A stretch of DNA of 64,000 nt, from positions 62,001-126,000 of the forward strand of contig NZ_JABAEF010000007.1 in assembly GCF_023701945.1 (NCBI RefSeq), given 5' to 3'. The notes beneath the pieces are model-generated. The model saw only the letters and a program-made list of their open reading frames with translations. It searched no databases and was not told the DNA's origin. Each line of letters begins with the position of its first letter. The stretch's first letter is position 1. Shown here in pieces: positions 1 to 64,000 of the stretch. Source of the DNA: Rhizobium sp. CG5 (GTDB lineage Bacteria > Pseudomonadota > Alphaproteobacteria > Rhizobiales > Rhizobiaceae). The translations under genes and the position numbers were made by a program.

Positions 1-793
1 GATCGATGATCGAGGAGACGTGGTTCAGCCGCTCCATGTTGATCGCGCCGACGCCGCCTGTGCCATCGACATTGATCGGACAGGGCACACCGCCGACCAG
101 CCAGTTCGGATGGGGGTTCTTGCCGCCGAAGATCGTATGGATCTTGACGATTTCCTTCTGGAAATCGAGCGCCTCGAGATAATGGGCGACTGCCATCAGA
201 TTGGCTTCGGGCGGCAGCCTGTAGGCCTTGCTGCCCCAGTAGCCGTTCTTGAACGGGCCGAGCTGGCCGCTTTCCACGAACTTCTTCAGCCGGGTCTGGA
301 TATCCTTGAAATAGCCGGGCGACGACAGTGGCCAGTCGGAAATCGACTGTGCCAGGGCCGAGGTGCCCTTCGGATCGGCGTTCAGTGCCGAGACCACGTC
401 GACCCAGTCGAGCGCATGCAGATGATAGAAATGCACGACATGGTCATGCACCTGCAGCGCCAGTTGCATCAGGTTGCGGATCGAATTGGCATTTTCCGGG
501 ATGAGGATGCCGAGCGCGTTTTCGACGGCGCGCACAGAGGTCAGCGCATGGGTGCCGGTGCACACGCCGCAGATCCGTTCGGTGAAGGCCCAGGCGTCGC
601 GCGGGTCGCGGTTCTTGAGAATGACCTCAATGCCGCGCCACATGGTGCCGGTGGAGACGGCGTTGCGGATGATGTTGTTCTCGTCGACATTGACCTCGAC
701 GCGCATGTGACCCTCGATGCGGGTCACCGGATCGACGACGATGCGCTTGCCGGAATTGTCGAGCGAGAAGCCATTCGGTGTTTGAACTGTCAT
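1..793 (-). CDS. hupL: [NiFe] uptake hydrogenase large subunit HupL, N-terminal part (cut by window edge)
   Basis: About 264 N-terminal residues of the large, Ni-binding subunit of the membrane-bound uptake hydrogenase, which oxidises H2 together with HupS. The protein starts MTVQTPNGF at 793 and shows the family's opening ([16 protein letters not shown]) followed by the RICGVC motif that gives the first two nickel-ligating cysteines; the second Cys pair at the C-terminus lies outside the window. It begins 23 bp after the hupS stop, so the two are co-transcribed. Later hup/hyp genes would be expected further left. Identification is by motif and by its small-subunit neighbour. Confidence 0.95.
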
Positions 794-816
794 GATGATG
801 TTCCCTGCCCTGGTTG

Positions 817-1899
817 TTATGCGTCGGTTTTTTCGCGCTTGGAGGTGACCCGCTTGACCGCGGTGATTGCGGCATGGGCGGCAACCGCGCTGCCGACGAC
901 GACCGCTGCCGTGGCGCCGATCTTGTCGGCATTGGCCTCGACGCCGAACTGGTTGATGGTGGTCAGCCGGTCGTAGAAGCTGCCCTTGTCCCAGAAACCG
1001 TCCTCCGAACAGCCGATGCAGCCATGCCCGGACTGGATCGGGAAAGAGACGCCACCATTCCAGCGCACGGTGGAACAGGCGTTGTAGGTGGTCGGGCCCT
1101 TGCAGCCCATCTTGTAGAGGCAGTAGCCCTTGCGGGCGCCCTCATCGTCCCATTCCTCGACGAACTGGCCGGCGTCGAAATGCGGGCGGCGATAGCACTT
1201 GTCGTGGATGCGCTGCGAATAGAACATTTTCGGCCGACCCTGCCGGTCGAGTTCCGGCAGCTTGCCGAAGGTGGTGATGAAGGTGACGACGCCGGTCATC
1301 ACCTCGGCGATGGGCGGACAGCCCGGAACCTTGATGATCGGCTTGTCGCGGATGACCTTGTCGATCGGGGTTGCCTGGGTCGGGTTCGGCTTGGCGGCCT
1401 GGACGCAGCCCCAGGAGGCGCAGGCGCCCCAGGCAATGACGGCCATGGCGTCTTCCGCCATCCATTTGAGCTTTTCGACGAAGGGCCGGCCGCCGTCGAT
1501 GCAGAACATGCCGTCTTCGTTGAGCGGCGGGTTGCCCTCGACGGCGAGGATGTACTTACCCTTGTATTTCTGCTTGGTCTCTTCAAGGATCGCCTCGGCC
1601 TGATGGCCGGCCGCTGCCATGATCGTATCGTCATAGTCGAGCGAGATCATCGATAGCACCACATCCTTGACCAGCGGATGGGCCGAACGGATGAAGCTTT
1701 CCGAACAGCAGGTGCATTCCAGCCCGTGCATCCAGATGACCGGCACGCGCTCATTGGTTTCGAGCGCCTGGGCCATGGTCGTTGCCGCACCCGGGCCGAA
1801 GCCGAGGCTGGCGGCCGTCAGGCTGCAGAATTTCGTGAAGCTGCGCCTGGTGATGCCTTGACGGCGAATGACATCGTAAAAGGTTTCTGTTGCTGCCAT
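817..1899 (-). CDS. hupS: [NiFe] uptake hydrogenase small subunit HupS, Tat-exported
   Basis: 360-residue Fe-S subunit that passes electrons from the HupL active site to the membrane. The N-terminus carries a twin-arginine signal, RRSFTKF at residues 18-24, followed by a hydrophobic stretch. The proximal cluster motif ECTCC is at 61-65, and further Cys-rich stretches ([24 protein letters not shown]) supply the medial and distal clusters. A hydrophobic C-terminal segment near residues 328-349 is the usual membrane anchor. The start is supported by GGAGG about 5 bp upstream. It lies 239 bp after hupV, behind a sigma-54-type promoter (1970-1985), so hupSL can be expressed apart from hupUV. Confidence 0.95.
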
Positions 1900-1969
1900 G
1901 ATGCTCCTCCGGCCTTATCCACCCTCCGGCCCGACCCAATGATCAGGGCGGGCGTGGTGGATAAGGGTT

Positions 1970-1985
1970 TGCAAGAAGCAGACCA
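1970..1985 (-). promoter_or_regulatory. Putative sigma-54 (-24/-12) promoter of hupSL
   Basis: On the minus strand this reads TGGTCTGCTTCTTGCA: the invariant GG and GC are separated by exactly 10 bp and the -12 box TTGCA is perfect. Transcription would start near 1959, leaving a leader of about 60 nt before the hupS ATG. Sigma-54 control of hupS is known in some rhizobia, which fits. The -24 half is less perfect (TGGTCT rather than TGGCAC). Confidence 0.6.
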
Positions 1986-2065
1986 GATTGAGAACGGCTC
2001 CAGTATTTGGGCTAGATAATTGTTTTTGCGATTTTATTAATGAAGTCTAAATTTTGGGAGCAGCG

Positions 2066-2085
2066 GCATCCGATCGGATCGATGC
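2066..2085. promoter_or_regulatory. Palindrome upstream of the hupS promoter, possible activator site
   Basis: Nested inverted repeats: GCATC...GATGC arms enclose the perfect 12-bp palindrome ATCCGATCGGAT (2068-2079). It sits roughly 110-125 bp upstream of the predicted hupS transcription start, where an enhancer-binding activator of sigma-54 promoters would bind. No known HupR or NifA consensus was recognised in it, so the role is inferred from position only. Confidence 0.3.
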
Positions 2086-2138
2086 AAGCGTCATTTTCAC
2101 TGCTGGAAATCCTGTGACCGGCTGTGTGCCGTGTCGCT

Positions 2139-3584
2139 CTAATGCGCGGTGCAGACCATGCAGGGATCGAAGGAGCGGATCACATGCTGAAGGGCGGCGG
2201 ATTGCGCGCCAAGGCCGCCGGTGTCGAGCCCGGCCAGGGCGGATTCCAGCGGTCCGGGAATGCCGGCGGCGTCGCGGGGTGAGAAGTTCCAGGTGGTCGG
2301 TGCGATAATCTGATAGCGGCTGATCTCGCCGTTTCTGAGGCTCACCCAATGGCCCAGCGCTCCGCGCGCGGCCTCGACCAGGCCTGATGCGACGGCGTCG
2401 TCCGGCAGCGCGAAATGGCTGCAGAACTCGTCCTTCAGCCGGAGCTGCCTGAGCCATCCCTGCATCGCATGCACGAGGATGGCCGTTTCCACCAGCCGGG
2501 CGACGATACGGGTCTTCACCGACGTGCCGCCGTCCTTGGCCAGCAAGTCCGCGATCAGCGGATGCTGCGCCACGGCAAGACGCGCTGCCGCGCCTGTCTC
2601 GGCCGGGCTTCCGGCAAGCCGCGGTGCCTTGGCCCAGGAATAGGCGCCGTCCTTGGCAATCAAAGGCACGGTATCGGCCTCCGTCGGTCGCTTGTCGGTC
2701 TCGGCAAACCAGGCATGGGCCACATCCTCCGAGATGCCGGTGACATCGAGCGGCAGAACGCGGCCCTGGTCATTCATCATGCCAGCGGGCAGCAGGGACG
2801 ACTGGCCGTCGTGATAGGCGCCATAGGACAACAGCAATCCCGGCCCCTTGCCGACACCGGATAGCTGCAGGTCGTCGGCAAGCGTCAGGAAGAACGGAAA
2901 ATCACCCAGGGACGGGCTTGCGGCAAACTCGTCGAGTTCCAAGGCCGTCTCGATCGCCAGAATCGTCTCCAGCGATACGCCAAAGACGGCCTCTTCGAGA
3001 TAGAGCTGGAACTCGCCCAGAAGCGAGGCCAGCTGCACCCGCTCGCCGATATCGATCGCCCGTGTCGTGCCGCCCGGCTGGAAGGCCAGCGAATGCGGCC
3101 ATTTGCCGGCGACCACGCCCATGACTTCGAGCAGGCGCCGCCGCATCGGCAGGAAGCGGGCCGAAGCACTGCCGCTGACCGCCTTGAACCGGCGGACGGT
3201 CTCGTCGTGCCAGGGGCGGGGGGCATATTCCTCCCGGGCGAAATCCGGCATGAAGAACAGGTAGAAATGCGTGAGGTGGTCGGCGATGTTTTCGGCCGCA
3301 TGGGCGAGATTGGCGGCGAGGTAGCCATTCGGGGCCGCCCTGCCGCCGGCGAGATTCCGCAGGGCTGTGGATGCGGCGATCGACTGGGATACCGAGCAGA
3401 TGCCGCAGATGCGCGGCGCGATCACCAGGGCGTCGAGCCCCGGCCTGCCGCACAGGATCTGTTCGAAGCCGCGATAGAGCGTGGTGGTAACTTCGGCCTT
3501 CTCGATCACGCCATCGTTGATCTCGAGGGTCACTTCGAGATCGCCTTCGACGCGGTTGAAGGGGCCGGCAACGATACGGCTCAT
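2139..3584 (-). CDS. hupV: Regulatory [NiFe] hydrogenase large subunit HupV (H2 sensor)
   Basis: 481 residues. N-terminal RICGIC (Cys60, Cys63) and C-terminal DPCMVCTAH (Cys475, Cys478) supply the four nickel ligands. The protein stops exactly at the histidine of the C-terminal motif, so it lacks the cleavable tail that ordinary large subunits such as HupL carry; this is the hallmark of sensor hydrogenases (HupV/HoxC), which do not need the maturation protease. It overlaps hupU by 4 bp (ATGA), so the two are translationally coupled. With HupU it should report H2 to a histidine kinase (HupT/HoxJ), which is not in the window. Confidence 0.9.
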   Translation of the reverse strand: MSRIVAGPFNRVEGDLEVTLEINDGVIEKAEVTTTLYRGFEQILCGRPGLDALVIAPRICGICSVSQSIAASTALRNLAGGRAAPNGYLAANLAHAAENIADHLTHFYLFFMPDFAREEYAPRPWHDETVRRFKAVSGSASARFLPMRRRLLEVMGVVAGKWPHSLAFQPGGTTRAIDIGERVQLASLLGEFQLYLEEAVFGVSLETILAIETALELDEFAASPSLGDFPFFLTLADDLQLSGVGKGPGLLLSYGAYHDGQSSLLPAGMMNDQGRVLPLDVTGISEDVAHAWFAETDKRPTEADTVPLIAKDGAYSWAKAPRLAGSPAETGAAARLAVAQHPLIADLLAKDGGTSVKTRIVARLVETAILVHAMQGWLRQLRLKDEFCSHFALPDDAVASGLVEAARGALGHWVSLRNGEISRYQIIAPTTWNFSPRDAAGIPGPLESALAGLDTGGLGAQSAALQHVIRSFDPCMVCTAH

Positions 3585-4606
3585 TCGTTCGGATTCCCGC
3601 TGCGCTTCGGCGCTTTGATGATGCGGTCGGAGGTTGCATTCGTCCGGACGCGCTCAGGTGTTGCCGATTTCGACAGCGCTGCCAGCGCCACGAACCATGC
3701 CTTTGGCATGTCGAGCGGCAGGCCGACCGGGATGCCGCCGATCTTCGGCGTTTCGAGAAAGCCGTTGGTCTCCTCGAAGCCGGGGGAGGTACATCCGATG
3801 CAGGAAAATCCGCCATGGGTGCAGGATCCGCCGCCGTTCCAGCCGCGCTGGTTGCAATCGCCGACGGCCTGGGTCGCCTTGCAGCCGAGATGCTCCATCA
3901 TGCAGCCGAGATCGGAGAGCTTTTCGGCGCTGGCCTTGAATTCGTAATATTCATTGCGTTCGCAGCCGTGGTGGGCAAGCGTCTTGGCGTAGAATTTCGG
4001 CCGCCCGAGCCGGTCGAGATCGCGCTCGTCGAAATCGCCCATCTTCAGGGCGGCGATCGTTTCCATGATCCAGCCGGGGTGCGGCGCGCAGCCGGCGACG
4101 TTGATCACCGGCAGGCCGGACCGTGAACGGAAGCTACCACCCAGCGCGCCGCCGGATGCGGTGCCTTCATATTGCAGTCCGCAGGCCTCGGCCGGGTCGG
4201 GAGACGCGGAATGGATGCCGCCATAGGAGGCGCAGGTGCCAACGGCCACGCAATACTCCGCCAGGGGAGCAAGCCGGCGCACCCAGTCGAGCATGGTCCG
4301 GCCGGTGCCGGCGAGGCGATTGCAGAGGCCTGTTCCCAGTGGACCCCTGAGGATCGATCCCTCGATACAGAGGATGTCGAGAGGCGTCTCGCCGGTCGCC
4401 ACGCTGTCCAGTATGGCGATGGCCTCGACCCCGCTTTCTTCGCTGAGCGACGGATGCCAGAGCAGATCGATGCCGAAGCTGCGCAGCTCGCGCGGCCAGC
4501 CTTGCGCACCATTGTCCAGGACCGACATGGTACAGCCGCCGCAGCTTCCGGCCTGCAGCCACAGCAAGGTCATCGGTCGTTCGGGGCGCGCGTTGCCATA
4601 CATCAT
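3581..4606 (-). CDS. hupU: Regulatory [NiFe] hydrogenase small subunit HupU
   Basis: Fe-S subunit of the H2-sensing hydrogenase. The start at 4606 (MMYGNARPE) gives 341 residues, near the family length; the frame stays open to an ATG at 4678, which would add 24 unlikely residues. There is no Tat signal: the proximal cluster motif (AGSCGGCTMSV) comes almost at once, as expected for a cytoplasmic sensor subunit. Other Cys clusters are HHGCERNEYYE, HLGCKATQ and FSCIGCTSPGF. Translation is coupled to hupV (4-bp overlap). The start is the least certain point, because no strong Shine-Dalgarno sequence precedes any candidate. Confidence 0.88.
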   Translation of the reverse strand: MMYGNARPERPMTLLWLQAGSCGGCTMSVLDNGAQGWPRELRSFGIDLLWHPSLSEESGVEAIAILDSVATGETPLDILCIEGSILRGPLGTGLCNRLAGTGRTMLDWVRRLAPLAEYCVAVGTCASYGGIHSASPDPAEACGLQYEGTASGGALGGSFRSRSGLPVINVAGCAPHPGWIMETIAALKMGDFDERDLDRLGRPKFYAKTLAHHGCERNEYYEFKASAEKLSDLGCMMEHLGCKATQAVGDCNQRGWNGGGSCTHGGFSCIGCTSPGFEETNGFLETPKIGGIPVGLPLDMPKAWFVALAALSKSATPERVRTNATSDRIIKAPKRSGNPNE

Positions 4607-4640
4607 GATCGCCAAAATCTCGCATCTTCGCGGAAGGCGG

Positions 4641-4655
4641 TCAATGAGGGTGCCA
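4641..4655 (-). promoter_or_regulatory. Weak sigma-54-like element before hupU
   Basis: Minus-strand TGGCACCCTCATTGA has a perfect -24 half (TGGCAC) and correct spacing, but the -12 dinucleotide is GA rather than GC. It lies about 35 bp upstream of the preferred hupU start at 4606 and would fall inside the gene if the 4678 start were used. Confidence 0.25.
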
Positions 4656-4738
4656 CCAATCGGCAGCGGCAACAGCAACGATGGCCTTGCGCATATGTCC
4701 CATGCGAAAGGCTATCCTCAGTTCAACAGACCTGTTCG

Positions 4739-5863
4739 TCAGGCTTTGAAGCGCTCGGGCCGGAACGTGGCGAGAAGCGGATGGCGGTTGCCGGTTGCCA
4801 TTTCATAGGCCATGAGTTCGCCGACGATGAGGCCGAGCGTCGCGCCGCTATGGCTGAATGCGACATGGCAGCCCGAGACGTCACGCAGGGCTCCGAGCAC
4901 CGGCTCGCCATCGCCGGGGATCGGTTTGGGGCCAGCGCCATAGGATGCCATTTCGAGCTTCGGATGGCCCGAAAGGACTGCTGAGGCCGCGTTCAGCAAG
5001 CCGTCTATGGTCGATTGGGCGACGTGATAGGAACCGTCCGGCTGGGTGACGACCTCGTCGGCGGCCCAGTCGGCGTCGATGAAAAATGTCCCGCCGGGCG
5101 CGGGGCGGATGGCGACGCGTGGCGTATTGAGAACAGCCTTCAGCGGATGATCGATAGGCTTGGTGGCCACCAGCAGGGCTACGGGCGTGCCATCGCCGAT
5201 GGTCTGGCCGAGATCGGCTGCCATGGCCGGCACCGCGGGTCCGGTGGCGATCAGGACGGCATCAGCGGTGCGGCGCGGGCCTGCCGCCGTCTGGACGCCG
5301 ACGGCGCGACCATTCTCGACCACAACATGGGCTGCCCCCTCTTCGGTGACGAGCATGCCGCCGCGTCGGGAGAATTCTACCAGCAGAAACCGGATGAGTT
5401 CCGGCAGGTCTACCCAGCCTTCGCCGGGATTGAAGATCGCGCCCTGGCGCGTCACGGCTTCCGCGGCGATGCCCGGCGTCGAGGCCTCCACCTCGGCACC
5501 CAGCAGATGCCGTGCGTCATAGGCCAGCGCGACCTCGTGCGCATGGGCGGCGGCGATCTCGTTTTCCTGGCCATCTGCGTCCCAGGTCAGGCCGCCGTCG
5601 AAACGAAGCCAGTCGACCGGACCGATCTGGCTGGACAGCGTGCGGTAACGATCGATGCCGGCCATGCGCAGGCGATGGTAGGCATCCGAGCGCATGCGTG
5701 CGGAGTTGAGCCACGAGAGCGAGCGACCGGACGCACCATTGGCGACGGGGCCGTCATTGATCACCGTGACGGCCACGCCGCGACGCTGCAACTGCACAGC
5801 CGTCGAGACGCCAAAGATACCGGCGCCGATGACTATGGCTGAGGAAATTCGGTTTTCGGACAT
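4739..5863 (-). CDS. FAD-dependent oxidoreductase of the DAO (D-amino acid/glycine oxidase) family
   Basis: 374 residues. The N-terminal dinucleotide-binding fold is clear (VIGAGIFGVSTAVQLQRRG, about residues 11-29), and a late GDGEPVLG...FSHSGATLGLIVGEL segment completes the FAD site as in glycine, sarcosine and D-amino acid oxidases. It probably oxidises a secondary or D-amine taken up by the transporter encoded just upstream on the same strand (5999-8427); it starts 135 bp after the permease-ATPase gene. A pairing of polar amino-acid transporter with DAO oxidase is typical of opine and D-amino acid catabolism, but the substrate cannot be read from sequence. The neighbouring hup genes seem functionally unrelated. 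Confidence 0.85.
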   Translation of the reverse strand: MSENRISSAIVIGAGIFGVSTAVQLQRRGVAVTVINDGPVANGASGRSLSWLNSARMRSDAYHRLRMAGIDRYRTLSSQIGPVDWLRFDGGLTWDADGQENEIAAAHAHEVALAYDARHLLGAEVEASTPGIAAEAVTRQGAIFNPGEGWVDLPELIRFLLVEFSRRGGMLVTEEGAAHVVVENGRAVGVQTAAGPRRTADAVLIATGPAVPAMAADLGQTIGDGTPVALLVATKPIDHPLKAVLNTPRVAIRPAPGGTFFIDADWAADEVVTQPDGSYHVAQSTIDGLLNAASAVLSGHPKLEMASYGAGPKPIPGDGEPVLGALRDVSGCHVAFSHSGATLGLIVGELMAYEMATGNRHPLLATFRPERFKA

Positions 5864-5998
5864 GATATTTTTCTTTCAGTCTGGTTGGTTCGTGCAAATC
5901 TGTGTCTTTCCGGCCGCCGCCGGGGTTTTCATGACTGCTGCAGCCGACGAGGGCCAGGTATCGTCGGCGCGAGGAGTGGGGCGCTCCCCCGGAGTGCC

Positions 5999-7513
5999 TC
6001 ACAGCACTTCGGCGAGGAAGCGGCGCAGGCGCGGACTTTGCGGGTCGTCGAAGATGCGCTCAGGCGTGCCCGTTTCCACGACGCGGCCCTCGTCCATGAA
6101 GACCACCTGGTCCGCCACGCGCCGGGCAAAGCCCATTTCGTGGGTGACCACCACCATGGTCATGCCGCGTCCGCCGAGATCGGCCATCAGGTCGAGCACA
6201 CCCTTGACGAGTTCCGGATCGAGCGCGCTGGTCACCTCGTCGAACAGGATGACCTCCGGCTCCATCGCCAGTGCCCGGGCAATTGCCACGCGCTGCTGCT
6301 GGCCGCCGGACAGACCTCCGGGCCGGTGATGCTGGCGGCTGGCAAGGCCGACATCGGCCAGTCGCGCTTTGGCGATGCGCTCGGCCTGTACCCGTGGCAA
6401 ACCCTTGATCTTGGTCAGCGACAGCATGACATTGTCGAGGGCGGTATGGTCGGGAAACAGGTTAAAGTGCTGGAACACCATGCCGACCCGTCGGCGCAGT
6501 TTTTCCGGTTTCATCGCCAGGATATTGTCGCCATCCAGCAGCAGCGTTCCGCCCTTGGGTTCAACCAGTCGGTTGAGGCAGCGCAGCAGCGTGGACTTGC
6601 CCGAGCCGGACGGACCGATGATGCAGGTGACGCTTCCCGGCTTCACGGCGAGGTCGACGCCCTTCAGGACCTCCAACTCGCCATAGGCCATGGTCAGGTC
6701 CTTCACCTCAAGGCTGCCGCCCTTGAAGGTGGCGCTTGCATCCTTGGCGCGGCTGGCGTGGTCGAGTTCGGAGACTTCCTCCAGCCCGCTTGTCACGATG
6801 GCCGGCCTTTGCTTGCCGATCCGCAGGCGGGTATCGATGGTGTTGACCACATGGGTCAGCGGCACCGTGATGATCAGGTAGAAGATGCCGGCAAGAAGAA
6901 GCGGCGACAGGTTGCCGGTCACCACCGCCTGGTCCTGACCGACGCGAAAGATTTCGCGTTCGGAGGCCAAAAGGCCGAGGAAATAGACGAGGCTCGAATC
7001 CTTGACGTTGCCGATGAACTGGTTGACCAGCGCCGGCAGGACCCGGCGCACCCCCTGCGGCACGACGATCAGCCGCATGCCCTGGCCATAACTCATGCTG
7101 AGCGCCCGGGATGCCTCCATCTGGCCGCGATCGACACTCTGGATGCCGGAGCGGAAGATTTCGCCCATATAGGCGCCGGCAATCAGGCTGAGGGCCATGA
7201 TCCCGAGCGGAAACGGCGATGGCCCGAACAGGTCACGGCCGATGCGCGCGAACCCCTGACCGATCAGAAGGATGGTGACAATGGCCGGCAGACCGCGGAA
7301 GATATCGGTATAGATACGGGCCGGAATCCGCAGCCATGCGGATCGGGATATTCCCATGATTGCCAGGACCATGCCGATGACAATCCCGAGAATCGTCGAG
7401 GCGAAGGCCAGGATCAGCGTGTTCTTCAGCCCGACCATGATCATGGTGGGCAGAACTTCAACCATCGCGTTCCAGTCGAAAAAGCTTCGACGGATGTTGT
7501 CAAACCAGTTCAT
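5999..7513 (-). CDS. Polar amino acid ABC transporter: permease and ATPase fused in one chain
   Basis: 504 residues. Residues about 1-245 are a HisM/GlnP-type permease with several membrane helices and the EAA loop ([23 protein letters not shown]). After a linker of roughly 40 residues comes a complete ATPase domain: Walker [10 protein letters not shown], signature LSGGQQQR, Walker B EVILFDE and a switch His (VVTHEMG). In most PAAT systems these are separate proteins; here one gene supplies both, so a dimer would make the whole membrane complex. It follows the binding-protein gene by 74 bp in the same operon. Substrates of the family are polar amino acids and opines. Confidence 0.9.
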
Positions 7514-7587
7514 GGCATTTTCCTTGGGGAGCCTGGAGTCGCGGCGAGGCCGGAAGGCCCGGCCGTTAGTCGGCCGGGCTTATGAGG

Positions 7588-8427
7588 TCACTTCTTGGGA
7601 AGATAGGCCTCCGGCATCGGCGAACCTGGGAACCACTTTTCGTAAAGCGTCTTCCAGGTGCCGTCCTGCATGGCGTCGTGCAGGCCCTTGTTGAAAGCCA
7701 CCTTCAAGGCGTCATTGCCCTTGCGGATGACAAAACCGGCAGGCGCATCGAAACTGGGAATGTTGATCGCCACCTTCAGCGCCGGATAGCGCACGGTATA
7801 GTCCTTGGCGGCCTCATAATCGAGGAAATGGGCATCAACGGTGCCGTTGTTCAGGCCCGAGATGGCGGAATTGTTGTCGGGAAATTTGACCAGATCGGTT
7901 CCGACGAAATTCTTCTCGGCGTAGATCTCCTGCAGCGTCCCCTGCACCACGCCAAGGCGCTTGCCCTTGAGCGCTGCGGCATCGGTGATTGCGGCTTCGG
8001 GGGTGACGACAGACAGGTAACCGGCAAGATATCCATCGGAAAAATCGACGGTCTGCTTGCGTTTGTCGGTCGTGCCGATCGCGGCGACGGCCACGTCGAA
8101 GCGACCATTGGCGACCGACGGCATCAGGGCCGAGAATTCCTGACCGGTGAAGATGACCTGGTCCTTCTTGAAGCCCATCCGCTCGGCAACGTTCAGGAAA
8201 AGTTCGATATCGAATCCGGTGAAGTTACCGTCTGCGGTCGTGAAGGTGTAGGGCTTGGCATCGCCCATGGTGCCGACGCTGATCGTCTGCGGGTCGATGA
8301 GGCCGTAGGGATTGTCCGCGGCGTGTGTTCCGGAGGCGAGGCCTCCCGTCAGCGCGAGGCTTAGCGCCAGAGCGGCCGTGCGCATCCGGACTGAAAATGC
8401 ATGTTTTGCCTGCGAAGTGATTGTCAT
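7588..8427 (-). CDS. Periplasmic amino acid/opine-binding protein (SBP family 3)
   Basis: 279 residues from the ATG at 8427, chosen because GGAGAA lies just upstream and because it places a proper signal peptide (cleavage probably after THAA, near residue 36) at the N-terminus. The mature part shows the family-3 pattern: [56 protein letters not shown] and [16 protein letters not shown]. It captures the ligand in the periplasm for the fused permease-ATPase downstream. It is transcribed divergently from the LacI regulator at 8658, and the tandem operators at 8557-8594 lie in between. Confidence 0.9.
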
Positions 8428-8556
8428 GGTCAAGTTCTCCGTCTCTGGTGGTGGGTTGCAGATCGTTTTCACAACGCGTGAGGGTGTCTCTCCAGGCAAG
8501 GGTGTTCCCCCGTCCTGGACCTTGAAGTCGCAAGCCGATCTCGTTATTTTTTGTAT

Positions 8557-8594
8557 TGAGACCGGTCTCTTTGTTAAATGAGACCGGTCTCTTT
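8557..8594. promoter_or_regulatory. Tandem LacI-type operators
   Basis: Two identical 16-bp copies of TGAGACCGGTCTCTTT (8557-8572 and 8579-8594), each containing the perfect 12-bp palindrome GAGACCGGTCTC with a central CpG, the usual LacI/GalR operator form. Their centres are 22 bp apart, about two helical turns, so two repressor dimers would bind the same DNA face. They lie between the binding-protein gene (start 8427, minus) and the LacI gene (start 8658, plus), so one regulator could control both directions. Confidence 0.8.
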
Positions 8595-8657
8595 CTCACT
8601 TGACGATTGTTATATTCGTATTGACCCGTCGTCAATATCTCTTGTAAACCTTGTCGC

Positions 8658-9722
8658 ATGAAAGAAGCTCAGCCGAAAAATACAGCCGTTACGGTCGCCG
8701 ACGTGGCGCGTTCCGCCGGTGTGTCGAAAGCCACCGCGGCACGGGTGCTCGGCGGCTACGGCACCGTCAGCGACAGGGTCCGTGATGCGGTCAAGGCAGC
8801 GGCAAAATCGCTGGACTACCGGCCCAACGAGCTTGCCCGCAGCATGACGACCGGCCGCTCCGGCACGATCGGCGTTGTGGTGGGGGATATCGAGAACCCG
8901 TTCTTCGGCTCGGCCGTGCGCGGCATTTCGGAGATAGCCCGCGCGGCAGGCTTCAATGTGGTCCTTGCCAATTCAGGCGAGGATTTCGAAGTCGAACGCG
9001 CCGCCATCAAGACTTTGGTCGCCAAGCGGGTTGACGGATTGATCGTCTCGCCGGCACGGCAAAGCGAGGTCGATCATTTGAAGGAGATCGGCCGCGCCGG
9101 CCGGCCACTGGTCCTTCTGGACCGGGCGATCGGCGCCCTCGACGTCGATACAGTGACGACGGATGACAGGCAGGCGGCGGAAAACGTGACCCGATTGCTG
9201 GTCTCTCGCGGGCACCGCCGCATCGCCTATGTCACAGCCTGCGATACGCCGACGCATGTTTACAGCCATGCCGACGAGATCTCGACAGCTTCGGTGCGCG
9301 AACGTATCGAAGGTTTCGTCAGGATCGGCGAGGAAGCGGGTATCGGCCCCATGGCGCAATGGATCCGCGTCGGCGCCAATACGCCGGAAGCGACCCGCCG
9401 CCTGACCATGGATCTGCTCGGCAGTGCCGCACCGCCAAGTGCCATCATTGCGTCCGACAGTCTGATTGCGCTTGAGGTGTTCAAGGTCGCCCGTGAACTC
9501 GGCGTCGACATGCCGGGCGCGCTGTCTTTGCTGACCTTTCACGACGCCGCCTGGACCGCTGTCACATCGCCGCCGGTAACAGTGGTACGGCAGCCGGTCT
9601 ATGAGCTGGGAGAAGCGGCGGCGCGGATGTTGATCGAGCGTTTGAACGGCGAACAGTGTCCGCCCCGCCATCTCGTCCTGCCAACCCAACTGGTCGAGCG
9701 AGGATCGATAGGTACCGTGTGA
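8658..9722 (+). CDS. LacI-family transcriptional regulator (controls the 4739-8427 operon)
   Basis: 354 residues. The helix-turn-helix and hinge lie at about residues 12-60 (TVADVARSAGVSKATAARVL ... LDYRPNELARSM). The remainder is a periplasmic-binding-protein-like effector domain starting GTIGVVVGDIENPFFGS and ending with the dimer-core segment typical of the family (SLLTFHDAAWTAVTSPPVTVV). It is divergent from the amino acid/opine transporter operon, with palindromic operators in the gap. LacI control of a polar amino-acid transporter is unusual and suggests a sugar-containing ligand such as an opine or Amadori compound (inference). Confidence 0.92.
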   Translation: MKEAQPKNTAVTVADVARSAGVSKATAARVLGGYGTVSDRVRDAVKAAAKSLDYRPNELARSMTTGRSGTIGVVVGDIENPFFGSAVRGISEIARAAGFNVVLANSGEDFEVERAAIKTLVAKRVDGLIVSPARQSEVDHLKEIGRAGRPLVLLDRAIGALDVDTVTTDDRQAAENVTRLLVSRGHRRIAYVTACDTPTHVYSHADEISTASVRERIEGFVRIGEEAGIGPMAQWIRVGANTPEATRRLTMDLLGSAAPPSAIIASDSLIALEVFKVARELGVDMPGALSLLTFHDAAWTAVTSPPVTVVRQPVYELGEAAARMLIERLNGEQCPPRHLVLPTQLVERGSIGTV

Positions 9723-9756
9723 CGCAAGCTGCTTCGCCCGCCCGCAGCGCGTTCTC

Positions 9757-9780
9757 CGGACGTCTGAAACGTCCGTCTTT
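9757..9780 (+). terminator. Rho-independent terminator after the first LacI gene
   Basis: 7-bp perfect stem CGGACGT/ACGTCCG with a 5-nt loop (CTGAA), followed by TCTTT. It lies 35 bp after the stop codon at 9722. Confidence 0.6.
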
Positions 9781-9958
9781 CAAACCTCTTGCATAGCGGC
9801 CTGCGTCGGGCATATTGCAGGCGGGACGAAACCAGGCCACGCCTGCTATCGGTTTCAGGACTTCAAACAGAATGCCAGCAATCTGAATATATTGCGATAT
9901 CTTCGATTCGGTACCTTCGTTTTTCGCCTGAATTGCATTGTTTTACATGAGGGCGACG

Positions 9959-10981
9959 ATGTCTCCGAGACCCGCGACGTTGAAGGATGTGGCTGCGCTT
10001 GCGAAAGTATCGCGTGCAACTGCTGCGCGCGCGCTGAACAGCTACGGCTATGTGGGTGACGGCACGGCCGAAAAAGTGCTGAAGGCCGCAGAGCAGCTCG
10101 GCTATCGCGGAAACCGCCTTGCCCAGGCGTTGCGCAGCGGCCAGTTGCCGATCATCGGCTGCGTGCTGGGTGACATCCAGAATCCGTTCTTCGCTAAGAT
10201 TGCCCACGATGTGGAATTCGTCGCGCGGGAGGACGCGCACAATCTTGTCATCGGCAGCAGCGAGGAGCAGGTCGAGCAGGAAAAATCGCTGCTCTCCAGC
10301 CTGCAGTCGCTGAGCATTCGCGGCTTCATCGTCGCCCCCACGTCTTCAGCAGATAGCGCGCATCTGCAGCGGCTGATCGATGACGGCATACCGCTGGTCC
10401 TGATCGACCGTGTGGTGCAGGACATCGACTGCGACAGCGTCGTCGTCGACAACGAAGGCGGGGCGCGCAAGGCGGTCGAGTATCTGATTGGCATGGGACA
10501 CCGGCGGATTGGCCTTCTTCAGGATGATACGCGGATTTTCACATCGCAGGAGCGCCTGAACGGCTACCGCAATGCCCTGGCTGCAAACGGCATCGGGCTC
10601 GATGAACACTTGATTTCCGTATCGCAATCCACCGTCGAGCATGCCATCGACGTCACCATTCGCATGTTCAGCCGCAAGAACCCGCCGACAGCGCTTTTCA
10701 CGGTCGACAGCCTGATGACGCAAGGAGCGCTGCTCGCCTTCCGCTCGATGGGAATCTCGATCCCGCACGAGGTCTCGCTGATCGGTTTCGATGACTTCAA
10801 TCTGGCGACGTTTACCGATCCGCAGATCACAGTCGTGTCTCAGCCGGTGTCGGAACTCGGTTTTGCGGCGGCTCGGTTGCTGATGAAAAGGCTTGCCGGG
10901 AAACAGTCGCCTCCGGAGCATTTAAGCTTTGAAACCAAGCTGATCGTGCGCGGTTCTGTCAGCCGTCTGGCCGCTAAATAA
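9959..10981 (+). CDS. LacI-family regulator of the Amadori-type operon
   Basis: 340 residues from the ATG at 9959 (MSPRPATLKDVAALAKV), chosen because GAGGG lies 5 bp upstream; in-frame starts at 9947 and 9938 have no ribosome site. HTH: LKDVAALAKVSRATAARALN; hinge: LGYRGNRLAQALRSG; effector domain from IIGCVLGDIQNPFF onward, ending LIGFDDFNLATFTDPQITVV. It lies immediately upstream of, and on the same strand as, the operon starting at 11148. The 18-bp palindrome at 11054-11071 is its likely operator. The effector is presumably a sugar-amine or its phosphate (inference). Confidence 0.92.
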   Translation: MSPRPATLKDVAALAKVSRATAARALNSYGYVGDGTAEKVLKAAEQLGYRGNRLAQALRSGQLPIIGCVLGDIQNPFFAKIAHDVEFVAREDAHNLVIGSSEEQVEQEKSLLSSLQSLSIRGFIVAPTSSADSAHLQRLIDDGIPLVLIDRVVQDIDCDSVVVDNEGGARKAVEYLIGMGHRRIGLLQDDTRIFTSQERLNGYRNALAANGIGLDEHLISVSQSTVEHAIDVTIRMFSRKNPPTALFTVDSLMTQGALLAFRSMGISIPHEVSLIGFDDFNLATFTDPQITVVSQPVSELGFAAARLLMKRLAGKQSPPEHLSFETKLIVRGSVSRLAAK

Positions 10982-11021
10982 TCGCCTTTCCACCGCACTC
11001 AAAAAAATCCCAACGACCTAC

Positions 11022-11050
11022 TTGTCAACGGCAATTCATTATGAGTTAAT
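11022..11050 (+). promoter_or_regulatory. Candidate sigma-70-type promoter of the Amadori operon
   Basis: TTGTCA (11022-11027), a 17-bp spacer and GTTAAT (11045-11050). The predicted start near 11057 falls inside the palindromic operator at 11054-11071, a classic arrangement for repression. The -10 overlaps a second inverted repeat with arms ATTCATTA (11034-11041) and TAATGAAT (11047-11054). Confidence 0.5.
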
Positions 11051-11053
11051 GAA

Positions 11054-11071
11054 TGTGAGATCGATCTCACA
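11054..11071. promoter_or_regulatory. 18-bp perfect palindromic operator (LacI type)
   Basis: TGTGAGATCGATCTCACA is perfectly palindromic with a central CpG, as LacI/GalR-family operators are. The arms resemble a CRP site, but the spacer between TGTGA and TCACA is 8 bp rather than 6, so CRP is not favoured. It sits at the predicted transcription start of the operon that follows the LacI gene. Confidence 0.75.
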
Positions 11072-11103
11072 ATGTTCCAACGGATTTTTTGTACGACCGG
11101 ATT

Positions 11104-11122
11104 ATTGCTGCCGTGCAGCAAT
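11104..11122 (+). other. Leader hairpin in the Amadori operon mRNA
   Basis: Perfect 8-bp stem ATTGCTGC/GCAGCAAT with a 3-nt loop, 25 nt before the start codon at 11148 and downstream of the predicted transcription start. It has no T-run, so it is not a terminator; it may stabilise the 5' end of the message. Confidence 0.4.
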
Positions 11123-11147
11123 CCGAAGTGCGAACGGGAAGGTGTTA

Positions 11148-12161
11148 ATGCTCAATTTCGATAAAGATCGCTTTGTGACGATACAAAGTGGCGCGGTTTC
11201 GATCGCTGACGATATTCGCGCCGTGATGCGCGATCTCCTGGCCGGCGGGTTGGAGCGGGTGTTTTTCATGGGAACGGGCGGCGTGCAGTTTCTGACGCTT
11301 CCGGCGATTGGACTTGCCCAGAACTCGACGCTGTTTCCGGTGTCAGCCGCATTTCCGGCCCAGGTTGTCCTGCAGCCGCCGGCAGGCCTCGATGAGAAGG
11401 CCTTGGTCATTCTTCCGTCGCTGTCGGGAACCACCAAGGAGAGCGTCCAGCTGCTGGCCTTCCTGAAGGAGCGGGGCGTCAAGACTTTGTCCCTCACCGG
11501 ACACAAGGACACGCCGCTCGGCCGTGATGCCGATTACAATTTCACCAATTTCGGCGAAGACGATACCTCGTCTGAATCCTTCTATCTGCAGACCCTGCTG
11601 ATCGTTCTGGCGCTGCTGGCCGAACGCGGCGAGTACGATGATTTCGACGCGACCGTCGCGGAACTGAAACTGCTGCCGCAATTGCTGGTGTCGGTCAAAC
11701 AGAACTACGAGCCTGCGGCCGCCGCGCTGGCGCAGGATATCAAGGACGAGACCTACCACATCTTCACCAGTGCCGGCTCCAGCTGGCCCGAGGCCCATTA
11801 CTACGGCATGTGCATCCTTGAGGAAATGCAATGGATCAAGACGCGGCCCGTGCATGCGTCGGACTTCTTCCATGGCACGCTGGAGCTGGTGGAGCCCGGC
11901 GTCAGCGTCTTCGTCTTCAAGGGTGAAGATGCCTATCGGCCGCTCACCGACCGGGTCGAAAATTTCGCCAAGCGCTACACCGACAAGGTTCGCATCCTGG
12001 ATGCCGCGTCCGCCGATCTGCCTGGGATTTCCGCAAAGACGCGCAGCCTCATTTCTCCGGTGATCCTGGCGACGATGCTGGAGCGCCTCAGCGCCCATCT
12101 TGAGGTTCTGCGGGACCATCCGCTGACGACGCGACGGTATTACAAGCGCGTTGAATACTAG
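11148..12161 (+). CDS. SIS-domain protein, FrlB-like fructosamine-6-phosphate deglycase
   Basis: 337 residues from the ATG at 11148 (MLNFDKDRFV), preceded by GGGAAGG. Two SIS folds are visible: residues about 35-165 (FFMGTGGVQFLTLP; LPSLSGTTKESVQL) and about 200-330. The second half matches my memory of E. coli FrlB closely, including HGTLELVEPGVSVFVF and the C-terminal RRYYKRVEY (FrlB ends RRYYGGLVEY). FrlB splits fructoselysine 6-phosphate into glucose 6-phosphate and lysine. Together with the FrlD-like kinase four genes on, this makes an Amadori-compound pathway likely; which amino acid is carried is unknown. First gene of the operon. Confidence 0.85.
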   Translation: MLNFDKDRFVTIQSGAVSIADDIRAVMRDLLAGGLERVFFMGTGGVQFLTLPAIGLAQNSTLFPVSAAFPAQVVLQPPAGLDEKALVILPSLSGTTKESVQLLAFLKERGVKTLSLTGHKDTPLGRDADYNFTNFGEDDTSSESFYLQTLLIVLALLAERGEYDDFDATVAELKLLPQLLVSVKQNYEPAAAALAQDIKDETYHIFTSAGSSWPEAHYYGMCILEEMQWIKTRPVHASDFFHGTLELVEPGVSVFVFKGEDAYRPLTDRVENFAKRYTDKVRILDAASADLPGISAKTRSLISPVILATMLERLSAHLEVLRDHPLTTRRYYKRVEY

Positions 12162-12292
12162 GGTCCCCTCAAGGAGGAACGAAGACAGTCTTGCGTTGAT
12201 ACGTGCCTGAAAACCAGGGCAGGGGGCATTTCCGGGACGTCTGGTCGCCGCGAAATGCTCCCGCCAATCCAACAAAAGAGAGGAACTGCACA

Positions 12293-13624
12293 ATGACATA
12301 CAAGAACACACTTTTGAGCACGACACGTCTCGCAGCCGTCGCAGCGGGAGGGTTCTTTCTGGCTGGCGCGTCCATCGCCTTGGCAGCTGACGCTGTTGTT
12401 GCCGATCCGAGCGCTCCGGTCGAGTATTCCGGTACAGTGAGCATTCTGACCAAGTTCGGCCTGCAGCAACTCTCTCCGTTTTTCGTCGATATAGCCGCGA
12501 AATATGAAAAGCTTCATCCCGGTGTGACGGTCGAGCTGATCCAGGAAAGCGACGACAGCATCAAGGGCAAGACCAAGGCCTTGGTCGCCTCCAATTCCCT
12601 GCCGGATATCTACTTTTCCTGGACGGGCAGCTGGGGCGAGAATTTCGTGCGCGGCAACCGGGCTGTCGATCTGAGCAAAGTGGTCGGCACTGGCGGCGCC
12701 TGGGGCGAGGCTCTCGCACCCGCGGCCGTCTCCGCCTTCAAATACAATGACAAGTTCTACGGCATTCCGCTTTATCTCGATGCCAAGTTCATGGGCTTCA
12801 ACAAGGCCCTGTTTGACAAGGCCGGCGTGGCGGTTCCCAAGGATTTCGACGAGCTGCTGTCGGCCTGCGCCACCCTGCGCAAATCGGATCTGACGCCGAT
12901 TTCCTTCGGCAACAAGGAGGGCTGGCCCGCCGTGCATTTTGCCGGTCAGTTGCTCGCCTATAACGTTCCGCAGGCGACGCTCGAGAAGGATTTCAATCCC
13001 GCCACTGCCGACTATACGCATCCGGGCTATGTCGAAAGCCTGAAGCAGTTCAAGCAGTTGATCGATGCCTGCACCGATGGCACAGGAACCAACGGCACGT
13101 CCTATGCCTCTGCCCTGCAGCAGTTCAGCAGCGCGAAGTCGGCGATGTACTATCAGGAGATCATCGAGTTCGACCAGAGTGCTGCGGAAGGGGCGGTTCT
13201 CAAGAACAGCGACTTCGGCTTCTTCAAGCTCCCGGTTCCCAAAAATGCCGCCGGCGACGCCAAGGCCATCGAGGGAGCGCCGGAAGGCTACATGATCAAT
13301 TCCGCCTCGAAGAATATTCCGCTGGCGCTCGACTTCATGAAGTTCGTGACGTCGCCGGAGAACGGCAAGATCCTGTCCTCGCCTCCCTACGGCCAGCCAA
13401 GTGCGGCTGTCGGCGGCTATTCGGCGGACACGATGAACCCGGCCGTCGTCGAAGGCTTGAAGGAGATTGCGGCATCCTCCTATCTGATGCCGTGGCTCGA
13501 TACCGCCAATCCTCCGCGCGTGGCCTCCGTCTGGCTCTCCGGTCTGCAGGCCCTGATCGGCGGTTCCATGACCCCGGAACAGCTCGTCGAGAAGGTCAAA
13601 GAAGCCGCGGCCTCTGCAAAGTAA
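12293..13624 (+). CDS. Sugar-type ABC transporter substrate-binding protein (CUT1, SBP family 1)
   Basis: 443 residues from the ATG at 12293, with AGAGAGGA 8 bp upstream. The signal peptide ends near AGASIALAADA (residue about 30). The mature protein has features of large CUT1 binding proteins: KYEKLHPGVTVELIQESDDS, YFSWTGSWGENFVRG, YGIPLYLDAKFMGFNKALFDKAG and a C-terminal ASVWLSGLQALIGG segment. It delivers the operon's substrate, probably a fructosyl-amino acid, to the two permeases that follow after 15 bp. Confidence 0.92.
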   Translation: MTYKNTLLSTTRLAAVAAGGFFLAGASIALAADAVVADPSAPVEYSGTVSILTKFGLQQLSPFFVDIAAKYEKLHPGVTVELIQESDDSIKGKTKALVASNSLPDIYFSWTGSWGENFVRGNRAVDLSKVVGTGGAWGEALAPAAVSAFKYNDKFYGIPLYLDAKFMGFNKALFDKAGVAVPKDFDELLSACATLRKSDLTPISFGNKEGWPAVHFAGQLLAYNVPQATLEKDFNPATADYTHPGYVESLKQFKQLIDACTDGTGTNGTSYASALQQFSSAKSAMYYQEIIEFDQSAAEGAVLKNSDFGFFKLPVPKNAAGDAKAIEGAPEGYMINSASKNIPLALDFMKFVTSPENGKILSSPPYGQPSAAVGGYSADTMNPAVVEGLKEIAASSYLMPWLDTANPPRVASVWLSGLQALIGGSMTPEQLVEKVKEAAASAK

Positions 13625-13639
13625 GGACAGGGCTGACCG

Positions 13640-14605
13640 ATGCCCATCATGAAGCCTCAAAACGTGGGAGACGTCGCCGAGAGCGGCTTTTCCCTGCCGG
13701 GCAGGCCAGATTCAGGTCTGCCCGGGATGATCGCAAGACTGTCCTCGTTTCGCTGGGTTGTCGTCTCGTTCGTGCTGATCCTCTGGTTTGTCTATTATCC
13801 GATCATCGACAATTTTGCCGTCAGCACGACAAACCAGGATATCTTTACCGGTGAAACCTCGTTCATCGGGTTGGACAATTACCGGCGTCTGCTGGACGAT
13901 CCCGTGATCGTCACGGCGATCGCCAACAACACGCTCTACGCCGTCCTGTCCGTTCTCTTCCAGGTGTTCGGGGCCTTCGTTCTTGCCGCGATGATAGAAG
14001 GGCTGGAGACGGAAGAATGGCGGAGATTCTGGCGCGCCGTCTATTTCATCCCGTCGGCGATCTCCATTACCGTGACCGGTCTCCTGTTCTATTTCATCTA
14101 TCAGCCCGACATCGGGCTTCTCGATTCGGCCCTGAAAGTGATCGGCCTGGGCGATTGGTCGCGGGCCTGGCTGGGGGAAGAACAGACAGCCATCTACGCC
14201 ATCATCGCCATGAGCCAGTGGCAGGGGTTTGGCTATTCGACGCTGTTGTTTGCCATCGCCATCCAGAAGATTCCCCGGGAACTCTATGATGCCGCCATCA
14301 TGGACGGGGCCGGCACCTGGCGGCGGCTCTGGAGCATCACATTTCCGCTGACGCGGGAAATGACGGGGCTGATGGTCATCGTCACCGTGACGGGTGCTTT
14401 CCAGGTGTTCAACGAGGTCATGGTGATGACCGGCGGCGGGCCGAACAACATGAGCCAGGTGCTGGGCACGTGGCTCTACCAGCAGGGTTTCATCGAAAAC
14501 GATTTCGGCTATGGCGCTGCCATCGCATCCGTCATCTTCGTCATCACATTGCTGACCGGCTTCGCGCAGCTTTGGTACACCAAGAGCCGGAGAGTTCACC
14601 TATGA
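13640..14605 (+). CDS. CUT1 ABC transporter permease 1 (MalF/UgpA type)
   Basis: 321 residues with about six membrane helices after a roughly 35-residue cytoplasmic N-terminus. The EAA loop that contacts the ATPase is DAAIMDGAGTWRRLWSITFP. It overlaps the next permease by 4 bp (ATGA), so they are translationally coupled and should form the heterodimeric membrane channel. Confidence 0.92.
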   Translation: MPIMKPQNVGDVAESGFSLPGRPDSGLPGMIARLSSFRWVVVSFVLILWFVYYPIIDNFAVSTTNQDIFTGETSFIGLDNYRRLLDDPVIVTAIANNTLYAVLSVLFQVFGAFVLAAMIEGLETEEWRRFWRAVYFIPSAISITVTGLLFYFIYQPDIGLLDSALKVIGLGDWSRAWLGEEQTAIYAIIAMSQWQGFGYSTLLFAIAIQKIPRELYDAAIMDGAGTWRRLWSITFPLTREMTGLMVIVTVTGAFQVFNEVMVMTGGGPNNMSQVLGTWLYQQGFIENDFGYGAAIASVIFVITLLTGFAQLWYTKSRRVHL

Positions 14606-15462
14606 GTGTTTCCGATCACCTGCCGGACGTCGAGCGAAACGATTTTCTGCGCGTTCTGGGAAAAACCTGCCTGGTCGTCTTCCTGGTCTGTCTGGGTATC
14701 GTGGTCATCTACCCGCTGGTCTGGATGGCATTGAACGGCTTCAAGAACAACGCGGAAATTTTTGGAAATCCCTTCGCGTTGCCCTCCAATTTCACGCTAC
14801 AAAACTACGTTGCCGCCTGGAACCAGGGCATCAAGAACTACATCGCGACCAGCATTATCGTCACCCTGGCTTCGGCTGTGTGCACGGTGCTGATCAGTGC
14901 CTGGACGGCCTATGGCTTGACGCGGTCCAGGCTGCCGGGCAAGCCGCTGCTGATTGCCGTGGTGCTGGGCGGCCTGATGTTGAGCCCCACCGTGGCTGTC
15001 ATCCCGCTGGTGCGCATGATGCAGGATCTCGGCCTTTACAATACCTATTGGGCCCTGATCCTGCTTTATACGGCCTTCCGCATTCCCTTCACCACCTTCC
15101 TGATCCGCGCCTATATGCTGGGTCTGCCACGGGATCTCGATGAAGCGGCGGTCATGGATGGGGCCAGTGAAAGCCAGATCTTCTGGCGTGTCATTTTGCC
15201 TCTGTGCAAGCCGATCCTGGTGTCCTGCGTCATTCTGCATGTGCTGTTCGCCTGGAACGAATACCTGTTTGCGATGATCTTCACCAGCGGTGCGGATGTC
15301 CAGACGCTGCCGGTCGGCCTGACATCGATCATGGCCAAGCATGGCACCAATTACGCCGTTGTTTTCGCCGCCATGACCTTGTCCGCCCTGCCCATTCTCG
15401 TCGTCTTCTTCGCGGCCCAGCGGTTCTTCATCCGGGGCCTGGCGGAAGGCATCGGCAAATGA
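14602..15462 (+). CDS. CUT1 ABC transporter permease 2 (MalG/UgpE type)
   Basis: 286 residues from the ATG at 14602, which overlaps the previous stop (14603-14605). It has six predicted membrane helices and the EAA motif DEAAVMDGASESQIFWRVILP. It is the partner of permease 1; the shared ATPase is encoded at 17873. An 82-bp gap with no terminator separates it from the kinase gene. Confidence 0.92.
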   Translation: MSVSDHLPDVERNDFLRVLGKTCLVVFLVCLGIVVIYPLVWMALNGFKNNAEIFGNPFALPSNFTLQNYVAAWNQGIKNYIATSIIVTLASAVCTVLISAWTAYGLTRSRLPGKPLLIAVVLGGLMLSPTVAVIPLVRMMQDLGLYNTYWALILLYTAFRIPFTTFLIRAYMLGLPRDLDEAAVMDGASESQIFWRVILPLCKPILVSCVILHVLFAWNEYLFAMIFTSGADVQTLPVGLTSIMAKHGTNYAVVFAAMTLSALPILVVFFAAQRFFIRGLAEGIGK

Positions 15463-15544
15463 TGGAGCCCTTCGTCCAATATCACCCGGGCCGCAGCGCC
15501 GAACGGTCCAGGCGCGCAGTTTCCCTTTCTCGACGTTCAACGGA

Positions 15545-16414
15545 ATGACCATGACCAATGCAACTCCAACTCTCTTTGCCGTTGGCGACAATTGCCTGGA
15601 TGTCTATCTGACCAAGGGATTCGTGACCGTCGGCGGCAACGCTCTCAACGTCGCCGCGCAGTGGCAACGCAACGGAGCCGATGCCCGCTATTTCGGGGCG
15701 GTCGGCGCCGATCAGGAGGCGGCATTGATGCTCGACGTGATATCGTCTGCCGGGCTGAATGCCGGGGATGTCGAGGTGTTGCCGGGAGACACCGCCGTCA
15801 CGCTGCTGGCTGATGATGCCGGTGAACGGCGTTTCCTGCTGGAGTCGCTGGGGGCCGGCGAGAACTATGTGCCGGATCAGCAGCGCTATGATGACCTGCT
15901 TTCGGCCGATTGGGTGCATCTGGGGACCCATTCCAGCGACGTGCTGGTGCGTCGCCTGGTTCTGGATCGCGTGCCGTTTAGCCTCGATGTCTCGACCAGG
16001 CCTTTTGCGATATCGCTCGCCGATGTGCCCCTGGTGTTTGCGTCTGGCCCGGACGATGCCTCCGTTGCAGTGGAGCCTCTGATCGATGGCCTCAAAGAGG
16101 CCGGCGCACGAAAAGTCGTGGTCACCTGCGGCAAGCGCGGGTCCTTCTATGACGACGGAGTGAGCCGCTTTTCCGCAGGCTCCGTGCCGGTATCGGTTGT
16201 CGATACCTGCGGCGCGGGAGACAGCTTCATTGCCGCCTTCATCACGGCGCTGACGTTTAATGGCTTCAGCGAGGCCGAGGCGCTGAACCACGCCGCCTGG
16301 CGGGCCTCAGAAACCTGCACGCATCTGGGCGGCTTCCCGCAAGAGATCCAGCCGGTTCCGGGATGGCTTCTCGAGAAATACGACACCGTCATCCGCGCAG
16401 CGCAAAGGGTTTGA
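15545..16414 (+). CDS. PfkB-family kinase, FrlD-like fructosamine 6-kinase
   Basis: 289 residues; short for the PfkB family, as FrlD is. The start reads FAVGDNCLDVY, followed by GGNALNVAAQW, both matching my memory of FrlD (IGDNCVDIY; GGNAVNVAV). The catalytic signature is VVDTCGAGDSFIAAF, with the base Asp in GAGD. It should phosphorylate the imported Amadori compound at C6 to give the substrate of the FrlB-like deglycase at 11148. A second in-frame ATG lies at 15551. It ends 2 bp before the next start. Confidence 0.85.
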   Translation: MTMTNATPTLFAVGDNCLDVYLTKGFVTVGGNALNVAAQWQRNGADARYFGAVGADQEAALMLDVISSAGLNAGDVEVLPGDTAVTLLADDAGERRFLLESLGAGENYVPDQQRYDDLLSADWVHLGTHSSDVLVRRLVLDRVPFSLDVSTRPFAISLADVPLVFASGPDDASVAVEPLIDGLKEAGARKVVVTCGKRGSFYDDGVSRFSAGSVPVSVVDTCGAGDSFIAAFITALTFNGFSEAEALNHAAWRASETCTHLGGFPQEIQPVPGWLLEKYDTVIRAAQRV

Positions 16415-16416
16415 CC

Positions 16417-17820
16417 ATGGGCAAGATCAAGATGAGGCCACCGGTGGCCGCGGCCAAGGCAGACCGTTCGTTCTGGCTGCAGGACATCAATGCTGATCGG
16501 CTCACCGATCCTTTGCAGGGCGCTGAAACCTGCGATGTGGCGATCGTCGGCGGCGGTTATGCCGGCCTTTGGACAGCCCTGCGGATCAAGGAAAGCGCGC
16601 CCGAAACGCGGATTACCATTCTGGAGGCGGATTTTTGCGGATCGGGTGCATCGGGGCGCAATGGCGGCCAGGTGCACAGCTGGTTTGCCGAGATCGATCA
16701 GTTGAGTGCGGTCGTCGGTGACGAGGATGCGCTTATGCTGTGCCGGGCTACGGTCGACGCGATCGACGAGCTGAAGGCCCTGCAGGATGCGGGCACGATC
16801 GACATGGACCTGCGCCTGGACGGCTGGCTCTGGACGGCAAGCTCGATTGCCCAGGAAGGCGCCTGGACGCCGGCCTTTGAACATTGCCGCAAAATCGGCG
16901 AGGATCGGTTCCGGTCGCTCGACGGCGCAGACATCCTGCGGCGAACCGGTTCAAGCGCCTCCTATCTCGGTATTGCCGAGGAGAAAGCGGGCACAGTCCA
17001 GCCGGCCAAGCTCGCTTTGGGTCTGCGGCAACTGGCGCTGGCCAGGGGCATTGTCATTCACGAACAGAGCCCGGTTCTGGAGATTACGCCGGGCGCGCAG
17101 GTGCAGTTGCAGACCGCCCAGGGCGTTCTGTCGGCCCCCAGGGTCGTGCTGGCGGCGAATGCCTGGCTCGCCGCCTTGCCCGAGCTGCATCCCTATCTCT
17201 ATGTCGTCAGCAGCCAGGTGATCGCGACGGCGCCTGTGCCGCAAACATTGACCGACATCGGTTGGACCAGTGGCGCCTCGATCTGCGACGCGCAACGGCA
17301 CGTCCTCTACTATCAACGAACGCCGGCAGGGCAGGTGATTTTCGGCCGGGGCACGGGCAGCATTGCCTATCGCGACCGTATCGGCTCGACCTTCAACCGC
17401 AGCGGTGATCTCGGCTTCGACAATGTGCGCGAACTTCACCGGGTCTATCCCGAGCTTCGGGGCGTTGCCGTTCTTCATGACTGGTGCGGCCCGATCGATT
17501 GCACGGCGGAGCACCTGCCGGTGTTTGACCATCTGAAGGACCACCCGAACATCTTCTACGCCGTCGGCTTCAACGGAACGGGCATCGCTCAGGCTCCGGT
17601 TGCCGGACACATCATGGCGAGCCTCGTGCTGGGGCGGCAGGATCGCTGGAGCCGGTGTGGCCTGGTCGGTATCGGCCGGCGTACGAGATTGCCGCCGGAA
17701 CCGCTGCGCTATGCGGGTGCCCGGCTTGTACGGTGGGCCATCAGGGTGAAGAACGATGCCGAGATTTCGAACCGCAAGGCAAACCCACTGGTGACATTCC
17801 TCGCGGGCCTCGCCCCTTGA
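16417..17820 (+). CDS. FAD-dependent oxidoreductase of the DAO family in the Amadori operon
   Basis: 467 residues from the ATG at 16417 (AAAGGG 7 bp upstream). FAD-binding fold CDVAIVGGGYAGLWTALRI, then GASGRNGGQVHSW, a flavin-proximal motif of PuuB/amine-oxidase-like DAO proteins; the C-terminal half has CGPIDCTAEHLPVF and VGFNGTGIAQAP. It probably oxidises a secondary amine. Bacterial fructosyl-amino acid oxidases belong to the same superfamily, so it may give an oxidative branch for the same substrate, next to the kinase/deglycase branch (inference). The C-terminus beyond VLGRQDRW looks less conserved. Confidence 0.82.
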   Translation: MGKIKMRPPVAAAKADRSFWLQDINADRLTDPLQGAETCDVAIVGGGYAGLWTALRIKESAPETRITILEADFCGSGASGRNGGQVHSWFAEIDQLSAVVGDEDALMLCRATVDAIDELKALQDAGTIDMDLRLDGWLWTASSIAQEGAWTPAFEHCRKIGEDRFRSLDGADILRRTGSSASYLGIAEEKAGTVQPAKLALGLRQLALARGIVIHEQSPVLEITPGAQVQLQTAQGVLSAPRVVLAANAWLAALPELHPYLYVVSSQVIATAPVPQTLTDIGWTSGASICDAQRHVLYYQRTPAGQVIFGRGTGSIAYRDRIGSTFNRSGDLGFDNVRELHRVYPELRGVAVLHDWCGPIDCTAEHLPVFDHLKDHPNIFYAVGFNGTGIAQAPVAGHIMASLVLGRQDRWSRCGLVGIGRRTRLPPEPLRYAGARLVRWAIRVKNDAEISNRKANPLVTFLAGLAP

Positions 17821-17872
17821 GCGGGGGCTCTTTCTGACCCGCGAACAGACATAGAGTAAAGGAACGGGACCG

Positions 17873-18964
17873 ATGGTTTCACTGGCACTGAAGAATATCC
17901 GTAAATCCTATGCCGATTTTGAGGTTCTCCACGGCATTGATCTGGAGATCAGACCCGGTGAGTTCATTGTCTTTGTCGGTCCGTCCGGTTGCGGCAAATC
18001 CACCTTGCTGCGCTCCATCGCCGGGCTCGAAACCATCACGTCAGGGGATCTTCTCATCGACGGCGAGCGGATGAACAATGTCCTGCCCTCCAAGCGCGGC
18101 ATCTCCATGGTGTTTCAGTCCTATGCGCTTTACCCGCATATGACCGTCTATGAAAACATGGCGTTCGGGCTGCGGATCGCCGGACTTTCCAAGACCAAGA
18201 TCGACGAGGCGGTCCGCAAGGCTGCGCAGATCCTGCAACTTGGCGACTATCTTCAGCGTCTGCCGAAGGCTTTGTCGGGCGGACAGAGGCAGCGGGTTGC
18301 GATCGGCCGGGCCATCGTGCGCAATCCGCGCATCTTCCTGTTCGACGAACCCTTGTCCAATCTGGATGCCGCCCTGAGAGTCGCCACTCGCATCGAGATC
18401 GCCAAGCTGAAGGAGAGCATGCCCGATGTGACGATGATCTACGTCACCCATGATCAGGTCGAAGCCATGACCCTGGCGGACCGCATCGTGGTCTTCAAGG
18501 ACGGTCATATCGAGCAGGTGGGCTCGCCCTTCGAGCTTTACAGGAAGCCGGAAAACCTCTTCGTGGCCCAGTTCATCGGTTCGCCGGCGATGAATATTCT
18601 GCCGGGTACTCTCAAGGCCACGCCCGATGTGCAGGCCGTGCTGGACTGCGATGTCGTGCTGGATGTCGGATTGCAGGACGCTGCGCGATACGCCGGACAG
18701 AAGATCAGTGTGGGCATCCGGCCCGAGAACATCATCTTTGCGGAGCCCGGAAGCACCGGCCCGGTGTTCGACGGCGTCATCGATTTTGTCGAGAATCTCG
18801 GAGAGGTTCAGATCCTCTATGTCGACTTGCCGGGAGCCCGTCAGAAATTTCTGATCAAGACGGCCACGGACAGGATGTTCGCGCGAAGAGATCGGATCCG
18901 GTTCACGGCAAAGCCCGAGAATATCTATCTGTTCGATGAAAACGGGAAAACCGTTGTCGAATAA
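17873..18964 (+). CDS. CUT1 ABC transporter ATPase (UgpC/MalK type)
   Basis: 363 residues. Walker A is GPSGCGKST (about residues 37-45), the signature LSGGQRQR, Walker [18 protein letters not shown], and the switch region YVTHDQVEAMTLADRI. The C-terminal about 120 residues form the TOBE/OB regulatory domain, including VGIRPENI. Last gene of the operon that began at 11148; it energises the two permeases at 13640-15462. It ends 10 bp from the oppositely transcribed gene at 18975. Confidence 0.93.
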   Translation: MVSLALKNIRKSYADFEVLHGIDLEIRPGEFIVFVGPSGCGKSTLLRSIAGLETITSGDLLIDGERMNNVLPSKRGISMVFQSYALYPHMTVYENMAFGLRIAGLSKTKIDEAVRKAAQILQLGDYLQRLPKALSGGQRQRVAIGRAIVRNPRIFLFDEPLSNLDAALRVATRIEIAKLKESMPDVTMIYVTHDQVEAMTLADRIVVFKDGHIEQVGSPFELYRKPENLFVAQFIGSPAMNILPGTLKATPDVQAVLDCDVVLDVGLQDAARYAGQKISVGIRPENIIFAEPGSTGPVFDGVIDFVENLGEVQILYVDLPGARQKFLIKTATDRMFARRDRIRFTAKPENIYLFDENGKTVVE

Positions 18965-18974
18965 AGTGCAGATC

Positions 18975-20027
18975 TCAGGGAACGGACGTGCCTTCCTCTT
19001 CTCGCTCGAAGATCTGCCAGGCCGCAGTAAACAGGACGGCAACCAGAGGTCCGATCAAGAATCCGTTGATGCCGATCAGTGAAATCCCGCCGATGGTGGA
19101 AATCAGAATGACGTAGTCCGGAAGCTTTGCCTCCCTGCCGACCAGCCGCGGTCTCAGAAGATTGTCGACAAGACCGATGACGAGAGCGCCGACGGCCACG
19201 AGCACCATGGCCTTCATCCAGAATCCGGCAAGGGCCAGATAGATGGCGGCGGGTATCCAGATCAGCGCCGAACCCACGGCCGGCAGCAGCGACAGGAAGC
19301 TCATCAGCACGCCCCATAAAAGAGCGGGCTCAAGCCCAAGGATCCAGAACGCGATGCCGCCGATCGAGCCCTGAATGAGGGCAATGATCACGGTGCCTCG
19401 CACCGTCGCGTGGATGACCGAGGTCAGCTTGGAGGCGAACCGCGCGGTATGGGCGTCGCTCAAAGGAAGTGCATCCTTGACCGTCGCGGCAATGGAGCGT
19501 CCGTCCCGAAACATGAAGAACATCAGATAGAGCATCACGCCGAAGGCGACGAAAAACTCGAGCGTGTTCTGGCCGAGACTCAAGGCGTGGCCGGCAAAGA
19601 AGCCGCCGCCCTGCATCAGGGTCGAGGACACGCGCTCGTGCAGCAAGCCGGCGCCGCCCAGGTCCAATCTGTCGACCCAGCCGCGGACGAGCAGCGGCAG
19701 CGCGTCATGCAGCTCCTGCACCATTTTACCAAGGTCTATCTCTCCGGAATCGATCCGCCTATAAAGAGCGCTGCCCTGTTGAACCAGTGAACTCAGGATG
19801 AGGAAGCCGGGGATAATGGCGACACAGATGCAGAGCAGCACCGACAATGCCGCTGCAGTGTTTCGCCAGGAGCCGAGTTTCGCTTCCAGACGGGAATGGA
19901 GCGGAAAGAAGATCATGGCAAGAACCACGGCCCAGAGTATGGCCGAATAGAAGGGCAAGAGGATGGCGCCGAATGCGATGGTGACGAGCACAATCAGCAG
20001 ATAGAAACTCGCTCGTTGCAGGGGCAT
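18975..20027 (-). CDS. AI-2E/PerM-family membrane protein
   Basis: 350 residues from the ATG at 20027 (MPLQRASFYLLIVLV), chosen because the first membrane helix begins there; the open frame continues to 20228, but the extra residues look non-coding. Multiple helices flank a soluble central domain (about residues 60-150), and the family's C-terminal half is clear (GGIAFWILGLEPALLWGVLMSF; LLPAVGSALIWIP; PDYVILISTIGGI). Members export autoinducer-2 or act as Na+/H+ antiporters; no specific role can be assigned. It is convergent with the Amadori operon and functionally separate. Confidence 0.8.
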   Translation of the reverse strand: MPLQRASFYLLIVLVTIAFGAILLPFYSAILWAVVLAMIFFPLHSRLEAKLGSWRNTAAALSVLLCICVAIIPGFLILSSLVQQGSALYRRIDSGEIDLGKMVQELHDALPLLVRGWVDRLDLGGAGLLHERVSSTLMQGGGFFAGHALSLGQNTLEFFVAFGVMLYLMFFMFRDGRSIAATVKDALPLSDAHTARFASKLTSVIHATVRGTVIIALIQGSIGGIAFWILGLEPALLWGVLMSFLSLLPAVGSALIWIPAAIYLALAGFWMKAMVLVAVGALVIGLVDNLLRPRLVGREAKLPDYVILISTIGGISLIGINGFLIGPLVAVLFTAAWQIFEREEEGTSVP

Positions 20028-20359
20028 CCAATTTATCCATCTTCGTGTTCCGACCTCAATCGCGGTGTCGGATTCTGCCGCGGGTACCAGACAGAGTCGG
20101 GGTGAGACTGCCCGAACGTCCCGCTGGTGCGATTGTTCCGCCGATGTTAGCGGTAAACCGGCTGCAGCGACAATCGCCTTGAATGGCCATCTCCCGTCGG
20201 CCGCAAAGTTCGGCATCAAAGGTGCCAAGTCTCGACAGTTTTCATGTCAAGGGGAACATCAGGCTGTCTGGACTGTTGCAGCTCCGATAGGTTAGGGCAT
20301 CGCTTGCTTGGAACGGGCCGCTGTCCGCGGCCAATTGGATATCTGCAGGAGAAACGCAC
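20028..20359. other. Intergenic region between PerM-like and lipoprotein genes
   Basis: 332 bp without a convincing gene. It must hold divergent promoters for the genes at 20027 (minus) and 20360 (plus). An inverted repeat GGCCGC-tgtcc-GCGGCC lies at 20316-20332, just upstream of the lipoprotein ribosome site (AGGAGA). No clear -35/-10 pair was found. Confidence 0.5.
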
Positions 20360-20638
20360 ATGAACAAAACTCTGCTTGTCGCTGCCCTGACGTTGAGCCT
20401 GGCCGGCTGTAGTGCTGGCACTGTCAACTCCGCGCGGGAACTTGAGCCTATTCCGGGTAGTATCACCTATAATGGCCAGCCGCGAACCAAGCTGACCAAA
20501 GCCCCGGTCGGCAGTATGGTGCCCCATCAGTTCACCGATGAGCGCGGACGGCGCGTCGATGAAACCTATATCATCATGCCAGACCGCAGCCTCAAGCTGG
20601 TGCGTCGGCGTGTCTGCGATCTGTTCTGCGACGAGTGA
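20360..20638 (+). CDS. Small lipoprotein of unknown function
   Basis: 92 residues. The N-terminus is a lipoprotein signal with lipobox LAGC (Cys at residue 17) and a good ribosome site, AGGAGAAAC. The mature part is basic, with a C-terminal VRRRVCDLFCDE containing two cysteines that could form a disulfide. The middle carries GSITYNGQPRTKLTKAPVGS. No family is recognised with confidence; similar short lipoproteins are common in rhizobia. It ends 6 bp from the stop of the convergent permease gene at 20645. Confidence 0.8.
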   Translation: MNKTLLVAALTLSLAGCSAGTVNSARELEPIPGSITYNGQPRTKLTKAPVGSMVPHQFTDERGRRVDETYIIMPDRSLKLVRRRVCDLFCDE

Positions 20639-20644
20639 GCAGCC

Positions 20645-21490
20645 TTAGCTCTTGACCGAACCCGCCGTCATACCGGCCAGGAAATAGCGCTGCGCGACCA
20701 GGTAGAGGACCAGCAGCGGCAGGGAACCGAGCACGCTCATCGCCATCATCTCGTTCCATTCGAAGGCGTGCTGGCCCATGAGGAGCTGGATGCCGATCGG
20801 CACGGTGCGCAGGTCCATCGACTTGGTCAGCGTCAGCGCGAAGAGGAATTCGTTCCAGGCCAGCAGGAAGGTGTAGACCGCGGTTGCGACAATGCCAGGG
20901 ATGGAGACCGGGACGATCACCCGCCAGAGCGCCGTCCAGCTCGAGCCGCCGTCGACCAGCACCGCCTCGTCGAGTTCTTTGGGCAGCGTATTGAGATAGC
21001 CCGTCATCAGCAGAACGGCATAGGGCAGGGTGAACACCATATAGGTCAGGATCAGCGCCAGATAGGTATCGAAGATCCGGAAGGCCACGACCATGCCGAA
21101 ATAGGGAATGAGCAGCGTGATCGGCGGCACCGTCTGGGTGCTGATGATGAAGATGTTCAGGGTATTCTTGAACCGGAACTGAAAACGGCTGAAACCGTAA
21201 GCGGTCACGATCGCGATGAGGAGCGTCAGAACCGTGACGACGCCGGCCACGAAATAGCTGTTGAGGAAGAACCGGACTTTGACGGGGTCGTTGAAGATCG
21301 TCAGATAGGCCGCAATCGTGAAATCGTCCGGCAGCAGCCTTGGCGGCAGGGCGAAGATCTCCCGGTTTGATTTGAGCGAACTGAAGAACATCCAGACGAT
21401 CGGGAAGGCCGCAAAGACCAGCCCGACGGCAAGCCCGACATAGGTGACGACCGTCGGCAGGAGGGAATGCTTGAGGGAGCGTTTTGCCAT
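20645..21490 (-). CDS. CUT1 ABC transporter permease (MalG type)
   Basis: 281 residues, six membrane helices, EAA motif DEAVLVDGGSSWTALWRVIVP. It starts 6 bp after its partner permease (stop at 21497). With the genes at 21497 and 22512 it forms a sugar importer that has no ATPase in its own operon; the best candidate ATPase is the one at 31502. Substrate unknown. Confidence 0.92.
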   Translation of the reverse strand: MAKRSLKHSLLPTVVTYVGLAVGLVFAAFPIVWMFFSSLKSNREIFALPPRLLPDDFTIAAYLTIFNDPVKVRFFLNSYFVAGVVTVLTLLIAIVTAYGFSRFQFRFKNTLNIFIISTQTVPPITLLIPYFGMVVAFRIFDTYLALILTYMVFTLPYAVLLMTGYLNTLPKELDEAVLVDGGSSWTALWRVIVPVSIPGIVATAVYTFLLAWNEFLFALTLTKSMDLRTVPIGIQLLMGQHAFEWNEMMAMSVLGSLPLLVLYLVAQRYFLAGMTAGSVKS

Positions 21491-21496
21491 GACCGG

Positions 21497-22426
21497 TTAC
21501 CTGCGCTGCTGATGCTTGATGTAGAAATAGGTGACGCTCATCGAGATGATCAGAATGACGATGGCGCTCGCCGAGGCCAGCGAGAATTCGTAACGGGAGA
21601 ATGCCAGCTTGTAGGTGTAGGTCGAGAGCATTTCCGTCGAATAGATCGGGCCGCCGCCGGTGGTCATCCAGACGAGCGGGAAGACCTGCATCGTCCAGAT
21701 GAAATCGAGCAGTGCGATGCTGATGATGATCGGCATCAGCTGCGGAATGGTGATGTACCAGAATTTCTCGACCTCGTTGGCCCCGTCGATGCCGGCCGCC
21801 TCGTAGAGTTCTTTGGGAATACCCTGCAAGCCGGCCAGCAGGCTGACCATGTAGAGCGGATATCCGGCCCAGATATTGGCGAAGGTCAGGGCGTGGATCG
21901 CCGTCTTGGTCGAGGAAAACCACTCCACCTTGAAGTCGATGATATGAAGCGCCATCAGCACGCTGTTGACGACGCCGTTCGGATCGAGCAGCAGACGCCA
22001 GATGATGGCGATGATCACGGCCGTAAACAGCCATGGCAGGATGAACAGCACGCGCAGGACGCTGCGGATCAGCGGATCGACGCGATTGGTGTTCAACAGC
22101 AGCGCGAAGGCGAGACCGATGATGAAATGGAACACCACGCTCATGACAGTGAAGTAGAGCGTCTGGCCGACGGACTGCCAGAAGACCGGATCCGCGACGA
22201 GGGTCAGGTAATTCTGGAGACCGACGAAGACCGCACCTTTCTTCATGATGGCGCCATCCATCAGCGAATAGCGCAGCACCATCAGCATGGGAAACAGCAT
22301 CAGCAAGGTGAGGAGCAGGGTGGCGGGCGACACATAGAGATAGGGCGTCAACCTGCGCAATGTCCTGTAGCGGAATTTGCGCGCTTTGGGCCTTGTGTCG
22401 GTCATTGCCAGGGCGGAACCGTTCAT
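21497..22426 (-). CDS. CUT1 ABC transporter permease (MalF/UgpA type)
   Basis: 309 residues from the ATG at 22426, with GGAGAG 8 bp upstream; the frame is open further upstream, but that part lies in the spacer after the binding-protein gene. Cytoplasmic start, then helices beginning YLYVSPATLLLTLLMLFPML; EAA motif EAAGIDGANEVEKFWYITIP. Partner of the permease at 20645. Confidence 0.92.
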   Translation of the reverse strand: MNGSALAMTDTRPKARKFRYRTLRRLTPYLYVSPATLLLTLLMLFPMLMVLRYSLMDGAIMKKGAVFVGLQNYLTLVADPVFWQSVGQTLYFTVMSVVFHFIIGLAFALLLNTNRVDPLIRSVLRVLFILPWLFTAVIIAIIWRLLLDPNGVVNSVLMALHIIDFKVEWFSSTKTAIHALTFANIWAGYPLYMVSLLAGLQGIPKELYEAAGIDGANEVEKFWYITIPQLMPIIISIALLDFIWTMQVFPLVWMTTGGGPIYSTEMLSTYTYKLAFSRYEFSLASASAIVILIISMSVTYFYIKHQQRR

Positions 22427-22511
22427 GGGCTGGACTCTCCAATCTGCCGAGGACTGCAAGGGGTACCGGCCGCGCATGACGCGCAGCCGGGCCCGTGAGC
22501 GCGTGGAGTGG

Positions 22512-23759
22512 CTAGAACTTGGCCAACCAGGCCTTCTGCGCATTGGCAGCGGCTTCCTTGGCGGTCTGCCCGCCGTCGAACATCTTCTGCACCTCGACAT
22601 TCATGTCGCGCATCAGCTCTTCGGCAACCGGCAGGCCGACAAACTCATTGGCCGGATAACCGCTCTGGAAGATCTTGAAGGCTTCCGCGAAGATCGGGTC
22701 GCCTGTGACGAAGTCCGGCTTCGCATTGACGTTGCCGGGAAACGCGTTGGCAATCGACACGAGGCGACCGTTCACTTCGGCGCTCATCAGGAATTCGACC
22801 AGCTTCCAGGCTTCGTCCTTGTGTTCGCTGCCCTCGCTGACGCCGATGCCCCAGGAGGCATAGGGCATTCCGCGCTTGCCGGTATAGCCATCGACGGCCG
22901 GCAGGGCGGAAATGCCGAACTTGAGGTCCGGATTGCGTTCGCGGATGAGGTTCACGTGGGCGAGCGAGTCGACCATCATGCCGACGCGGCCGTTGACGAA
23001 TTCCTCGACCTTGTCCTGCTCCTTCTTGGCAAAGATGCCGGGCGAAATCACGCCGGCCTTGTTGAGCGACTGGATATAGTCGAGCGTGCCGACAACGGCT
23101 TCGTTTTCGAGATCAGGCTTGCCATCCTTCATCATCGAGGCGCCGGAGGCCCAGACCCAGGACATGACGTCGTTCTGGATGCCGCCCGGCGATTGCAGCG
23201 ACAGCGGCAAGACCCAGCCATACTGGTTCTTGGAGGCGTCGGTCATCTTCTTGGCGGCTTCGGCAAATTCGCTGCGCGTCGACGGCAGGGTATCGACGCC
23301 GGCGGCTTTCGCAAGATCGAGGTTGACGAAAACCGGATACACAAAGGAGGCGAGCGGGAACATCACGCTCTTGCCATCCACCTTGACGATGTCGGTAATC
23401 TGGCTCCGGTCATATTTGGCGTTGTCCATCAATTCGTCCAGCGAGGCGATGGCGCCCTGCTTGGACAAGCCGTTGACCCATGCGCCATCAAGGCCGACCA
23501 CGTCGCTCAGCGTGCCCGACGCGGCGCCGACCACGATCTGGTCGCGCGTCGAGGAATAGGGGCCGCTGACCAGAGTGACCTTGATGCCGGGATTTTTCGC
23601 TTCAAAATCGTCCATGATGCCGCGGAGCGCACCCGCTGGCATTTCCGGCTCCCACCATTGGATGAATTCGATGGTCGTGTCGGCATAGGCCGCTGTTGCG
23701 CAAAGCGCCCATGCGGCAACGGCTGCCCGCATCGTATTGCCGAATTGTTTGAAATTCAT
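22512..23759 (-). CDS. Sugar ABC transporter substrate-binding protein (SBP family 1)
   Basis: 415 residues from the ATG at 23759, preceded by GGGAGG. The signal peptide ends at ATAAYA (about residue 26). The mature part reads TTIEFIQWWEPEMPAGALRG, then FEAKNPGIKVTLVSGP and GDPIFAEAFKIFQSGYPANE, typical of CUT1 ligand-binding proteins. It heads the transporter operon running to 20645 and is divergent from the LacI regulator at 24165, which is its likely repressor. The ligand is probably a sugar, cyclitol or glycoside (inference from the island it opens). Confidence 0.92.
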   Translation of the reverse strand: MNFKQFGNTMRAAVAAWALCATAAYADTTIEFIQWWEPEMPAGALRGIMDDFEAKNPGIKVTLVSGPYSSTRDQIVVGAASGTLSDVVGLDGAWVNGLSKQGAIASLDELMDNAKYDRSQITDIVKVDGKSVMFPLASFVYPVFVNLDLAKAAGVDTLPSTRSEFAEAAKKMTDASKNQYGWVLPLSLQSPGGIQNDVMSWVWASGASMMKDGKPDLENEAVVGTLDYIQSLNKAGVISPGIFAKKEQDKVEEFVNGRVGMMVDSLAHVNLIRERNPDLKFGISALPAVDGYTGKRGMPYASWGIGVSEGSEHKDEAWKLVEFLMSAEVNGRLVSIANAFPGNVNAKPDFVTGDPIFAEAFKIFQSGYPANEFVGLPVAEELMRDMNVEVQKMFDGGQTAKEAAANAQKAWLAKF

Positions 23760-24164
23760 GTCTGCCTCCCAGTAGACTATGCGTTGATCGATCCTCCCAG
23801 ATCGGATTGGAAGTAGGTTCCTGGAGCCTTCCCATGTCAACGATGAAATGTGAAAGCAGCGCAACGGAAGCCCGGAATTTCCGTAAAATGCATCATAAGA
23901 TGATGAAAAATAAAGACAAAAAAAATTTGCGCGCGAGAAATTTTCAACCCGATTTCTGTTGCTTGTGGAGCATTATTTCTTTACTTTCGTAAACAAATGA
24001 AAGGGTGTATTAAAATTCAGTTTGTGGCGACGCGCATGGCGGGACGATCGTTTTCCAATAGAAGACGCGCCTTTCGTTCCGCGGCAGTCTATGCGACGAA
24101 AATCGGCTTTGAAAAATCGAATATCGCCATTAGCACGGCGTTTTGCCTGGCACGAAGGACTTGA
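23760..24164. promoter_or_regulatory. Divergent regulatory region between the binding protein and the third LacI gene
   Basis: 405 bp, A/T-rich between about 23880 and 24020, with no gene. A minus-strand TTGACA (complement of 23835-23840) with CTACTT 18 bp further (complement of 23811-23816) is a possible promoter for the transporter operon. Inverted repeats: CATCAT-aag-ATGATG (23891-23905), CGGAA-t-TTCCG (23873-23883) and TTTAC-tttc-GTAAA (23980-23993). None has the central CpG of a standard LacI operator, so the operator is not assigned. Confidence 0.4.
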
Positions 24165-25199
24165 ATGGCCAAGAAGACATACAAATCCATGGACGATTTT
24201 GCCGGCGCCTGCGGCGTCTCGCGCCCAACGCTTTCGAAATATTTCGACGACCCGACGCAGATCAAGGAGGTGACCCGCAAGCGCATCGAGGCGGCGCTGA
24301 AGAAGTCGAGCTTCGAGCCCAATCTCTTTGCCCGTCACCTCAACCGCAAGCGCACCAAGAATATCGGCATTCTGGTGCCGACCATGTCGGATCCCTTCTA
24401 CGTGCAGGTCGTCTCGCTGATCGAGCTCGAATTGCGCGACAAGGGCTTCTGGCCCGTTCAACTGTCCTCCCATACGCGACCGGAGCTTGAGGAGGAGGCG
24501 GTCCGGACGCTGATGTCGCTGAAGGTCGCCGGCGCGATCGTCGCGCCGCTCGGGCCTGGTTCGCGCCGCTCGGCCCTGGAGAGATTGACCGATGCGATCC
24601 CTGTCGTCTGTTTCGACAGCCCCGCCACGTTCGACCTGCCCTTTGTCGGCAACGACAGTGCGCAGAGCGTCGCGGCCATCGTGCAATATCTCTGTCGGTC
24701 CGGCGAGCCGCCGATCTTCCTGGACGTTCCCCATATGCTGGCCAATACCAATGAGCGCACGGAAAGCTATCGCGCCACCATGATCCGCGAGGGACATTCG
24801 CCGGAGGTCATCGAGTGTGACGCGCCGCCGTCCTGGGAGTTCGAGCGGCTGGGCTATGAGCAGATGCAGCGAATTCTCTCGAAGGGCGGCCTGCCGGGCA
24901 AGACGCTGCTGTGCGCCAACGACCGCTTCGCCTTCGGCGCCATGGCTGCAGCCTTTGCCTCCGGACTGAAGATCGGTCGGGCGGAAGGCTGCGACGTCAG
25001 GATCGCCGGCCACGACGACCATCCTCTGAGCCGTTATGCCTGTCCGTCCCTGACGACCATGGCCCAGAACGCGCCGGAAATCGCCGCCAAGGCTGTTGAA
25101 ATCCTGTTGCTCAGCATGGAAGACGATGCCGCCGATCGGCAGCCTGCCGCCAACCGGGTCATTTTGGAGGCAACCCTTGTCATGCGCGATTCCGCCTGA
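24165..25199 (+). CDS. LacI-family regulator of the carbohydrate island
   Basis: 344 residues. The HTH is somewhat divergent (SMDDFAGACGVSRPTLSKYF), the hinge is FEPNLFARHLNRKR, and the effector domain begins NIGILVPTMSDPFYVQVVSL and ends AGHDDHPLSRYACPSLTTM. It is divergent from the CUT1 operon at 20645-23759 and convergent with the hydrolase at 25213. It probably represses the importer in the absence of its sugar. Confidence 0.9.
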   Translation: MAKKTYKSMDDFAGACGVSRPTLSKYFDDPTQIKEVTRKRIEAALKKSSFEPNLFARHLNRKRTKNIGILVPTMSDPFYVQVVSLIELELRDKGFWPVQLSSHTRPELEEEAVRTLMSLKVAGAIVAPLGPGSRRSALERLTDAIPVVCFDSPATFDLPFVGNDSAQSVAAIVQYLCRSGEPPIFLDVPHMLANTNERTESYRATMIREGHSPEVIECDAPPSWEFERLGYEQMQRILSKGGLPGKTLLCANDRFAFGAMAAAFASGLKIGRAEGCDVRIAGHDDHPLSRYACPSLTTMAQNAPEIAAKAVEILLLSMEDDAADRQPAANRVILEATLVMRDSA

Positions 25200-25212
25200 C
25201 AGCCCATCCGTA

Positions 25213-26148
25213 TCATCCCCCGAATGCCGGATCCATGGAACGCCACGCCTGCGCGATCGCGTCCAGCGCGTCGCGCGCTTCCGGTATGGCGCGGCCCATG
25301 GAGAGGAAGCCATGGATCTGCCCGGGCCAGATGCGGACGCTGGCGCGCGCTTCCGCCTGGAGGCGTTCGGCATAGGCAAGCCCCTCGTCGAACAGCACAT
25401 CGTGTCCGGCCAGCACGATGAAGGCCGGCGCAACATCCTGTAGTGAGGCCGTGCCGAGCGGCGACGCCCGCCAGTCGGTCAGATCTGCGCCCGCCGGCAG
25501 ATAATGGTCGCGGAACCAGCGCATGCCGGCCGCCGTCAGGCCGAAATTTTTGTCATAGCGCCGATAGCTTTCGGAGGACTGGGTCTGGTCCGTGACTGGA
25601 TAGATCAGGACCTGACCGACAACAGCCGGCACCGTGCGATTGCGGGCCATCAGGGCCAGGACGGCCGCCAGATTTCCCCCCGCGCTGTCGCCGGCGACAA
25701 GAATGCGTTTTGGGTCGATGCCGAGCGCGCCGGCCTGTTCGTTCATCCAGATCAGTGTGGCGGCGCAATCGTCGACGGCGGCCGGAAAGGGATGCTCCGG
25801 TGCCAGCCGATAATCGGGTGAGACGACCACAGCCCCGACGGCATTGGCTAGGTTCCGGCAGATGTCCTCGTGGGTTTCGGGCGCGCCGATCACCCAGCCG
25901 CCGCCATGCAGGTAAAGCAGCGCCGGGGCACCGTGGTCAGGCGCGCCGCGCCCGCGCCAGATTCTTAGCCTGATGTCGCCGATCCGGCGTTCCGAGACGG
26001 CATCGACCTCTTCGAGCGGGTTCTGCATCCGGGAAAAACCATCCAGATACTGCTGCCTTGCCTCCTGCGGCGTGCAATCCTCGACAGGCTTTTCCGGATC
26101 GCCCGGCCAGGCAAGGGCGCGAATGGCGGAAGAGTCCAAGCCACTCAT
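25213..26148 (-). CDS. Alpha/beta hydrolase of the hormone-sensitive lipase (HSL) esterase family
   Basis: 311 residues. The oxyanion-hole motif is LYLHGGGWVIG (about residues 79-89) and the nucleophile elbow GDSAGGNLA (about 153-161), with the late Asp/His provided by AGHDVLFDEG and GQIHGFLSMGRA. Such enzymes cleave short-chain esters. Its start overlaps the stop of the oxidoreductase gene by 4 bp, so the two are co-translated; it may remove acyl groups from an imported acylated sugar or open a lactone (inference). Confidence 0.88.
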   Translation of the reverse strand: MSGLDSSAIRALAWPGDPEKPVEDCTPQEARQQYLDGFSRMQNPLEEVDAVSERRIGDIRLRIWRGRGAPDHGAPALLYLHGGGWVIGAPETHEDICRNLANAVGAVVVSPDYRLAPEHPFPAAVDDCAATLIWMNEQAGALGIDPKRILVAGDSAGGNLAAVLALMARNRTVPAVVGQVLIYPVTDQTQSSESYRRYDKNFGLTAAGMRWFRDHYLPAGADLTDWRASPLGTASLQDVAPAFIVLAGHDVLFDEGLAYAERLQAEARASVRIWPGQIHGFLSMGRAIPEARDALDAIAQAWRSMDPAFGG

Positions 26149-27293
26149 GCCAGCAGGCTCGCCGCTTCGTCTTCGCGCAACTCCTTCGGCTGCGCGACCT
26201 TGCCGGCAATGGTCTGCGCCACACCCGTTTCTCCGGCCCGCAGGATAGCCTCCATGATTTCAAGCACATGCAATGCCAGTTCGCCGGAAGCCCGTGGCGG
26301 TCGTGCCTCGGTGATCGAGCGGGCGAGATCGGCCAGGCCGAGCATGCGGTAATTGGCGCGATCGGGTGCGGCGACCGGCCAGTTGATCGCACCGAACAGG
26401 TGACCCGCCGTATCCGTTTCCTGCCAGGGCGCTCCGCGGTTCGAGACGGCGACGACACCGCCGAAATTATCCGGATCGGGAAGGCGAAGCGACCCTTCCG
26501 TGCCGTGCAGTTCGATCGGGTGATTGGAATGGCGGAACACATCCCAGGAGGCGCCGAAGGTGATGCTCGTGCCGCAATGGAACTCCAGAATGGACAGAAC
26601 GCTGGTCGGCGTGCCGACCTTGAAGCTCGTGCCCTTTTTCGGCCCGTCGGCGGTGATGAGCCGCTCGTCCTGGCCGCTGGTCGCCACGGCCTGGACGCGG
26701 CGCACGGGACCGAGCAGGTTGACCATCATGGTCAGGTAATAGGGTCCCATGTCCATGACAGGGCCGGCGCCCGGCTGGTAGTAGAAGCTGGGGTCGGGAT
26801 GCCAGTGTTCCATGCCGCGTCCCATCATGAAGGCCGTGCCGGTGACCGGCTTGCCGATGGCGCCCGCCTCCATCTGCCGGCGCGCATGGCGACCGGCCGC
26901 CCCTAGAAACGTGTCCGGGGCCGATCCGATCGACAGGCCCTTGGCCGCAGCGGCCTCGACCAGCTTGCGCCCTTCGGCTGCGGTGACGCCGAGCGGTTTT
27001 TCGGTAAAGACATGTTTGCCCGCCGAAAGCGCCTGCATCGAAATGTCGAAATGGGCGGCAGGGATGGTCAGGTTCAAGACGAGGTCGATGGCCTTGTCGG
27101 CCAGCAGCGAATCGACGTCGGCGGCACGAAGTCCGAATTCCGCGGCGCGACGGTGTGCTGCTGCCATGTCGAGATCGGCGCAGGCGGTGATTTCAACGCC
27201 CCGGAAGAGCGCCGCGTTGCGCATATAGGCCATGGAAATGTTTCCGCATCCCACCACGCCGATTCGAAGTGCCGTATTCTGTTTCTTTGTCAT
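26145..27293 (-). CDS. Gfo/Idh/MocA-family oxidoreductase
   Basis: 382 residues from the ATG at 27293 (MTKKQNTALRIGVVGCGNIS). The NAD(P)-binding fold is RIGVVGCGNISMAYMRNAAL; the EKP motif that positions the nicotinamide is FTEKPLGVTAAEGRKL; the C-terminal substrate domain includes GRGMEHWHPDPSFYYQPGAG and DMGPYYLTMM. Members oxidise a ring hydroxyl of sugars, inositols or glycosides. Partner genes are the esterase downstream and the divergent TIM-barrel gene at 27563. A second member of the family lies at 32737. Confidence 0.9.
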   Translation of the reverse strand: MTKKQNTALRIGVVGCGNISMAYMRNAALFRGVEITACADLDMAAAHRRAAEFGLRAADVDSLLADKAIDLVLNLTIPAAHFDISMQALSAGKHVFTEKPLGVTAAEGRKLVEAAAAKGLSIGSAPDTFLGAAGRHARRQMEAGAIGKPVTGTAFMMGRGMEHWHPDPSFYYQPGAGPVMDMGPYYLTMMVNLLGPVRRVQAVATSGQDERLITADGPKKGTSFKVGTPTSVLSILEFHCGTSITFGASWDVFRHSNHPIELHGTEGSLRLPDPDNFGGVVAVSNRGAPWQETDTAGHLFGAINWPVAAPDRANYRMLGLADLARSITEARPPRASGELALHVLEIMEAILRAGETGVAQTIAGKVAQPKELREDEAASLLA

Positions 27294-27562
27294 GGGAATG
27301 CCTGGTCCTGCCGGATTGAAGAGGGTGGATGAAGATGCGGACAGACCGCCGTTTGAACGCAGAGAAGAAAATATGTTGACGCACGGTAACATTTAATCTT
27401 ACGTAGTGACAAGACACTTGGAGGCGTGTCGATCCCCTTAACTTTTCGAACTCACGGCATTTGTCGCGCCATCTTGGGCGACGCATTCTTGGCGGACAAG
27501 GCAAGGCTGCGCCTGCCCATTGATGCGCGGCGCGACGATCAACGGACAGTCAGGACCACGTT

Positions 27563-28381
27563 ATGAAGAGCACAGACTTGAAAATCGGCTGCCAGACCTT
27601 CACCTGGGAAATGTTGGGGAGTGGGTGGCAAGGCGGGCCGGACGATCTGCTGCGCGCCATCACCGAGGGCGGCTATGCCGGCATTGAAATCACCGACACG
27701 ATGATCGGCGGCTATGCGGAAAAGCCGGAAGCCTTCGCCCGCGCCCTTGGGGATGCCGGCCTGACGCTGGTGTCCTTTGCCTTCGGCTCGCACAGCGGTT
27801 TTACCTTGCCCGAGCAGATGGCGGCGGACCTCGAGACGACGCGCCGCTGGGTGGATTTTGCAGCGAACTTCCCCGGCGCGCTCGTGTCGATGGGCTCGGC
27901 CACCGTCGTCTCCGATGGGCCGCGTGCCGACAAGTTTGCGGTGGCCGCCGAATGCTACAATCGCTCGATGGAGATCGGTAAGGCAGCCGGCGTCACGGTC
28001 GCGGTCCATCCCTCGTCCCATCACAACACCTTGCTGTTGACGCGCGCCGATTACGACGCGCTCTTTGCCCTGCTGGAGCCGCAGGTTGGCTGGGTGCCGG
28101 ACACCGGCCATATCCTGCGCGGTGGCCAGGTGATGGCCGATACGCTTGCCGCGTTCCGGGACCGCATCCGCTATGTCCATCTGAAGGATGTCGATGCCAG
28201 CGGCACCTGGACGATGCTGGGCGAAGGCGCATGCGACGTGCTGGCGGTCATCGCGACGGTGCGTGAGGCGCCGCTGTTTAACGGTTGGATCGTGGTCGAA
28301 GAGGAGTCTGAAAAAGCCGGCATGGATCCGGCCTCTGCCGTTCGGGCCAACTACGAGACGTTACGTCGGCTGGGCGTTTGA
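27563..28381 (+). CDS. Sugar phosphate isomerase/epimerase (xylose isomerase-like TIM barrel)
   Basis: 272 residues. TIM-barrel AP-endonuclease/xylose isomerase-like fold (IGCQTFTWEMLGSGW at the start). Likely metal ligands: Glu in YAGIEITDT, His in TVAVHPSSHHNT, Asp/His in VGWVPDTGHILRGG, and the terminal Glu in IVVEEESEKAG. Enzymes of this fold paired with a Gfo/Idh/MocA protein often epimerise or hydrolyse 3-keto sugars. It is divergent from the oxidoreductase at 27293 and convergent with the DeoR gene. Confidence 0.85.
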   Translation: MKSTDLKIGCQTFTWEMLGSGWQGGPDDLLRAITEGGYAGIEITDTMIGGYAEKPEAFARALGDAGLTLVSFAFGSHSGFTLPEQMAADLETTRRWVDFAANFPGALVSMGSATVVSDGPRADKFAVAAECYNRSMEIGKAAGVTVAVHPSSHHNTLLLTRADYDALFALLEPQVGWVPDTGHILRGGQVMADTLAAFRDRIRYVHLKDVDASGTWTMLGEGACDVLAVIATVREAPLFNGWIVVEEESEKAGMDPASAVRANYETLRRLGV

Positions 28382-28443
28382 GTGCAGGATCGACATGCTG
28401 ACGTGGTTCGGGCCTTCAGCCACTTCCGCGCCCGGCATGGCGG

Positions 28444-29205
28444 TCAGGCATAGCGGACCTCGACGCCCAGCTTGTCGAGACGGCTTCGGATGCTGTGCGG
28501 CATATTGCTGTCGGTAATGATGAGGTCGACACGCGACAGGGAAAAGGCCTTGGAGGAGGCGCCGGTGTCCCATTTGCTGGAATCGGCCACCAGCACCACC
28601 CGACGCGCCATGCGCACCAGATTGCGCTTGGTCCGGGCGATGTCTTCCGAGACATCGACGACGTCGAATGCCTGGTCGATCGCATGGGCGCTGACAAAGG
28701 CCTGGTGGGCCACCAGGCCGCCGAGAACCTTGTCGGAATCCGAGACGATCGTGCTGACCGTACTGGGAAACACCCGGCCGCCGATCATGTGGACGTCGAG
28801 GCCTGGGCGATACATGAGGTGCTGGGCGATGTTCATCGCCGTCGTCGCCACCACGACATTGTTGACCGGCGGCATCTGCATGGCGACCTGGAGAAGCGTC
28901 GAGCCGCTGTCGAAGACGATGGACTGGTTGTCGATGATCTGCCGGGCGGCCATCTGGGCGATGCGCCGCTTGGCCTCGAAATTGCGCTGCATGCGTTCTT
29001 CGAAGGCCGCGGCCGGGGAATCCGCAGGTATGGCGATCGCTCCGCCATGGGTTTTGATCAACTGCTTCTTGGCATCCATGATTTCGAGATCGGAGCGGAT
29101 CGTGACTTCGGAAACCTCGAAGAACTCGGCAAGCTGTCGGGTCCGCGCCTGACCGACCCTTTGAAGTTCGAGCAAAATCTGGTGCCGTCTTTGCTCTGCA
29201 AGCAT
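28444..29205 (-). CDS. DeoR-family transcriptional regulator
   Basis: 253 residues from the ATG at 29205 (MLAEQRRHQILLELQRVG), the usual DeoR opening, with GCGAGG 6 bp upstream; upstream starts at 29226 and 29298 are less likely. HTH: RTRQLAEFFEVSEVTIRSDL; the sugar-phosphate-sensing domain has VFDSGSTLLQVA and the IGGRVFPST and VVLVADSSKWD segments. Divergent from the aldolase/kinase pair at 29423, with a 21-bp inverted repeat in between. A phosphorylated sugar is the expected inducer. Confidence 0.9.
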   Translation of the reverse strand: MLAEQRRHQILLELQRVGQARTRQLAEFFEVSEVTIRSDLEIMDAKKQLIKTHGGAIAIPADSPAAAFEERMQRNFEAKRRIAQMAARQIIDNQSIVFDSGSTLLQVAMQMPPVNNVVVATTAMNIAQHLMYRPGLDVHMIGGRVFPSTVSTIVSDSDKVLGGLVAHQAFVSAHAIDQAFDVVDVSEDIARTKRNLVRMARRVVLVADSSKWDTGASSKAFSLSRVDLIITDSNMPHSIRSRLDKLGVEVRYA

Positions 29206-29237
29206 CTGTAACCTCGCCCGCTTCATGCGCCGTGAGA

Positions 29238-29258
29238 GGCTTTCGAATTTCGAAAGCC
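29238..29258. promoter_or_regulatory. Inverted repeat, likely DeoR operator
   Basis: Arms GGCTTTCGAA and TTCGAAAGCC (10 bp each, perfect) with a 1-bp centre, 33 bp upstream of the DeoR start codon. The TTTCG core is the one many DeoR/GlpR-type regulators recognise. Confidence 0.6.
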
Positions 29259-29333
29259 CGATGATCGTTTTGATAGGCCAATTCAAGATTATTATCAATC
29301 AGGCCTATAAAAAATCTTACGCTAAGTGCCAAA

Positions 29334-29357
29334 CGAAAGAAATCGAAATATTGAAAG
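29334..29357. promoter_or_regulatory. CGAAA-type direct repeats upstream of the aldolase
   Basis: CGAAAG (29334-29339), CGAAAT (29344-29349) and TGAAAG (29352-29357) repeat the half-site seen in the 29238-29258 palindrome at intervals of 10 and 8 bp. A second binding region for the divergent DeoR protein is plausible. Confidence 0.4.
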
Positions 29358-29422
29358 TTGTTTTATTTTCGCGTTAGGGTCCGGTCAACATCAGCCTCAT
29401 CCAACATGAAGGAACTATTGCC

Positions 29423-30223
29423 ATGGGTCTCGGAACCAAAATTCGCCTCTCGCGCCTGTTCTCCAATCCGTCTGGCAAACTGTTCGGCGGCGCGGTGGAT
29501 CATTTCGTCGGCTACGGCAATGTGCGCGAAGGCGGCCTTGCGGACCTGCCGGGCGCCTTGCGCCGGGTGATGGCCGGCGGACCGGACTATGTCAGCATCC
29601 AGCCGGGTGCTGCGCGCCATCTGTGGGAGGAATATGCCGGCAAGGCGGCGCTGGTCATCCAGGCTGGCTGCTTCACCGCCGACGACCGCATCCGCCAGCT
29701 CATTGCGACGCCGGAAGACGCCGTGCGCTATGGTGCCGACGCGCTGGCGGTTGCCATTCCGGTGCGCGGCAATACGGAAGGCGAATACATCCGCTGGCTG
29801 ACCGATACCGTGAATGCCGCGGCGCGGTTCGAAATGCCCGTCGTCGCCCATGTCTATCCGCGCGACTTCTCGGATGGCGGCAAGATCGTCTTCACCCCGG
29901 ATGAAATCGCCTATGCCGTGCGCATCGGTTACGAGACCGGCGTGGATGTGATCAAGGTCGGTTATACCGGCGACTTCGACTCCTTCCGCGAGACGGTGGC
30001 GACCTGCCCGGTCCCTGTCGTGATTGCCGGCGGGCCGAAGACCGAAACGCTGCTCGGCGCATTGACCCAGACATCTGACGCGCTGCGCGCCGGCGCCAAG
30101 GGTGCGGTCGTCGGACGCAATCTCTGGGGTCATGGCGATACCACCAAGGCAGCACTTGCCTTCAAGCTGGTCATCCATGACGGCATGGCGCCGGCAGACG
30201 CCCTGGCCGCTGCAGGCCTCTGA
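29423..30223 (+). CDS. Class I aldolase of the DhnA/FbaB (LsrF-like) family
   Basis: 266 residues. Schiff-base region VDVIKVGYTGD (Lys about 177) and phosphate-binding VIAGGPKTETL plus GAKGAVVGRNLWGHGD match the DeoC/FbaB class I aldolases. It opens MGLGTKIRLSRLFSNPSGKL, as in rhizobial homologues. It probably splits a ketose-phosphate formed by the following PfkB kinase, whose start is 3 bp after its stop. Ribosome site AAGGA. Exact substrate unknown; thiolase-type activity as in LsrF is the alternative. Confidence 0.85.
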   Translation: MGLGTKIRLSRLFSNPSGKLFGGAVDHFVGYGNVREGGLADLPGALRRVMAGGPDYVSIQPGAARHLWEEYAGKAALVIQAGCFTADDRIRQLIATPEDAVRYGADALAVAIPVRGNTEGEYIRWLTDTVNAAARFEMPVVAHVYPRDFSDGGKIVFTPDEIAYAVRIGYETGVDVIKVGYTGDFDSFRETVATCPVPVVIAGGPKTETLLGALTQTSDALRAGAKGAVVGRNLWGHGDTTKAALAFKLVIHDGMAPADALAAAGL

Positions 30224-30226
30224 GCG

Positions 30227-31159
30227 ATGTCGCGACCTTTCCATGTTCTGGGTTTCGGGGCACTTGCCATCGACGACATAATCTATGTCGATCGGCCGCT
30301 GTCATCGGGCAAGGGAAAGGTCACCAGGCGCGCCATGGACCATGGCGGCAACGTGGCCACCGCCCTGGTGGCCATAGCCCGCCTCGGCGGTCGTGCCGCC
30401 TTTATCGGCTGGTTGAATGACCAGCCGTCAGACGATGTCGGCGGGCTGCAACTCGAGCGCGACGGGGTGGACACATCCCTTGCGCCGCGGGCCGCCGGCT
30501 CCCTGCCGATCCGATCGGTGATCACCGTCGATCCGGCCGGCGACCGCTTCATTGCCTATGACGACGACGTGTTGCACGGCACCTCGCTTGACCTGTCGGA
30601 TGATGTGCTGGCGCAGGCGCCGGTCCTGCTGATCGACGGCTATTCGACCCATTCGGAAGCCGTGGTTGCGCGGGCGCGGGCCCTGGGCCTGTCTGTCGTC
30701 GCGGATATCGAATGGACCGTCGGTCCCGCCACCGACAGGATCATGGCGCTCACCGATAACCTCGTGCTGCCGCTGGCTTTCGGTCGATCCTATGCCGGGC
30801 AGACCGCGCCCGAGGCGGTGCTTGATGCGCTGTGGTCGCAAGACCGATCCGCGGTCGTGCTCACCGACGGCGAAAACGGTTGTTATGTCCGGCAGAGGAA
30901 CGACGCTACGCGGTGGCATTTTCCTGCGTATGCCGTAAAGGCGGTCGATACCACCGGTGCGGGCGACTGCTTTCACGGGGCCTATTGCCTGGCGCTGGCG
31001 CAGGGAAAGGCGCCGCTCGATTGCGTGGCCTATGCCACCGCCGCCGCGGCCATCGCTGTCACGGCGCGCGGCGGCCGCATGGGTCTTCCCGACGACAGCA
31101 CGTGCCGCCAGCAGATGGCTGCGGAAGGCGCGCCCGTTCCCATCCCGCTCGCCGGGTGA
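30227..31159 (+). CDS. PfkB-family sugar kinase
   Basis: 310 residues. N-terminal GFGALAIDDIIYVD, substrate-binding HGGNVATALVAIARLGG, and catalytic VDTTGAGDCFHGAYCLAL. It follows the aldolase after 3 bp, so the two form a kinase-aldolase pair. Sugars phosphorylated by this family are ketoses, deoxyketogluconate and nucleosides; a ketose-1- or -6-kinase role fits the aldolase partner (inference). Confidence 0.88.
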   Translation: MSRPFHVLGFGALAIDDIIYVDRPLSSGKGKVTRRAMDHGGNVATALVAIARLGGRAAFIGWLNDQPSDDVGGLQLERDGVDTSLAPRAAGSLPIRSVITVDPAGDRFIAYDDDVLHGTSLDLSDDVLAQAPVLLIDGYSTHSEAVVARARALGLSVVADIEWTVGPATDRIMALTDNLVLPLAFGRSYAGQTAPEAVLDALWSQDRSAVVLTDGENGCYVRQRNDATRWHFPAYAVKAVDTTGAGDCFHGAYCLALAQGKAPLDCVAYATAAAAIAVTARGGRMGLPDDSTCRQQMAAEGAPVPIPLAG

Positions 31160-31501
31160 CGATGCAGGCCAAACGGTGTTTGAGCGGCGGCGATCCCGAT
31201 CGGTCCGCCGCGAGTGGCGTTTCCGTCCTGCCGGGGGCTTTCACCTCAAGGTTTGTTTCGCTGCAGAGCGGACGCATAAAATTACGCGCGTCAAAAAATA
31301 AAATCTCATGCATACAGATAAATAAATCCAATAATATCTATCAATATCAATTGCTTAATTTTCTAAGGGGCGATCCTATCTTCAATGTAGGACGTTTTTT
31401 GTATTGACTTTGTGTCGCACTCCTGACCCTTTTATCGAGGGAACCGGGAGCGGTGAAGAGGGTCGCTCATCGGCATGTCGGGATGACAGGAGGAGAGTGT
31501 C
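31160..31501 (+). other. Intergenic, A/T-rich promoter region before the ATPase operon
   Basis: 342 bp with no gene. The stretch 31278-31372 is very A/T-rich in an otherwise G/C-rich window, consistent with a promoter or nucleoid-protein site for the 31502-37153 operon. A TTGACT (31404-31409) is present but has no good -10 at 16-18 bp. An excellent ribosome site, AGGAGGAG (31489-31496), precedes the GTG start at 31502. Confidence 0.45.
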
Positions 31502-32647
31502 GTGGCCGTGGTTGTTCTGGATAAGATCTGCAAGACCTATGGAAACAACTACCATGCGATCAAGGAGTTGAGCCTGACGATCAACGACGGTGAATTCCTG
31601 ATCCTGGTTGGACCGTCCGGTTGTGGAAAATCGACCGCGCTGCGCATGATTGCCGGCCTGGAGGAGATTACCAGCGGCACATTGAGCATTGGTGGACAGG
31701 ATGTCGTCGATCTCCCGCCCAAGGACCGGGATATCGCCATGGTGTTCCAGAACTACGCGCTCTATCCGCACATGACCGTGTTCGACAATATTGCGTTTTC
31801 GATGAAGCTCGCGCGCAAGACCAAGGCCGAGCGCACCAAGCGCGTCCATGAAATCGCCAAGATCCTGCAGCTGGAATCGCTGCTCGGCAACAAGCCTGCC
31901 CAGTTGTCCGGCGGCCAGCGCCAGCGCGTCGCCATGGGGCGGGCGATGGTCCGCGAACCGGCGGCCTTCCTGATGGACGAGCCGCTGTCGAACCTCGACG
32001 CGAAGCTGCGCGTGCAGATGCGGGCGGAAATTGCCAGCCTGCAGCGCCAGCTCGGGGTCACGACGATCTATGTCACCCATGACCAGACCGAAGCGCTGAC
32101 GATGGGCGACCGCGTGGCGGTGCTGAAGGGCGGCGTGCTGCAGCAGGTCGACACCCCGAAGGCGCTCTACAACCGTCCGGTCAACGCCTTCGTCGCCGGC
32201 TTCATCGGCTCCCCATCGATGAACCTCTTCGAGGGACGCCTGGAGAATGGCAGCATCCGCCTGCCGACCTTCTCGATTCCCCTGCCGGCCGGTGCTTTCG
32301 AGCGGGCGCCCGGTCTTTCGGATTTCGAGGGAAAGCCGGTGGTTTTCGGCATCCGCCCGGAAGCGCTGTATGACAGCCGCCTGCCGTCCGGCGCCGCCTT
32401 CCCAACGATCCCGGCCGTCGTCAAGACCATCGAGGAACTCGGTTCCGAACTGATCGTGCATTTGAATGTCGAAGCGGTTCGTGTCGATTCCGGTGACCCG
32501 GATGCCGTCGAAGACCTGCGGGGGGCTGCCAACGCGGTTGCGAAATTCGAGGCGACCAGCACGGTGGCGATCGGACAGACGATCGATGTCGCCCTCGATC
32601 CGGCAAAACTGCACTTCTTCAATCCCCAGACGCACATGGCGCTGTGA
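31502..32647 (+). CDS. CUT1 ABC transporter ATPase (UgpC type)
   Basis: 381 residues beginning at GTG (31502), fixed by AGGAGG about 7 bp upstream. Walker [10 protein letters not shown], signature LSGGQRQR, Walker [18 protein letters not shown], switch [15 protein letters not shown], then a TOBE-type C-terminal domain ([11 protein letters not shown]). It has no permeases beside it; the orphan permeases at 20645-22426 are the natural partners, so the transporter is split across the island. UgpC-type ATPases can also serve more than one importer. Confidence 0.92.
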
Positions 32648-32736
32648 TGGCCTTGCCCGGCGGCAGGCGACTGCTCCGGGACCGCTATCCGTAACCGCAG
32701 CGTTACACTGAAACCACGAGACTTCGAGAGTTACCC

Positions 32737-33813
32737 ATGCCAGCAAAGCAAGAAAAACGCCTTCGTGTCGGCGTATTGGGAGCGGGACAGATCGCCCAGG
32801 CGGCCCATTTCGAAAGCTGCACCAAGGCGGCCAATGCCGATCTCTACGGGATCTGCGACGTCGCCGATGATCTGCGCGAGCGCATGGCGATCACCCATGG
32901 CGCGAGCAAGACCTACAACGACTATGACAGGATGCTGGCCGATCCCGATATCGATGCGGTCATCATCGCGACCGCCGATGCCTTCCACGTTCCTGCCTCG
33001 CTGCGGGCGCTCGAAGCCGGCAAACATGTGCTGTGCGAAAAGCCGGTCGGTCTGACGGTCGAGGAATGCCGCGACCTGAAAGCCGCCGTCGACAAGTCGG
33101 GAAGAGTGTTCCAGGTCGGACATATGAAGCGCTTCGATGCCGGCTTCCAGGCGGCAAAAACCTTCATCCACGACGAGATGGGCGCGCTGATTGCGCTGAA
33201 GGCCTGGTATTGCGACAGCACCCATCGGTATCCGATGACCGATGCGGTCCAGCCGCTGATCGTTGCAAGCGCCAATGCCCGCAAGCCCTCGACCAATCCC
33301 AAGGCCGATCTGCGGCGCTATTACATGCTGGCGCATGGCTGCCACCTGATCGATACGGCGCGCTATTTCGCGGGCGATATCGTGTCGGTGGAAGCCCGCC
33401 TGTCGGAGCGCGCCGGCATCTGGTGCTGGTTCGTCGATGTCGAATTTGCCTCCGGCACGCTCGGCCATCTCGACCTCACCGTACAGGTGCGCATGGACTG
33501 GCACGAAGGCTTCCAGATCTACGGCGAGAACGGCAGCATTCTCGGCAAGACCTTCAACCCCTGGTACTACAAGTCGAGCGAGGTCGATATCTTTCGCGAA
33601 GCCGATGGGGCTACCCATCGGGTGCTCGGGGCCGATGGGCATTTCTATCGCCGCCAGTTGGAAGGCTTTGCCCGCACCATCCTGGACGGCACGCCTATGG
33701 AAGGCGCCGATATCGATGACGGTCTTGCCTCCGTCCAGGCGATGGTGGCGATCGCCCGATCCGTGGAAAGCGGCAAGTCTGTGGCGCTGGCCGATACGAC
33801 GGGTGGCGTGTGA
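32737..33813 (+). CDS. Gfo/Idh/MocA-family oxidoreductase (second in the island)
   Basis: 358 residues. NAD(P)-binding RVGVLGAGQIAQAAHFESC, EKP motif CEKPVGLTVEECRDL, and catalytic-region HMKRFDAGFQAAK and GCHLIDTARYF. The stop overlaps the ATG of the next gene by 1 bp (TGATG). It probably oxidises or reduces a sugar or cyclitol in concert with the TIM-barrel enzyme that follows. It is clearly divergent in sequence from the first copy at 26145, so this is not a recent duplication. Confidence 0.9.
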   Translation: MPAKQEKRLRVGVLGAGQIAQAAHFESCTKAANADLYGICDVADDLRERMAITHGASKTYNDYDRMLADPDIDAVIIATADAFHVPASLRALEAGKHVLCEKPVGLTVEECRDLKAAVDKSGRVFQVGHMKRFDAGFQAAKTFIHDEMGALIALKAWYCDSTHRYPMTDAVQPLIVASANARKPSTNPKADLRRYYMLAHGCHLIDTARYFAGDIVSVEARLSERAGIWCWFVDVEFASGTLGHLDLTVQVRMDWHEGFQIYGENGSILGKTFNPWYYKSSEVDIFREADGATHRVLGADGHFYRRQLEGFARTILDGTPMEGADIDDGLASVQAMVAIARSVESGKSVALADTTGGV

Positions 33814-34646
33814 TGAAGCTCGGCATCTTCGCCAAGACCTTCGAGGGCACTCATCCGGATACGGTGCTGAGATCCGTTGCCGATGCGGGCTTTGCCTGCG
33901 CGCAATATAATATGGCCTGTTCCGGGCTTGCCTCCATGCCGGACGTCATCAGCGAAGAGCAGGCGCGGTCGGTGGCGGCGGCCGCGACGGCCAGCGGCGT
34001 CGAGATTGTCGCCGTGTCCGGCACCTACAACATGATCCATCCCGATCTGGCCCAGCGCGAGGCGGGGCACGTCAGGCTGGCGGCTCTGGCCGAGCGTTGC
34101 GCCATTATGTCGACCGGCCTCATCACGCTCTGCACGGGAACGCGCGATCCGCTGGATCAATGGAAGGAACATCCCGACAACAATTCGCCGGAGGCCTGGC
34201 GCGATCTGCTGGACGCCATGGGCACCGCGGTCGAGATTGCCGAACGCTTCGACGTCGATCTCGGGATCGAACCAGAACTGGCCAATGTCGTCAATTCGGC
34301 GGCCAAGGCCCGACGCCTGATCGACGAATTGAAGAGCTCCCGTATCAAGATCGTTTTCGACCCGGCCAATCTCTTCGAGGTGGAGACGCTGGAGGAACAG
34401 CGGACCATCGTGGCTTCGGCGATCGACATGCTGGGCGACCGCATTGTCATGGCCCATGCCAAGGACAGAACGCAGGACGGACGCTTCGCGACGGCAGGCA
34501 AGGGCGTTCTCGACTATCCGTTTTACCTGCGCAAACTGAGCGAAATCGGTTTTGACGGCAGCCTGATCACCCATGGCCTTGCCGCTCAGGAAGCCCAAGG
34601 CGTCGCGGAATTCCTGAAGGCTGGGCTTGCCGGAGCAAGGCGATGA
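33813..34646 (+). CDS. Sugar phosphate isomerase/epimerase (TIM barrel, second in the island)
   Basis: 277 residues from ATG 33813. The fold is AP-endonuclease/xylose isomerase-like: KLGIFAKTFEGTHPDTVLRS; metal ligands are likely Glu in LGIEPELANVV, Asp in IKIVFDPANLFEVE, His in IVMAHAKDR, and a late His in SLITHGLAAQE (usually Glu/His). Translationally coupled on both sides (1-bp overlap before, 4-bp after). Confidence 0.85.
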   Translation: MKLGIFAKTFEGTHPDTVLRSVADAGFACAQYNMACSGLASMPDVISEEQARSVAAAATASGVEIVAVSGTYNMIHPDLAQREAGHVRLAALAERCAIMSTGLITLCTGTRDPLDQWKEHPDNNSPEAWRDLLDAMGTAVEIAERFDVDLGIEPELANVVNSAAKARRLIDELKSSRIKIVFDPANLFEVETLEEQRTIVASAIDMLGDRIVMAHAKDRTQDGRFATAGKGVLDYPFYLRKLSEIGFDGSLITHGLAAQEAQGVAEFLKAGLAGARR

Positions 34647-35452
34647 ACGGGAGCCGGCTGTTCGAGACCAGCGACGGAACGCGGCTCAACGTCGACAGCG
34701 ACGGTGAGGGCGCACCCGTCTTTTTCCAGCACGGCCTATGCGGCGATGCCGGCCAGACGCGAGAGGTCTTTCCCGTCGAGGCGGGGTTTTGCCGCATCAC
34801 GGTGGAAGCGCGTGGCCATGGCGGTTCGCAGCCAGGCCCCTTCAAGCGCCTGTCGATCGCGACATTTGCCGATGACATTGCCGCCTATATCGAAACGTCC
34901 CTGACGGCACCGGTTGTCATAGGCGGCATTTCCATGGGGGCGGCCATCGCGCTGCGCCTGGCCGTCAAGCGACCGGATCTCGTCAAGGCACTGATCCTGG
35001 CAAGACCCGCCTGGCTGACCACGGCAGCGCCGGACAATATGGCGCCCAATGCCGAGGTCGGCCGGCTTCTGCAGACCCTGCCGCCCGACGAGGCGAAGGC
35101 CGCCTTTCTGGCCGGGCCAATCGGCCAGCGCCTTGCCGCCCAGGCGCCCGACAATCTGGCCTCGCTGACGGGTTTCTTCGCGCGGCAGCCGATCGCAGTG
35201 ACGGCAGCCTTGCTGACCGCGATTTCCAGTGATGGACCTGGGGTCACCGATGAAGAGGTTTCGCGCATTGTCGTGCCGACCCTGGTGATCGGCCACGACC
35301 AAGACGTCATTCATCCCATCGCCTATGCGCACGAACTGGCCGAGCGGATTCCCGCCGCCCGTTTTGTCCAGATCACGCCAAAGACGGACAGCCGCACGCA
35401 CTATGTCGCCGACTTCCGGCATGCCATGAGCACATTTCTGAAGGAGCTTTAA
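34643..35452 (+). CDS. Alpha/beta hydrolase
   Basis: 269 residues. Oxyanion HG motif VFFQHGLCGDAGQ, nucleophile elbow GGISMGAAIALRL (Ser about 96), catalytic Asp region LVIGHDQDVIHP and late His (RTHYVADF). A 4-bp overlap with the preceding gene shows tight coupling. A lactonase or esterase step on an oxidised sugar would fit the Gfo/Idh/MocA gene two places upstream (inference). Confidence 0.85.
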   Translation: MNGSRLFETSDGTRLNVDSDGEGAPVFFQHGLCGDAGQTREVFPVEAGFCRITVEARGHGGSQPGPFKRLSIATFADDIAAYIETSLTAPVVIGGISMGAAIALRLAVKRPDLVKALILARPAWLTTAAPDNMAPNAEVGRLLQTLPPDEAKAAFLAGPIGQRLAAQAPDNLASLTGFFARQPIAVTAALLTAISSDGPGVTDEEVSRIVVPTLVIGHDQDVIHPIAYAHELAERIPAARFVQITPKTDSRTHYVADFRHAMSTFLKEL

Positions 35453-35455
35453 ATC

Positions 35456-36157
35456 ATGACCGCCCCCTCCAAGACCTGGATCGCCGACCTTCCCAAGGAT
35501 CGCCTGATTGCGGAATTCTCCGTCTGGTCGGCCGACCTGGTGCGCCTGGCCGACGATCTGGCCCGCGTCGATCCCTATGTCGACGTCTTGCATATCGATG
35601 TCGCCGATGGCCACTTTGCGCCGGCCATGCTGTTCTTTCCCGATCTCGTTGCCGGTGTCCGAAAGATCTCGGCGCGCCCCATCCATGTCCACCTGATGGT
35701 GGCCGACAGCATTCTCCTGTCGCAGATCGAGCAATTCGCCGATGCCGGCAGTGACTTGATCAGCATCCATGTCGAGAACGACGCGGTCGCAGAGGCTGCT
35801 CTCGATCTGATCGAGCGTCGCCGCATCGCCGCCGGCATGGTTTTGCGGGTGGAAACGCCAGTCGAAACCATCCGCAAATACGCAACGCGGCTCGATTTCG
35901 TGACGCTGCTGGGGACGGCAATCGGTGTCAAAGGGCAGGGGCTAAACGAAAAGGCTGGCGAGCGTCTGCAACAGGCGAAAAAGATCATTGCCGATTGCGG
36001 CGCCGCCCATCGCATCGTGCTGGCTGCCGACGGCGGCATCCGCGAACATACCGTGCCGCTGCTTCGCCAGTCCGGCGCGCAAACCGTCGTGCTGGGTTCG
36101 CTGGCCTTCAACGCGCCGTCGCTTGCTGAGCGCATGGCGTGGCTGCGCGCACTCTAA
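35456..36157 (+). CDS. Ribulose-phosphate 3-epimerase (RPE/AlsE-like) family protein
   Basis: 233 residues, TIM barrel. Both catalytic Asp positions of the RPE family are visible: DVLHIDVADGHFAPAM and VLAADGGIREHT; the metal-binding His is in PIHVHLMV. The loop that usually reads MTVxPGFGGQ is replaced here by VTLLGTAIGVKGQGLN, so substrate handling probably differs from true RPE; allulose-6-phosphate-type epimerases (AlsE) are the nearest idea because a ROK kinase follows. It starts 3 bp after the hydrolase stop. Confidence 0.82.
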   Translation: MTAPSKTWIADLPKDRLIAEFSVWSADLVRLADDLARVDPYVDVLHIDVADGHFAPAMLFFPDLVAGVRKISARPIHVHLMVADSILLSQIEQFADAGSDLISIHVENDAVAEAALDLIERRRIAAGMVLRVETPVETIRKYATRLDFVTLLGTAIGVKGQGLNEKAGERLQQAKKIIADCGAAHRIVLAADGGIREHTVPLLRQSGAQTVVLGSLAFNAPSLAERMAWLRAL

Positions 36158-36172
36158 CCGGCAGGTCGCGGG

Positions 36173-37153
36173 ATGCAGCAGGTCGCCATCGGCATTGATC
36201 TGGGAGGGACGCAGGTTCGTGCGGCCCTGGTCGGCGAGCAGGGCATCATCTTTGCCCAGGCCGAGGACCGGACCGATGCGGCGGCTGGCCCAGAGCGCGT
36301 TCTGCGGCAAATTCTCGATCTCACCGAACAGGTCCTGGCGGCAGGGCAACCCTTGTCGGTGGTGGGCGTCGGGGTGTCGACGCCCGGTCCTGTCGATACG
36401 ATCGCCGGAGTGGCCAGCGATGTGCCGACGCTGGCCGGCTTTGCTGGCTTTCCGCTGAAGGCGGAATTGCAGAAGCGCTTCGCCTATCCCGTCAGCCTGG
36501 AAAATGACGGTATTGCCGCGGCCATCGGCGAATGGCAGTTCGGAGCCGGCAAAGGGCACGGCAACCTGATCTATGTGACCGTCAGCACCGGCATCGGTGG
36601 CGGCATCATCAGCGACGGTCGGGTCGTGCGCGGCCGCAAGGGCATGGCAGGCCATATCGGCCACATGTCCGTCATGCCGAATGGCGACCTCTGCCCCTGC
36701 GGCAACCGGGGATGCTTCGAGGCCTACGGATCGGGAACCGCCTTTGCGCTGCGGGCGCGCCGGCGGGCACTGGACTGCACGGAAACTACGCTTGGAAAGA
36801 AGGGCGGAGAGATCCACAGTCGCGACGTCTTTGCTGCCGCCAGGCATGGCGATGGGCTCGCCAATACACTGATTGACGAGGAGGCTGAAATCCTCGGCCG
36901 TGGTTTCACCAGCCTCATCCATATCTTCAGCCCGGATATTGTCGTGATGGGCGGCGGGATTTCCCATGAGTTCGACCGATTGCAGCCCGGCATCCAGGAC
37001 TATATCGCCCGATGGGCCATGCCGGCTTTCAACGACGTGCCCGTCGTCCGGGCCGCACTCGGTCAGAATTCGGGCCTCGTGGGTGCGGCAGCCCTGGCAT
37101 TCCTTGCCGAACGGGCCCCAGAGGAACAGCCGGGAATCTTCACGACCTTCTGA
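36173..37153 (+). CDS. ROK-family sugar kinase
   Basis: 326 residues. ATP phosphate-binding GIDLGGTQVRAALV, catalytic ENDGIAAAIGEW (Asp), and the ROK zinc motif CPCGNRGCFEAYGSG (three Cys, with the upstream His in AGHIGHMSV). A kinase, not a repressor, since it lacks an N-terminal HTH. AlsK (allose kinase) is the classical ROK partner of an RPE-like epimerase. Last gene of the 31502-37153 operon; its stop lies 70 bp from the convergent gene at 37224. Confidence 0.88.
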   Translation: MQQVAIGIDLGGTQVRAALVGEQGIIFAQAEDRTDAAAGPERVLRQILDLTEQVLAAGQPLSVVGVGVSTPGPVDTIAGVASDVPTLAGFAGFPLKAELQKRFAYPVSLENDGIAAAIGEWQFGAGKGHGNLIYVTVSTGIGGGIISDGRVVRGRKGMAGHIGHMSVMPNGDLCPCGNRGCFEAYGSGTAFALRARRRALDCTETTLGKKGGEIHSRDVFAAARHGDGLANTLIDEEAEILGRGFTSLIHIFSPDIVVMGGGISHEFDRLQPGIQDYIARWAMPAFNDVPVVRAALGQNSGLVGAAALAFLAERAPEEQPGIFTTF

Positions 37154-37223
37154 TGTCTGAAATGGTGGGCGACCATGCGCGGCTTGTCGCACATTGCGTG
37201 CCTGGGCTGGCCTGTCGGCTCGC

Positions 37224-38009
37224 CTATTCCTGAACCTGGGCGCTTGCAGCCGGCATGGTGGTCAGCTTGAAATCGGCCATTTCCTTCGGCGTGAGGTAGT
37301 AAAGCCGGTCGGGTGGCGTTTCGAGCGCATGGATCCACAGGCCGGCACCGATCCCCATGCCATCGAGATGCCGCGCGACCCGTGCCGTAACGGTTTGCGC
37401 GCCGGCCATCGCCTCGGCGGCCGAAGGGTTCTCCGCGCCACCGCTGAAGACCTGGTGCACGCCGACCACCGCGTCCTTTTCCACCGAGCGCCGGGTGCCG
37501 CCCGCCAGCACGATTGGACAGGAGGATGCGCAGAGCGCTTTTGTCGTGACCAAGGTATCTAGTTTCTTGTCGCGGATCAGCTTGGAAATCGCGATCGCGT
37601 CGTCCACGGATCCGCCAGGCGAATCCAGCGATACGGTCTTCACATATTCGCCCCGCGCCTCGATCTCGTCCGCGAACCGCACGGCGGCGCCCGGATCGAT
37701 CGTGCCTGTCGCCAGAAGCACGCCGCTCGGCATCAGGTTAAAGCGTATGGGCTGGCGCAGCACGTCCGGCGTGCTGGCCGGGGTCACCGGTGGTGCTTCC
37801 GGCACACCTTCGGTCAGCGCCGGCGGCAAGATGACCGGATCCGTCTTGAGCGGATCGTAAGCGGGCAAAGCGGCGTTCACGGCATTGATTTCGCGCAGAT
37901 CAACCACCAGGAAGACTGCTGCCGCGCCAAGCAGGATATAGAAGGCGAGCCGCATCAGCATGCCGTCGTCGAGCCGGCCCAGTGCCTTGAGAGGCTGGTC
38001 GATCCTCAT
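37224..38009 (-). CDS. Membrane-anchored periplasmic ClpP/crotonase-like protein
   Basis: 261 residues. A single helix at about 20-38 (LAFYILLGAAAVFLVVDL) anchors the protein, with the rest probably periplasmic. A Pro-rich linker leads to a ClpP-like domain: TVSLDSPGGSVDDAIAISKL (oxyanion Gly pair), CASSCPIVLAGG (candidate nucleophile Ser) and VVGVHQVFSGG (candidate His). This matches predicted periplasmic ClpP-like proteins (COG3904-type); protease activity is not proven. Translation is coupled by a 4-bp overlap to the membrane protein at 38006. Confidence 0.78.
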   Translation of the reverse strand: MRIDQPLKALGRLDDGMLMRLAFYILLGAAAVFLVVDLREINAVNAALPAYDPLKTDPVILPPALTEGVPEAPPVTPASTPDVLRQPIRFNLMPSGVLLATGTIDPGAAVRFADEIEARGEYVKTVSLDSPGGSVDDAIAISKLIRDKKLDTLVTTKALCASSCPIVLAGGTRRSVEKDAVVGVHQVFSGGAENPSAAEAMAGAQTVTARVARHLDGMGIGAGLWIHALETPPDRLYYLTPKEMADFKLTTMPAASAQVQE

Positions 38010-39325
38010 GCGGGAGGCACCTTGCGGGGCGTCTTGCGGTCGAGGCTGGTAATGTTGTCCGGTCCATGCAGATCGGTGTCCTCGTCGGCACGAGCGACGT
38101 TCGCCTCGATGATCGCCTCGACGGTTCCAGCGTCGGCGGCCTCTGCGCTAATGGCGCGCTGCACGGCAAGCGCCTCCATCAGTTCGGCAACGGTGATACG
38201 CTCGGCAAACGGCATGCTCTCTTCCTGCTTGCGGATTGCGCCATGCACGACCGCGAGGATGAACACCAGCACGCCCGGCAGGAGGTCGATCGAGATCGCG
38301 CCCGCCCAGGCCGGTATGAAATCGCTTGCATAGCGCAGCACCGCCTCGGCCGACGACAGCGGCACGAAACGCCGCTCCGCCACCGGTGCCCGTGATAGGA
38401 TCTCGTCGGCCGCCTCGCTCAGCACCCTGGATTGCGCCGCCACCGAGGTGCGGATGGTTTCCATGACCCTGTCCTGGCGGTTGACGAGATCGGCCTCTGC
38501 CCCATCGGGAATGGGCGCGATGAACCCGAGCGACAGATCGTCGGCGGCCCGCCGGATCGAAGGGGCGATCGAGGTCTGGCCAAGCGAGGCAATCACGCCC
38601 GTCAGCGCCACCACTTCGGACGAGAATCTGTCGGCACGCGGCGCGATCGGACCTGACGAAGAGACGAGCGTCCGCATGGTTTCGAGCCGTTTTTGACCGT
38701 CGAGAAACAGCGTGGTGACCTGCTCGCGCGAAGCGTTGATGCCGTTCTGCAGCTCGGCAAGCTGCGATGACATCTGCGTGAGCAGGGACACGACGCTGCC
38801 GGAGCCGGTGGTCCCGGTCAGCGCGCCGGACTGGCGTTCGGAGGCGGCCAGCTGTGAAAAGCGTTCGGACGCGCGCTGGATGTCCGGCAGCAGGCTCTGG
38901 GCGGCCAGCGCGTTCTGGTGCGCCTGATCGAGGTCGGCGGTATAATCCTCCACCGTTTCGGCGAGGTGCTGCTCGAGCGCTGCTGAGCCTGCCAGCGCCG
39001 CCGCATTCAGCCAGCTCGACATCGCCAGGATCATCACGCAGCCGGCCGCCATCACGCCGAGCATGGCCGCGCGTCCGGTGCGCCCGGTCACATGCGGGTA
39101 GAACCGCGCCATGTAGGACCAGAAGGCATAGATGGCGACCGAGACCGAGGCGGAATAGATGATCGCCGCGAAGAACACCGCGGTCGGCGAGCCGTCGAGG
39201 ATGCTGCGCACGCCGAGATAGGTATAAACGCCCGAGGCAAGAGCAAGGACGGCGAGGGCGAAACGGGTCATGGTTTCGACGGCCGCGACACCGTCATGCA
39301 AGCGATGCGAAGCGCCGAGCGCCAT
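38006..39325 (-). CDS. Multi-pass membrane protein with coiled-coil region, unknown function
   Basis: 439 residues, not assigned to a named family. Three helices lie in the first about 115 residues (LALASGVYTYLGV; FFAAIIYSASVSVAIYAFW; AAMLGVMAAGCVMILAM). A long helical, probably extracytoplasmic region follows (about 120-300, heptad-like Leu/Ala with QLAELQNGINASREQ), then a fourth helix (ISIDLLPGVLVFILAVVHG, about 345-363) and a charged cytoplasmic tail. The layout resembles a sensor or scaffold without an output domain. Co-translated with the ClpP-like gene, so the pair probably works together. Confidence 0.7.
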   Translation of the reverse strand: MALGASHRLHDGVAAVETMTRFALAVLALASGVYTYLGVRSILDGSPTAVFFAAIIYSASVSVAIYAFWSYMARFYPHVTGRTGRAAMLGVMAAGCVMILAMSSWLNAAALAGSAALEQHLAETVEDYTADLDQAHQNALAAQSLLPDIQRASERFSQLAASERQSGALTGTTGSGSVVSLLTQMSSQLAELQNGINASREQVTTLFLDGQKRLETMRTLVSSSGPIAPRADRFSSEVVALTGVIASLGQTSIAPSIRRAADDLSLGFIAPIPDGAEADLVNRQDRVMETIRTSVAAQSRVLSEAADEILSRAPVAERRFVPLSSAEAVLRYASDFIPAWAGAISIDLLPGVLVFILAVVHGAIRKQEESMPFAERITVAELMEALAVQRAISAEAADAGTVEAIIEANVARADEDTDLHGPDNITSLDRKTPRKVPPA

Positions 39326-39518
39326 AGGCTGTTCTCCGTAAAGGAATGTATTCCTTAAAAGAGAATGAAGAAGCCGGCGAAATGAAGGCCGTCTGTACAG
39401 ACGATCGCAAGTCGTCGGCCGACGGCACTGACCAGATCTCCATCCGTTGCGACGGCGTCACCCCGACGACGGCGATGTTCAGCGTTGGCGGCACTCTCGG
39501 CGACGGCAACGGCGCAGC

Positions 39519-40532
39519 TCATTCGGGTCTCTGAGCGTCCCCTTCGGAAAACACCCGCCGTCGGGTATCGGTCGGTAACTCATTGAACTCCCGGCGGTAG
39601 ATCGATGCAAAATAGCCCAGTTGGCTGAAGCCCCATCGATTGGCGATCTGCGCAATCGTTGTCTTGGAGTGCGAGTTCTGCAAGTCGCTCCGCACGCGCA
39701 GAAGTCTCTGTCGCAAAACGAAACGAGCCGGACTCGTCCCGACTTCTTTTTGAAACATATGTTGGAGCAGGCTTATGCTGGCGCCGGCGGCGCGGGCAAT
39801 GTCTGCGACACCAATTGGCTGCTGAAGGCTTGCATCGATGAACTCAAGGGCCCTGACCAGAGCAGGATGAGATGTCGAAACCGCCATCTGGCGGTCCGTT
39901 TTCGATTTCGGCCACGCCGACAGGCAATGGTAAGTCAGTGATTGCAAGGCCAACTCTACGAACAGGTCGCCATTCTCTTCGCAATTCATCGCGTAATTGT
40001 GGAAGGAATGTACAGCTCTCCTCAGATGAATGAGGGGCTGGTTATTGCAGATCGATACGACCGGTATGAAGTCCAGTGTCTGATGGAGGGCCTCCGGATG
40101 GAGCATCCGATCGGCATTCTCCAGGTAGTCTCGGTTGAAATTCACGCAGAGAGAGGAAAAGCCGGGATCGCCAATATTCTGGTCGAACTGACTGAATCTC
40201 ATGCAGATGGCGGCATCAATGCCGACTTCCAACGTCCGCCTTCCGGACTTCACGGTGAAGCCTGACCTCAGCGGAAAATAGAATGCCACCGAATCCGGTG
40301 CATGGAGCAGTTTCGTGCGATGGCCGATCGGGGACTCGTCCACCCAGATATCTATATTGTTACTATGAAACCCGGTGACTTTGAAGCGCACATCGCGTCG
40401 ATCCCGGGTGAATAGATTGATTCCGATTTTGGCGTCGCCAAAGAAACTGCCGCTCTGAAAGTCATGACCGGATACCGAATGACAAAACCTCAAAGCGCCG
40501 TCACTTTCCGCCTTGTTGTTCTTTTTGCTCAT
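39519..40532 (-). CDS. AraC-family transcriptional regulator
   Basis: 337 residues. The C-terminal about 100 residues hold two HTH motifs (GVADIARAAGASISLLQHMF and TTIAQIANRWGFSQLGYFAS) and the family's closing F.REFNELPTDTRR. The N-terminal about 220 residues form an AraC_binding_2-like domain of the type seen in regulators of ring-cleavage or stress genes. No target is obvious nearby: the neighbours are a hypothetical membrane gene and a chemoreceptor. Confidence 0.88.
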   Translation of the reverse strand: MSKKNNKAESDGALRFCHSVSGHDFQSGSFFGDAKIGINLFTRDRRDVRFKVTGFHSNNIDIWVDESPIGHRTKLLHAPDSVAFYFPLRSGFTVKSGRRTLEVGIDAAICMRFSQFDQNIGDPGFSSLCVNFNRDYLENADRMLHPEALHQTLDFIPVVSICNNQPLIHLRRAVHSFHNYAMNCEENGDLFVELALQSLTYHCLSAWPKSKTDRQMAVSTSHPALVRALEFIDASLQQPIGVADIARAAGASISLLQHMFQKEVGTSPARFVLRQRLLRVRSDLQNSHSKTTIAQIANRWGFSQLGYFASIYRREFNELPTDTRRRVFSEGDAQRPE

Positions 40533-41080
40533 TGCAACCCTGAACTAGTTTTTGAACTCCGACGGGCGAAGTTGGTTCGCATCGGCAAGTGGTAAACCAA
40601 TTCACGAGAACATGATGTCACAAACCAGCATTTTAATATCATAATTTAGCTAATTTTGACATTGAGTTGAACACTTTACGTTGCGTTAATCATCGCCGGG
40701 CGATCGTTGTTTGCACCCGATGAGCAAGTGCTCAATATGAACGAAAATCTATTGCCGACTTTAGACGTTGCATCGCGCAACTTTCGGTAGGCGGAGCGTG
40801 TTTCGTTATCTTGAACGCATGCTTGGAGATGACAGCGAAATTACCTTCGCAAGTCTGAATTGACATGACGTCACCCGTAGCCCGACTGCCTCACCGGAGG
40901 CGGCGGCAGTGAAAGACGGCATGACAATTGCCGACTTTCACGTGTCCGGCGGCGCGGCCTTTTCCAAACCTTCATAATCCACCGTCCCATTTCCCATGGG
41001 GCGAGGGCCAAATTGGTAGACAACAATCAGATAGGCAAGGCTGACAGAGACGCGGCGCCTCAAATATAAGGCAAATAAAT
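40533..41080. other. Long intergenic region between AraC and chemoreceptor genes
   Basis: 548 bp, locally A/T-rich (about 40620-40700), no convincing gene. It contains TTGACA at 40656-40661 without a good -10, a split inverted repeat TTGGTT...AACCAA (40572-40577 / 40595-40600) and the 8-bp palindrome TGACGTCA (40866-40873). No RNA gene or mobile-element end was recognised. Confidence 0.5.
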
Positions 41081-43000
41081 ATGCGGATTTCCATAGCAAG
41101 AATGCAGATCATTCTGTTCGGCAGCATTGTGTCTGTTGCCCTGTTACAGGGGCTTTATTCTGTAAGTTCCTTGCGGACGATCGGGCACCAGACGACAGAA
41201 ATCGTCGATAGCCGTGTGCCGCTGTTTGTCACCTTGGGTCAGTTGAATGCCGACGCCAGCGATGTACGTATCGCGCAAAATGCCTATGTGAACGGCGCGC
41301 CCGAGCAAAGGCCGCATTTCAAGGACGTTCTGGACGGCGTTCAATCCTCTCTTGCCAGCCGGATGGCTGCCTATGAGGCGCTGCTTGTCGACAAGGTCGA
41401 CAAGGACATGTTCGTCGAATTCAAGGCCGAATGGAAAGCCGCACTTGATCAGTGGGAGCTGGTGAAGGCCGAGATTGACGCGGGTCGCCAAGACACGGCC
41501 AATGCCCTTTTCTTTGGAGCGGCCCTTTCGACGTATAACGAGGCAGGGGACACCCTGCAGGCGGCGGTTGACGACATTTCGGTGGATACCGCCGATGCCG
41601 GCCAGGCAAGCCTTGCCACAGTATCCGAGGTGACGACCTCGACGTACGCAGCCTTGATCTTGGCGCTGTTGGTTGGCTTCGGTGCCATCTTCCTGAGCTT
41701 CCTGCGCGTCGTTCGACCCATGACGAGAATGACCAATTGCATGCGCGATCTGGCAAACGGCAATCTGGACATTGGCGTGCCGGATCGGGGCAGAACCGAC
41801 GAGATCGGCGACATGTCGGCAGCGGTCGAGGTGTTCCGTCAGGCGGCAATCGACAACAGGCGCATGGAAGTCGAGGCGGAAGAAAGCCGCAAGGCTGCGC
41901 AGATCACCCGCATCGCCGACCAGCAGCGCGCCGAGGCGGAAGCCGCCGAGCGTATGCGTGAGGCGACCTCCGGCCTTGCGGCGGGGCTCAAGCGTCTCGC
42001 CGCCGGCGATCTGTCCTTCCAGTTGACCGAGGCGTTTGCTGCGGATTTCGAAGGGCTGCGCCAGGACTTCAACACCTCGATCGTCCAGCTCTCCAGCACA
42101 TTGGCAGCGGTTGCAGGCAGCGTCCAGAGTATTACGACCGGCAGTCAGGAAATCTCCAGCGGCGCCAATGACCTGTCCAAGCGGACGGAACAGCAGGCGG
42201 CGGCTTTGGAAGAGACGGCCGCCGCTCTTGATCAGATCACGGTCAATGTGGCGTCCTCGTCGAAGAGGTCGGAAGAAGCCCGCAAAGTGGCAGGCGAAGC
42301 CAATGCGGCGGCAACGAAATCCGGCCAGGTTGTCAGCCAGGCTGTGGAGGCCATGAGCCGGATCGAGCAGTCATCGAACCAGATCTCCAATATCATCGGC
42401 GTGATCGACGAAATCGCCTTCCAGACCAATCTGCTGGCTCTGAACGCAGGCGTCGAGGCGGCACGGGCCGGTGATGCCGGCAAGGGCTTTGCCGTCGTTG
42501 CACAGGAAGTCCGCGAATTGGCCCAGCGCTCGGCGCAGGCGGCCAAGGAGATCAAGAGCCTCATTCAGACGTCCTCGTCCGAAGTGGAGGGCGGCGTCAA
42601 GCTGGTCTCTGACACAGGTGTGGCGCTGAAACTGATCGGCGAGTTCATCGTCAGTATCAACGAGCACATGGGGGCCATTGCAACCTCGTCAAAGGAACAG
42701 TCTACCGGATTGGCCGAAGTGAACACGGCGGTCAACCAGATGGACCAGACCACCCAGCAGAACGCTGCCATGGTGGAGGAATCCTCGGCGGCGGCCAGCA
42801 CTCTTGCCATGGAAGCCGACAAGCTTCGCGACATGATTGGTCAGTTCAATCTCGGCAATGCCGGCAATCCGTCTCACGCCCTGCGCCAGACTGCGGCACG
42901 CATGGCCCAGGCGCCGGTGTCCGAGAGATCCTTTTCGGCGGGGCCCGCCAGGAAGGTCGCCTCAGCAGGCGGGTCGAAGGACGGCTGGTCCGAATTCTAA
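41081..43000 (+). CDS. Methyl-accepting chemotaxis protein (transmembrane chemoreceptor)
   Basis: 639 residues. TM1 at about 8-28, a roughly 160-residue periplasmic four-helix-type sensing domain, TM2 at about 190-210 ([20 protein letters not shown]), a HAMP domain ([19 protein letters not shown] onward), and the signalling hairpin tip [21 protein letters not shown] (ending near residue 470). The C-terminus, GWSEF, fits the xWxxF docking pentapeptide used by CheR/CheB, so this receptor should recruit its adaptation enzymes. The ligand is unknown; the periplasmic domain is not a Cache or PAS type. Confidence 0.93.
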
Positions 43001-43022
43001 CGGGATCATTCTTGAGATATCC

Positions 43023-43052
43023 GTCCGCCCGAGGCAATTGCCTTGGGTGGAC
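43023..43052. repeat. 30-bp inverted repeat (hairpin) after the chemoreceptor gene
   Basis: 15-bp arms centred on AGGCAATTGCCT, with two G-T wobble positions in the RNA form. It begins 22 bp after the stop codon. No T-run follows, so it is not a standard intrinsic terminator; it may protect the 3' end or be a dispersed palindromic element. Confidence 0.5.
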
Positions 43053-43215
43053 CTGCGTGTCAGGTGATCTGTGGCTCGGTTGTCAGCATGTCCTTGGGCT
43101 GTTGGTCTCGTGTTCATCGTCTTGCAATGGGTCCAGTATGCCCGCATCGTGCGGGGCTCGGTACTGACGCTGCGCGACAGACTCGATCCGACCGGCAGAA
43201 CATCGAGGTAATCCC

Positions 43216-44952
43216 ATGGCCGAGATTTTCCATATATCCTTCGAGCGCACGCTTGAGCGCCTCGTTGCGGGGGCTATTGCGGGCAAGGCTTTCGAGGCCT
43301 GGACCTTCGATGACCGCAACAGCCGCAGGCGCGCCGAGCAGGCGCTGGCGGCGAAAGGCATCACCGCCCGCTTCAGGAGTGCCTACAAGCCGCTGCTCTG
43401 CTTCTTCCGCGAAGAGGTCGAACTTTCGGCTGTCGAGGCCATCGAAATTCGCTACCCCGTGCATTCGGCGGCCCCTGAAAACCGTTTCCGGTTGGAAGCC
43501 TATCCGCTGGCAGGGCTGGTCGGCGCTGCCCGTATCGATTTTCTGCCGCGTGCAGACGAAGGTTTGTTCTATGACGTGACGCTGCGGCGGGCCGGCAAGG
43601 TGGAAACCCATCGGGTTCTGGCCCCCAACCGGGTGCATGGGGATGCCGTTGGGCAAACCAACCTTTCGCCCACCGGCTGGCTTCGCATTGCCGGCGAGAC
43701 GCAGGGAGAAAGCCTCGAGACCGACTATGAGGCCTTGTTCGAAGCGTCGATCAGGGCCGTGACCGACCATGCCTGGGGCGACGAGGAGCCATACTTCGAA
43801 GAGATGAACATCCGTGTCAGCCATCCCGCTGACGACGAGCCGCTGCCGCTTGGCTGCGAGGTGATGAGCCTGCGCGAGGCGCTGCATGAGGATCTTTATT
43901 TTTCCTTGCTGGAGTATTTCCAGCATAAATCCGGCCGTCCGCTCGGCGATCGCGGCCTGAAACCCGGCCAGATCGTTCCGGAAATCGTCAGGGGCGAGGC
44001 TGAGGTTTCTGTCCGTATCGCCACCCGCCCATTGTCGACGGCATTTCTCGATGGCGAGGATCAGGACATCGACACCGCGCAGGAACCGCTGGCCGCCCGC
44101 CAGATCGCGGCCCGTCTGGAGGACATCGGCGGTGATACCTTTATCGCTCACGCCCGCAGCGGTCGCACGGTTGCGGCGCGTTACATCAGGGGTTCCGATC
44201 TGCCTGTGATGATCAGCGGTGGCCAGCACCCGAACGAGACGACCGGCATTGTCGGGGCGCTTCGCGCCGCAGCACGGCTGAAAGACGTGGCAGCAAGCGC
44301 GCATTTCACCATTTCGCCGCTGGAAAACCCGGATGGTTACGCGATCCACCAGCGCCTTCGCCGCGACAACCCGCGCCACATGCACCACGCCGCCCGTTAC
44401 ACGGCACTGGGCGACGATCTGGAATATCGCACAGTGGAAAACGCCGGCGTGCATCTCAACGAAAAGCAGATCCGCTTTGAGGCGCAGGCCATGAGCGGTG
44501 CGCAGCTGCATATCAACCTGCATGGCTATCCGAGCCATGAATGGACACGGCCGCTGTCCGGCTATGTGCCGCGCGGTTTTGGCATGTGGACGCTGCCGAA
44601 GGGCTTTTTCCTCATCATGCACCACCATCCGAATTTCGAGGAGCAGGCCGAAATCCTGCTCGATCGGGTGACGCGCCATCTGGGAAAAATTCCCGGATTG
44701 CTCGCCTATAACGACCGGCAGATCGCGCTTTGCGAGATCCACGCAGGGCAGACCGGGTTCCGCATCATCAACGGCTTCCCGTGCCTCTGCTCGGTGGACG
44801 ACCGCCACACGGTGCCGATGACGCTGATCGCCGAATATCCGGATGAAACGATCTATGGCGATGCCTTCATCGCCGGCCATGAAGCGCAGATGCAAACGGT
44901 TCTGTCTGCCTACCAGGCCTGGCAGGAGATCGGCGCAGCCAGGATCGCCTGA
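43216..44952 (+). CDS. M14-family zinc carboxypeptidase-like protein
   Basis: 578 residues. The C-terminal half carries the M14 pattern: SGGQHPNETTG (His and Glu zinc ligands), NPDGYAIHQRLRRDNPRHMH (substrate-binding Asn/Arg), and QLHINLHGYPSHEW with the third zinc ligand His. The N-terminal about 270 residues are a separate region without signal peptide, so the enzyme is probably cytoplasmic and may process peptides or cleave an amide in a small molecule. GAGGT precedes the ATG. No obvious operon partner. Confidence 0.8.
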   Translation: MAEIFHISFERTLERLVAGAIAGKAFEAWTFDDRNSRRRAEQALAAKGITARFRSAYKPLLCFFREEVELSAVEAIEIRYPVHSAAPENRFRLEAYPLAGLVGAARIDFLPRADEGLFYDVTLRRAGKVETHRVLAPNRVHGDAVGQTNLSPTGWLRIAGETQGESLETDYEALFEASIRAVTDHAWGDEEPYFEEMNIRVSHPADDEPLPLGCEVMSLREALHEDLYFSLLEYFQHKSGRPLGDRGLKPGQIVPEIVRGEAEVSVRIATRPLSTAFLDGEDQDIDTAQEPLAARQIAARLEDIGGDTFIAHARSGRTVAARYIRGSDLPVMISGGQHPNETTGIVGALRAAARLKDVAASAHFTISPLENPDGYAIHQRLRRDNPRHMHHAARYTALGDDLEYRTVENAGVHLNEKQIRFEAQAMSGAQLHINLHGYPSHEWTRPLSGYVPRGFGMWTLPKGFFLIMHHHPNFEEQAEILLDRVTRHLGKIPGLLAYNDRQIALCEIHAGQTGFRIINGFPCLCSVDDRHTVPMTLIAEYPDETIYGDAFIAGHEAQMQTVLSAYQAWQEIGAARIA

Positions 44953-45007
44953 CCGGGGTGGTTGGGCATGCCGGCGTCGGCCGCCGGGGACGGGCCGCAG
45001 CCTGCGC

Positions 45008-45388
45008 TCACTCGCTCGTCTTGACCAGCCGACCTTCTTCGGCCTTGTAGAAAAACTGGCTTGCCACCAGCCAACCCTTCAGCGGGCGCAGCGGTAATAT
45101 GCAGGTCAGTGCCATGAACGGTATGGTGACCAGCAGATGGCCCCACCAGGCCGGTTCATAAACGATCTCGAACCACACGCCCAGCAGCATGCTCGGCACG
45201 CAGGCAAAGCACATGACGAAGAAGGCCGGCCCATCGGCCGGATCGGCAAAGCCGTAATCCAGATCGCAGACCTCGCAACGCGGCTTCAAGGTCAGGAAGC
45301 CATTGAACATATGGCCCTGGCCGCAACGCGGGCAGCGTCCGCGAATGCCTGTTTGCATCGGCGCAAGGGGCGGGAATTGGTTTTCCAT
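45008..45388 (-). CDS. DUF983-family membrane protein
   Basis: 126 residues from the ATG at 45388 (a GTG at 45397 is possible). The N-terminal zinc-ribbon-like pattern, GRCPRCGQGHMFNGFLTLKPRC..C, gives two CxxC pairs, followed by two membrane helices (FFVMCFACVPSMLLGVWF; HLLVTIPFMALTCILPL). This is the DUF983 layout; function unknown. Two copies of the ATTGAnnGCA motif lie 22-63 bp upstream of its start. Confidence 0.85.
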   Translation of the reverse strand: MENQFPPLAPMQTGIRGRCPRCGQGHMFNGFLTLKPRCEVCDLDYGFADPADGPAFFVMCFACVPSMLLGVWFEIVYEPAWWGHLLVTIPFMALTCILPLRPLKGWLVASQFFYKAEEGRLVKTSE

Positions 45389-45409
45389 GGCACTCACTCA
45401 CTTTGTTTC

Positions 45410-45451
45410 ATATTGAGTGCATCAATATCAGATATTGAATGCATGTAATAT
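45410..45451. promoter_or_regulatory. Pair of ATTGA-type repeats upstream of DUF983
   Basis: ATATTGA-gtgca-TCAATAT (45410-45428) is a perfect 7-bp inverted repeat; a second, less symmetrical copy starts ATATTGAATGCA at 45432. The 10-bp cores (ATTGAGTGCA at 45412; ATTGAATGCA at 45434) are 22 bp apart, two helical turns. The same core recurs upstream of the MocR gene and the Nit1C cluster. Confidence 0.55.
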
Positions 45452-45484
45452 GCGACAATGTGGCCTGCCGATGAAGCATGAGGA

Positions 45485-46888
45485 TTAGAAGAACGATCCG
45501 GCCATCTCGGGCGAGCCTTCCAGGGCGTGGCCCATGAATTCCAGGGCGCCTTTCAGCCTTTCCCGCGTGATGGAGCCACCCAGGCAGACCCGGACGGCCT
45601 CGTCGGGCGTACCCTCGACGGTGAACGCATCGCTGGCGACGACGCCAATGCCGGAATTGCGCATATGGCTGCCGAAGGTCGACCGGGTCCAGCCATTGGT
45701 CAGCGGCAGCCAGATGTTGAAACTGATCGGATCGGCCCGGTAACTGCCAGCCGGCAGCAGTGCCGCGACGATCTGCTGGCGTGCCGCCGCCTCTGTCCGG
45801 ATGAAGCGCAGAATGGTGTCGGCCGTGCCGTCCTCGATCCAGCGCGTCGCCAGCGCCACATTGAGCGGCGAGGCCATGACATTATTGGCACGCATGGCGC
45901 TGACAAAGGGCCAGGCGGATTTGGTATCCGGGGCCACGACATAGGCAAGCCGCAGGCCGGCACCGATGCACTTGGCCAGTCCGCCGATATGCCAGGTCAG
46001 ATCGGGCGCCATGGTGGCGAGCGGCGGCGGTGCATGGACCGGGATGAAACCATAGGCGTCGTCCTCGACAACAGGCACGTGATATTTGCGGGCCACGGCG
46101 CAGATTTCCTCCCGCCGCTTCTCCGGCACGGTCAGCGTCGTCGGGTTCTGCAGGGTGGGGTTGAGATAGATCGCCTTGGGCGAGCGATTCTTGCAGGCCT
46201 CGGCAAACGCGTCCGGGATGACGCCATGTTGGTCCATGGCCAGGCCGCAGAGGCTGAGGCGCAGCTGCGCGGCAATCGAGCGGATGCCGGGATAGGTGAT
46301 ATTTTCGCACAGCACCGTCTGGCCAGGCTTTGCCAGGTTGGAGAGGATGGCCAGCAGGGCCGGGTGGGCGCCGGGTGTCACGAAGATCCGCTCCTGCGAC
46401 GGCACCAGGCCGCGACGGCTGAGCCAGGCGGCGGCGGCGTCCTTGTCCATCGGCGAGCCGCCAAACCCCTGGTAGCGCAGAAGCGACACCAGATTGGAGG
46501 CGACCGCCGTCAGGCCCTCCTGCATCCGTTCCAGAAGTGCTGGATCATCCGGCTCCGGCGGCATGTTCATGGAAAAATCGATGGCCAGCGTGCGGCGCGG
46601 ATCAGGGGCGGCGGCAAGGGCAAAGCCGCGCCGCTCCTTGTCGACGCCACCGGTCACAAAGGTGCCGCGTCCGACATGGGAACTGACAAGCCCGCGCTTG
46701 TGCGCCTCGACATAACCGCGCGCCACGGTGGTAAAGTCCATGTTCAGCCGCTTGGCCAGGTCGCGCTGCGGCGGCAGGCGGTCGCCGACCACCAGAACGC
46801 CGCTGCGCAGGTCCATCTCGATCAGGTCGGCGATCGCCATATAGCGCGGGCTGGTGCTGCGGGTCAGGTCTGGTAGCCATTCTTTCAT
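45485..46888 (-). CDS. MocR-type regulator (GntR HTH fused to a PLP-dependent aminotransferase-like domain)
   Basis: 467 residues from the ATG at 46888 (MKEWLPDLTRSTSPRYMAIA), with AGGG 7 bp upstream. Residues about 15-85 form a GntR winged helix (LPPQRDLAKRLNMDFTTVAR; SSHVGRGTFVTGG). The rest is a fold-type I aminotransferase-like domain, with YLNPTLQNPTTLT, VVEDDAYGF and the PLP-lysine region GGLAKCIGAGLRLAYV. It is transcribed divergently from the Nit1C cluster and is its likely regulator, sensing an amino compound through PLP. MocR proteins usually bind paired direct repeats, and such pairs are present at both ends of this gene. Confidence 0.9.
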   Translation of the reverse strand: MKEWLPDLTRSTSPRYMAIADLIEMDLRSGVLVVGDRLPPQRDLAKRLNMDFTTVARGYVEAHKRGLVSSHVGRGTFVTGGVDKERRGFALAAAPDPRRTLAIDFSMNMPPEPDDPALLERMQEGLTAVASNLVSLLRYQGFGGSPMDKDAAAAWLSRRGLVPSQERIFVTPGAHPALLAILSNLAKPGQTVLCENITYPGIRSIAAQLRLSLCGLAMDQHGVIPDAFAEACKNRSPKAIYLNPTLQNPTTLTVPEKRREEICAVARKYHVPVVEDDAYGFIPVHAPPPLATMAPDLTWHIGGLAKCIGAGLRLAYVVAPDTKSAWPFVSAMRANNVMASPLNVALATRWIEDGTADTILRFIRTEAAARQQIVAALLPAGSYRADPISFNIWLPLTNGWTRSTFGSHMRNSGIGVVASDAFTVEGTPDEAVRVCLGGSITRERLKGALEFMGHALEGSPEMAGSFF

Positions 46889-46918
46889 GTCATGCCCTGC
46901 GCGATTCTGTCCTGTTCC

Positions 46919-47192
46919 ATTGACTGTATATTGTCGCAGCTGCGCGCTGTCATCAGGAAAGACGTGCGACTGCCCCCGGCGAGCCAACCCATGCATTTCT
47001 TCACCAAAAACCGCCCAAAGTAGCTCCTGCCAAGTCGAGGCCCGATACGTTGAGCTCCGGAAGCAAATAAATTGATGGCAGATTGAACGCATCAAAATCG
47101 CGCCATAGCGCTGCAGATTTCGGCAGGCATTTGCCCTTGGATTCGACAGAGGTTTCTAAGTTTCTTTTCTATTGAATGCATAATTGAATGTA
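46919..47192. promoter_or_regulatory. Array of ATTGAnnGCA-like repeats between MocR and Nit1C
   Basis: Copies: ATTGACTGTA (46919-46928), ATTGATGGCA (47071-47080), ATTGAACGCA (47082-47091, followed by TCAAA to make an imperfect inverted repeat), ATTGAATGCA (47171-47180) and ATTGAATGTA (47183-47192). Two pairs have spacings of 11 and 12 bp. The last pair ends about 65 bp before the predicted Nit1C transcription start. Likely binding sites of the MocR regulator (inference). Confidence 0.55.
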
Positions 47193-47231
47193 TCTGCTTA
47201 TTATTTGATCGGATATTGCCAAAAATCAATT

Positions 47232-47247
47232 TGGCACGGGCTTTGCA
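47232..47247 (+). promoter_or_regulatory. Sigma-54 (-24/-12) promoter of the Nit1C cluster
   Basis: TGGCACGGGCTTTGCA matches the consensus TGGCACG-N4-TTGCW perfectly; GG and GC are exactly 10 bp apart. Transcription should start near 47258, giving a leader of about 40 nt with ribosome site AGAGGAG before the ATG at 47299. This ties the cluster to RpoN and probably to nitrogen status. No clear NtrC site was found upstream. Confidence 0.88.
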
Positions 47248-47298
47248 ATCTTTGAACTGCGCCCACGAGAGGCTCACGTTCAACCAGAGGAGCGATCC

Positions 47299-47781
47299 AT
47301 GCCCGCAGTGACCAAACCGGCCCATGAAAAGGGTGACTTCTTCGTCGACTATGAGGAGAAGGTGTTCGAAGACGTCCAGGCCAAGGAGGGCGACAAAGCC
47401 CTCGTCACCTTCCACACAGTGGCCTTCGAAGGCTCGATCGGCCTGGTCAACCTGCTGCAGGCCAAGCGGCTGAAGCGCAAGGGCTTTGAGACCTCCATCC
47501 TGCTCTATGGTCCGGGCGTGACGCTCGGCGTACAGCGCGGCTTCCCCAAACTCGGCGACGAAGCCTTCCCCGGCCACCTCAACTTCAACAACCAGATCGC
47601 CGGCTTCATGGAAGAGGGCGGCAAGGTCTATGCCTGCCGGTTCGCGCTGCAGGCGCTCTATGGCCATGGCGAGCCGTCGCTGATCCCCGGCATCAAGCCG
47701 ATCAGCCCGCTCGATGTGCTCGACCTCATCCTCATCCACCGCCGCGACGGGGCCTTCATCCTCGACACCTGGACGCTCTGA
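47299..47781 (+). CDS. MSMEG_0572/Sll0783-family nitrogen starvation response protein (Nit1C gene 1)
   Basis: 160 residues, first gene of the conserved Nit1C cluster. The biochemical role is unknown; family members respond to nitrogen starvation. The sequence reads like a small alpha/beta domain similar to DsrE/F proteins ([40 protein letters not shown]), with one Cys in [14 protein letters not shown] that could be functional (inference). It is separated from the remaining genes by 60 bp containing a strong hairpin with a T-run (47789-47818), so it may be made in excess of the others. Confidence 0.88.
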
Positions 47782-47788
47782 CCGATCA

Positions 47789-47818
47789 GGCGGGGCGCGT
47801 GTCGCCCCGCCGCCTTTT
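47789..47818 (+). terminator. Hairpin with T-run inside the Nit1C operon
   Basis: Perfect 9-bp stem GGCGGGGCG/CGCCCCGCC (47789-47797 / 47803-47811) with a 5-nt loop, followed by GCCTTTT. It lies 7 bp after the stop of the first gene and 24 bp before the nitrilase start. As no other promoter is obvious in the gap, it may act as a partial terminator or a 3'-end stabiliser. Confidence 0.7.
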
Positions 47819-47841
47819 CACCTCAGCCAAAGGACCGTGTC

Positions 47842-48879
47842 ATGGACAAGAAAACCGTGCGGGCCGCCGCCGCCCAGATCGCGCCGGATCTGACGTCGCG
47901 CGAAAAAACCATCGCCCGCGTGCTGGAGACGATCCGCGAGGCGGCGTCGAGGGGCGCGGAGCTGATCGTCTTTCCCGAGACCTTCGTGCCTTGGTATCCC
48001 TATTTCTCCTTCGTGCTGCCGCCGGTCCTGTCGGGGCGCGACCATATCAGGCTCTACGAGGAGGCGGTCACGGTTCCGTCGCCCGCCACCGATGCTGTTG
48101 CTGCGGCCGCCCGCGAACACGGCATCGTCGTGCTTCTCGGCATCAACGAGCGCGACCACGGTACCTTATACAATACCCAGCTGCTGTTTGATGCCGACGG
48201 CACGCTGATCCTCAAACGCCGCAAGATCACGCCGACCTTCCACGAGCGGATGATCTGGGGGCAGGGGGATGGCTCCGGCCTCAAGGTGGTCGACAGTGCT
48301 GTCGGCCGCATCGGTGCGCTGGCCTGCTGGGAGCATTACAATCCGCTGGCCCGCTACGCGCTGATGGCCCAGCACGAGGAGATCCACCTCGCGCAGTTTC
48401 CCGGCTCGCTGGTCGGCCCCATCTTCGCCGACCAGATGGAGGTGACCATCCGCCATCACGCGCTGGAAAGCGGTTGCTTCGTCATCAATTCCACCGGCTG
48501 GCTGACGCCCGAACAGATCCAGTCGATCACGCCGGATCCCGGCCTGCAGAAGGCGCTGACCGGCGGCTGCATGACGGCGATCATCTCGCCGGAGGGCAAA
48601 CATCTTGCCCCGCCGATCACCGAGGGCGAGGGCATCCTGATTGCCGATCTCGACATGAGCCTGATCGTCAAGCGCAAGCGGATGATGGATTCGGTCGGCC
48701 ACTATGCCCGCCCTGAACTGCTGCATCTCGTCCTCAACGACAGGCCGACCGCCCCGATGGTCACCCCGGCCGCCCATCCTCTTCCCGAACGGACCCAGAC
48801 AAGGATCGACACCGATGGACACGAGAACCCTTCCCTCGACCGAAACGCTGATCAACGAGTTGCAGTCCTTCGGGGCTAG
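47842..48879 (+). CDS. Nitrilase, Nit1/Nit6803 family (Nit1C gene 2)
   Basis: 345 residues. The Glu-Lys-Cys triad of the nitrilase superfamily is visible: Glu46 ([13 protein letters not shown]), Lys128 (KRRKITPTF) and Cys162 ([10 protein letters not shown]). It hydrolyses nitriles to acids plus ammonia; the Nit1 branch acts on small or aliphatic nitriles, and the cluster has been linked to growth on cyanide as nitrogen source in pseudomonads. The C-terminal tail beyond about residue 320 overlaps the next gene by 65 bp and looks unconserved. Ribosome site AAAGGA. Confidence 0.93.
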
Positions 48880-49933
48880 GCTGGTCGATCCCAAGGCCGG
48901 CCATGAAAGCCGCCGCGGCGGCGCCGGCCCGTCCGACCACAAGGCCCTGACCATCGACGGCATGACCGTGATGGTGCCGGTGCATACGGCACCCGCCTTC
49001 GAGAGCCCCTATGTCGTCGAAAAGCCGGATGAAACTGGCAAAAGCCGCATCAGCCGCGACGGCACTGTGCTGGGCGAAGTCTCCTTTCCGCTGCGGCCAC
49101 GCTTTTACGAGCGCTCCACGGCGGATGGCATTCCCTATTCGCAGATCGCCGTGCTGCATGGCCGCGACGTGCTGGCGACCACGGTGCTGCAGACCTGCAT
49201 CCGCTACCAGAGCCGCACCAAGACCTGTCAGTTCTGCGCCATCGGCCAGTCATTGGCGGCGGGTCGGACCATCGCCCACAAGACGCCCGCGCAGCTGGCT
49301 GAGGTCGCCAAGGCCGCCGTGGAACTGGATGGCGTCAAGCACATGGTTATGACGACAGGCACCCCCAAGGGCGACGACCGGGGTGCCGCCGTGCTGGCTG
49401 ACAGCGCCCGCGCCATCAAGGCCGCTGTCGACCTGCCGATCCAGGGCCAGTGCGAGCCGCCGGAAGACGATCTCTGGTTCGAGCGCATGAAGGAGGCCGG
49501 CATCGACACGCTCGGCATGCATCTGGAGGTGGTCACGCCCGAGGTGCGCGCCCGCATCATGCCCGGCAAGGCGCAGGTGCCGGTGGAGAAATACATGCGC
49601 TCCTTCGAGGCGGCGGTAAAGGTTTTCGGCCGCGGCCAGGTCTCGACCTATATCCTGGCCGGTCTCGGCGATACGCGCGAAGCGATCCTCGACATCTGCG
49701 AACAGCTAGTCGCCATCGGCGTCTACCCCTTCGTCGTGCCCTTCGTGCCGATCGCCGGCACGCCGCTGGAAAGCCATCCCACCCCATCGCCGGCCTTCAT
49801 GCACTCGATCCTCGAGCCGCTGTCGCGCCTGCTGGTCGAGAGCGGGCTGAAATCCGTCGACATCAAAGCCGGCTGCGGCAAATGCGGCGCCTGCTCGGCG
49901 CTGTCGACCTATGAAAGGAGACTGACCGCATGA
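48815..49933 (+). CDS. MSMEG_0568-family radical SAM protein (Nit1C gene 3)
   Basis: 372 residues from the ATG at 48815, inside the 3' end of the nitrilase gene. The first Fe-S motif is [18 protein letters not shown]: Cys128, Cys138, Cys141, that is CX9CX2C instead of the usual CX3CX2C. The TIM-barrel core follows ([15 protein letters not shown] with the glycine motif; [20 protein letters not shown]). The C-terminus has a second Cys group, GCGKCGACS (Cys354, 357, 360), a candidate auxiliary cluster. The reaction is unknown. The 4-bp ATGA overlap couples it to the GNAT gene. Confidence 0.9.
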
Positions 49934-50472
49934 TGTTCGAACCGATCATCCCGTTCAGGACCTCCGAATATCAGATCAAGTTCGCCACCTCAAACTGGGA
50001 ACGGCGGGAAGCTCATGCGCTTCGGCGTGCCGTGTTCTGCGAGGAGCAGAAGATCTTCGAAGGCGACGATCGCGATGCGATCGACGACCATGCCATCCCG
50101 ATCGTCGCGCTGTCGATGCTGGGCGTCGTCGCCGACCAGCTGGTCGGCACCGTGCGCATTCACGAGGCGGAACCCGGCGTTTGGTGGGGATCGCGGCTGG
50201 CGGTGCACGAGGATTTCCGCAAGATCGGCGCACTCGGCGCCACCTTGATCAAGCTTGCGGTCTCTTCCGCCAATGCCATGGGCTGCCACCGTTTCCTTGC
50301 CAATGTCCAGGTGCAGAACGGCTTGCTGTTCCGCCGGCTGCATTGGGACGTGATCGAGGAGTTCGAGATCTACGGCAAGCCGCATCTCAGGATGCAGGCT
50401 GATCTGGCGTTTTACCCGCCCTGTGTGACGCCCGAGACAGGGTTTGTCGCGCTCCCGAAAAAGGCGGCCTGA
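49930..50472 (+). CDS. MSMEG_0567/Sll0786-family GNAT N-acetyltransferase (Nit1C gene 4)
   Basis: 180 residues. Acetyl-CoA-binding region SRLAVHEDFRKIGALGATLI (about residues 80-100) and a terminal strand set around FLANVQVQNGLLFRRLHW. It belongs to the acyltransferase type kept with Nit1C clusters and presumably transfers an acyl group to the pathway's product; donor and acceptor are unknown. A second ATG lies one codon later (49933). It starts inside the stop of the radical SAM gene and ends 2 bp before the next start. Confidence 0.88.
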   Translation: MMFEPIIPFRTSEYQIKFATSNWERREAHALRRAVFCEEQKIFEGDDRDAIDDHAIPIVALSMLGVVADQLVGTVRIHEAEPGVWWGSRLAVHEDFRKIGALGATLIKLAVSSANAMGCHRFLANVQVQNGLLFRRLHWDVIEEFEIYGKPHLRMQADLAFYPPCVTPETGFVALPKKAA

Positions 50473-50474
50473 GC

Positions 50475-51443
50475 ATGTCCTTCGATCTCGTCGCCATCGC
50501 CAACACGCTCCGGGCCAGCGCCGGCATATCCGCCAAGGCAGATATTTCCGCCGTGGCGGCGCGGCTGGGGCTCACCGGCCAGACTGTCGCGGTCGGCGAT
50601 GATTGCGCGGCCATCCCGGATGGCGACGGCTTCCTGCTGTTGGCCATCGAAGGCTTCATCAACGAATTCGTCGCGGCCGATCCGTGGTTTGCCGGCTGGT
50701 GCGGGGTCATGGTCAATATCTCAGATGTCGTCGCCATGGGCGGACGCCCCATCGCCGTGGTCGATGCCGTCTGGGCCAATGGCGAGGACGGGGCAGCCCC
50801 GGTGCTCGACGGCATGCAGGCGGCGGCCGAGACCTTCGGCGTGCCGATCGTTGGCGGCCATACCAATATCCGGACCGACCGCGGCCAGTTGTCCGTTGCG
50901 ATCCTCGGCCGGGCCAGGCGTCTGCTGACCAGTTTCGACGCCAGGCCGGGCGACCGGCTGATCGCCGCCGTGGATCACCGCGGCCGCTACCGCGTACCGT
51001 TCAACAACTGGGAAGCCGCGACAACAGCCCCGCCGGAACGGCTGCGTGCCGACCTCGACATCCTGCCCGACATCGCCGAGGCCGGATTGGCCTATGCCGC
51101 CAAGGATATCAGCCAGGGCGGCATCGTCGGCACGGCGATCATGCTGGCCGAATGCTCCGACGTCGGCATCGAGATCGACCTCAAGGCCATTCCGGTGCCC
51201 GACGGCGTGGCCATGGATCGCTGGCTGCAAACCTTTCCGAGCTTCGGGTATCTGCTCGCGGTGCCGGAGGAAAACGCCGCTGTCGTCCTGGAGCGTTTTG
51301 CTAAGAGAGACATTGTCGCCGCCGTCATCGGCGCGGTGACGCCGGGTTCGCAAATCGCGGTGACTGCGGATGGCAAGCGCGAACTGATCCGCGACCACCA
51401 GGCCACGCCGCTGATGCAACTTGCCAGGGAGGCCGCCCTTTGA
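50475..51443 (+). CDS. Sll0787-family AIR synthase-like (PurM/ThiL fold) protein (Nit1C gene 5)
   Basis: 322 residues. PurM/ThiL-type features: GDDCAAIPDGDGFLLLAIEG (ATP/metal-binding Asp pair), WCGVMVNISDVVAMGGRPIA, GVPIVGGHTNIRTDRGQLSV, and YAAKDISQGGIVGTAIMLAE in the C-terminal domain. This fold uses ATP to activate a carbonyl or phosphorylate a substrate; the specific role in Nit1C is unknown. The stop overlaps the TTG start of the glycosyltransferase. Confidence 0.88.
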   Translation: MSFDLVAIANTLRASAGISAKADISAVAARLGLTGQTVAVGDDCAAIPDGDGFLLLAIEGFINEFVAADPWFAGWCGVMVNISDVVAMGGRPIAVVDAVWANGEDGAAPVLDGMQAAAETFGVPIVGGHTNIRTDRGQLSVAILGRARRLLTSFDARPGDRLIAAVDHRGRYRVPFNNWEAATTAPPERLRADLDILPDIAEAGLAYAAKDISQGGIVGTAIMLAECSDVGIEIDLKAIPVPDGVAMDRWLQTFPSFGYLLAVPEENAAVVLERFAKRDIVAAVIGAVTPGSQIAVTADGKRELIRDHQATPLMQLAREAAL

Positions 51444-52594
51444 CCCGCCCCTTGCGCATTGCCATGCTGACCCATTCGACCAATCCGCGCGGCGGCGTGG
51501 TGCATGCCATGCATCTCAGCGAGGCCCTTGTGGCGCTGGGTCACGAGGTGGTCCTGCACGCACCCGACGCCAGCGGCCACGGCTTCTTCCGCCAGCCGCG
51601 CTGTGGCACCGCATGCTTGCCCGTCGCCCCCGCGTCCACGTCCATGACTGAAATGGTCGAGCAGCGCATAGCCGACTATGTGGCCCATTTCGAACGACCG
51701 TCGGCGCGGGGTTTCGACCTCTACCATGCCCATGACGGCATATCGGGCAATGCACTGGCGACCTTGAAGGCGCGCGGGCTGATCCGCGGATTCGCCCGCA
51801 CCGTCCACCATATCGACCAGTTTGCCGATCCGCGCCTGATGAGCCTGCAACGCTGCTCGATCGACCGCGCCGACCGCTTCTTCACCGTCAGCCGGGTGTG
51901 GCAGGAGATGCTCGCCGCCGAGGGCAAGGCATCGGTCAATGTCGGAAACGGCGTTGATACGAGCCGCTTTTCACCCCGGCAGGACGGGCGGGACATTGGC
52001 TTGCACGCGCGGCTCAATCTGCCGTCAGGTCCCGTCTTTCTCAGCATCGGCGGCGTCGAGGCCCGCAAGAACACGCTTCGCATTCTGGAAGCCTTCGCCC
52101 AGCTCAAGGCGGTCAGGCCGGATGCGCAACTGGTGATCGCCGGCGGCGTGTCGCTGCTCGATCATGGAGCCTATCAAAGCGAATTCCACGCCGTGCTTTC
52201 AGAGTTGCCCGCACTTCGCGGCGCCGTGCACCTGATCGGCGCGGTTGCGGATGAGGACATGCCGGCGCTGTTTCGACTGGCCGATGCGCTGGTCTTTCCC
52301 TCGGTGAAGGAAGGCTTCGGTCTTGTGGTGCTGGAGGCCATGGCAAGCGGCGTGCCGGCCGTCGTCTCCTGCATCGCGCCGTTTACCGAATATCTCTCGC
52401 CCGACGACGCGATCTGGTGCGATCCGCGCAATCCGGCGTCGATCGCCGAGGCCATGATGCTGTCGCTTGCCGAGCCGATCCGCCGCCGGCTGCTGCCTGC
52501 AGGACTTGCCGTCGCCACCCGTCACGGCTGGCAGAAGACCGCCGAGGCCCATATCGCCAGTTATCTTGTACTCAGGGAGCCCGCCCATGCCTGA
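51440..52594 (+). CDS. MSMEG_0565-family glycosyltransferase (Nit1C gene 6), TTG start
   Basis: 384 residues. The start is TTG at 51440, overlapping the previous stop (TTGA), with AGGGAGG 7 bp upstream; the next ATG (51464) would remove the first strand (RIAMLTHSTNPRGGVVHA). GT4-type Rossmann folds: VGNGVDTSRFSP, PVFLSIGGVEARKNTLRILE and the nucleotide-sugar region LVFPSVKEGFGLVVLEAMAS with the EX7E pattern. It probably glycosylates the cluster's product. It overlaps the next gene by 8 bp. Confidence 0.9.
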   Translation: MTRPLRIAMLTHSTNPRGGVVHAMHLSEALVALGHEVVLHAPDASGHGFFRQPRCGTACLPVAPASTSMTEMVEQRIADYVAHFERPSARGFDLYHAHDGISGNALATLKARGLIRGFARTVHHIDQFADPRLMSLQRCSIDRADRFFTVSRVWQEMLAAEGKASVNVGNGVDTSRFSPRQDGRDIGLHARLNLPSGPVFLSIGGVEARKNTLRILEAFAQLKAVRPDAQLVIAGGVSLLDHGAYQSEFHAVLSELPALRGAVHLIGAVADEDMPALFRLADALVFPSVKEGFGLVVLEAMASGVPAVVSCIAPFTEYLSPDDAIWCDPRNPASIAEAMMLSLAEPIRRRLLPAGLAVATRHGWQKTAEAHIASYLVLREPAHA

Positions 52595-52874
52595 AATGCG
52601 CTTTGTCGTCACCTGGCCCGACGGCCGGGACGAGGAATGCTATTCGCCCTCGCTGATCATCAAGGATTTCTTTGCCGAGGGGCAGAGCTATCCGCTGGCC
52701 GATTTCATCGACCGCAGCCGACAGGCGCTGACCATCGCCAGCGATCGGGTGGAGGCCAAATACGGATTTCCCTGTTCGCTCGCCCGCGGCCAGCTTGCCC
52801 GCATCGAGACCGCCGCGAGCCACTTCCATGATCGCGAGGCGGCATCCGTCATCGTGAAGACCTTTCTCGCCTAA
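52587..52874 (+). CDS. MSMEG_0570-family nitrogen starvation response protein (Nit1C gene 7)
   Basis: 95 residues. Small soluble protein, no signal or membrane segment, opening MPEMRFVVTWPDGRDEECYS, a beta-strand pattern seen across the family, with PLADFIDRSRQALTIASDRV as a likely helix. Function unknown; always associated with Nit1C. It has one conserved-looking Cys (EECYSPS) and another in FPCSLARG. It is coupled to the glycosyltransferase by an 8-bp overlap. Confidence 0.88.
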   Translation: MPEMRFVVTWPDGRDEECYSPSLIIKDFFAEGQSYPLADFIDRSRQALTIASDRVEAKYGFPCSLARGQLARIETAASHFHDREAASVIVKTFLA

Positions 52875-52884
52875 GGAGCGAACC

Positions 52885-54159
<1,275 letters not shown>

Positions 54160-54203
54160 GGCCGCGGCCGGATTGCCGTTCTCTTGCGATAAGGAAACCC
54201 ATC

Positions 54204-55040
54204 ATGAATATGATGCCCGGCGATCTCCCCACCCTTTGCAAGTCCGGCGTCCGGTCCCGGGCGCTCGTCGAAGCAGCGCTTTGTCCGCAGATCCTGCTCG
54301 GCATGCCGCATCTGACGCCCTTCGGCCTGTCGCGCACATGGTTGCTGAAGGAGCTCGGGCACCGGCACTGGCTTCTGCTGGCCGGTCGGCTGGGCCTCGA
54401 TGATGCGGATTTCCGCACCCCGGACGGCAACGAAGCCTATGCTGCCTTTTCGGCTCTGAAGATCGATGCCCGGTTGTCGCGGGGCCGCCCCAATGCGGTT
54501 CTGACGATCCGTTCCAACCTCTACCGCGTGTCCGACACGCGCACGGAAAGCCTCCATGCCTTGCAGATTGATGGTCACGACATCGGCACGGTCGTGCTGC
54601 AATCGGTCTTCGTGGCCCGCACCGGGCAGGACAACCGGTCCATCCGGCGGTCGCTGGTTCGTCATTTCCGGACCGAGGGGCCCGTTGCCGAGAGCCTGCT
54701 GACGGAGGATATCGCGGCCTTGCGCCTTTGCAACGAACCGGATGGTCTCCCCGAGCGGGAGATGTCGTTCCAGCCCTGTCCCTTTGAAGAGTTCAACGGC
54801 GCCGGTCTGCTCTACTTTGCCGAATATGTTGGGCTGATGGGGCGTGCCTTCTGCCAGTGGGAGGGACAGGCGGCGGCGCAGAGGCTGGACCGGCCCCTGG
54901 CGGTGCTCTTCTCCGGCAACATCAATCAGGGTGAGAAGCTCCGCATTGGGCTCTATTCGACCTGCGACCAGAAGCAGGCGAGCCGTTGCGTGATCCAGAG
55001 GCCGGACGGCTCTGTTCTGGTTCGCGCTCTGTTTGGCTAG
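54204..55040 (+). CDS. LnmK-like (Pnap_2097-family) biosynthetic protein
   Basis: 278 residues, double hot-dog-type protein related to the polyketide acyltransferase/decarboxylase LnmK. The family signature near the start is LGMPHLTPFGLSRTWLLKEL, then GHRHWLLLA; the middle has RSNLYRVSDTRTESLHA and the C-terminal half FNGAGLLYFAEYVGLMGRA. Pnap_2097-type proteins often accompany Nit1C-like or small biosynthetic loci. Ribosome site AAGGA. It lies 44 bp after the flavoprotein with no terminator, so it is probably part of the same transcript and may add an acyl-handling step (inference). Confidence 0.75.
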   Translation: MNMMPGDLPTLCKSGVRSRALVEAALCPQILLGMPHLTPFGLSRTWLLKELGHRHWLLLAGRLGLDDADFRTPDGNEAYAAFSALKIDARLSRGRPNAVLTIRSNLYRVSDTRTESLHALQIDGHDIGTVVLQSVFVARTGQDNRSIRRSLVRHFRTEGPVAESLLTEDIAALRLCNEPDGLPEREMSFQPCPFEEFNGAGLLYFAEYVGLMGRAFCQWEGQAAAQRLDRPLAVLFSGNINQGEKLRIGLYSTCDQKQASRCVIQRPDGSVLVRALFG

Positions 55041-55079
55041 GGAAATGGTGGCCGGGATTCGCAGCCTTGATGTCGGTCT

Positions 55080-55775
55080 CTAGACAGCCGTTCCGACCAG
55101 TGCGCCGATGCCGGCCGTCAGCGCCATGGCGGCGGCGCCCCAGAAGGTGACGCGCACGGTGGCCTTCAGAATGTTCGCGCCGCCGGCTTTCGCCCCGATT
55201 GCTCCAAGCAATGCGAGGAAGATGAGCGACGCACCGGAAACCGCATAGACGAGCGTCTCGGTCGGCCAGACGAAAACCAGTGCCAGGGGAAGTGCTGCGC
55301 CGATGGCGAAGGTGAGGGCCGAAGTCAAGGCGGCCTGGATCGGGCGCGCGGCCATATGCTCGACAATGCCCAATTCGTCGCGGGCATGGGCATCGAGCGC
55401 ATTGCCGGCGGTCAGCTGATCTGCAACCTGGCGGGCCAGGTCAGGGGTGAGGCCGCGCTTCACATAGATCTGGGTCAATTCTTCCAGCTCGGCTTCCGGC
55501 AGGGTGTCCAGCTCCTTGCGTTCACGGGCAAGGTCGGCCTGTTCGGTATCGGCCTGCGAACTGACGGAGACATATTCGCCGGCGGCCATCGACATGGCAC
55601 CGGCGACCATGCCGGCGATGGCGGCCACAAGGATATCGGAGGACGCCGTGGAGGCCGAGGCGACCCCGACGATCAGGCTCGCCGTCGAGACGATCCCGTC
55701 ATTGGCTCCCAGAACCGCGGCGCGAAGCCAGCCGATGCGGGAGACGAGATGGTTTTCGGCGTGCAATCGGGACAT
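55080..55775 (-). CDS. VIT1/CCC1-family Fe2+/Mn2+ transporter
   Basis: 231 residues from the ATG at 55775 (GGAG 7 bp upstream). Typical opening HLVSRIGWLRAAVLGANDGI, then VSTASLIVGVASAS, MVAGAMSMAAGEYVSVSSQ (TM2 with metal-binding Met/Glu), and a helical cytoplasmic segment (ADTEQADLARERKELD) of the bacterial VIT type before three C-terminal helices. It exports iron or manganese from the cytosol. It lies downstream of, and on the same strand as, the ApbE gene, which may be chance or may connect to iron-dependent redox genes there. Confidence 0.9.
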   Translation of the reverse strand: MSRLHAENHLVSRIGWLRAAVLGANDGIVSTASLIVGVASASTASSDILVAAIAGMVAGAMSMAAGEYVSVSSQADTEQADLARERKELDTLPEAELEELTQIYVKRGLTPDLARQVADQLTAGNALDAHARDELGIVEHMAARPIQAALTSALTFAIGAALPLALVFVWPTETLVYAVSGASLIFLALLGAIGAKAGGANILKATVRVTFWGAAAMALTAGIGALVGTAV

Positions 55776-55859
55776 GGGGTGGCTCCGGTCAAGAATAAGG
55801 GTTCGCGCCATGATCGACGCATGCTGGAAAACAGAAGGGATAGCGAATTCGAGGCCTGC

Positions 55860-56801
55860 TCACGGGGTGAAAAAACCGCATCCGGCACGCCTCTGCGGCC
55901 CATCATACAGGAACAGCACGGAAAGCCCGAGCTTTTCGGCCAACGCAAGACCGCGCGCTTCGCCGAGAACCATCATCGCCGTCGCCCAGGCGTCGGCGCT
56001 CCTGCAATCGCGGGCAATGACGGTGACAGACGCGGGGGATTGCTTGAGCGGCATTCCGAGGCGCGGGTCCATGGTATGCGATAGGCGGTGGCCGCCGACA
56101 TCCAGCCAGTGGCGGTAATCGCCTGAGGTGGCGACGGCGGCATCGTGCAGCTCGAGGACGGAGTGCGGGGCGCGGGCGTCCAGGTCAGGTTTCTCGACGG
56201 CGATGGTCCAGCCCTTGCCGTCCGGCTGGGCGCCGAGCGCCCGCAACTCGCCGTCGATGGCAAAGAGGCCAGCCTCGATGCCATGCTCGCGCGCCACCTC
56301 CGTCAGCCGGTCGACGCCGTAGCCCTTGGCGATGCCGTTCAGATCGAAACGCATGTCGGCATGTTTTCGGGCGCGACAGCCCGATCTGTCGAGTTCCAGG
56401 ATGTCGTGTGCCGGGCTGCGGCTTAAAAGGCGTGCGGCCTTGATCCGGTCCTGATCTGCCGCGTCCGGGCCAAAACCCCAGGCGGCAACGGCATCGCCCA
56501 TGCCGATGTCGAAGGCACCGCCAGAGGCCTGGCCGATGATGAGGCCGGCGGTGAGAACGGTGATGAGCCGCTCCGGCAGCGTGATCCATTCGCCGGGATC
56601 TGCTGAATTCAGGCGATTGAGATCGCTGTTCGGTTTCCAGGTGGACATTTGTCGGTCCACCTCAGCCACGGCATTGGCCATGGCCAATCGTGCCGGCTCG
56701 GCGTCGAAATCGGCCGGCGTATGAAACAGCGCCGACCAGCGCGTGCCCATGGTCGGCCCGTTCAGCGCATGGCGCGTCAGGTCAGTAAACGTCTTCGGCA
56801 T
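55860..56801 (-). CDS. apbE: FAD:protein FMN transferase (ApbE)
   Basis: 313 residues from the ATG at 56801, 20 bp inside the end of the upstream reductase gene. Family motifs: MGTRWSALF (start), ASGGAFDIGMGDAV, FDLNGIAKGYGVDRL, GLFAIDGELRALG, HTMDPRLGMPL and the C-terminal SADAWATAMMVLGEARGL. It attaches FMN covalently to a Thr or Ser in a Dxx(S/T)GA(T/S)-type motif of exported proteins. The obvious local target is the DUF2271 protein at 59011. No clear signal peptide or lipobox is present, unlike many ApbE proteins. Confidence 0.92.
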   Translation of the reverse strand: MPKTFTDLTRHALNGPTMGTRWSALFHTPADFDAEPARLAMANAVAEVDRQMSTWKPNSDLNRLNSADPGEWITLPERLITVLTAGLIIGQASGGAFDIGMGDAVAAWGFGPDAADQDRIKAARLLSRSPAHDILELDRSGCRARKHADMRFDLNGIAKGYGVDRLTEVAREHGIEAGLFAIDGELRALGAQPDGKGWTIAVEKPDLDARAPHSVLELHDAAVATSGDYRHWLDVGGHRLSHTMDPRLGMPLKQSPASVTVIARDCRSADAWATAMMVLGEARGLALAEKLGLSVLFLYDGPQRRAGCGFFTP

Positions 56802-58992
56802 AACGGCCCTCCGCCTTGAGCGTGGCAAGGGTAACACCTTGCGGTGCGAGAATATCGGCAAGTGCGGTGGCGACGCCGGCCGCCATCTCCCGTCCGCCGC
56901 AGACCAGAACCTGACCGCCGGCGGCAATCAGCTTGCCAAGCCGGGCCGCATCCTGGCGCAGAATATCCTGCACATAGGCTGGCGTTGCTGTCCGCGAATA
57001 GGCTGTCGAGACCGACGTGAGATGTCCGTCGTCCTTCCAGGCGGAAAGCTCCTCGGCGTATAGCGCATCGCTGGCGGGGTGACGGGTGCCGAAATAGAGG
57101 TGCATGGGCCTGCGCGAGCGATTGGCGCGAGCGAAGCCGGCGAGGGGCCCGATCCCGGTGCCGGCCCCGATCAGGATGACCGGCCTGCGGCCGCGCACGG
57201 GGCGAAAAGCAGGGTTCGGCCGCACGAAAGCGGTCATCGTGTCGCCCGGTTCCAGCGCCGCCAACTGACCGGAGCAGAGACCGCCGGCCTGCTTGCGCAC
57301 GCAGATTTCGAGAAAGCCATCCCTGGTGCCTGACGCCAGCGAGTAGAAACGCGGCAGGTCGGAGCCTTGCGGCACGACGCCGATCAGGTCGCCAGCTTCG
57401 AAACGTGGCAGGCCTTGGCCTGTCAGGCGATGCCAGAGCGAGGTTTTCGGCAGGGCAAAGCGCAGGATCGCCGTCATCGCCTGCACGTCGGCGCCATAGT
57501 CGCGTCGCGACACCAGCGACATCGCCCATGTCTTCAATGCCGCCGGCTGATGGTTCAGCTCGAAGTCGAGGCTGAGGGCCTGCGCAAGGCTGCGTCCCCA
57601 GCGGGCGAAATCCTGCGGCGACCGGCGGTCGACCGTGTCGAACGGGGTCAGCAGCTTCCAGCCTTTTTGATCTGCGATCCTCGCGATCTCCGCCGCAAAG
57701 CCGCAGAAAGCCGGAAAGCTGCGATCGCCGAAGCCGAGCACGGCAAGCGGCAGGCCGGGTTTTGCCGGACAGTGCATGAACTCTGCGAGAAAGCCACTGG
57801 CCGAGGCCGGTGCCGCGCCATCGCCATAGGTGGCCGCGAGCAGGATGATGCGTCGCGCCTTCGGCCAACGGTTGGGATCAAAGCCCGTCATCGGTCCCAC
57901 ATGGACGCCAAGGCCCTGCGCGGAAAGGACAGACTGAAGCGTTGCCGCAAAGCCGCGCGTCGTGCCGCCTTCGCTGCCGACCAGGACGATGGTATCGGCG
58001 TCGGCGGCAGGCACGGATGCCGCCTTGCCATCGCGGCGCCTCGCAAGCCATGCTGCAAGCCAGACCGACACGCCGGTCCATCCCAGAACTGGAACGCTCA
58101 GCGCCGAAAGCCCCAGAAGCAGACCGAGCCAAGCCAGGCCCTGGCCCGTATGCAGCATCATCACGAGATGGGAGACGCGATCGGTCCAGCCGGCATCGGT
58201 CCAGGCCAGAAGCCGCCCGTTGCCCTGATCGATATAGCCTTCACCGGCAGCGGTCTTCAGGGTGAAGACATCGGTTGCGTCGGTCTTCGCCGGGAAGCTC
58301 AAGGAGCGAAGTTCTTCGATCGGGGTCTCCTGAAGCAGGGGAATGGCGGCGAGCGCCACGCCTGTCTGGCCGCTGACCTCTGCCGGGAAAGGTGGCGCGC
58401 CGGCGCCGTCGGGCAGCAGGCCGAAGGTGGCGGCGGTCATCCAGAGGGCGGTGAGCGAGGAGAGCAATAGCCCTGGCAGGGCAAGCCGCGACATCACGGC
58501 ATGCAGCCGCCCGTCGCCTTGGCCGCGCATCGGCTTCAAAAGCGCCCGCCACCCGCCGGCGCGCCGCGCCAGAAGGAAAAGGCCGGATACGGTCATCAGC
58601 AGCATGATGGCAGCACCAGCCGCGGTGACCAGACGACCCGTGTCATCCAGCAGCAGGGAGCGGTGAAAATTGGTCAGCCAACGCTGCAGTGCCGAGGTAT
58701 CGGCGCTGCCGGCGGGCTTGCCGGTGGTGGGATCGATGACGGCCGAGGCGGGCTGATCGCCCTCGAAATAATAGGCAGTCAGGCGCCCGGACGGCGCCCT
58801 GCGGATCTGCTCCACCGAGGGTTCGGCCACTTGAACGCGCGCGGCAAGCTCGGCAACGCTGATTGCCTGGGCGGCGGGCCGGGTGAAGGCCTCGGAGACC
58901 GGGAAAACCGACAGGGCCATGCCGCTCAACGCGACAGTGGTCAGCAGCACGGCGGCAATCAGCCCGAACCAACGGTGGAGCGACCGGATCAT
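56782..58992 (-). CDS. PepSY-TM / flavodoxin / FNR fusion (sulfite reductase flavoprotein-like)
   Basis: 736 residues. Residues about 1-310 are a PepSY-associated membrane domain with about four helices (LIAAVLLTTVALSGMALSVF near the start; WLGLLLGLSALSVPVLGWTG near 300) and periplasmic PepSY loops. A flavodoxin domain (about 335-470: VLVGSEGGTTRGFAATLQSV; LLAATYGDGAAPASA; LGFGDRSFPAFCG) and an FNR-type FAD/NADPH domain follow (RFYSLASGT; ILIGAGTGIGPLAGF; VLVCGGREMAAGV). The chain can move electrons from cytosolic NADPH across the membrane. It overlaps apbE and follows the DUF2271 gene by 18 bp. Confidence 0.9.
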   Translation of the reverse strand: MIRSLHRWFGLIAAVLLTTVALSGMALSVFPVSEAFTRPAAQAISVAELAARVQVAEPSVEQIRRAPSGRLTAYYFEGDQPASAVIDPTTGKPAGSADTSALQRWLTNFHRSLLLDDTGRLVTAAGAAIMLLMTVSGLFLLARRAGGWRALLKPMRGQGDGRLHAVMSRLALPGLLLSSLTALWMTAATFGLLPDGAGAPPFPAEVSGQTGVALAAIPLLQETPIEELRSLSFPAKTDATDVFTLKTAAGEGYIDQGNGRLLAWTDAGWTDRVSHLVMMLHTGQGLAWLGLLLGLSALSVPVLGWTGVSVWLAAWLARRRDGKAASVPAADADTIVLVGSEGGTTRGFAATLQSVLSAQGLGVHVGPMTGFDPNRWPKARRIILLAATYGDGAAPASASGFLAEFMHCPAKPGLPLAVLGFGDRSFPAFCGFAAEIARIADQKGWKLLTPFDTVDRRSPQDFARWGRSLAQALSLDFELNHQPAALKTWAMSLVSRRDYGADVQAMTAILRFALPKTSLWHRLTGQGLPRFEAGDLIGVVPQGSDLPRFYSLASGTRDGFLEICVRKQAGGLCSGQLAALEPGDTMTAFVRPNPAFRPVRGRRPVILIGAGTGIGPLAGFARANRSRRPMHLYFGTRHPASDALYAEELSAWKDDGHLTSVSTAYSRTATPAYVQDILRQDAARLGKLIAAGGQVLVCGGREMAAGVATALADILAPQGVTLATLKAEGRYAEDVY

Positions 58993-59010
58993 GACAAGCG
59001 TCCTTCCTGC

Positions 59011-59481
59011 TTAACGGGCATAGGTGAAGCCGGCGATGTAGCGCTTGCCCTTCACCGTCTGGCCCGAACCCGTCGATGTCAGCGGCACGACGATGTCGTT
59101 CGGGCTGTCGCGCATGTCTTCGACGGCGGAATCGATGTGCAGCTGATAGCCGGCATCGAACAGCGTATCGGCCAGATCGACGGTCATCTTGAGCGAACGG
59201 CCCGCCCCGACGCTGGCGCCGGTGATGCCGTTGATCTCGGCGGTGTCGCCAGCCGTGGCGCGGTACCAGCCGCTCAGGTGTTCGTAGTATCTGGCCTTGC
59301 CGCCGGCCATCCACAGACTGCCCGCATATTTGCCGTCAGCGTCGGTCACGTAATAGGCAAGATAGGCGCCATCGCCGCCGTAGTTGCTGAGCGTGGTGGT
59401 AAATGTCACCTGGCCCGCCATGGCGAGACTGGGAATGGTGAGGGCCGTGGTGACGGCGAGCATGGCAAGAAAGCGCTTCAT
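59011..59481 (-). CDS. DUF2271 periplasmic protein with flavinylation motif
   Basis: 156 residues, with a signal peptide (cleavage after SLAMA, near residue 22). The mature domain is beta-rich (GQVTFTTTLSNYGGDGAYLA; AGSLWMAGGKARYYEHLSGW). EINGITGASVGAG (residues 82-94) contains TGAS at 87-90, which fits the ApbE target consensus with Asn84 in place of the usual Asp; Ser90 is the predicted FMN attachment point. The end, RYIAGFTYAR, is typical of DUF2271. It is predicted to pass electrons in the periplasm to or from the reductase encoded next. Confidence 0.88.
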   Translation of the reverse strand: MKRFLAMLAVTTALTIPSLAMAGQVTFTTTLSNYGGDGAYLAYYVTDADGKYAGSLWMAGGKARYYEHLSGWYRATAGDTAEINGITGASVGAGRSLKMTVDLADTLFDAGYQLHIDSAVEDMRDSPNDIVVPLTSTGSGQTVKGKRYIAGFTYAR

Positions 59482-59509
59482 TTCAATCTCCTGTGCGGAT
59501 CTGGACGGT

Positions 59510-59860
59510 TCAGTTCACTTGGACGTTTGGCTTGGATCCGGGCGCGAACAGACCATTGGCCGGCGGGGTGGCGTTCTGCTGCGGCATGGCGCCGCCACGA
59601 CCGCCGCAGGCCCTGTCATCGTCGTCGTCATCATCCTCTTCGTCGCTGCGGCAGTCGTTGGAGGCCTGGCGACCGTGGTCATCGTCATGGCGATGGTGTC
59701 CCCGGTGATGGCCATCGCTGTCGGTCTGGTCATAGTCCACCAGGCCGAAGGCGCTTGAGGTCTTCGTTTTCAGGGCATCGAGCGGCATGGCCAGACTGCC
59801 GAAGGCGACGAGAAGGCCGGTGCCGGCGCAGGCAGCCAGAAGAAGTTTGCGGTAGGTCAT
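59510..59860 (-). CDS. Small exported Asp/His-rich protein, unknown function
   Basis: 116 residues. A signal-like N-terminus (YRKLLLAACAGTGLLVAFGSL) is followed by a low-complexity, strongly acidic and His-rich centre: HHRGHHRHDDDHG and DEEDDDDDDDRACGG, with two cysteines flanking the acid run. This looks like a divalent-metal-binding or buffering segment. No family recognised. Its place between DUF2271 and PepSY genes, on the same strand, suggests a role in the same module. The reading frame is supported by the sharp signal peptide; the low-complexity region itself has little coding evidence. Confidence 0.65.
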   Translation of the reverse strand: MTYRKLLLAACAGTGLLVAFGSLAMPLDALKTKTSSAFGLVDYDQTDSDGHHRGHHRHDDDHGRQASNDCRSDEEDDDDDDDRACGGRGGAMPQQNATPPANGLFAPGSKPNVQVN

Positions 59861-59914
59861 ATCAGTGTCTCCGGTTGGTGGGGCATGATGGGGATGGGGA
59901 TCGGGTTCGGAAGG

Positions 59915-60196
59915 TCAGCGATGGTCGTGGCGTTCTTCGATGTCGATGACCTCAAGGGTCTGAGGGTCGATTTTCGCCTCGAAGCGGCGGCCCTCTCTGT
60001 CGGTGCCGTAGACTTCGTAGCAACCGTCATCGATCTTGATGCGCTTCAGCGTCCAACCGCGTTCTTCCGCCATGGCGCGGACGGCCTCGCGTGGCTGCCA
60101 GTGGGCCATCGGAATATCGCAATCGTCCCTGGCCTGGGCGGATGTCGCGGCCAGGATCGCCAGGGCCACGGTGGGCAGAATGCCGGTCTTCATCAT
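59915..60196 (-). CDS. Small exported PepSY-domain protein
   Basis: 93 residues. Signal peptide (ILPTVALAILAATSAQA), then one PepSY-type domain: WQPREAVRAMAEERGWTLKR, IDDGCYEVYGTDREGRRFEA and KIDPQTLEVIDIEERHDHR, ending His-rich. Such proteins (COG5591 type) usually sit beside two-component systems and are regulated by them; here the response regulator starts 127 bp away on the other strand. Two Cys (DDCDIP, DDGCYE) may form a disulfide. Confidence 0.88.
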   Translation of the reverse strand: MMKTGILPTVALAILAATSAQARDDCDIPMAHWQPREAVRAMAEERGWTLKRIKIDDGCYEVYGTDREGRRFEAKIDPQTLEVIDIEERHDHR

Positions 60197-60237
60197 CGTT
60201 TCCTCTCAGTGTCGGAGCGATCAATGGAGCGGCAAAC

Positions 60238-60288
60238 TGACAGGCACCTGACAAACGGCGCGACATTGCTTCAGCTTCCCGTAAGCTG
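60238..60288. promoter_or_regulatory. Repeats in the PepSY / two-component divergent region
   Basis: Direct repeat TGACAGG (60238-60244) / TGACAAA (60249-60255) with 11-bp spacing, as OmpR-family regulators prefer, and an inverted repeat CAGCTT-cccgt-AAGCTG (60272-60288). Either could be the site of the adjacent response regulator. Confidence 0.35.
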
Positions 60289-60323
60289 GCGGGTGGACTA
60301 GGACTTGAGAGCAAAGGGAGGCA

Positions 60324-60986
60324 ATGATGCGGGTTCTGCTGATCGAGGACGATACGGCGCTGGGTGCGGCCATTCGCGACCAGATCGCCGCTGACGGCCA
60401 TTCCGTCGACTGGGTGATGCGGCTGGATCGGGCCGGCGACGCGCTGGCCGCCGCCGGCTACGACCTTGTCCTGCTCGATCTCATGCTGCCCGACGGCTTG
60501 GGCATTGCTTTTCTGAAAGCGCTGCGCGGCCGGGGCGATGTCACCCCGGTGATGATCCTGACAGCCCTCGACCAGGTCTCGGACCGGATTGCCGGGCTGA
60601 ATGCCGGGGCGGACGATTACATGGTGAAGCCCTTCGATCTGGCCGAGCTGTCGGCCCGCATCGGCTCGGTCGCCCGCCGCTATACCGGCAACCCCAACCC
60701 CCTCGTCACGCTGGGCCCGCTCACCGTGGATCTTGCTGCCCGCAGCGTCGCGCTGAACGGCAAGGCGGTGATCCTGACGGCGCGCGAATGGGTCCTGTTC
60801 GAGGCCTTCCTGCAGCGTCCAGGTCAGCTCCTTTCCAAGGCGCAGCTGGAAGAACGGCTCTATTCCTTCGATACGGAAATCGACAGCAATGCCATCGAAG
60901 TGCATGTCAGCCGGCTGCGCAAGAAACTCGGCGCCCATGTGATCGAGACCGAACGCGGTCTCGGCTACCGATTGGGGCGCGCATGA
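60324..60986 (+). CDS. OmpR/PhoB-family response regulator
   Basis: 220 residues. Receiver domain with acidic pocket (LIEDD), phosphoacceptor Asp52 (LVLLDLMLP), Thr in MILTALDQ and Lys in DDYMVKPFD; then a winged helix with LTAREWVLFEAFLQRPGQLL and the closing VSRLRKKLGAHVIETERGLG. GGGAGG precedes the start. A 4-bp overlap couples it to the histidine kinase. Divergent from the PepSY/DUF2271/reductase/ApbE module, which it probably controls. Confidence 0.95.
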   Translation: MMRVLLIEDDTALGAAIRDQIAADGHSVDWVMRLDRAGDALAAAGYDLVLLDLMLPDGLGIAFLKALRGRGDVTPVMILTALDQVSDRIAGLNAGADDYMVKPFDLAELSARIGSVARRYTGNPNPLVTLGPLTVDLAARSVALNGKAVILTAREWVLFEAFLQRPGQLLSKAQLEERLYSFDTEIDSNAIEVHVSRLRKKLGAHVIETERGLGYRLGRA

Positions 60987-62329
60987 AGATCGGTACATCG
61001 CTCCAGACGCGCCTGGCCCTTGCGGTCGGGCTTTCGGTCACGCTGCTGTGGTTGGCGGCGGCCGCGGTCACCGCCCATCGCCTCGGCGGGGAAATGCAGC
61101 AAGTCTACGATGACGGGCTGAAAGCCACGGCACAGCGCATCCTGCCGATTGCCCGGCACGACCTGCGCGAAGGCCGCGACCATCGTGGTGCCGTCGAGCA
61201 AGAGGACGGCGAAACGCGCGGCGGCCGCGAGACGCGGTACGGCGAGGACGTGACCTTCATCGTGCGCGACCGCGACGGGCGGATCCTGCTCGCCTCGCGA
61301 GGTGCTGACGCCTCGATCTTTCCGGCTTTTGCCCAACGGGGTTTTGTCCGGACCGAAACGCACCAGCTCTATTACGACGTCAGCGCCGACGGCCGGATGA
61401 CGATTGCCGTGGCCGAACCGCTCGATCGCCGCAGGGAACTGTCACGCAAGATGTTGCTGGGTCTGGTGCTGCCGCTGATCGTGGTGATCCCGTTCAGCCT
61501 TCTGGCAATCGTTGTGGCGGTGCGCCGGTCCTTGCGCCCGGTGCGCGGCCTGCGAGAGGAGCTTGCTCATCGCGGCACCCAGGATCTTTCACCCTTGCCC
61601 GATAGCAGCCTGCCCAGCGAGCTTCGTCCGATTTCGGCAGGCGTCAACCAGCTGCTGGACCGCCTGAAGGCGGCGTTCAATGCCGAACGCGCCTTTGCGG
61701 CCAATGCGGCACACGAACTGCGAACGCCGGTGGCAGGCGCCATTGCCCAGGCGCAGCGCATTCGCTCCGAAACGACGGAAGAACTGACAAGCCAGCGGGC
61801 AACGGAGATCGAAACCACCCTGAAGCGGCTGATGCGCATGTCGGAAAAGCTGATGCAGCTTGCCCGCGCCGAAGGCGGACGGCTGCAAAGCGATCAGCCC
61901 TCCGATCTCAGGCCCGTCTTGCAGATGATCACCCAGGATTTCACCCGGGCCGGGGAGGGGCGGATCGTCCTGAGCCTTCCGCAAGGCGCCGTGCTTTCCA
62001 AGCTGGATCCCGATGCCGTTGGCATTCTATACCGCAACCTGATCGAAAACGCCCTGAAGCACGGCGCGCAGGACGGTCTGGTCGAGGCGGTCCTTCAGGC
62101 GGACGGTTTGCTTTGCGTCGCCAATGACGGTCCGGTTCTGCCGGCCGAAGCGATGAACCGGCTGATGCAAAGGTTCGAGCGTGGCGAGGGAAAGATCGGC
62201 GGCAGCGGCCTTGGCCTCTCCATCATCAAGGCGATCGCCGACCGCACCGGCATGACCATGACCGTCCTGTCACCGAGACCGGTCAGGCAGCAAGGTGTCG
62301 AGGTCCAGGTTCAACTGCCGCTCGCGTGA
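60983..62329 (+). CDS. Sensor histidine kinase
   Basis: 448 residues. TM1 at about 11-32, a periplasmic loop of about 120 residues rich in charged residues (ARHDLREGRDHRGAVEQEDG), TM2 at about 157-180 (LLGLVLPLIVVIPFSLLAIV), a HAMP-like linker (LRPVRGLREELAHRG), the H-box FAANAAHELRTPVAGAIAQA, and the ATPase core with N-box LIENALKHGAQ and GSGLGLSIIKAIADRTG. It resembles QseC/PmrB-type kinases that sense cations or cationic compounds. Partner of the preceding response regulator. Confidence 0.94.
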   Translation: MKIGTSLQTRLALAVGLSVTLLWLAAAAVTAHRLGGEMQQVYDDGLKATAQRILPIARHDLREGRDHRGAVEQEDGETRGGRETRYGEDVTFIVRDRDGRILLASRGADASIFPAFAQRGFVRTETHQLYYDVSADGRMTIAVAEPLDRRRELSRKMLLGLVLPLIVVIPFSLLAIVVAVRRSLRPVRGLREELAHRGTQDLSPLPDSSLPSELRPISAGVNQLLDRLKAAFNAERAFAANAAHELRTPVAGAIAQAQRIRSETTEELTSQRATEIETTLKRLMRMSEKLMQLARAEGGRLQSDQPSDLRPVLQMITQDFTRAGEGRIVLSLPQGAVLSKLDPDAVGILYRNLIENALKHGAQDGLVEAVLQADGLLCVANDGPVLPAEAMNRLMQRFERGEGKIGGSGLGLSIIKAIADRTGMTMTVLSPRPVRQQGVEVQVQLPLA

Positions 62330-62448
62330 ACCTCATCTTTCGACCGGTTGTTCTGATGGCAGCCGACGGCCGTGGACCCGTCGAGTGCGCCGGAGGGCCG
62401 GCATGTGCTCTGGGTGCAGGTGCGGGTTCTGCCGGGCGACACGACGGC

Positions 62449-63633
62449 TTATTTCGCCACCTGAAGGTCCCGGTCCGAGGGGATGTCCACTGTTTCATTT
62501 GGTTCGAGGACAGATGTGTTTCGCCCCGATTGCTTCGCTTTGTAGAGGCCCCCGTCTGCCCGCTTCATGGCCGAGGATAAATCCTCATGCGCGGCGACAG
62601 GCGTGAGGCCAATGCTGACCGTCACTGTTTCCACGCGCTTGAATTCAAGTTGCGCAACAGCCATGCGGATATTTTCGCACGCCAGTTGCGCCAGAGCGGG
62701 GCCTTCCCAGGGAAACAGCAGCACAAATTCCTCGCCGCCGATCCGCGCTACCGTGCTGAGAGCGGGACAATTTTCCTCCAGGCACAGGGCCACTGCGCGA
62801 ATGACGTCATCGCCTTTCTGGTGCCCCCAGGTGTCGTTGATGCGTTTGAAATGATCGATGTCGATAATCGCGATTGCGGCCGGAATGCTGCGGTGGCGGC
62901 GCGCCATGTCCTCAAACGAAGCATGCAAGCCGCGCCGGTTGGGCAGTCCGGTCAGCGGGTCCGAAATGGCCTCTCTTCGATCCCTGAGGACCACGGTTTG
63001 CAGGGCATCAATCAGGACGAGAAGGCCAGCTGCAATCAGCAGAATTCCGGAACTGGCTTGTGACACGGTGGCATAGGTTGTGCCGACATAATCGGAAGCC
63101 GTTGCACCGGAACCGAAGCGGACAGCGGCGAAGGGCTTGAGAAGGAAGTGGGCGCCGATCACCGTGAACAGTGCCGTTGCGGCACGATCAAGGGGCGTCT
63201 TGCGACCATGCAGGTAGGACGTCGCGGCACAAAACCAGGAAGCACAGGCAAATGGGATCTGATAGGTCAGTTCATACCAGAATTCATTGCGCTCGCCGCC
63301 CCAAACCAGTCCACGAAGGCAAAGACCGCTGATGAAGATGACGCCGCCTATCCACCATGCCGGTCGCCGTCCATGCAGGCGCGAGATGGCCGGTGCCATT
63401 AGGACGATACCGCCGAAAAGACCGGCGAAACTTGTTATCATGAAAGGTGTCGGCGAGGGCGAGAGGGGCAGCACAAACTCCGATAGCGGCGTAAGCATAC
63501 CGATGGCGTAGCTGAGTGCGAACCAGCGGATATGGCCGAAGCCGGGATTGAGCTGCGCGATGGTCAGGAAGCTTGCGACGAACATGCCTGCAACGAAAAT
63601 ATTGACGAGTATCGGCAAGGCGGCAGCAGGCAT
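62449..63633 (-). CDS. Membrane-bound diguanylate cyclase (GGDEF)
   Basis: 394 residues. About six to seven membrane helices in the first 215 residues (PILVNIFVAGMFVASFL; ITSFAGLFGGIVLMAP; SGILLIAAGLLVLIDAL), then a GGDEF domain starting DPLTGLPNRRGLHASF with active-site GGEEF and the substrate-pocket IDIDHFKRINDTWGHQKGDD. The inhibitory RxxD I-site normally found 5 residues before GG(D/E)EF is absent (CPALSTVARI), so product inhibition through it is unlikely. It makes cyclic di-GMP. Convergent with the histidine kinase. Confidence 0.93.
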   Translation of the reverse strand: MPAAALPILVNIFVAGMFVASFLTIAQLNPGFGHIRWFALSYAIGMLTPLSEFVLPLSPSPTPFMITSFAGLFGGIVLMAPAISRLHGRRPAWWIGGVIFISGLCLRGLVWGGERNEFWYELTYQIPFACASWFCAATSYLHGRKTPLDRAATALFTVIGAHFLLKPFAAVRFGSGATASDYVGTTYATVSQASSGILLIAAGLLVLIDALQTVVLRDRREAISDPLTGLPNRRGLHASFEDMARRHRSIPAAIAIIDIDHFKRINDTWGHQKGDDVIRAVALCLEENCPALSTVARIGGEEFVLLFPWEGPALAQLACENIRMAVAQLEFKRVETVTVSIGLTPVAAHEDLSSAMKRADGGLYKAKQSGRNTSVLEPNETVDIPSDRDLQVAK

Positions 63634-64000
63634 GGCGTTGTCTATCCGTTTCTGGACATTCTATTCCGCGGTCAACGTGCCTTGGAATGGCAGGATCTGC
63701 TTCGGACATTTTCCGGATCTATTCGATAAGCAGAGTCCTAACCCTCTACTGCTTAACGTTCCGTGAGCGAAAAGAACTTTAGCGGGTCGTCAATCAACGC
63801 CGCACGGGGGCGAGCATCAGCCGCCGTAGGCTGATCGCGGCCACCATGCCTTGTCCTGCTGGTTCCGAGATCAGCAAAGTTGCAGCCAGAACACGCCCGG
63901 GAATGTGATCACTGTCGAGACCATGCCGGCAAGCGCACTGTAGCGGGCTATGCGGCCCATGCCTGGTTGGTGTGTATCCATGCTTCGCGCGGCCAGGTAC
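63634..64000. other. Unassigned right edge of the window
   Basis: 367 bp upstream of the diguanylate cyclase. A minus-strand frame open from the right edge ends at a stop at 63871-63873 and reads ...RIARYSALAGMVSTVITFPG, like the last helix of a membrane protein, but it is too short to name. A second minus frame between about 63790 and 63940 (LAATLLISEPAGQG, VAAISLRRLML) overlaps it. One of them may be the 3' end of a gene that starts beyond the window. No repeat or RNA gene was seen. Confidence 0.3.

Follow-up and report, generated by a model that had tools for sequence, protein, structure and literature searches.

The closest described relatives of the locus studied here are the nit1C clusters of Pseudomonas, in which NitA, encoded divergently, bears the annotation of a sigma-54-dependent regulator of the Fis family (PMC11049912, PMC8567248), so that sigma-54-type control of nit1C is not new in itself. 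P. oleovorans (pseudoalcaligenes) CECT 5344 resembles Rhizobium sp. CG5 in its cyanide/nitrile structural genes, its divergent regulator, and its link to sigma-54, but the regulator of CECT 5344, NitA, is given in the accessible text of these papers as sigma-54-dependent (Fis-family) itself (PMC11049912, PMC8567248, PMC5333837), whereas that of Rhizobium sp. CG5 is of the MocR type and the activator is unlinked. A second comparison is offered by MpaR of P. aeruginosa, a MocR-type protein in charge of genes induced by cyanide, for whose function the PLP lysine is required (PMC10790758). MpaR is likewise tied to cyanide, has an element that precedes the start by about 61 bp, and is likely autoregulated, but its targets are oxidase and neighbouring genes, its motif is palindromic, and the accessible text marks -35 and -10 boxes in a figure legend and leaves RpoN unmentioned (PMC10790758); the likeness drawn here is one of description.

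GabR, TauR, PdxR, and EutR also combine a GntR domain with an aminotransferase fold, many such proteins bind direct repeats, and they adjoin their targets; the accessible main text of the MocR regulon survey, in contrast to the present locus, contains no sigma-54 promoter, nitrilase, or cyanide (PMC5320631). A regulator type that depends on lineage within one pathway has a parallel in GabR, a sigma-54 activator in B. thuringiensis and a MocR protein in B. subtilis (PMC4279683, PMC5320631). In B. thuringiensis GabR, as the sigma-54 activator, drives its sigma-54 promoter itself; here, by contrast, a MocR protein stands beside such a promoter. In the passages of openly accessible main text that our search covered, no MocR protein was described at nit1C, nor at any promoter of the sigma-54 class. 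What appears to be new, judging from sequence, is that a conserved sigma-54 promoter is paired with a regulator of the MocR type, and that the candidate sites of this regulator keep a constant phase relative to the -24 box. Such a pairing would let a widespread proteobacterial cyanide/nitrile operon serve to test directly how sigma-54 is gated by a regulator that has no ATPase, and would extend the idea of PLP as a cyanide sensor to an assimilation cluster.

The window, by which we mean the whole stretch of 64,000 nucleotides that was analysed, carries a Nit1C cluster identified by eight NCBIfam models together, each over its cut-off. The cluster, its promoter, and the divergent regulator are laid out as follows.

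45485 to 46888, reverse strand: MocR-type regulator of 467 aa with a GntR HTH and a class I/II aminotransferase fold
47232 to 47247, forward strand: -24/-12 sigma-54-type promoter, TGGCACGGGCTTTGCA, from consensus match and conservation
47299 to 47781, forward strand: MSMEG_0572/Sll0783 family protein (NitB position), TIGR04044 with 285 bits (cut-off 110)
47842 to 48879, forward strand: Nit6803-family nitrilase (NitC position), TIGR04048 over cut-off
48815 to 49933, forward strand: MSMEG_0568-family radical SAM protein, start inferred, TIGR04043 over cut-off
49930 to 50472, forward strand: MSMEG_0567/Sll0786 GNAT acetyltransferase, TIGR04045 over cut-off
50475 to 51443, forward strand: sll0787-family AIR synthase-like protein, TIGR04049 over cut-off
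51440 to 52594, forward strand: MSMEG_0565-family glycosyltransferase, TIGR04047 over cut-off
52587 to 52874, forward strand: MSMEG_0570-family protein, start inferred, TIGR04042 over cut-off
52885 to 54159, forward strand: MSMEG_0569-family flavin-dependent oxidoreductase, TIGR04046 over cut-off

The -24/-12 consensus is YTGGCACGN4TTGCW, and every position of TGGCACGGGCTTTGCA fits it, including the GG at -24, the GC at -12, and the spacing between them. As the original prediction held, this is a perfect match at the right distance from the first start codon: 51 bp lie between TGGCACGGGCTTTGCA and the ATG at 47299, where the first gene of the cluster, that of the MSMEG_0572 family, begins, and transcription would be expected to start near 47258. 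TGGCACN5TTGCA has only this one exact match in the window, where 0.05 were expected and 5 of 100 shuffles had one, and across the genome of 6.5 Mb it matches exactly 9 times, versus once for the backwards pattern; rpoN is represented by one PF04552 match. Since 1.3 matches are expected by chance in 64 kb when one mismatch is allowed, the window sequence alone is suggestive, and the reality of the element is decided by its conservation across loci.

Conservation in related genomes had been proposed as a check together with the original prediction. Nit1C loci came from 60 relatives including the genome itself (9 with a match), 397 genomes of the order (41 with a match), 398 genomes of the phylum (16 with a match), samples that partly share genomes, and from the best 80 of at least 476 named loci in a wider scan. 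Removal of 7 of the 135 loci (L071, L098, L105, L122, L130, L137, and L246) for identical upstream DNA or less than 150 bp of it left 128 distinct upstream regions, 110 non-cyanobacterial and 18 cyanobacterial. On a 19-point scale of our own making, 100 of the 110 non-cyanobacterial loci score 17.5 to 19, with 95 reaching the full 19, a degree of conservation that is inflated by kinship among the loci and is in part less striking because the score is bimodal and the distance to the ATG mostly constant. The remaining 10 score 14 or less, and the best score in one mononucleotide-shuffled set of 135 was 17.0. None of the 18 cyanobacterial loci has the element (scores 11.5 to 16), and cyanobacteria are not known to have RpoN. 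The element is found in 35 of the 41 loci of the order sample and in 15 of the 16 of the phylum sample. Among the 100, the GG, C, and GC are invariant, which is partly forced by the score threshold; the spacer within the element varies, and the distance from TGG to ATG is 63 to 133 bp, mostly 63 to 73 bp. At the locus with 133 bp (L249) the element overlaps half-site repeats and may be a chance match. We regard the element before Nit1C as confirmed, at the level of sequence, to be a real and conserved sigma-54-type promoter.

The original prediction treated the activator as an open question, and it was right that the window encodes no enhancer-binding activator, but it overlooked the dedicated divergent regulator encoded at 45485 to 46888. 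This protein, whose start codon was picked from homologue length, belongs to the MocR subfamily of GntR regulators: its matches to PF00392 (46.9 bits) and PF00155 (57.8 bits) exceed the cut-offs, and it has no further Pfam match. In an alignment of 95 MocR homologues (the partial L111 was left out), each of the PLP-binding residues N248, D276, D277, Y279, and K306 is conserved at 98% or more, and K306 aligns with a lysine stretch of MppQ that we take to contain the PLP-binding lysine. Two other identities were rejected. The ectoine regulator EhuR falls away with 467.5 bits against the NF052286 cut-off of 480; Nit1C-type MocR proteins in nine genomes searched score 437 to 468 on this model, and a true EhuR with 700 bits exists besides in R. 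johnstonii 3841. A NitA-type sigma-54 activator in the divergent slot was likewise rejected, since the neighbour has GntR and aminotransferase domains only and no AAA+ domain.

Of the 110 non-cyanobacterial loci, 96 have a divergent MocR homologue next to the cluster, 88 with the -24/-12 element and 8 without it. The 14 others comprise ten Rhizobiaceae (L113, L115, L127–L129, L131, and L133–L136), two loci whose upstream DNA is too short, L166 (Methylomonas), which has neither MocR nor -24/-12, and L248, where a PAS-PAS-AAA+-HTH regulator occupies the MocR slot and the promoter scores 17.5 of 19. Each of the ten Rhizobiaceae genomes carries a MocR protein, 82–84% identical, elsewhere; by coordinates it lies about 770 kb away in R. 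johnstonii 3841, where its surroundings, viewed by eye, contain LacI-, AraC-, SDR-, and LysR-like genes and give no clue to a ligand. In Rhizobium nepotum (L129), DNA resembling the mocR 5' end and leader was seen by eye about 350–420 bp before nit1C, and the full mocR lies about 4 kb upstream of the cluster.

Upstream of the -24 box lie direct repeats of the half-site TTGANNGYA, 11 or 12 bp apart. They form two candidate operators before nit1C, and a related element precedes mocR.

47172 to 47192, forward strand: proximal candidate MocR operator, half-sites TTGAATGCA and TTGAATGTA, 60 and 48 bp before TGG
47072 to 47091, forward strand: distal candidate MocR operator, half-sites TTGATGGCA and TTGAACGCA, 160 and 149 bp before TGG
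46919 to 46939, forward strand: mocR leader element ATTGACTGTATATTGTCGCAG, one full half-site, the second degenerate

In the 98 sigma-54-type loci counted (L148 and L248 were left out), there are 256 forward half-sites versus 0 in reversed sequences. Of those no more than 170 bp from TGG, 188 of 191 fall in six narrow clusters, at -26/-28, -36/-38, -47/-51, -59/-63, -146/-149, and -155/-160 relative to TGG, which are 10–12 bp apart and in phase with TGG; the clusters were defined post hoc, after inspection of the data, and the loci are related. At least one half-site within the six clusters is present in 88 of the 98 loci, and a strict half-site stands in the two main clusters in 70 and is absent from 28. 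The phase is kept where the ATG is 83–101 bp away (L062, L072, L073, L075, and L083), and in beta and gamma loci the half-site is closer to TTGATCGCA. The paired pattern has 2 hits in the genome of Rhizobium sp. CG5, both at nit1C, and 2–4 hits in each of nine other genomes, 1–2 of them at nit1C, versus 0–2 for the backwards pattern in the same nine.

We assign the half-sites to MocR because a like element follows mocR where the gene has moved. CAATATACNNTCAAT is kept close upstream of the displaced mocR in all ten genomes, and the nit1C half-sites persist there as well; upstream of weaker paralogues (30–40% identity) the half-site was found in 0 of 17 cases. An exception is the adjacent mocR of R. 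hainanense (L184), which has no strict leader element. It is thus most likely that the evenly spaced half-sites would be bound by the neighbouring MocR, and ATTGACTGTATATTG, 31 bp upstream of the mocR start codon, makes autoregulation through the leader element likely. Half-sites of this kind are absent from L248, where an EBP-type regulator takes the place of MocR; TACGAA/TTCGTA-like inverted repeats were seen by eye there, 100–210 bp before nit1C near the start of the NitA-like gene, and are perhaps the binding sites of that divergent regulator.

Eight loci have MocR without -24/-12, seven of them in one clade (SH-aLRT 100) and the eighth in Bosea sp. 117. In a quick, midpoint-rooted tree of 73 of the 95 MocR proteins, retained after thinning, the -24/-12 element changes twice while MocR is kept, both times among sigma-54 users, and this nesting suggests losses of the element. 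In several of the seven, viewed by eye, half-site variants run into a TTGAC-like -35 box. As far as the tree goes, these loci show one and the same regulator kept through a change of promoter class. In the clade of seven (L026, L066, L086, L090, L094, L095, and L096), the glycosyltransferase gene of the cluster is unmatched in six, L026 and L066 among them, and in a tblastn survey in all seven.

The model towards which we lean, with modest confidence, is a two-key gate at the nit1C promoter. RpoN holoenzyme would transcribe the Nit1C operon from the -24/-12 element at 47232 to 47247, and the divergent MocR-type regulator, acting as an activator or as a repressor, would bind the phased upstream half-sites and its own leader. 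Its PLP group would report cyanide or a nitrile derived from it, by analogy with MpaR, whose binding of PLP-cyanide its authors put forward as a hypothesis (PMC10790758). The ATP-driven opening of the promoter would come from an AAA+ activator encoded elsewhere, for which NtrC, signalling a shortage of nitrogen, is the likeliest candidate, so that the operon would be expressed when its substrate is present (MocR) and nitrogen is scarce (NtrC).

Sigma-54 promoters need an AAA+ activator, and regulators linked to them are usually of that kind. Since MocR has no AAA+ domain, sigma-54 here would need an unlinked activator, and with MocR next door the question becomes which AAA+ protein works with it. 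The genome has seven strong activator-type genes and one weak match, none of them in the window, which bears out the earlier claim that no enhancer-binding activator is encoded there. Its NtrC passes the family model (696 versus 558.6 bits), as do the proteins labelled NtrX and NifA; other labels, which we assume to be correct, are HoxA and DctD. A tblastn search with five of the seven as queries, over 6 kb upstream and 9.5 kb downstream where available, found adjacent EBP-like genes in 0 of 128 loci and nonadjacent EBP-like stretches in 5 (L025, L065, L137, L142, and L147); L248, where an adjacent activator is present, was added later. Across the five genomes G000, G034, G019, G222, and G147, the only GAFTGA-bearing activator in common is NtrC. 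NtrX is common to all five and has no GAFTGA, and a regulator like L003 is common to them by best hit, with GAFTGA missing in two.

The original statement that no clear NtrC site is visible upstream holds. The best GCACN7GTGC match upstream in the window has 2 mismatches, a level reached by 205 of 300 shuffles; the best TGCACCN5GGTGCA match in the window has 3, with 36 of 300 shuffles as good. A NifA consensus does not rise above shuffles in the window and is at control level in the 98 loci. In those loci GCACN7GTGC occurs exactly in 3 versus 0 in controls and with one mismatch in 23 versus 12, and the loose pattern TGCNCN7GNGCA with one mismatch is clearly enriched (40 versus 10 in controls), an enrichment that may arise because the half-sites carry GCA. 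With no clear site, the argument for NtrC is one of elimination in five genomes. A nitrogen link has a counterpart in M. smegmatis, where a site of the general nitrogen regulator GlnR is listed at MSMEG0572 in the accessible text (PMC3662644). De novo motif search found a further element between the two candidate operators.

47109 to 47136, forward strand: extra element between the operators, candidate activator site, from de novo motif search

Among 30 near relatives kept after thinning (first gene at least 88% identical), 18 have it at the same place, 120–123 bp before TGG, and in this set the motif reaches 11.8 bits versus 7.1–7.4 in five shuffles; a reversed-sequence control is uninformative because the method is mirror-symmetric. 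In 43 other loci the motif reaches 8.4 bits versus 6.6–6.9 and has no fixed place. The element may be an activator site or may reflect mere shared ancestry.

It is accordingly quite possible, if tentative as a proposal, that MocR works with an activator other than NtrC, for example a lineage-specific one acting at 47109 to 47136 or elsewhere. The lack of a clear NtrC site, the conserved element in near relatives, and the presence of other activators in each genome all fit this, but besides NtrC no GAFTGA activator was common to the five genomes examined.

The sign of MocR action is where a second alternative departs from the two-key gate. MocR may be a repressor only, with NtrC or another activator acting once a ligand frees the promoter, which we consider rather unlikely. 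A MocR encoded near the cio cluster of Pseudomonas seems to act as a repressor, since cio-cluster proteins are cited, as unpublished data, to be constitutive in a P. pseudoalcaligenes MocR mutant (PMC8567248), and the leader element also lies close upstream of the mocR start. However, the half-sites nearest nit1C begin 26–63 bp before TGG, upstream of the promoter and not over it, and at several loci without -24/-12 the repeats, by eye, reach the TTGAC-like -35 from the upstream side. MpaR, of the same type, is reported in the accessible text to be needed for expression (PMC10790758).

The half-sites could alternatively be the upstream activating sequence of the sigma-54 activator, with MocR a bystander. 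A sigma-54 promoter needs either activator sites or an activator acting from solution, and the half-sites have a location typical of activator sites. We think this improbable, given that a like element precedes the moved mocR in 10 of 10 cases, that half-site-like repeats remain in several of the eight MocR loci without -24/-12, that L248 with its EBP-type regulator has no half-site, and that MocR proteins are described as often binding direct repeats (PMC5320631).

We give still less credence to the reading that MocR itself directly licenses or recruits RpoN polymerase from phased sites that start 26–63 bp before the -24, with any AAA+ protein acting from solution or none at all; were it true, a MocR-only switch would let a PLP-type cyanide sensor do a job thought exclusive to enhancer-binding ATPases. 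It is barely credible that TGGCACGGGCTTTGCA arose by chance and that the operon has a sigma-70 promoter driven by MocR alone: about one match with at most one mismatch is expected in 64 kb and the eight MocR loci manage without the element, but 100 of the 110 non-cyanobacterial loci keep it, with a spacer that varies, against 0 of 18 cyanobacterial ones, and it also stands at L248 (17.5 of 19), where an EBP-type regulator replaces MocR.

Two minor observations concern the setting of the locus. The window corresponds to C51:62001–126000, and the same 307-kb contig carries a NifA gene (L004; 763.7 bits versus 528.85) at about 46.8 kb and a response regulator (L001), which we presume to be HoxA/HupR-like, at about 246.6 kb, hinting that contig C51 may belong to a replicon devoted to fixing nitrogen and using hydrogen. 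An MSMEG_0572 homologue is found on 515 of 72,556 plasmid records, 374 of the 515 being from Klebsiella.
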